From a virus, in the IMG/VR virus record IMGVR_UViG_3300030102_006904, positions 3,613 to 28,430 of that record: a DNA stretch of 24,818 bases. One strand, given 5' to 3'. The position numbers and the translations under genes are program-made. The notes below the pieces were generated by a model. That model was not told the origin of the DNA, ran no database searches, and saw nothing but the letters and a program-made list of their open reading frames with translations. Shown here one piece after another: positions 1 through 24,818 of the stretch; within the stretch, counting starts at the first letter, position 1, and each line of letters opens with the position of its first letter.

Positions 1-1
1 T

Positions 2-2128
2 GATGTGGTGACTGGATCTGAGTATGATTGGACAGGTTTTGAAATCCAATCTCTTCATTACTATTCGATTCATAATGGAGCACAAAGGCACGTTATATTC
101 GAAGATATAAGTGGTCAATTATGCCGTTTATATCCCCCTAATTTCACTTCTGGGACGCCTTGGAAGGTAATATCAAAAGACAGTGGCGGTATTCCCAAAA
201 GACATAAATTTGAATCTTCTGAAATTGCAACACAAAGTGCTGCTTTCGGTGGAAGAATGTATTTTGTCAATGGCATTGATGAACCGCTAGTTTATGATGG
301 TACGTCTTTGTCATCAGCGGGTTTTTTCGAACTGCCAACTCCCCCAGCAGCAACAGTTGTTCAGAGAGGTTTTGTTAATCGAGGAATGTTCGAAATATTC
401 GAACCAAGCAGCAAGTTAAAAGAAAAACCTCACTTGCTCATGGGAACATCAGAAAGTGGTCAAGGATTGGGTAGCCTTAGTCCAAAGGGCTTACGTGGTC
501 ACTTCAAGCCAAGAACAGCAAAGATTCACGCATCAACATCATTTTTTGAGTGGCAGGATAATGAACCTGTAGAAATGGAAACTTATAATGATGCGAAACT
601 TTGTGGATATCAATATAAAGTTTCATTTGTTAATAAGAGAGGACAAGAAAGTCCACTTTCTCCATCAAGCGACATTGTTCAATTCGAGTGTGTAGACGGT
701 CAAAGACGGTTTGTCTCAGTAAGTATACCGGTCGGTGGGCGTAACGTTGTAGCTCGAAGACTTTATCGAACTGCTGATATTTATGATGACTTTGGAAACC
801 CAATCACACCAGAAAAAGGTCGAAATTTCTATTTTGTAAAAGAAATACAAGACAATGAAGCCACTGCTATCAGTGACGGTATTTCCGATGCCAATTTGGG
901 TTTTATTGTGGACGAAAATGATTTCGGTTTTTTTCCACGCCAATCAAAATTTATTGCCGCTTACAAAAACACATTATTTATAGCGGGAACTTCCGATAAT
1001 CTTGTCCGATACAGTGCTGAAGGAATGCCAGAGGTTTTCCCAAGAGACAATATTTTCGATATCGGTGATGTTGACTCAGGAAAAATTACTGCTCTTTACG
1101 CAACCAATAACGCTTTGGTCATCTTTAAAGAGCGTGGAGTGTACTTAGTCAAAGGTAACGCACAAAGTGGATTCAATGCACAAACATTAAACAAAGATAT
1201 CGGATGTGCTGCTGTGGGCTCGATTCAGGATGTTCCTGGGACTGGCCTCGTATTTTTGTCTGAAAGCGGCGTTTTTGTTTTGAAGGGTGCTCTGGAGAAT
1301 ACAGGAACCCCAACATCGATCGTTGAGTTGAGCACGCCAATTAAGCATCTTGTAAATCGAATTGATAAATCAAACATGAATGTATCAGTTTCGGTTTTAT
1401 ACAGGGCCGAAAAGGAATACATGCTTTGTGTTCCAACGATTGGGAAAGAAAACAATTTACTTTTGGTTTGGCATTATGAGGTTGGAGCATGGAGTTTTAG
1501 AGAAAACTACCCGATGCGTTGTGTGATTGAAACAAATGACTCTAGAGGTCATGTTTATTTTGGATCAAATGATCCAACTGTTCCGGGTATACATGTTTTA
1601 AGTAATTATTTTTATTTGAAAAATGAAATTGGATATAGTGCTGTTTACTCTCAAGATTCTGAAACAGAACTTGTAAAATATGAAAGTGTGCCAATCTATG
1701 AAACAAGTCCTTTTGCTTTTTCTAGTATTTATTCATCAATACAAATAGCATATATTAATGTGTATGCAGTTGCATATGGTGACAATCCACTACATGTTAA
1801 TTTTAAAATAAATAGATCCGACAACCTTACTTTAGAAACAAATAAAACGAGAGAGCAACATAATATTACAGAGCGTCTTCCTGTTTATGGAAAGGCAACG
1901 TATGGGGAGGATGTTTGGGTTGATCATAGACCTGTTGTCATTCGATATGATGTAAGTCATATGGATCAACCGTTGGTTTCCGAGATGTCGTTACGATTTA
2001 CTCAAGATTCTGATACTACAACAGATAATGGTCGTATGATGATTGTTGGATACAGCATCGATGCGAAAGTGGGTGATCAAAGAGATATGAGACTTTTAAC
2101 TGATGTTCTTAAAGTAGATAAAAGATAA
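2..2128 (+). CDS. Tail nozzle-like beta-propeller structural protein (5' end cut off)
   Basis: The frame is open to the left edge with no stop before the first GTG codons at 5 and 8, so the true start is probably outside the window; 707 residues are visible from position 5. The protein is beta-rich. An Fn3-like strand region with YKVSFVNKRGQESPLSPSS lies near residues 205-223. Repeated blade-like segments follow, such as KFIAAYKNTLFIAG (about 316), LVIFKERGVYLVKGN (about 371) and GLVFLSESGVFVLKG (about 414). This pattern is familiar from large podovirus tail proteins of the T7 gp12 nozzle or P22 gp10 stabilisation type, which sit below the portal and adaptor and are mostly a beta-propeller. 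It ends one base before the next start, so it heads a coupled structural operon. The placement is by style and gene order, not by an aligned homologue. It could instead be another beta-propeller virion protein. Confidence 0.6.
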   Translation, partial: DVVTGSEYDWTGFEIQSLHYYSIHNGAQRHVIFEDISGQLCRLYPPNFTSGTPWKVISKDSGGIPKRHKFESSEIATQSAAFGGRMYFVNGIDEPLVYDGTSLSSAGFFELPTPPAATVVQRGFVNRGMFEIFEPSSKLKEKPHLLMGTSESGQGLGSLSPKGLRGHFKPRTAKIHASTSFFEWQDNEPVEMETYNDAKLCGYQYKVSFVNKRGQESPLSPSSDIVQFECVDGQRRFVSVSIPVGGRNVVARRLYRTADIYDDFGNPITPEKGRNFYFVKEIQDNEATAISDGISDANLGFIVDENDFGFFPRQSKFIAAYKNTLFIAGTSDNLVRYSAEGMPEVFPRDNIFDIGDVDSGKITALYATNNALVIFKERGVYLVKGNAQSGFNAQTLNKDIGCAAVGSIQDVPGTGLVFLSESGVFVLKGALENTGTPTSIVELSTPIKHLVNRIDKSNMNVSVSVLYRAEKEYMLCVPTIGKENNLLLVWHYEVGAWSFRENYPMRCVIETNDSRGHVYFGSNDPTVPGIHVLSNYFYLKNEIGYSAVYSQDSETELVKYESVPIYETSPFAFSSIYSSIQIAYINVYAVAYGDNPLHVNFKINRSDNLTLETNKTREQHNITERLPVYGKATYGEDVWVDHRPVVIRYDVSHMDQPLVSEMSLRFTQDSDTTTDNGRMMIVGYSIDAKVGDQRDMRLLTDVLKVDKR

Positions 2129-2129
2129 A

Positions 2130-3344
2130 ATGGCTATAAAATTTCCAAAAAAACAACCAGTTAATGGCGAAGTTTGTCATCCTGATGACATCAATGATAA
2201 TGTATCTGAATTTGTAAATGAAATAAATGGCAACTTAGATGCCGATAACTTTACTGAAACTGGAATAAATAGAGAACAATTCGCTGATGACTCTTTCTTT
2301 CGTGTTGAAGTTTTTAGTCGAGGAACACGGAGCACTGGATCAGGATACGTCAGCGGTTCAGTTATACGTGTTCCAGACTCGACGACTGCATTTGTAAAAA
2401 GATGTCATACGGTCACAGATCCAACGTATTTTACTGCTGGTGCTGAATTCAGCGCAGAATACAGTGATGAAACTTATCCAGTAGGTACTGTAACCTTTAC
2501 GGCAGAACATGAGGGATGGATCCACGTTGATTTTCAAGGTTCAATTCTTTGGAAAGGTACAGGAATAGTCGATTTAGATCACCTTCATTCCCATCATTCG
2601 AAGCAATTTCATGGAATCCCACCTGAAAAAACTTCTCCCCAAATAGCTGTAACTGGATTTTTCAATCCCTATTTGCCCGCTGGTGGATGGTGCGGTATTT
2701 CAGGAAAATACCCTGATGGTGGTGCTGGTATTCATAAGTTTGATGATTTAATCACCATTGCAACTTCCATGTCTGAAGCTTCACATCCAGATACTACTTT
2801 ACCGGGCATCAAACACGAAAACTTTCCGCAAGGTGCTTGGCATACTGCCCCTGTTGATCATTACGCTGTTCAGTTTCGTATTGTTTTGAATGGTAATGTT
2901 CTTGCTGAGTCTGGTTTTTTGTACAATGGTAATGCCAGTTATGGATTTCACCTCACTGGTGTTTCGCCAGTTACTGCTGGGCAACATACCGTTGATGTTG
3001 AAGTTCGCGGTGTGGATTTGAAACCACATGCTGGAATGAGGTCTGGTCTTGGTGCGTTAGACGATGAGATGATTTCGGGTCAGACCACCCCACCTTTGAT
3101 TGAAGGGGTAAATTTAAATTTTCAACCTCTTCCCAAATATGAGCCCTTTGGTTTTTTGAAGCTAGATATAGAAGAATATGTGCACGATTTTCATGAAAAT
3201 TTTCCTGGCATAAGCACTTACGCTGGACATGTTGATACAAGAGGACAGACTGGAACAAGCTCCAGTGCAATGTTTAACATTGAAAAAGGAATTGCTTGCG
3301 ACATAGAAGATAGACTTTTGATGGTTCAATATAGGAAACGATAA
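2130..3344 (+). CDS. Putative tail appendage / virion structural protein, 404 aa
   Basis: The ATG follows the upstream stop by one base, and no strong ribosome site is visible, so translation is probably coupled. The N-terminus (PVNGEVCHPDDINDNVSEF, then NEINGNLDADNFTETGI) resembles the short attachment segment that opens many phage tail-appendage proteins. The body is predicted beta-rich, with aromatic and glycine-rich strands. A histidine cluster, DHLHSHHSKQFH, lies at about residues 151-162 and could bind metal. The gene is first of three consecutive genes with similar N-terminal design (next starts 3344 and 4412). No enzymatic motif is recognised. A role as a trimeric appendage, collar or minor structural protein next to the tail nozzle is inferred from neighbours. 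The family is not identified. Confidence 0.5.
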   Translation: MAIKFPKKQPVNGEVCHPDDINDNVSEFVNEINGNLDADNFTETGINREQFADDSFFRVEVFSRGTRSTGSGYVSGSVIRVPDSTTAFVKRCHTVTDPTYFTAGAEFSAEYSDETYPVGTVTFTAEHEGWIHVDFQGSILWKGTGIVDLDHLHSHHSKQFHGIPPEKTSPQIAVTGFFNPYLPAGGWCGISGKYPDGGAGIHKFDDLITIATSMSEASHPDTTLPGIKHENFPQGAWHTAPVDHYAVQFRIVLNGNVLAESGFLYNGNASYGFHLTGVSPVTAGQHTVDVEVRGVDLKPHAGMRSGLGALDDEMISGQTTPPLIEGVNLNFQPLPKYEPFGFLKLDIEEYVHDFHENFPGISTYAGHVDTRGQTGTSSSAMFNIEKGIACDIEDRLLMVQYRKR

Positions 3345-4402
3345 TGCCTCGTATAAAATCAAAAGAATTTAAAGTTGGTGATGTAATAAACAAAAGCGAT
3401 GTAAGTAGTGTGTATGGAGACATTGCTACCAATAAACTAAGCAATATCAACATACGTCAGGAAGGCATTAGTGCTGAAATGATTCGACCTAACACTGTGT
3501 TTGTTGGTTCTGACAAAGTGGAAATTGAAACCAGTTACGCCATGGATGGTACAAGAACCATGGTAGGATCAGATCTAATACCGCTGTGGAGAACCCCTGG
3601 AGGGTACACAAGTTATCTTTATCCATCACCGACATCAGATACTTCAGTTCTGATGATTGATGAACCGCAGGATGGTCAAGAAACTATTGTTCGTTGTTCG
3701 TGCAATATTTTCATGAGGGACTACGGCTCTCGTACATTTTTTACTGGACGACCACCTACCATCGCTGCTCAGCTTTATTACAATACAGGAAACCTTGCTT
3801 CCAGTTCCACTATTGAGCTTTTGAAGGATGAGGCCTCAAGTATTTTTGCAGCGGATTTTAGTGATTCTTGGGTATATTGTGAGGGAACTCGTCAAAAATT
3901 TAGGAAAGCATTTAGCTCAAAAATTCCAAGCGCATCTGGCCTCAACTCTGAAATTTTTGATTACGGTGAACTTGGTGAAGCATATGATGCAGATCCGGTT
4001 TCAGTGACTCCAACTATTATTGGTTCAGGAATTTACACGGATGAACCAGGCACGAAAACAGGTCAGGACACTCGTAACCCCATACAATCAACACGCGGTG
4101 GTGCGACTGACAGTGAGATCGCAGACTCATATGATTTAGCTAGCAATGATGATATGTTCTTTTCATATCGATATAACTACAATGTAGTTTGGCGCCTTGC
4201 TGGTGGAACTAGTTCTGGCATAGCGGGACTAACGCAGTTGCGAGTCGCAGCATTATTTACTTGTCATATACCGAATGATTTTGAAGAAGGTAATGATTTG
4301 ATTGCTACTTATAGTAAACCACATCTTGGTTGCGGACAGGTAGAGTTTACAGACTTCAAAGTAAGCAATTTTAATTTAAGTGCATATACAGTAAATAAAT
4401 AG
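3344..4402 (+). CDS. Putative virion structural protein, 352 aa
   Basis: The start ATG overlaps the previous stop in a TAATG arrangement, and AGGA at 3333-3336 gives a plausible ribosome site, so the gene is translationally coupled. The N-terminus (FKVGDVINKSDVSSVYGDIA, then NKLSNINIRQEGISAEMIRP) follows the same plan as the proteins before and after: a short polar helix naming locations and conditions, then a linker into a beta domain. The central part contains an alternating beta strand region (ETIVRCSCNIFMRD). The C-terminus ends in LGCGQVEFTDFKVSNFNLSA, similar in character to the end of the 291 aa neighbour. No transmembrane segment, signal peptide or catalytic motif is seen. Best read as a beta-rich tail or neck appendage. 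The function is inferred from context only. Confidence 0.5.
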   Translation: MPRIKSKEFKVGDVINKSDVSSVYGDIATNKLSNINIRQEGISAEMIRPNTVFVGSDKVEIETSYAMDGTRTMVGSDLIPLWRTPGGYTSYLYPSPTSDTSVLMIDEPQDGQETIVRCSCNIFMRDYGSRTFFTGRPPTIAAQLYYNTGNLASSSTIELLKDEASSIFAADFSDSWVYCEGTRQKFRKAFSSKIPSASGLNSEIFDYGELGEAYDADPVSVTPTIIGSGIYTDEPGTKTGQDTRNPIQSTRGGATDSEIADSYDLASNDDMFFSYRYNYNVVWRLAGGTSSGIAGLTQLRVAALFTCHIPNDFEEGNDLIATYSKPHLGCGQVEFTDFKVSNFNLSAYTVNK

Positions 4403-4411
4403 GGGTTTGAT

Positions 4412-5287
4412 GTGGCTACTGGATGGGAAGATTTGGGTGTTATTTCAAGCACGAATATACTCGATCCAAATGATCTTCGTGAAAACAATGAACGATTACA
4501 AAAAGGTCTAAATGGTGGATTATCACTAACTGACTTCGAAACGCGAGAAGAAGCCGAAGCTGCTGGTAGAGTTTTTGATCCCATAACAACCGATAAAATT
4601 AAAAAACCAGAATTTTATGGATCACCATCCCCGAGAGTTGAGTCTGTAATATCTGATATTCATTATCGATATAGAACAAATAGCAAATTAGATAGATACT
4701 ATAGACATGAACATCAAGGATTTACTGATCGATTTGAGGATCGAACCGACATAAATTCGTATCAACCAATCGAGGGGTTATCTTCGGTTGTGATTTGTAG
4801 AGAGACACCATTAATGGTTGTTATAAGCGGCTCTTTTTATGCCAACGCAAAAGAAGGGAGAGGTGGCACTGAAGAGTCTATACTCAACAACAAAAATCAG
4901 TTCCCATATTTTGATTCTGGTGTTCAGGTTCGAATGAGTGAGTCAGGCTATTTTAAGGCAACGGCAAATCAGTTTGGAATTGGTGAGTGTCATTTGTTTG
5001 TTGACAATTTTCAAAGTGACCCAATCACTGGAGATGGTGGGCCAAGTATTGTGCCGGCTACCCAAACACTGATTTTTTGTCAGGGTCTAGCTCCAGGCTA
5101 CAACTCGAATGGACAACAGTATTCTTTCCATAAGATTTTAAGAAATACAGATACGAACAAATTAACCAAAGGCCGAAATGTTGTTTCTTATCGATGCAGA
5201 TATCGAAGATCAAGTGCAGAAACCAACAAGATGAGGCATCTTTATTTTGATGCTAGAAATTTTGTCGTAGACGTTTACTACAAGTGA
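4412..5287 (+). CDS. Putative virion structural protein, 291 aa, GTG start
   Basis: Translation most likely begins at the GTG at 4412, preceded by AGGGG at 4401-4405 with about six bases of spacing. The overlapping ATG at 4410 is in another frame. The N-terminus (ISSTNILDPNDLRENNERLQ, then KGLNGGLSLTDFETREEAEA) resembles the opening segments of the two preceding proteins. A central strand region (SSVVICRETPLMVVISGSFY, from about residue 126) and a C-terminal strand (LYFDARNFVVDVYYK) suggest a compact beta domain. It closes the run of appendage-like genes before the ejection-protein module. I recognise no named family. A structural role is inferred from its place between the nozzle-like gene and the internal virion proteins, and from resemblance to its neighbours. 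Confidence 0.5.
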   Translation: MATGWEDLGVISSTNILDPNDLRENNERLQKGLNGGLSLTDFETREEAEAAGRVFDPITTDKIKKPEFYGSPSPRVESVISDIHYRYRTNSKLDRYYRHEHQGFTDRFEDRTDINSYQPIEGLSSVVICRETPLMVVISGSFYANAKEGRGGTEESILNNKNQFPYFDSGVQVRMSESGYFKATANQFGIGECHLFVDNFQSDPITGDGGPSIVPATQTLIFCQGLAPGYNSNGQQYSFHKILRNTDTNKLTKGRNVVSYRCRYRRSSAETNKMRHLYFDARNFVVDVYYK

Positions 5288-5307
5288 TATGATTGTTTTG
5301 GTGAAAA

Positions 5308-5748
5308 ATGGCGACTAAAGAACAAAAAAACCTCACAAAAGCAGGTAGTGCAGCAAGTTTTGCGGCGACTGGAGCAATGGCTGGTGCGGCGTTTGGGCCG
5401 ATCGGCGTGGGCGTCGGTGCTCTTGTCGGAGGTATTGCTGGTTTGGCTTTGGGTGGTGCTCAAGTCAAAGCAGAAGAAGCTGAATTAAAGCGTCAACAAC
5501 GAGAAGCAGAAAAGTTAGCTGCCGAACAAAGAAAACGAGAACAAAAAGCTGTAGCGGAAGCCAAAGCTGCTGAGCGTCGTGGTGCTGCTCAATCACGCGA
5601 GAGAGCCGCCCGCGCTGCCATGGAGGGCGACGACCCTCCACCTGTCACTTTTGATGAGAGCGTGCTTGTTCAATCCATAAGCGTAGGCCCCGGAACACCG
5701 TATGATCAATACATGGCGCAGGTTTACGGGCGACCGTTTAATACTTAG
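5308..5748 (+). CDS. Glycine-zipper / coiled-coil internal virion protein (T7 gp14-like by position)
   Basis: This 146 aa protein has three zones. Residues 18-50 are a hydrophobic glycine zipper (AATGAMAGAAFGPIGVGVGA continuing into GALVGGIAGLALGG), able to form one or two packed membrane helices. Residues 52-105 are a highly charged, Ala/Glu/Lys/Arg-rich helix likely to form a coiled coil. The last 40 residues are Pro-rich and less ordered. A small membrane-active protein at this place, between tail nozzle and giant internal proteins, matches T7 gp14, the internal virion protein that goes into the outer membrane during ejection. The assignment rests on architecture and gene order. Only a weak ribosome site (GGTGA before the ATG) is seen. 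Other glycine-zipper proteins could look similar. Confidence 0.5.
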   Translation: MATKEQKNLTKAGSAASFAATGAMAGAAFGPIGVGVGALVGGIAGLALGGAQVKAEEAELKRQQREAEKLAAEQRKREQKAVAEAKAAERRGAAQSRERAARAAMEGDDPPPVTFDESVLVQSISVGPGTPYDQYMAQVYGRPFNT

Positions 5749-5756
5749 GAGTAATC

Positions 5757-6617
5757 ATGGCTACAGACGAAGAACAAGCTCTAATTGATGCTCTGAGAAA
5801 TGAGCGAGATTATGAAGATCGTGTTTACAGAACTCGCGCTTACATGGGAACAGCGGCATCACTTAGCCAGGGTTTGTTGAACTATCTTGCTTCAGCACCT
5901 TCGAGTGTTGAGGATCCCAGGCGTGCGGAGTATTATAAAAGCCTTCAAACGCTTGACCCTGCCGCAGAACAAGAAAGAAAGGCAAGAACTGAGGCTGCTG
6001 GACTACAAGCCACGCAAAGAGCAAAAAAGGTTAGCCAAGATATTGCTACGCAGCTTGCACAGAATCCAACACAGGCTGCTGCTGCCCTGGAGGGATTGCA
6101 AGGATACGAGCAAGAGGTTTCACAAAGAGCACGATTGGATGCTGAAACTCAAGCTAGACAAGAAAGAGCGCAGGAAAGACTTGTAAAGGCCAGTGAAGCC
6201 TCACGAATTGAGAGCGAAGATCTCGCCAGGAAACAAGAAGAAGAACGCATCAACAGGGAGCGTAAATTCCAACTTATTGGCGGCATCGGACAGTCTTTAC
6301 TTGGGTTGGCCAGCGCAGCGCGACCAAAAACACAAGAGGCGCGACTGGAAGATCAAGCTAAGCGTGCTGGTGAGAGGGCTGATAGGCTTAGGGGTCGATA
6401 CGAAGATATGGGTCCGATTACAGCAGACACGACAGATTCCCAACTCAATAGAATGAGCAATTTGGCGGGAAGAATGGGTGCGGCCACTGAAAAACAAACA
6501 GCGGCACAAACTGAGCTTGCCAACCTTGAAGCTGCCAAGCTTGCAAGAGAAAAGCAACGCCTTGCTGCGTCTACCCCAATTCTTGCCTCCTACTTTTCGC
6601 CAACAACAACACCATAG
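5757..6617 (+). CDS. Coiled-coil putative internal virion protein, 286 aa
   Basis: The ribosome site AGGAG at 5747-5751 overlaps the preceding stop codon and sits five bases before the ATG, so this gene is coupled to the glycine-zipper gene. The protein is almost wholly helical and charged (for example RARLDAETQARQERAQERLV near residues 123-142). It has a short hydrophobic stretch, QLIGGIGQSLLGLASAA, near residues 172-188, and a second coiled-coil zone near the C-terminus (QTAAQTELANLEAAKLAREK). No catalytic motif is present. Within the module it probably acts as a scaffold-like or core component of the DNA-ejection apparatus. It may work together with the 146 aa protein, which has the same Ala/Glu/Arg style. 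I recognise no specific family. Confidence 0.45.
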   Translation: MATDEEQALIDALRNERDYEDRVYRTRAYMGTAASLSQGLLNYLASAPSSVEDPRRAEYYKSLQTLDPAAEQERKARTEAAGLQATQRAKKVSQDIATQLAQNPTQAAAALEGLQGYEQEVSQRARLDAETQARQERAQERLVKASEASRIESEDLARKQEEERINRERKFQLIGGIGQSLLGLASAARPKTQEARLEDQAKRAGERADRLRGRYEDMGPITADTTDSQLNRMSNLAGRMGAATEKQTAAQTELANLEAAKLAREKQRLAASTPILASYFSPTTTP

Positions 6618-6625
6618 GTTTCATA

Positions 6626-7177
6626 GTGCCTTGGAAAAACGGTCGATATATTCCGAGAGTATCTAGTGATACCAGTGAAGCTTTCAAAAAAGCAGCCCCG
6701 ACAAGAGCTATTATTTCTGGAAAGATGCCATCACTCGAAGTCGATGGCAAAAATCTAGCAGACAACCTTCTTGATGAAACGCTCCTAAGTAGATTGATTC
6801 CAGCCAGTAGTTTCACCGCAACATTCTTGCTCAGGGTGATTGCTAAGGGCACATTTTCTGCCGCAAATAAGATGCGGTCACTATTTGCATCCGGCTTCGT
6901 AAATTCAGACTTAATAGAAGATGGTGCCGTAACTGGTGCAAAGATAACAAATCCTATTAAGATATCTCTGATCAGTGGCGGTGCCGCAGGTTCTCACACT
7001 GTTTCTGGCATTACAATAAGAGATGAACTTATTGCTGTGTTTGAACAGAATGGAACTTCTGGCATATTGACTGATTTGAGTAGCGAGTTTTCTATTGTGA
7101 AAGCTGATACGATTAATAATACCGGTGGTACTGCAACAAGTAGTGATAAGCTGCTTGTGTTTTATCTAAGCAAATAG
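6626..7177 (+). CDS. Small virion protein with beta-rich C-terminal module, 183 aa, GTG start
   Basis: The frame opens with a GTG at 6626, with AGG at 6616-6618 upstream. Residues 1-95 are mixed helical and basic and end in a small alanine/phenylalanine-rich segment. Residues 96-183 form what looks like a separate beta module (VNSDLIEDGAVTGAKITN, then KISLISGGAAGSHTVSGITI, then LTDLSSEFSIVKADTINN). That module ends in a short strand, KLLVFYLSK. Phrases of the kind DGAVTGAKI and INNTGGTAT are typical of small phage surface or fibre-associated proteins, so this is probably a two-part virion protein. It lies between internal-core genes, which makes an internal or neck location also possible. Family not identified; function unknown. 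Confidence 0.45.
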   Translation: MPWKNGRYIPRVSSDTSEAFKKAAPTRAIISGKMPSLEVDGKNLADNLLDETLLSRLIPASSFTATFLLRVIAKGTFSAANKMRSLFASGFVNSDLIEDGAVTGAKITNPIKISLISGGAAGSHTVSGITIRDELIAVFEQNGTSGILTDLSSEFSIVKADTINNTGGTATSSDKLLVFYLSK

Positions 7178-7187
7178 TGAGATTGCC

Positions 7188-10100
7188 ATGGCTTCAGGAT
7201 TGGAATTTGTCAGATTTTTGAATGACTCTTTGAAGTCATCAGCATCCACGTACATCAAGTCCAAAACTGACGAGCGTGCCGAAGCCCAAAAGACAGTGGA
7301 TGCTCTGGATAAAGAGATCAACTATCGTGAGCGGTTGATTGCTCGGTACAGTGCGAGCGGGACCAGAGGAAAGCAGGCTTTTGGTGCGTATTCACAATTG
7401 TTTGGAAAGCTTTCAAGCTTGCAGGCAGAAAACGCAGATAAAATAGAAGCAGACCGATTAAAGCTCGATCAAGAACTCGGTAAGATTAAAAAGGAAAACG
7501 ATGCTTTTTACGAAGAAGCAGATGATGTAAGTGAAGGTCTGTCTGCTACTTTTGAAGCCATCAAACAAGGTCAAGATGCTGGAGATACTATTGCAGCAAT
7601 AGAGTCGCGATTGAGTAAAGAAAAAACCAGCGCAAAAGCAAGCCTCGTTCTTTATGCTAAATTAAACGAATCACTACAGTACGGCGCCTTGAGTGATGCT
7701 CCCAAGAAAAATGAGCTTATTGCTAAAATTCGCAAACAAACAGCAATTTTGGTCAAACGAAAAATCAATCCCACTGGATCTGCAGGGTTGCCGGACTCAC
7801 TGGATCCATCGCGGCAAGCATCACTTTTGGTGACTCCAATCACGGACAACTTTGTAAAGCAAGTTCACAATAGTCCCGTGCTACAGAAAAGATACTTGGG
7901 CAGAGTTGTCACATCAACTCGCGATCACTCAACGGTGTTGAACAAACTTGAAAACCTTATGTTTGGGGGCGGTGCTGAAGGTCTTTCCGAAACCCAAGTT
8001 GCACAACAGGTTGTTTCCGCAATTGGTGAGCAGATTCCAAACACTGTCGAAATCTCACCACAGGGAGTGGTTAGCTTTGTTGAGGGTGCCACCCAACAGG
8101 ACAAAAACGAAGCCGTCAGTCTGCTCAATGACGCTGGTATTCCTCCTGGCACAACTATCGCCCAAGCTGGTCGCGCCCTGGAGGTCCAGTCGGGTCGCGA
8201 TGATTCAAGCAAGATCCGCAGTGAAATAAACCAACTCAAGCAACGACGCGAGATGGCTGTGGAGAACTTGGCGAGAACCCCCAGGCTCTCAACAAGTAAG
8301 CTTGCGCTGCTGGACCACCCTATTTTGCGTGTTCCAGGCTTCAGAGAGGCAATAGGCACAGTTTCTGGTAGAAGGGCAAGAACAGCCGCTGTAGGCGCTG
8401 AAACACAGGTTCTTGGAGCCCAAACACAAGCTGATACTGCGGGCGATATCGAGTTTACGAGCACCAGCCCAGTAATCAATGTCCCGTCCACATTTGAGTT
8501 AAGCGAAGATGACATGGCGGCATTTACAGATGAAGCTGATGCCAGGATTATGGGTGACGATCAAGATGATGATGATGATCTTGGACCATTAGTACAAAGG
8601 TCTACCGCTGGGCTCACAGAAGGTCAACGAGCCCCAGGTATGCAGTTCGGTCCTACTGTGTCCACAGGTGTACCTGTCATGCCTGCCGTGGTTCGTCGGA
8701 TTCGGGGTGCGGTTCAAGGTGTCACCGATGCAGCAAATTCAGACGATCCTGTTGCCATCGATGCAGCACAACAAAATCTGGTAACCATCGTTCAAGACTT
8801 CAATCGGTTGCCTGAAAGTATTCGGAGCCGTTTTCCGCAGAGTTTCTTGGCAGCGATGCAAGAAGTTGATGATGCAAAAGCTGGACCTGAAATGATGCAG
8901 CAGCAGATCGAAAGGGCGCTACAGGGAATCGAAGATCTACCGATGAGTAGTGAAACTGTTGTTTCTTATGTCTCACAAGTTGATCTTGAGGATGCTGATT
9001 CCATGGCATCTACTGCTGACTTGCTTGAATTTATCGACCATCCAGACTCTTTGGGTGACGATGCGAGACCTATGGAAGATAGGAATCGTATGGTCTTAGG
9101 TCGGCTAGGTGCCGATTTTAAGTCGTCTTACGCGAGTTTAATATCGGACTCATCAATGGCTGATGATCAAGTCGGATCTTTAGATGATGCTGTTGGTGCG
9201 GGACTTGTTGATTTGCGAACAATTGTTGGTGTAGCAAGAGATCGTGTAAGTACAGACAGTTTGTTTGACTCACCGGACATGTACGGAACCTATGGCGAGC
9301 TAAGCAGAACTGGACGAGCGGCCCCACGCACACCTGATGTTGATCCAATGGATGATGATTCAGACATTACGATTCCAGATCTTATCGAGCCACCAGTTTA
9401 CAATCAGTTGATGACTTCAGCATCTGGATTGCAATCGACTGGTCGGAGAGTCCCAACAACTGGAATTGAATCAAGGGATACTTCTGCTTTGCGGCCAGGA
9501 TCGGCTGGCAGTGTAGATGTTCGAACCTTGGGCACAGATGTTCCTGATATGCCTAAATCAAGAGAAGAGAGTTTCAGAGTGATGGGTGTGGATACTGTAG
9601 CAAGGCCACCCATGGCCACCCGGACAGAGCCTACACGAAGAACACGTACCTCTTCACCTGCTTCTGTCGCAAAACCTGATGCAGCACCTCCACCACCTTC
9701 TACGACAACGACCGTAAACATTGCAGATCTGACAGGACGTACCAGGCAAGCATTCGATAATAGGCTCAATGCCCTCTCTGACTATGCCAGAACACCCATA
9801 AATATAGACGGGGTGGAAGTGCAACCAGGTACTTATTCAAAAACCCAAACGGACGTAGTCCAAGGAATACAAAAGCTCATAAGCGATTTCAGGCTCGATG
9901 AAGAAAGCGCAGAGGAAATCGAAAAAAGGGTTATGCCGGAGAAGCCGGAAGATGACGGGTTGGGTAACCCGGCCCCGCAAAAGAAAAGCGACGAAGAAAT
10001 AAAGGCGTTGCTTCAGAAGTACATCAATGAAGACGCTGCTGTACGTTCCATTGAGTTTAAGGGACCAGGCCCTATGGTTTCAGATTCTACCCCGATGGAT

Positions 10101-10628
10101 GAAGAACCTTTGCCTGAGTTCTCCAGTGCTGCATCTGACATTCGCGTAAGGCCAACCCAAAGCGATGTCATTACCCGATCTTTTTATACTGAACCAAAAC
10201 CTCATCCAGTTACAGGTAGAGGGCTTCCACATTTGGGAACAGATCTCCGAGCAAGGGAAGGAGACCCTATACAGTTGATTTCATCTGGAACCGTTTCAGC
10301 AATTAAACGAGATCCATCTGGAAATGCTGGTAGGTCCATTTATGTAGATCATCCCGATGGTACTCAAACTCGATACTTTCATGGCAGCGGATTCCCTAAA
10401 GATATTGAGGTCGGTCAAAATCTACAAGCTGGATCAACTATCATGTACGCTGGATCAACTGGTCGATCGACTGGTCCACACCTGCACTTCGAGGTTGGAA
10501 GAATGGAAGGCGGTGAGTTCAAGCAAATGAATCCTGAAAAAGTTTATCCAGAAGTGTTCGGTGGAATGAGACACAAGCATGGCCCTAAGAAGGACGATGA
10601 TGTCTTGAAAACCAATATGAATATTTGA
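7188..10628 (+). CDS. Large internal virion protein with C-terminal M23 zinc endopeptidase domain
   Basis: This 1146 aa protein starts with a long coiled-coil region (about residues 20-130, rich in Lys/Glu/Asp) and continues through low-complexity acidic and polar segments, including DDQDDDDDLGP near residue 457 and a Pro/Thr-rich linker (DAAPPPPSTTTT) near 830. The last 150 residues are a peptidase M23/LytM-type domain. HLGTD gives H1015 and D1019, RYFHG gives H1065, and GPHLHFEVG gives H1098 and H1100. These are the expected zinc ligands and catalytic histidines of this family, which cuts peptide cross-links in peptidoglycan. Placed beside the giant protein at 10670, it is positioned like T7 gp15, while the cell-wall activity that T7 carries on gp16 is here on this protein. 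The likely role is local wall opening during DNA entry. A lysis role at the end of infection is less likely but possible. Confidence 0.75.
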   Translation: MASGLEFVRFLNDSLKSSASTYIKSKTDERAEAQKTVDALDKEINYRERLIARYSASGTRGKQAFGAYSQLFGKLSSLQAENADKIEADRLKLDQELGKIKKENDAFYEEADDVSEGLSATFEAIKQGQDAGDTIAAIESRLSKEKTSAKASLVLYAKLNESLQYGALSDAPKKNELIAKIRKQTAILVKRKINPTGSAGLPDSLDPSRQASLLVTPITDNFVKQVHNSPVLQKRYLGRVVTSTRDHSTVLNKLENLMFGGGAEGLSETQVAQQVVSAIGEQIPNTVEISPQGVVSFVEGATQQDKNEAVSLLNDAGIPPGTTIAQAGRALEVQSGRDDSSKIRSEINQLKQRREMAVENLARTPRLSTSKLALLDHPILRVPGFREAIGTVSGRRARTAAVGAETQVLGAQTQADTAGDIEFTSTSPVINVPSTFELSEDDMAAFTDEADARIMGDDQDDDDDLGPLVQRSTAGLTEGQRAPGMQFGPTVSTGVPVMPAVVRRIRGAVQGVTDAANSDDPVAIDAAQQNLVTIVQDFNRLPESIRSRFPQSFLAAMQEVDDAKAGPEMMQQQIERALQGIEDLPMSSETVVSYVSQVDLEDADSMASTADLLEFIDHPDSLGDDARPMEDRNRMVLGRLGADFKSSYASLISDSSMADDQVGSLDDAVGAGLVDLRTIVGVARDRVSTDSLFDSPDMYGTYGELSRTGRAAPRTPDVDPMDDDSDITIPDLIEPPVYNQLMTSASGLQSTGRRVPTTGIESRDTSALRPGSAGSVDVRTLGTDVPDMPKSREESFRVMGVDTVARPPMATRTEPTRRTRTSSPASVAKPDAAPPPPSTTTTVNIADLTGRTRQAFDNRLNALSDYARTPINIDGVEVQPGTYSKTQTDVVQGIQKLISDFRLDEESAEEIEKRVMPEKPEDDGLGNPAPQKKSDEEIKALLQKYINEDAAVRSIEFKGPGPMVSDSTPMDEEPLPEFSSAASDIRVRPTQSDVITRSFYTEPKPHPVTGRGLPHLGTDLRAREGDPIQLISSGTVSAIKRDPSGNAGRSIYVDHPDGTQTRYFHGSGFPKDIEVGQNLQAGSTIMYAGSTGRSTGPHLHFEVGRMEGGEFKQMNPEKVYPEVFGGMRHKHGPKKDDDVLKTNMNI

Positions 10629-10669
10629 ATCTGATACGATACACATCAATAGTTGAATCTGGATGAATT
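10629..10669 (+). other. 41 bp gap with short direct repeats before the giant gene
   Basis: The gap holds two copies of TGAATCTG (10626-10633, overlapping the stop of the M23 gene, and 10654-10661) and a tandem GATAC pair (10633-10642). GGA at 10661-10663 lies about six bases before the GTG start and may serve as ribosome site. The repeats are short enough to be chance. I see no clear promoter or terminator here. Confidence 0.25.
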
Positions 10670-13600
10670 GTGGCACAACAAGACGACTTCATTACCGACC
10701 CCGATTCAGATGAGGCTGTCATTGAAGCCGCTTCTGGTTCTTTGGAAGCCATTTTTGCAGACGATGATCAAGACGAACAGGCGCCGATCAGTGATGCCGA
10801 TGAGGCTGTAATTGGAGCCGCTTCTGAATCTTTGGGAGAGATTGCAGAAGGTTTTGTTCCTGAATCGCCTGAAATCGCTGAAGATGAAGCCCTTGAGCCA
10901 ATACAACTTCCTGATGAACCTCTTGATATTTCGGCAAAAAAGGTTCAAGAGGCGAAACAAGCCTATATACAAAGCTTTTATAACGACACTTTTGGAGATG
11001 GCCGAAATGGTCTGACAGAAGCGGAGGCACTACAGAAAACAAATGAAGTAACTGGCCATTTAGACGTGTTTGAAACCTCTGGAGCCGAATCGTTTGTTGT
11101 CGGAGATCAACCAGGGTCAGGTATTTTGCCAAGCAGGCTCGCACCTCTGACAACTGCAGTGCCCACGGCTGATATTTTTCGACAACAGATCGAATACACC
11201 AAGAAAAACAAGAATCAACCTACGTTGAATCCAAAATTCAAAGATCTCGGTGGTCAGTCTCCAGACACTTTAATGACCATCGAGTCAGCCAGGGCTGCCA
11301 ATCTTGTAGATGAGAATGACAACCTCAAAGATGTTCGTGAAATATTCGGGTTCGAAATCAACAATGAGGACTTGAGAAACCTTTCATTGGGTGCAGGAGC
11401 AACACTTGCTGCCCGTGGTGCCGCAAAAGGCATTCAGATGGGTCGGGTAGGTGGGCTACCAGGCATGGCCGGTGGAGCGGTAGCTGGCTTGATTTTGGGT
11501 GGTCTTCAGGGTCTCGGCCTTGGTACTGGTGGTTCTATCGTTGCGCTCAGCTATTTGGATAAACCAGACGATTATTCTTCCACTGACTTTACGATTGATT
11601 CAGTCAAAAGGCTGTACACAAACCTTGGTATTCCAGACGATGCGGCTGATTTTATTACGTTGCAATCGGAAAGCACTCGAAAGGAAACAGTTGCTGATGT
11701 GATTGCTCTGGCAGAAAAACTACGGATTCCAGAAGCACAGCAGTTTGCCGAAAAGTACAGCTTGCAGGATGATCAGGTTTTTTCGGATGTCATTCAACAG
11801 GCTGTTGATCAGTACGAGTCTGATTTGAAACAACAAAACTTTCCAAGTGAAATGCAAGATCTTGGAGATATTCTAACCATTGATCTTTTGCTTAATAATG
11901 AGCCAAGCATTGTTCGCGGTCGAGAGCTTGTAGAGCAAACCAACAATGCATTCTTCAAAGACCTCATTGATTTGCAAACCAGAATCACTGAGCATCCTGA
12001 ATATAAAGACGCTCGCGGAGTCGTTAAAGAAGATCTGCTCGAAGCGAAGAAATACGAGCTTGATATTGAATCTCGGTATCAAAAGCCGACTGATTCAGAT
12101 ACCCAACTCAGAAAAGTTTTTGAGCGTGTCGCTTCGGGAACCTTGGATGAAAGCGAAAAGCATGATGAGTTTAGGTCGCTGCTTTCACAGCTTTCGTATG
12201 ATGACATGCATCCTGAACTTCGAAAAGAAGTCCCAAGCTTAGAAGCATTTAAAGAAATCGCTCGATTGGTTCCACCAAACCATAGCCTAATGACATCCGA
12301 CTTCGATCCAAATGTCATCAATGCAATCAGGCTGGTTCATGCTCAACCTGTTGGCACTATTTCAGAACAGTCCAGTGCTCAAATACAACAAGCGTTAAAT
12401 CGTGTTCCTGTTGGTGTGTTCGATCAAAGAGTTTTTAAGTCAGTCATCGAAAACACAATACCGTCGAATGACGAAATCGACGCTTGGGCCAAAAAGTCGA
12501 TTGAAAAATATCAAGCACGGGGCGGCAGGGCTGGAACGATTTACGAGCAGACCGGTCTAAGCTTAATGATGGACAAAGCAGAGTCTGATGAAATCGGTGT
12601 CTACTTCAAAAGGTCAACTCTTGCCAACATATTGAACTATGCGGGTGTTGTCCCTACGGCCCTTTCAGAGGCAGAGATTGGTGTAAGCAGCGAACAGCTT
12701 GAGCCTCTTTTTGAAAGAATTGGATTGCCAGGTGGTCTTTACTTGCCAACTCCTGCTGGTATTGACCGCATGATCGAACTGGGTATTCGACCACCAGATG
12801 CTGACTTTTATTCTCGAACGGATGCTCGACTAAAAACCATGACTGGTGGGTTTCAGGTCGGCTATGTCGAGATCGCAAGAAGGCTCGGGTACAACCCTGG
12901 TGATGGTGCATACAACAGGCTTCAGGCTCTTGGATTTTTCTTAGATAGCTTTTTGAATCTTGAAAAACACATGATCAAGTACACGGGAAAAGCAAGCAGA
13001 GCAACACTCAATGCACCGTCTGCTTTGAAACAATTTTCAGGAGCACCACAGGGATTCAAGTATCGTTCTGCAAAAGAAGCGTTGCTTTCTGGTGTTGTTG
13101 ATCGAGGATCTTCTGATCCAAGCGTTCGACACAACTCGATGATTCAAGAGATGGCTCTTGATATGCAACTTCAGGGTCGCAATATTTTGGATCCGTCTGA
13201 AAAATTTATTACGCCAGCAGAGTTGGAGTTGTTTCGTCGGATCGCACTTTTGACTGATCGAGATCCAGAGCTTTACATCACAGCATCTGCAATCGCTGCC
13301 GATGATGTTATGGCAGTTCAAAGAACATCCAGGCAGATTATTAGACAGGTTGATTCTAATGACATCACTGCCTTGCGTATGTCGCCTCAGTACCGAAGAA
13401 TTGAGGCTGAAGTTCAAGATGTGGTGGACCAGGGTCTGATTACATCGAGAGACAAACAGCAGTTTATGTCGATCTTGGAGCACCAATCATTCCGATTGGC
13501 GTTGCAGCCTGATACGCCATTTATCAGTGCTATAGACGTGCTTGCAGACCTTTCGGTGACTGTAGATCGTCAACCACGCGCCCATGCACGCTTCATGGGT

Positions 13601-16600
13601 GTAAAGCCAAACGTAGATGACGCTGATGTAGATGCGCCTGCGACAGTTCGTTTGATTTCAAACAACGAAGATCCAGATGTAAGGCAAGCTAGAAGAAACG
13701 GTGTTCCACTTGGATATTTCGAATACGATCAACAAACAGGTCGTTCGATTATCAATCTATTTCGCAATGGTGACTTAGATACGTTGTGGCATGAGAATGG
13801 GCACTTCATGGCCACGCTTATGGGCACTGACTGGTCTCAAAGATTGGTGCAGTTCTTTGATCATACCGTTGGTCCCAACGGAGTACGTGTTCTTTCCGAT
13901 CTTGGGCATGAACAGTTCGCAGATGCGTGGACCTACTATCGAAGAGTTAAAGACGCTCCAAATGGCGTTGTGCGTCGTTTGTTTGATGAGCTTTGGATCA
14001 ATCTGCACAACCTATATTCACGCTTGCGTCGTAAGCCTGGATTGCTACCAAAAGATGTCCGAAAGTATTGGGACGTTGAGTTTGGTACGTTGCCGAATGA
14101 CATTCGAACAGTAAACGCTTTGTCTGCTAAGGTGCTACGAAACAGGCCGTATGTAGTCAAAGTTGATGCGGATGCTCGAAGGCGTATAGCTGAAGCTAAG
14201 CCTGCCCGACAGGCACGCGAAATGGTGGCCAAAGAACCGTCGATGAACCCCGAAGTTCTTCATCAGTATTTTGGTGACAAATTTCAAACCACCGTTGAAA
14301 CATTCCGAGATCCAGGGGCACCGCAGCCACGACGTATCCCCACACGGAAGTACGCTGATACATCTGATGATGCCCTTGAGTTTGTTAGAAAGGCTGTTGC
14401 TTACATTAAGACTGAGCAGTTTCGTAAAGACATTCGTGGCATCAAAACAACGCCGATCGGAACCGGGCGATACATCGTTCCAGTCTATAGGCAAAAGATT
14501 ATTCTTGAAACAGTTCGTCAGCGCATGGTTGATGCTGTTGGCACGTTGATGGACAACCTCGACAAACGAATCTTTCAGAGGGAGTTTAATCGTACTGCAG
14601 AGGGATACACAGCAATCACCGATCGTGATCGTTTACCAGACTATGTAACCACCAACGACCTGCGGGCGTTTGGTGAAAGGATGCGTTTGCGTCATGCTGG
14701 TCCTGATCGATTGGTTGCAGAGAAGATTCCAACGACCGAGTTTTTTGTTCTGACTGATGACGAACAGGCTGGGCTTCGAACGTTGATACAAGAGATGGCA
14801 AAAGAGCCAGCGTCTGATATTTTGCCGATTAGTTTGTTGGACCCCAGCGCAAATCTACGCATCTTGGCTCTGGACGAGTACAACTCGATTCACGCTATTT
14901 TAGCAGACATCGAAGCAGGTCCATTGAATCGGGTAACAAGAAGTAAAGTCGATCCTGGCCTCGTAAATAATTTAATTAATGGTGCAAAATCAAAGTTCAT
15001 TACAACACAAATCGGACAAGCGTTAGAGAGACAGGTTTCAAAACTTACGAGTAAAAAAGCACCTATAAATAAAAAGACAGCCAATCCAGACTTCGTGGAA
15101 CTTCAAGAGCAATATATTCGCAGGCTTAAAAATGCTCCTCAAGAGGTCATTAAAGACTTAGATAGCGCAAAAAAAGGCGATAACTTTTTATCTTTCTTTA
15201 GAAATCAAGTAAGTTTATTAACTCCAAAAGTACCGCTTGCTTCTGTCCGAAAACTATTCAATATTGTTGAAACAATCGAAGGACTCAAGGGTCGTATGGA
15301 CGATGATGCTCGCGCCTCTATGCGTCAAGCAACGATCACTGGGAAAGACTTTCCAGAGGGGTTCGATCCAATCACCACGGAAGGTGGCGACGTAGAACTG
15401 AAATACATCTTTAGTAAGGTCAATGACATTCAAGATTTGCTTGATGGTCCATATGGCATGACTGCACTGGAGCGTAAGGCGATAACGCTTGTAAGAAAGC
15501 TTTCCCGAGTTGCCGAACTGGATGAAAAGCAGCGAATCAGTCTGGCTGATGCCATATCAATTTTGCACATCGGGCTTCTTGAAAAGCAACAGTATGTGAA
15601 CGATACAGGGTTGCAGGTATTTAATTTGGCTCTTGGAGTTGATGACACAACTCCGAATATTTATCTTACATCAGAACAAATCAGAGATATTTACCAAGCA
15701 TATTACACTGGTGATTTATTAAAAATATACGATATTGGTGCAACACAATCTTTGATTCCAATGGAAATGGATGTTGCAAAAAAACTTTTTGGTGAAGATG
15801 TAACCACACAAAACATTGATAATATAGCTTTATTAACAAATGTTCTTGTATACGGAAAAATAGCAGATATCCGTTTTGGATTTGCCAAAGAGCTTGCCGA
15901 GGCTGGATATGACACAAGCAGGCGTAAACTTGTACAAAGAATAGATCTCAATGAGGCTCCACGCATTGATCGATTGAAGTACATTGATCGCGTTGCGTAC
16001 TACATCGATGCTGAGCTTGCTTTCCAAAATAAATTGATTTCTGAATACGGAACCAATGATCTTTTGAAAGTTCCATCAACTCCAACAGGAGATGCGAAAA
16101 AAGCAGGAGAATTTTTCGGTCCCTTAGATAAGCCAAACTCCAAACACCCTGACACTACTGTCATAAGTAACTTTGACAAAGCGGCAAAAGGTGAGGCATC
16201 AAGAATAATTGACCAAATGGGTTTGCGTAGACAAAGGGGTGTCTTCAAAACTGTTCGACTGGGTGACGAAACATTTTTCATGCCAGAGGCAGTTATCCAA
16301 GGTTTGGAAGATGCGTTTGCAGAAACATATCAAAAATCAGTATTTTTCAAGCGCAACTTTGGTGAAGGATCTGTTGAATATGAATTGGCAGGTGATCACA
16401 CTCCAACACAAATACAAATATACAGAGATGCATTTGATGTTGGTATGCGTTTTTGGGAGCTAAGCCCTCATCAGCCAAGAGTGTTTTATACTGGTTTGCT
16501 GATTGGTTCAGGTCCGTTCCCTATGGTTCCATACTTTATGGGCGTGTTCATGGGAACTCTGAGTCAAATGCATCTTGGCTCTGGTGTAAGAGCGGCGATT

Positions 16601-18313
16601 GCAGATGGTGTCCAATTCTTACCGACAATGTCGCAAATAGCCGTTTCAAAAGCAGTGGATGTTGAGGTTGATTTTGTTGCTGGTGTAATGGCAAGAACGT
16701 TTGGAAACGGACATCATAAGCCAATTACAAAGCCGCTTGTGCTACCAGATGGTCGAGTTTTGACTGCTGACTTTGTTGCAAACGGTGTTGATCGATTCGG
16801 TTTAAAGCAGGCTTTTGTTGATGTCATCAAAAACAAAAATGTCCATGATGCGGTTCTCGAAAAATTTGGACGCCAAAACCCTTGGGTGGGCGGTTCTGTT
16901 ATTGGTGGTACGATCGGTGGCCTTTTGGGTGGTCCTGCTGGTGTTCTCGGTGGTGCTGCGACTGCCGTAACGCTTGGAACGTTGTTGAAGCGTGGTGGCC
17001 CTCTTTCTAAAATGCACAATGTGTTTGCTGAAACAGCCACTGCAATCGATACATATTTTCGACTTCGTCTTTTGGTTAGAGAGCTAAAAGAGGGATCAAC
17101 CATTGAAAAAGCTACTACAAGAGTCAGAGATGTTGTTCTTGATTATTCTGACTTATCAGATGTAGAGAAACAATATTTTAAAAAGTTTATTGCGTTTTTT
17201 ACTTACTTTAGACAGGCCGGTAAGCTTTTTTATAAAACATTATTTCAAAATCCAGATCGTGTTTTGACTCAGTTAAAGTTGGCTCGATCCACTCAAATGG
17301 CCGCAACGACTGACAAAGAGGGTCAATTTCAAGATCCAGAGTTGGTTTTGGCTCCATGGGATCGAACTCGCACGTTTTTGCCATTCAAGATCGGTAACCA
17401 TGCGGTGAGAATGCCGTATTTGATTGTCAACGACATGATTGCCCTTCACGTAGATTTTATAAATTCAATTCCAGGTTTCGTTGGTGAACAAGAAGCTGGA
17501 ATAGCGACTCGAAATTTTTTGCAGCGAGTAGACCCATTTGTCTTGCAAGCCTTTACAGCAGCTACACAGACTGATGTGTCTATGGGTATTCCTCTTAGTC
17601 GTGCAACCAATCAAGTGCCTGCATTGATGGTTCAGCTTGATCACGATATTTTCGGTGGTCCGCTTGGAGATTTCTTGGGACTTGAATACATCCCTTATGG
17701 AGACATTAAACAGACATACGATGAAAAGACTGGCAGAAGAATCAACCTCAATAATTTAGAGATGCCAGGTCGTGGTATTTATGTCGCAACGAAGCCAATG
17801 AGAGCAAACTTGCTTCTTAACTTTGTTCAATATCCATTTACCGGTCGCATGTTGGACAACCTTGTTGCTATTGATCGTTCCAACATCGGCTTGGTTGAGG
17901 CCATGGTTGCAGCAAGTGATGCATACTACCAGGCCGATAAAGAAAGACCGTTACTGGCGAGAGTTCCTGGTTTGGTTGAGATGGGCCTTGTAAAAGCCAA
18001 ACGCGAAAAGTTCCGAGTCATCGATGGTAGGATTGAAGAAGTTGTTCGACCTACTGATGTGTCTGACCCATCCATTGCTCCCGATGTTGCTGGTTACCTT
18101 GATACTGCTACAGGCAGGCGATCTATTAGGGAAAGCTATGATTACCGTGGATCTGAAAATTTGAGTTATCGTCTTGGTTACAGAGACTTTTATCCATTAG
18201 AGCTTGGCAAGTTCCTCGGTTTCTCGTATGTTCATGTACAAGATGGTACGCGCAACGTGAATCGAAAAAATAAGCAGTTCATAAAAGAACTAAAAGAAAA
18301 GACTAATGAATAG
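10670..18313 (+). CDS. Giant (2547 aa) internal virion / DNA-ejection protein with HExxH motif
   Basis: Translation probably starts at the GTG at 10670. The protein begins with an acidic, duplicated segment (residues 14-56). A glycine-rich hydrophobic region follows at about 239-297 (AGGAVAGLILGGLQGLGLGT). At 1041-1045 lies HENGH within LWHENGHFMATLMG, an HExxH zinc-protease motif. E1081 in GHEQFADAW is a possible third ligand, as in gluzincins. Long helical regions follow. Hydrophobic segments occur at about 1938-1968 (GLLIGSGPFPMVPYFMGVFM) and 2073-2108 (GGTIGGLLGGPAGVLGGAAT). A motif near 2157-2182 (LDYSDLSDVEKQYFKKFIAF) resembles C-terminal regions of other giant phage ejection or polyvalent proteins. 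By position and size it corresponds to T7 gp16. No transglycosylase or RNA polymerase motif was recognised. Its role as an ejection conduit is inferred; the protease activity is predicted only. Confidence 0.65.
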   Translation: MAQQDDFITDPDSDEAVIEAASGSLEAIFADDDQDEQAPISDADEAVIGAASESLGEIAEGFVPESPEIAEDEALEPIQLPDEPLDISAKKVQEAKQAYIQSFYNDTFGDGRNGLTEAEALQKTNEVTGHLDVFETSGAESFVVGDQPGSGILPSRLAPLTTAVPTADIFRQQIEYTKKNKNQPTLNPKFKDLGGQSPDTLMTIESARAANLVDENDNLKDVREIFGFEINNEDLRNLSLGAGATLAARGAAKGIQMGRVGGLPGMAGGAVAGLILGGLQGLGLGTGGSIVALSYLDKPDDYSSTDFTIDSVKRLYTNLGIPDDAADFITLQSESTRKETVADVIALAEKLRIPEAQQFAEKYSLQDDQVFSDVIQQAVDQYESDLKQQNFPSEMQDLGDILTIDLLLNNEPSIVRGRELVEQTNNAFFKDLIDLQTRITEHPEYKDARGVVKEDLLEAKKYELDIESRYQKPTDSDTQLRKVFERVASGTLDESEKHDEFRSLLSQLSYDDMHPELRKEVPSLEAFKEIARLVPPNHSLMTSDFDPNVINAIRLVHAQPVGTISEQSSAQIQQALNRVPVGVFDQRVFKSVIENTIPSNDEIDAWAKKSIEKYQARGGRAGTIYEQTGLSLMMDKAESDEIGVYFKRSTLANILNYAGVVPTALSEAEIGVSSEQLEPLFERIGLPGGLYLPTPAGIDRMIELGIRPPDADFYSRTDARLKTMTGGFQVGYVEIARRLGYNPGDGAYNRLQALGFFLDSFLNLEKHMIKYTGKASRATLNAPSALKQFSGAPQGFKYRSAKEALLSGVVDRGSSDPSVRHNSMIQEMALDMQLQGRNILDPSEKFITPAELELFRRIALLTDRDPELYITASAIAADDVMAVQRTSRQIIRQVDSNDITALRMSPQYRRIEAEVQDVVDQGLITSRDKQQFMSILEHQSFRLALQPDTPFISAIDVLADLSVTVDRQPRAHARFMGVKPNVDDADVDAPATVRLISNNEDPDVRQARRNGVPLGYFEYDQQTGRSIINLFRNGDLDTLWHENGHFMATLMGTDWSQRLVQFFDHTVGPNGVRVLSDLGHEQFADAWTYYRRVKDAPNGVVRRLFDELWINLHNLYSRLRRKPGLLPKDVRKYWDVEFGTLPNDIRTVNALSAKVLRNRPYVVKVDADARRRIAEAKPARQAREMVAKEPSMNPEVLHQYFGDKFQTTVETFRDPGAPQPRRIPTRKYADTSDDALEFVRKAVAYIKTEQFRKDIRGIKTTPIGTGRYIVPVYRQKIILETVRQRMVDAVGTLMDNLDKRIFQREFNRTAEGYTAITDRDRLPDYVTTNDLRAFGERMRLRHAGPDRLVAEKIPTTEFFVLTDDEQAGLRTLIQEMAKEPASDILPISLLDPSANLRILALDEYNSIHAILADIEAGPLNRVTRSKVDPGLVNNLINGAKSKFITTQIGQALERQVSKLTSKKAPINKKTANPDFVELQEQYIRRLKNAPQEVIKDLDSAKKGDNFLSFFRNQVSLLTPKVPLASVRKLFNIVETIEGLKGRMDDDARASMRQATITGKDFPEGFDPITTEGGDVELKYIFSKVNDIQDLLDGPYGMTALERKAITLVRKLSRVAELDEKQRISLADAISILHIGLLEKQQYVNDTGLQVFNLALGVDDTTPNIYLTSEQIRDIYQAYYTGDLLKIYDIGATQSLIPMEMDVAKKLFGEDVTTQNIDNIALLTNVLVYGKIADIRFGFAKELAEAGYDTSRRKLVQRIDLNEAPRIDRLKYIDRVAYYIDAELAFQNKLISEYGTNDLLKVPSTPTGDAKKAGEFFGPLDKPNSKHPDTTVISNFDKAAKGEASRIIDQMGLRRQRGVFKTVRLGDETFFMPEAVIQGLEDAFAETYQKSVFFKRNFGEGSVEYELAGDHTPTQIQIYRDAFDVGMRFWELSPHQPRVFYTGLLIGSGPFPMVPYFMGVFMGTLSQMHLGSGVRAAIADGVQFLPTMSQIAVSKAVDVEVDFVAGVMARTFGNGHHKPITKPLVLPDGRVLTADFVANGVDRFGLKQAFVDVIKNKNVHDAVLEKFGRQNPWVGGSVIGGTIGGLLGGPAGVLGGAATAVTLGTLLKRGGPLSKMHNVFAETATAIDTYFRLRLLVRELKEGSTIEKATTRVRDVVLDYSDLSDVEKQYFKKFIAFFTYFRQAGKLFYKTLFQNPDRVLTQLKLARSTQMAATTDKEGQFQDPELVLAPWDRTRTFLPFKIGNHAVRMPYLIVNDMIALHVDFINSIPGFVGEQEAGIATRNFLQRVDPFVLQAFTAATQTDVSMGIPLSRATNQVPALMVQLDHDIFGGPLGDFLGLEYIPYGDIKQTYDEKTGRRINLNNLEMPGRGIYVATKPMRANLLLNFVQYPFTGRMLDNLVAIDRSNIGLVEAMVAASDAYYQADKERPLLARVPGLVEMGLVKAKREKFRVIDGRIEEVVRPTDVSDPSIAPDVAGYLDTATGRRSIRESYDYRGSENLSYRLGYRDFYPLELGKFLGFSYVHVQDGTRNVNRKNKQFIKELKEKTNE
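10709..10835 (+). repeat. 90 bp-spaced duplication at the start of the giant gene
   Basis: Two copies of an imperfect repeat of about 37 bp begin at 10709 and 10799. Both start GATGAGGCTGT and share GCCGCTTCTG. They encode DEAVIEAASGSLEAI and DEAVIGAASESLGEI, 30 residues apart. The rest of each 30-residue unit is acidic and less conserved. The repeat looks like a small in-frame duplication of an acidic helical segment in a flexible N-terminal tail. Confidence 0.7.
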
Positions 18314-18332
18314 TTTTTGTGTGCCACAAAAA
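18314..18332. other. AT-rich perfect inverted repeat after the giant gene
   Basis: TTTTTGTG (18314-18321) and CACAAAAA (18325-18332) are exact reverse complements around a TGC loop, directly after the stop codon of the 7.6 kb gene. The stem has only two G:C pairs plus one nearby, and no U-run follows, so it is a poor classical terminator. It could be a protein-binding palindrome or a weak RNA hairpin ending the ejection-protein transcript. Confidence 0.4.
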
Positions 18333-18345
18333 AATCTTTGTATCG

Positions 18346-18354
18346 TGTTATTAT
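18346..18354 (+). promoter_or_regulatory. Possible extended -10 promoter ahead of the fibre module
   Basis: TGTTATTAT matches the extended -10 form TGnTATAAT with one mismatch, in the largest gap of the window (18314-18394). No good -35 hexamer lies 16-18 bp upstream; the inverted repeat occupies that area. A transcription start near 18361 would leave a pyrimidine-rich leader and the TGGAGT ribosome site before the ATG at 18395. Weak evidence; the phage may use its own polymerase instead. Confidence 0.25.
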
Positions 18355-18394
18355 TCATACCGAATCTCTTTCCCCTTCCCCAATGGAGTAAATA

Positions 18395-18793
18395 ATGTCA
18401 ATGATTCCCGAAATGTCCGGTGGTCGTACTGTCTTTCCAATGAACCTTGGCGTCACAAATGTAGCAGCCACAGATTTTGCAAGCAATGTTTGTAAGTTGA
18501 CAATAAGTCCAACATCTACTGCTGGTGAAAAGCAAATTACTGGCGCGATTGTAACAGTTACAGGCAGTGCTGCGGATGACGATTTGGTTCTACCTCCTGT
18601 TGGACAGTCCAAAGGTCTGATGCTTATTATTATTAATCTGCATAATGAAAACCACCTCGAAATTAAATACGTGAACTCTTCAGGTTCTGTGGCAGAATTA
18701 TTTCTTGGAAATTCAGATTTGGAAGATGAAGAAATTTCGATCTGTGTTTGTGATGGAGTTTACTGGTACAACGGTAACTCATTGTCAACTTGA
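18395..18793 (+). CDS. Small beta-rich putative virion protein, 132 aa
   Basis: The ATG is preceded by TGGAGT at 18384-18389 with suitable spacing. The protein has no signal peptide or membrane segment. It alternates polar and hydrophobic residues in strand-like runs (CKLTISPTSTAGEKQITGAI, then KGLMLIIINLHNENHLEIKY) and ends with a compact acidic segment and EISICVCDGVYWYNGNS. That pattern of Gly/Ser/Thr-rich strands is common in small phage decoration, fibre-chaperone or tail-tip proteins. It stands first in the host-recognition block, just before another small protein and the long fibre, so a fibre-associated role is plausible. I do not recognise the family. Confidence 0.45.
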   Translation: MSMIPEMSGGRTVFPMNLGVTNVAATDFASNVCKLTISPTSTAGEKQITGAIVTVTGSAADDDLVLPPVGQSKGLMLIIINLHNENHLEIKYVNSSGSVAELFLGNSDLEDEEISICVCDGVYWYNGNSLST

Positions 18794-18811
18794 TCCTGAT
18801 CCACTGATTTA

Positions 18812-18828
18812 GGGGGCTTCATGCCCCC
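18812..18828 (+). terminator. GC-rich hairpin between two small genes, possible terminator
   Basis: GGGGGC (18812-18817), loop TTCAT and GCCCCC (18823-18828) form a strong six-pair stem 18 bases after a stop codon. A U-run does not follow directly; TTTT comes only at 18841-18844, next to the following ribosome site. It may be an imperfect terminator, a read-through attenuator that lowers or raises downstream expression, or an mRNA-stabilising hairpin. Confidence 0.45.
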
Positions 18829-18844
18829 ACAATCACTCACTTTT

Positions 18845-18849
18845 GGAGG
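18845..18849 (+). promoter_or_regulatory. Ribosome binding site GGAGG deciding the start at 18855
   Basis: GGAGG lies five bases before the ATG at 18855. An in-frame TTG at 18843 would place the site inside the coding region, so the ATG is preferred. Confidence 0.7.
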
Positions 18850-18854
18850 CTTTG

Positions 18855-19283
18855 ATGGCTTCAGGCTTCATTGTAAACATAGAAACCAAAGCGTTAGCTT
18901 CATCTGAGTTTCGGGCTACAAAGCTTGCAGAGCTTAGAACTGGCGCTACCAGTGATGCGCGATCTAAGGCTTTGCCGAATGCAGCATCATTGTCTCAGCT
19001 TGATGTGAGAATGAATCCTCACGCTGCTGGTGTGACCTACGATATGTTCATCTCATGGGATTCGGCTGGTGCTGAGCCTGTTTCGTCTACAGTCGAAACT
19101 GTCAGCCTTACTATGGTTCCAGGGTCATCGACGATTGGGCATACAACAGTGTCATTGGACAAGTTGTTTTTGGGGGCTCCTACTCCCCAAACAGCGACCG
19201 GTGAGGTTTACCTTTGGGTCAAGCCAAGCTCTGACAACGTTACTTTGAACATGGCCCGTATTCACTGGCATGACGACACCTAA
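18855..19283 (+). CDS. Small putative virion protein upstream of the fibre, 142 aa
   Basis: The ATG at 18855, five bases after GGAGG, is preferred over the in-frame TTG at 18843. The first 45 residues are helical (ASSEFRATKLAELRTGATSD). The remainder is beta-rich with short strands (GVTYDMFISWDSAGAEPVSS, GEVYLWVKPSSDNVTLNMAR) and ends in HWHDDT. There is no signal peptide, membrane segment or known catalytic motif. The gene lies between the GC-rich hairpin and the long tail fibre, ten bases before the fibre start, so it is probably co-transcribed and co-regulated with the fibre. It may be a fibre-adaptor or small structural protein. The family is not recognised. Confidence 0.5.
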   Translation: MASGFIVNIETKALASSEFRATKLAELRTGATSDARSKALPNAASLSQLDVRMNPHAAGVTYDMFISWDSAGAEPVSSTVETVSLTMVPGSSTIGHTTVSLDKLFLGAPTPQTATGEVYLWVKPSSDNVTLNMARIHWHDDT

Positions 19284-19293
19284 AGGGGGATAG

Positions 19294-21987
19294 ATGCCAA
19301 CCTTCAATCGTAGTTTTAATGGTGGCGGTTCTCGGGCAGTCGTAACTGACCTTGAGGTGGATCCCTCTGACTCAACCGTTTCAGTTGATGAAACGAACAA
19401 CCGCCTTGGTATTGGAACCACCACCCCTGGAACTCAACTTGAGTTGGAGGGTGAGACCCCATACATCACTTTGAAAAACAGCACCGCTGAAAACACTGAC
19501 GGTGGTTGTGAAACGAAGTTGATTTTTGAAGATCACGCCGCTGCATCACTTGGTCAGATTGAAGTACATCACAGCGGAAGCGCAGATGACACCAAAGGCA
19601 AGATGATCTTGTCTACCCATACCGGCTCCTCATTGACTGCTGCGGTAACGATTGATGAGGCACAAAAAGTAACTGCGGCTGGCGATGTTCAGGTCACTGG
19701 TGACATTATTCTCGATGATGGTGGGTCGATCAAAGAAGCTGGAGGCACAGCAGCAATAACAATCGACGGTGATGGCCATGTTACTAAGATTGGTCAAGAC
19801 TCTCCAAGTAGCGGTCAGTTCTTAAAATATGATGGCGCTAAATGGGTTGCTGATTCTGTTGCTAGTGGATCAAGTGCTGCAGATGACATCACAGGCGGTG
19901 ATGCTGCGGTCAACATTACAACTACTGCGGGGAACATCACCCTTGATGCTCAAGGAAATGACACCGACATTATTTTTAAGGGCACAGATGGCGGCTCCGA
20001 TACTACGTTTTTGACGCTTGATGGTTCAGATGCTGGTGCTGCTTCATTTAACGGTGCTGTTACTGTTGGTGCGGATCTCACTGTAACTGGCGGTGACACT
20101 ACACTTGGCGCTGCTGGTGACACAACAGCAACGACGATCAGCACAGTAACCAACACGGGAACAAACGTTGGTAAGTCTCTGACCATTTCTGCCGGATCGA
20201 CAACGACCGGAAGTAACAACCTAAATGGCGGTGATTTGATTCTCTCTTCCGGTGGCGGTGACGGTACAGGAACGTCGAGTATTCAGTTCAAGACCAAGGT
20301 TAGTGGCACGGATGCTGCAGCAGAGCGTATGCGGATTCACACCGATGGTAACGTTGGTATCGGAACAAATGCCCCCGGTAACATGCTCCATGTAGCAGGC
20401 GCCGATGCTTATGTTTTGCTGCAAAACACAACTGATGAAAACGGCGATGGTCAGGCTGAAACAAGAGTGCTTTTTGGTGATCACTCAGGTAGTGGCCTTG
20501 CTCAAATTGAAGGTAGCCACAGCGGATCGTCCGATGACACCAAAGGCAAGTTTAGTATCGCAACCAGTAACGGTAGCTCATTAGCAACCGCATTGACGAT
20601 TGATGACACCCGGAAGGCTACTTTCACAACCACGTCAACAAATAGCGTAGAAATTGATCAGCAATATTCTGTAACAGACGCATCGGCTCTGGTTGGATTG
20701 GATATCGACATTGATAAAACCGGTGCCTCATCGACTAACAACAGCATGATCGGGATCAATCTCGACATGGACAATACGTCTGCGACAGGCGGCACCAACA
20801 CAATGACCGGAATGAAGGTTACTCCAACCTTGATTCATGCTGCTGATGGAGGAACCACACTGGCTAAAGGTATCGAAGTAGTCGTTACCGGAGGGACGCC
20901 TGGAGGGTCAACTGCTCGGGCTTTGGATCTTACAGCGACGGGTGCAGATTTCAATCAGGGAATCTACATGGCCATCGCTGATGGTGGCCCTGACATCAAG
21001 ATGGTGAGTTCTGCCGATTCTGGTGACTTCGCTACGATTGCTGTTGGTGCTGCTGGTGCCACAACATTCACAACAGTAGATAATGGTGGAGCCGCTGCAA
21101 ATTTGAGATTCGATGTTGATGGTGATTTTGAAGTCGAGCCGGCAGGCGACGTAGTCATCAAGAACACAGTCAATGATGCAAACGGAGCACGAATCAAATT
21201 CGTCAAAGACAAGGGCGCTGCTGGCGCAGACGGCGACGACATTGGTGTAATTGAGTTTGTCGGTGACGACGCGGCTCAAACACAGACCTCGTTTGCAAAG
21301 ATTGTCGCTGAAGTATCCGAAGCAGATGACTCAGATGAGGCAGGTAAGCTTTCGTTCTTCGTGGCCGAAAGTGATGGCACAACAACAGCACTTACTGCTG
21401 GATTGGTCATCGAAGGTGAACACGCAACTGACGGCCAAGTAAACGTTACTCTTGGTGCTGGCGTTCAATCAGTGACAAACACAAGCGGTAAGTTTGGTGT
21501 TTTCGACACAACACCAATGACCGCAATTAATGTTGTTAACAACTACAACACAGTTACTTTTGAAAACCAACTTGCCAGCGGTGAGGGTGGTGGACGTGTC
21601 ATGCGCTACAGCCCTGGTGCTGATGATACCCTGACTGTTGGTCGGCTTTACTTCTTACACACAGATGGAACTTGGGATGAGACAGATGCCGATGCTGTAG
21701 CAACTGGTGCTACTCAACTTCTTGGTATTGGTTTGGGTAACGCTCGGACAGCCGGTTGCCTTATGGAAGGCTTCATTCGTATTCCATCAACTGAGATAGA
21801 AGGCACACCAGGAAGCGGTGCAGTAGATGGACTCCCATTGTATGTCAGCACTACAGCCGGTCATATCACTTTCACTCGGCCTTCTGCTGCCGGTGACTTT
21901 GTGAGAATCGTGGGCCATGCAATCGATGATCACAGTAGTGATGTGCTTATTTACTTCAACCCATCCAACAACCACGTTGAGTTGTAA
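19294..21987 (+). CDS. Tail fibre protein with duplicated repeat modules, 897 aa
   Basis: GGGGGA just upstream (19285-19290) serves as ribosome site. The protein is rich in Gly, Ala, Ser, Thr, Asp and low in Lys, Trp and Cys, with short repeated strands such as GIGTTTPGTQLELEG and TLTVGRLYFLHTDG, the usual style of trimeric phage fibres. Residues 39-129 and 355-445 are two copies of one module. The last 160 residues (from about 735) form a separate C-terminal domain ending in HSSDVLIYFNPSNNHVEL, with DGLPLYVSTTAGHITFTRPS shortly before. That domain pattern recurs in fibres of aquatic phages and probably includes trimerisation or receptor-binding parts. The gene corresponds in position to T7 gene 17, but I see no T7-like N-terminal attachment domain. 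It is more GC-rich than the flanks, which suggests exchange. Confidence 0.75.
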   Translation: MPTFNRSFNGGGSRAVVTDLEVDPSDSTVSVDETNNRLGIGTTTPGTQLELEGETPYITLKNSTAENTDGGCETKLIFEDHAAASLGQIEVHHSGSADDTKGKMILSTHTGSSLTAAVTIDEAQKVTAAGDVQVTGDIILDDGGSIKEAGGTAAITIDGDGHVTKIGQDSPSSGQFLKYDGAKWVADSVASGSSAADDITGGDAAVNITTTAGNITLDAQGNDTDIIFKGTDGGSDTTFLTLDGSDAGAASFNGAVTVGADLTVTGGDTTLGAAGDTTATTISTVTNTGTNVGKSLTISAGSTTTGSNNLNGGDLILSSGGGDGTGTSSIQFKTKVSGTDAAAERMRIHTDGNVGIGTNAPGNMLHVAGADAYVLLQNTTDENGDGQAETRVLFGDHSGSGLAQIEGSHSGSSDDTKGKFSIATSNGSSLATALTIDDTRKATFTTTSTNSVEIDQQYSVTDASALVGLDIDIDKTGASSTNNSMIGINLDMDNTSATGGTNTMTGMKVTPTLIHAADGGTTLAKGIEVVVTGGTPGGSTARALDLTATGADFNQGIYMAIADGGPDIKMVSSADSGDFATIAVGAAGATTFTTVDNGGAAANLRFDVDGDFEVEPAGDVVIKNTVNDANGARIKFVKDKGAAGADGDDIGVIEFVGDDAAQTQTSFAKIVAEVSEADDSDEAGKLSFFVAESDGTTTALTAGLVIEGEHATDGQVNVTLGAGVQSVTNTSGKFGVFDTTPMTAINVVNNYNTVTFENQLASGEGGGRVMRYSPGADDTLTVGRLYFLHTDGTWDETDADAVATGATQLLGIGLGNARTAGCLMEGFIRIPSTEIEGTPGSGAVDGLPLYVSTTAGHITFTRPSAAGDFVRIVGHAIDDHSSDVLIYFNPSNNHVEL
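19408..19680 (+). repeat. Fibre module, copy 1
   Basis: This segment encodes the first copy of a roughly 91-residue module running from GIGTTTPGTQLELEG through SADDTKGKMILSTHTGSS to TIDEAQKVTAAGDV. It aligns without obvious gaps to copy 2, which lies 948 bp downstream. The two share the exact 18-base run starting at 19585 (GATGACACCAAAGGCAAG). Confidence 0.7.
20356..20628 (+). repeat. Fibre module, copy 2
   Basis: Second copy of the fibre module, encoding GIGTNAPGNMLHVAG, then SSDDTKGKFSIATSNGSS and TIDDTRKATFTT. It carries the same 18-base run at 20533-20550. Divergence elsewhere suggests an old internal duplication or recombination between related fibre cassettes. Confidence 0.7.
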
Positions 21988-23129
21988 TGTCTTACTCTAA
22001 ATACAACGGAGTGGCCGCAGCGGATATCGTCAAGATTGACGGTGCTGCTATTGCGGATATTTCTAAGTGTGACGGTATAGAGGTGCCTGCTTCCGGTGCG
22101 ACTCGTTGGGTGATTGCAATGTCTGCGGGTAAAGTTGCTCATGCCGCCGCGTCTAATCTCACAAGCTGGACGAACTATGACCATGTATCCGGCACCGGGA
22201 CGCCAGGAGCCTTCGACATTGCAGCGGGCAAGGATGCGAGCGGAAACATCATCTACGTTATGAGTCGAGATAGCACATCCAAGGAGTTGCTGGTATCGGG
22301 AACTGATGTCACTACTGTCGCGGACTGGACTGACGTTGATCTTGGGTCTGAAGGTGATTTGGATCAGTACCGTATTATCTGGTGCGATGATGGGTCCACC
22401 TCGGGAGTATGGCTTTGCGTTGGACGACAAACTGCCGACAAAGTATATCGGTCAACGGATGGGGCAGCTAGCTGGTCAGGTGTCGACATTAGCGGTCTGG
22501 CGGGTCACACAAGCGGAAGCAGCAACGGGATTCAGGCCATGACCTTTGGGAATGGTACTGTGATGATGGCCCAAACGGATCGGATTTATTACTCGACGGA
22601 CTACGGTGCGTCTTGGACTTCCATTGCCCCATTTGCAGGTAACAATCCACCCGGAGTAGGGCGGTCCCTGACCTATACAAACAACTCGTTCGCTTTGGTC
22701 TATGGGCGTAGTGGAGTCATTCGTGCGCGTTCTTGTGCGGATTCAGATGTGACGGATTGGGGGGATGAGGTAACAGTAGACGATGGCCCAATCCGAAACC
22801 CAAGTGGCACGCTTGCCGACAAAATCTCAATTGCATCCGCTGGCGGTCGTGTGATTCATGTCACTGACGACGATGAATCTATCGGATTTTTTGACGTAAG
22901 CGGTAAAACCATTTCAAACGTTACCGACGTTGCTCCAGGTATTTCTTCGGGTAGAAGGCCGGAAGATATCGAAACCGATGGGAATGGTACATGGTTGCTT
23001 GCGTGCAGGTCCGGCGACGTTTGGCGAAGTACTAACAACGGCGCAAACTGGACACGCATCGTAACAAACCTGGACGGATCAAATACCAACTTGGTTGGAG
23101 TTTGTTGTGATGCTTTGGGTCCATTTTAA
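21987..23129 (+). CDS. BNR/Asp-box beta-propeller protein, 380 aa, probable receptor-binding or tail protein
   Basis: The ATG overlaps the fibre stop (TAATG), so the two genes are coupled. The first 35 residues hold three short repeats (KYNGVAAADIV, KIDGAAIADIS, KCDGIEV), an opening seen in other phage tail proteins. The rest is a propeller-like fold with Asp boxes of the S-x-D-x-G-x-x-W type: STDYGASW at 203-210, STNNGANW at 348-355, and a degenerate STDGAASW at 156-163. Asp boxes occur in sialidases and many other propellers, usually in structural turns. I cannot see the sialidase arginine triad or nucleophile with confidence, so an enzyme call is not justified. Coupling to the fibre suggests a glycan-binding or tail-tip partner. 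Its DNA is GC-rich like the fibre. Confidence 0.6.
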   Translation: MSYSKYNGVAAADIVKIDGAAIADISKCDGIEVPASGATRWVIAMSAGKVAHAAASNLTSWTNYDHVSGTGTPGAFDIAAGKDASGNIIYVMSRDSTSKELLVSGTDVTTVADWTDVDLGSEGDLDQYRIIWCDDGSTSGVWLCVGRQTADKVYRSTDGAASWSGVDISGLAGHTSGSSNGIQAMTFGNGTVMMAQTDRIYYSTDYGASWTSIAPFAGNNPPGVGRSLTYTNNSFALVYGRSGVIRARSCADSDVTDWGDEVTVDDGPIRNPSGTLADKISIASAGGRVIHVTDDDESIGFFDVSGKTISNVTDVAPGISSGRRPEDIETDGNGTWLLACRSGDVWRSTNNGANWTRIVTNLDGSNTNLVGVCCDALGPF

Positions 23130-23147
23130 TAAATTTAAGGAGACACC

Positions 23148-23363
23148 ATGGATACTTTGAAAGCGAAACTCGCATCTCGAAAATTTTGGGCGGCATTTCT
23201 TGGGGCTTTGTTGCCTCCGGTACTCGCATTTCTCGGTGAGGACATTGCACTTGGTGATGCACTGAAACTTACCGCTGGCGTTTGTGTTTCGTACATTCTC
23301 GGCCAAGGTTATGTTGATGCATCAGAAAATAAAGCGATAGCTGCTATCGGTAGTGATGAGTAG
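23148..23363 (+). CDS. Holin-like small membrane protein, 71 aa
   Basis: AAGGAG at 23137-23142 gives one of the strongest ribosome sites in the window. The protein has a short basic N-terminus (MDTLKAKLASRKFW), a first hydrophobic segment at about residues 14-32 (AAFLGALLPPVLAFLGEDIA), a second at about 38-57 (ALKLTAGVCVSYILGQGYVD) and a charged tail. The SRKFW opening and GQGYVDA ending are typical of small phage holins in Gram-negative hosts, which open the inner membrane at the end of infection. It heads a cassette that ends in an Rz-like protein, and its position after the fibre matches T7 gene 17.5. No endolysin gene is seen beside it. The membrane topology is predicted from hydrophobicity only. 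Confidence 0.7.
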   Translation: MDTLKAKLASRKFWAAFLGALLPPVLAFLGEDIALGDALKLTAGVCVSYILGQGYVDASENKAIAAIGSDE

Positions 23364-23370
23364 AAACTAA

Positions 23371-23742
23371 ATGGCGCTAACTTCCACCAGATTTGACAAT
23401 GCTGTATCAGCTAAAGTTTTGCATGATGCAAATATGACCAACACCGCTCAGCTTAATATTGTGGATGGTTCTGGAACTTTGTTTTCATGCAAAATAGCAA
23501 ACAGTAATAATGCAGCAGTTTATGTTAAATTTGTTTTTGGTTATTCGTTTGCTGTTGGATCTGCGCCACCAGATTTGATTTTATCGTGTCCAGCGAACTC
23601 TACATATGAGTACGAAATTCCAGGTGGCATTTCATTCGATGCGTTGTCGGTTTGTGCTACAGAAAACGCAACCCCGACAGACAACACAACGCCAAGCGTC
23701 AGTGGCAATGAAGCCATTGCAGTAACAATTGTAACAGGGTGA
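23371..23742 (+). CDS. Small beta-rich protein, 123 aa, related to the next gene
   Basis: The ATG follows the holin stop by seven bases, and no strong ribosome site is seen. The protein is beta-rich, with NNAAVYVKFVFG, PPDLILSCPANSTYEYEIPG and GISFDALSVCATENATPTDN. The same order of features (YVK, PD, Y-x-I-x-GG, F-x-x-LS, T-x-TPS) occurs in the following gene, so the two are probably diverged paralogues. Similar small proteins with this strand pattern look like phage decoration or tail proteins. Their presence inside a lysis cassette is unusual for function but common in compact phage genomes. The function is unknown. Confidence 0.5.
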   Translation: MALTSTRFDNAVSAKVLHDANMTNTAQLNIVDGSGTLFSCKIANSNNAAVYVKFVFGYSFAVGSAPPDLILSCPANSTYEYEIPGGISFDALSVCATENATPTDNTTPSVSGNEAIAVTIVTG

Positions 23743-23745
23743 CGT

Positions 23746-24138
23746 ATGGCTGTTACTAAAACCAGCGGTCTGACAACTTTAGCCGATAAGCTAATCGTCA
23801 ATATTGATGCGGACACCGACTCTTCCAATAATGTTTCTGGTGCCACATCTGGAAGTGTATACATTATAGAAATTGATGCCACTAAAGGTGTTGCTACTAC
23901 TGATGAGCCTGCATGTTACGTGAAGCTAGTAGATGCATCATCTGCTACGGGCGGTGGTGTTAGTTCTACAGTCCCTGATGTAGTTTTGTTTGCTCCTATT
24001 GGAGTTGTTACTAGATACGTCATTAAAGGGGGATGGGCTTTTACCTCTGGACTTAGTTTCTGGTGTGTTACCACGTCAGCCTTGACAGGCGACACAAGCC
24101 CAACATCTGATGTAAAAGTAAGTATTATTTCATCATAG
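23746..24138 (+). CDS. Small beta-rich protein, 130 aa, paralogue of the preceding gene
   Basis: The ATG begins four bases after the upstream stop. The core (DEPACYVKLVDASSATGG, then VPDVVLFAPIGVVTRYVIKG and AFTSGLSFWCVTTSALTGDT) can be laid over the preceding protein strand by strand, although residue identity is low. It lacks a signal peptide and membrane segment. Because both are small, beta-rich and adjacent, a shared or hetero-oligomeric structural role, such as capsid decoration or a tail ornament, is a reasonable guess, but no family is recognised. Confidence 0.5.
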   Translation: MAVTKTSGLTTLADKLIVNIDADTDSSNNVSGATSGSVYIIEIDATKGVATTDEPACYVKLVDASSATGGGVSSTVPDVVLFAPIGVVTRYVIKGGWAFTSGLSFWCVTTSALTGDTSPTSDVKVSIISS

Positions 24139-24147
24139 GAGTTTAAA

Positions 24148-24381
24148 ATGGCGAATGAATACATCCGACTGGCTATGGAAATTTCAAAATCCAAGACACG
24201 AAACACAAGCAAGATGATTAAAAACTTTGCTTTGGGTATTGCTGTTCTTGAAAAAGAAATTTCAGACTTGAAATCAAAAGTTTCAGAACTCGAAAAGAAA
24301 AAATCTGCACCAAAAAAAGCTGCACCCAAAAAAGCTGCGCCCAAAAAAGCTGCGCCTAAGAAAACCACAGCAAAAAAATAA
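24148..24381 (+). CDS. Coiled-coil protein with histone-H1-like basic tail, 77 aa
   Basis: AGGAG at 24137-24141 overlaps the upstream stop and sits six bases before the ATG. Residues 31-50 (IAVLEKEISDLKSKVSELEK) form a heptad pattern with L34, I38, L41, V45 and L48, a short dimeric or trimeric coiled coil. Residues 53-77 are SAPKK, three AAPKK units and TTAKK, like the tails of histone H1 and bacterial H1-like proteins that bind DNA without sequence preference. No helix-turn-helix is evident. The site between holin and Rz-like gene is where T7 places the small terminase subunit (gene 18, 89 aa), so a packaging or DNA-binding role is possible. A nucleoid-associated or RNA-binding role is equally open. 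Confidence 0.55.
   Translation: MANEYIRLAMEISKSKTRNTSKMIKNFALGIAVLEKEISDLKSKVSELEKKKSAPKKAAPKKAAPKKAAPKKTTAKK
24304..24378 (+). repeat. 15 bp tandem repeats encoding (A/S)APKK
   Basis: Five in-frame 15-base units, variants of GCTGCACCCAAAAAA, run to the stop codon. The first four encode SAPKK and three AAPKK; the last, TTAKK, is degenerate. Repeats this close in sequence can gain or lose units by slippage. Confidence 0.8.
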
Positions 24382-24402
24382 ACATTTGATGATGGTGCGA
24401 GG

Positions 24403-24798
24403 ATGAAACAAGTGGAACCAGTAACATTGACTACTATTGCCGTTCTAGCATCTCTTGGCTTCGGCTTTGGCGCTGGATGGGGCCTCAAGCCTGATGCTGG
24501 CGTAAAAGCCATTGAGGCACAAACTGAAGCGATTAAAGAACTTAATAGCGGCAACGCAGAACTGGTTACTAAAGTTCAAGAAGTAGCGATCGAAGAGTCT
24601 AAAAGAGAGTCTGCTATTGCTGACAAACTCACAGACATGCCACCACCTTGCATCAGTGAGGTTGGTGGAGACCCCATGTCGTTGCAGTGTATGTGGGCGT
24701 TGTGTATTCGTACAGGTGAAACAGATAAGCAACGATGCGAGCCGTCCAAGTTGACGGATAAGCTACTCGGGGCTTATAGTTGTGTTGAAAATCAGTAG
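24403..24798 (+). CDS. Rz-like (i-spanin-type) lysis protein, 131 aa
   Basis: Residues 7-27 are a single hydrophobic segment (VTLTTIAVLASLGFGFGAGW) that can anchor the protein in the inner membrane. Residues 33-72 are a charged helix likely to form a periplasmic coiled coil (AIEAQTEAIKELNSGNAELV). The last 50 residues carry five cysteines (C83, C96, C101, C112, C127), which could form disulfides in the periplasm. This order matches inner-membrane spanins, which help breach the outer membrane after holin action. The place after the holin matches T7 gene 18.5. GAGG directly abuts the ATG at 24403. An in-frame GTG at 24412 has better spacing and could be the true start. No separate Rz1 lipoprotein was identified. 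Confidence 0.5.
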   Translation: MKQVEPVTLTTIAVLASLGFGFGAGWGLKPDAGVKAIEAQTEAIKELNSGNAELVTKVQEVAIEESKRESAIADKLTDMPPPCISEVGGDPMSLQCMWALCIRTGETDKQRCEPSKLTDKLLGAYSCVENQ

Positions 24799-24809
24799 TT
24801 GGAGTCACC

Positions 24810-24818
24810 GTGGAACTC
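24810..24818 (+). CDS. Start of a further gene, cut by the right edge
   Basis: GGAG at 24801-24804 lies five bases before a GTG at 24810, in a gap directly after the Rz-like stop. Only three codons (V, E, L) are visible, so no function can be given. By T7 order the large terminase gene would be a candidate; an endolysin gene would also fit. Confidence 0.35.

Follow-up and report, generated by a model that had tools for sequence, protein, structure and literature searches.

A zincin-type domain in a giant phage protein has repeatedly lost its active site together with a candidate cleavage motif in the preceding linker

Does an HExxH motif inside a giant phage protein mark a protease, and if so, what would such an enzyme cut? 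This question is raised by a 24,818-nucleotide stretch of viral DNA (hereafter the window), which is part of a 44,183-base IMG/VR virus record. The first-pass annotation had pointed to HENGH at residues 1041 to 1045 of its giant protein and to E1081 in GHEQFADAW as a possible gluzincin arrangement, and both could be read in the open reading frame as described. HExxH occurs once in the 2547 residues, against 0.023 expected from composition, and is absent from all 14 other open reading frames of the window that were scanned. The extreme N-terminus of the protein (window positions 10670 to 10870) carries an imperfect repeat, SDEAVIEAASGSLEAIFADDD and ADEAVIGAASESLGEIAEGFV. The features discussed below are collected in Table 1.

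Table 1. Positions in the window of the giant gene, its parts and the adjacent hydrolase domain
Feature	Position	Strand	Remarks
M23 peptidase domain, end of the neighbouring 1146-aa protein	10227..10502	+	HLGTDL and GPHLHFE residues present
Giant protein, internal-virion/ejection type	10670..18313	+	GTG start, 2547 aa; gene order like BPP-1 and UFJF_PfDIW6
N-terminal part, residues 1-972	10670..13585	+	side of variable length in relatives
Linker motif ARFMG, residues 973-977, candidate self-cleavage site	13586..13600	+	co-lost with the active site; low-confidence AF2 coil
Zincin-type domain, ~residues 1010-1150	13697..14119	+	bbp10 homology; best-conserved stretch; AF2 pLDDT mostly 74-88
HENGH, residues 1041-1045 (H1041, E1042, H1045)	13790..13804	+	inside predicted helix 1036-1050
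E1081, presumed third zinc ligand	13910..13912	+	inside predicted helix 1077-1093
C-terminal part, residues 1151-2547	14120..18310	+	near-constant length in relatives (alignment A4)

The giant gene is embedded in a cassette whose order (tail tubular/internal virion genes, peptidoglycan hydrolase, giant protein, tail fibre/spike) is common to Bordetella phage BPP-1 and UFJF_PfDIW6, and the open reading frame upstream matches the internal virion protein phrog_511. From this gene order, the giant protein is probably an ejection (internal virion) protein. The first-pass annotation had also envisioned two zinc hydrolases in one ejection machine. An M23 hydrolase is indeed encoded next door, by the 1146-aa open reading frame at 7188-10628 (Pfam PF01551, E 3e-19); however, the M23 domain does not lie inside the giant protein, and this part of the proposal has to be amended.

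Sequence searches place the motif within a domain. In a tblastn search of the domain against phages, weak matches were obtained to UFJF_PfDIW6 (E 0.004), BPP-1 and Carin1, all of which show HExGH and, further along, HEQ(F/W)A at positions that align with the window protein, and whose giant proteins follow a lysozyme/transglycosylase gene and precede tail fibre or spike genes. Blastp among these sequences and that of the window gave E values of 7e-8, 3e-6 and 1e-4, which apply to this small set only, and a BPP-1-like locus (L020) bridges both groups with E 2e-12 to the window protein. A profile of a 73-row alignment of the domain (A6), which includes the window, detected a single copy in the record to which the window belongs (E 1.5e-51). 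The residues H, E, H and E are invariant in 59/59 aligned distant relatives, and family members weakly match the metallopeptidase models M3, Tox-MPTase4, DUF6782 and Mx. Pfam, PHROGs and NCBIfam assigned no significant family to the window giant protein and recognised no further domain in it; phrog_9880 gave a sub-threshold match across the active site, the curated MPTase-PolyVal model PF18818 matched nothing in the 44,183-base record at E 10, and a PDB sequence search returned nothing. No relatives were found in bacterial genomes. Separately, hits H14-H56 of the phages collection put the zincin domain in genes that bear the names lysin, lysis protein, coil containing or crystallin beta/gamma motif protein, in phages of Caulobacter, Vibrio, Bordetella and cyanobacterial hosts; those annotations look wrong.

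Structure prediction, which the first-pass annotation had recommended, gave a divided answer. The initial AF2 model was of low quality (pLDDT 52); with the 73-row alignment, the model of 176 residues reached a mean pLDDT of 72.6, with 74-88 across the core. HENGH and E1081 fall in separate predicted helices, and since the HENGH helix precedes the E1081 helix, their order fits that described for MPTases. However, Foldseek of this model against the PDB returned no zincin and no significant match. In the viral library, the matches were phage giant proteins, some of them named polyvalent-associated or crystallin motif (E 3e-4 to 1e-2), the latter being the annotation of bbp10, and an IrrE-like protein ranked 18th (E 0.2). 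The negative PDB fold search and the missing Pfam family are what one would expect if HENGH and E1081 were a chance match in a helical domain of another kind. Nevertheless, such a coincidence is most improbable because homology to the bbp10 domain extends over the 140 residues around the motif and 74 relatives keep H, E, H and E; the invariance in the distant relatives, the weak matches to several metallopeptidase models and the IrrE-like fold match also speak against it. Thus, by sequence comparison, residues ~1010-1150 form a homologue of the bbp10 zincin-type domain, with its gluzincin-like HExxH...E set intact in the window phage, and the first-pass reading stands in that a probable ejection protein does contain a domain of the zincin type.

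The closest known system, BPP-1 bbp10 and its relatives (phrog_9880), carries the same domain (HESGH...HEQFARGF in bbp10) in the same virion-cassette slot, i.e., after a peptidoglycan hydrolase and before the tail fibre/spike. As in the window, the N-terminal side of these proteins is variable and the C-terminal side conserved. In contrast, identity within the domain is only ~25%, the C-terminal regions are not detectably alike (hhalign E 0.13), the BPP-1-like linker reads Q...R[GA] where the window has ARF, and the polyvalent domains LPD22 and PBECR1 are present in bbp10, whereas the window protein is without a Pfam match. Polyvalent proteins of phages and plasmids have been discussed as a group that is thought to enter the host with the phage DNA, with zincin-like MPTases as their most common domain (Iyer et al. 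2017, PMC5512222). As in the window protein, these MPTases are described there as parts of large proteins, with HExxH in one helix and the glutamate in a helix further on. Self-processing has been predicted for them; P1 DdrB is reported there to be cut before packaging and N4 vRNAP, which bears an HExxH domain, to be packaged uncut. The N4 gp50 C1 domain (PMC12633501) resembles ours in that its giant ejected protein continues beyond HExxH into an extensive helical C-terminal region, but differs in its longer spacing and its fusion to RNA polymerase; hhalign of the two domains gave E 0.045 and a probability of 1.2%. The window domain is a divergent member of a known domain kind. What seems new, judged from the sequences, are the pseudo-zincins that occur in nature and a candidate cleavage site, described below: a limited search of the literature turned up no previous report, and the available text of Iyer et al. 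(PMC5512222) mentions neither inactivated versions nor a candidate cleavage motif.

Are the catalytic residues maintained among relatives? Independently of the motif, viral contigs were searched with C-terminal regions, and the active site was read afterwards. In the BPP-1-like family surveyed in this way, 76 loci match the domain profile, 74 of them cover the site, and H/E/H/E is intact in all 74; the profile was seeded with intact sequences, and four loci gave no profile match. Members of the window clade were found partly by motif and partly by C-terminal region. This clade (n = 15) is set apart from the rest by a branch with full support. Five members (the window, L002, L003, L004 and L005), all with E1081 unchanged, have kept the active site, which is degenerate in the other ten, namely L006 (YENGH), L007 (QNDGH, V), L013=L014 and L015 (SANAD), L018 (QANGH), L028 (SANAD, T), L030 and L032 (KMEGH, R), L031 (KLNGV, Q) and L126 (SADSQ, D). 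Therefore, the conservation in homologues that the first-pass annotation looked for was seen in the sister family, but not in most of the window's own clade. Trees of the post-domain region (13 rows) and of the domain without its four catalytic columns (73 rows) both need five changes, which we read as losses because every outgroup member is intact. By these trees, the site was lost separately at least five times; four is the more cautious figure, since the change in L006 is a single substitution, possibly an error or very recent. A permutation test on the catalytic columns within the degenerate members (p 8e-5) was discarded as circular, as these same columns define "degenerate".

Loss of the site in 10 of 15 members argues that protease activity is not essential to the giant protein. 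No second zincin copy was found as compensation in the records of degenerate phages that were searched (a set without L126). The slot before the giant gene holds an M23 hydrolase in intact and degenerate clade members alike, which rules out M23 as a substitute for the lost zincin. In L031, this slot is occupied by a phage tail lysozyme (L031:1-3279), and in BPP-1 by an SLT transglycosylase (L009:3493-5655). As far as the gene orders compared here tell, the slot is fixed and the hydrolase in it exchangeable.

The domain itself has persisted in the degenerate members. Between these and the window, residues 1010-1150 share 58% identity as compared with 34% over the whole protein, and among 100-aa windows this region ranks near the 98th percentile for conservation. 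In the clade, the length from site to C-terminus is 1502-1571 aa (SD 25), and the length before the active site 951-2103 aa (SD 388). From these lengths, the zincin domain is seen to sit at the joint of an N-terminal part of variable length and a near-constant C-terminal part. One may ask, then, whether the domain is mainly a scaffold, serving in packing, in unfolding and refolding or as a docking joint, with the intact site a remnant of little or no role. The ten clade members without an active site, in which the fold is still the best-conserved segment, favour this, as do the new fixed residues at the former active site (SANAD in L013, L015 and L028). Furthermore, N4 vRNAP is described as packaged uncut, and its C-terminal region is reported to be required for encapsidation (PMC5512222; PMC4496689, citing unpublished data); this fits a structural role, as far as the two domains are akin. 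However, the sister family has kept the site in 74/74, and five members scattered across the window clade hold all four residues jointly with ARF, whereas a useless site would not be expected to track a linker motif. Hence we place the scaffold-only reading on the unlikely side.

The linker motif in question, ARF (R974-F975), lies 66 residues upstream of the active site. ARF(M/Q) is present in 5/5 intact members and absent from 10/10 degenerate ones; L126, which was found later, has a dead site and no ARFMG, with an unrelated VRF nearby. Because the motif was noticed after the degenerate members were known, a protein-wide column scan was run as a control. The five intact members share 371 invariant columns; A244, F975 and H1041 were the only ones lost in 8/8 degenerate full-length rows, and R974 and E1042 the only ones retained in just one such row. 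A244 (11399-11401), the sole all-lost column outside linker and active site, may be chance. ARF and the active site changed together in 5/5 independent pairs (two-sided sign test 0.0625, as low as five pairs can give). L002 and L006, for instance, share 94% DNA identity and differ at nine amino acids in residues 940-1200, five of them in or beside ARFMG and one being H1041Y; comparable 8-residue clusters of change occur at two other places in this pair, so the one at ARFMG is not by itself unique. In 6/8 degenerate full-length rows, the linker segment is absent as a whole, and the co-loss could therefore reflect linker shortening.

The first-pass annotation had listed three roles for the protease, i.e., processing of virion proteins, cleavage of itself during maturation and action on host proteins on entry. 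Self-cleavage is the one that the co-loss of ARF and active site backs; no virion or host targets were found. It is quite possible, though short of likely, that the zincin cleaves its own chain at the ARF linker, that this cleavage is optional, and that the fold is retained for structural reasons. Also in its favour are the self-processing predicted for polyvalent-protein MPTases and the cutting of P1 DdrB; against it, the linker of BPP-1-like proteins has another motif than ARF, the PDB fold search and the Pfam models identified no zincin in the window protein, and N4 vRNAP is packaged uncut. The folded domain, with zinc presumably bound, would cut the linker that precedes it, within or close to A973-R974-F975-M976-G977, either within the virion or just after ejection. 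Such a cut would yield pieces of ~975 and ~1570 residues and would split the N-terminal part from the zincin plus C-terminal module. Sister lineages would have given up cutting several times, the catalytic residues and the linker site vanishing together, and the fold of the dead domain would stay as a structural joint. A bolder version, in which the built-in zincin and its A-R-F cut site are a dispensable pair, co-lost repeatedly, and the dead domain is an essential structural joint, we hold more tentatively still.

Cutting of other proteins, either virion partners in maturation or host proteins on entry, is unlikely. In favour of it, the gene order fits an ejection protein, and host-directed action is listed as possible by Iyer et al. 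(PMC5512222). Nevertheless, ARF occurs only once across all window proteins checked, no other target was found, and co-loss with a linker motif in cis is unexpected for an enzyme acting in trans. Alternatively, the ARF segment could be a built-in regulator, e.g., a pro-segment in the active-site groove, which was lost once the enzyme became inactive. The same pattern of co-loss would result, and the position of the segment, 66 residues upstream in a predicted coil, would suit it. However, the giant proteins of L004 (L004:3565-13869) and L005 (L005:2842-13860) carry ~780 and ~990 extra residues, respectively, between ARFMG and the zincin, which is awkward, though possible, for a fixed pro-segment, and we consider a regulator very unlikely. 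Pfam found nothing in these extra residues; the stretch in L005 matches phrog_2563, of unknown function (E 3e-16). Each of these large-insert members is intact and has a degenerate relative without the insert. A large cargo as the reason to keep the protease was nevertheless rejected, as the site is also intact in the window, L002 and L003, none of which has a large insert. An internal translation start at M976 is also unlikely, L003 having Q there.

A different linker motif precedes the domain in the BPP-1-like family, where Q...R[GA] is found in 59/60 nonredundant relatives as compared with 16% of random stretches. In L036-L115, it lies 20-55 residues before HExxH, often with LFQ or FYQ closing the variable N-terminal region. 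Q...R[GA] may be a cut site or merely the edge of the domain.

Returning to optional self-cleavage, its interest lies in the separation of two roles. Repeated natural inactivation, with the fold kept and the linker motif co-lost, separates a catalytic from a structural role, and the co-loss of ARF names a specific bond region and specific residues. These observations bear on the role of the commonest domain of polyvalent proteins, as described in PMC5512222, and on the HExxH domain of N4 (PMC12633501). If true, the window clade would represent a naturally replicated experiment on the purpose of the polyvalent proteins' commonest domain, with a specific proposed cut site.
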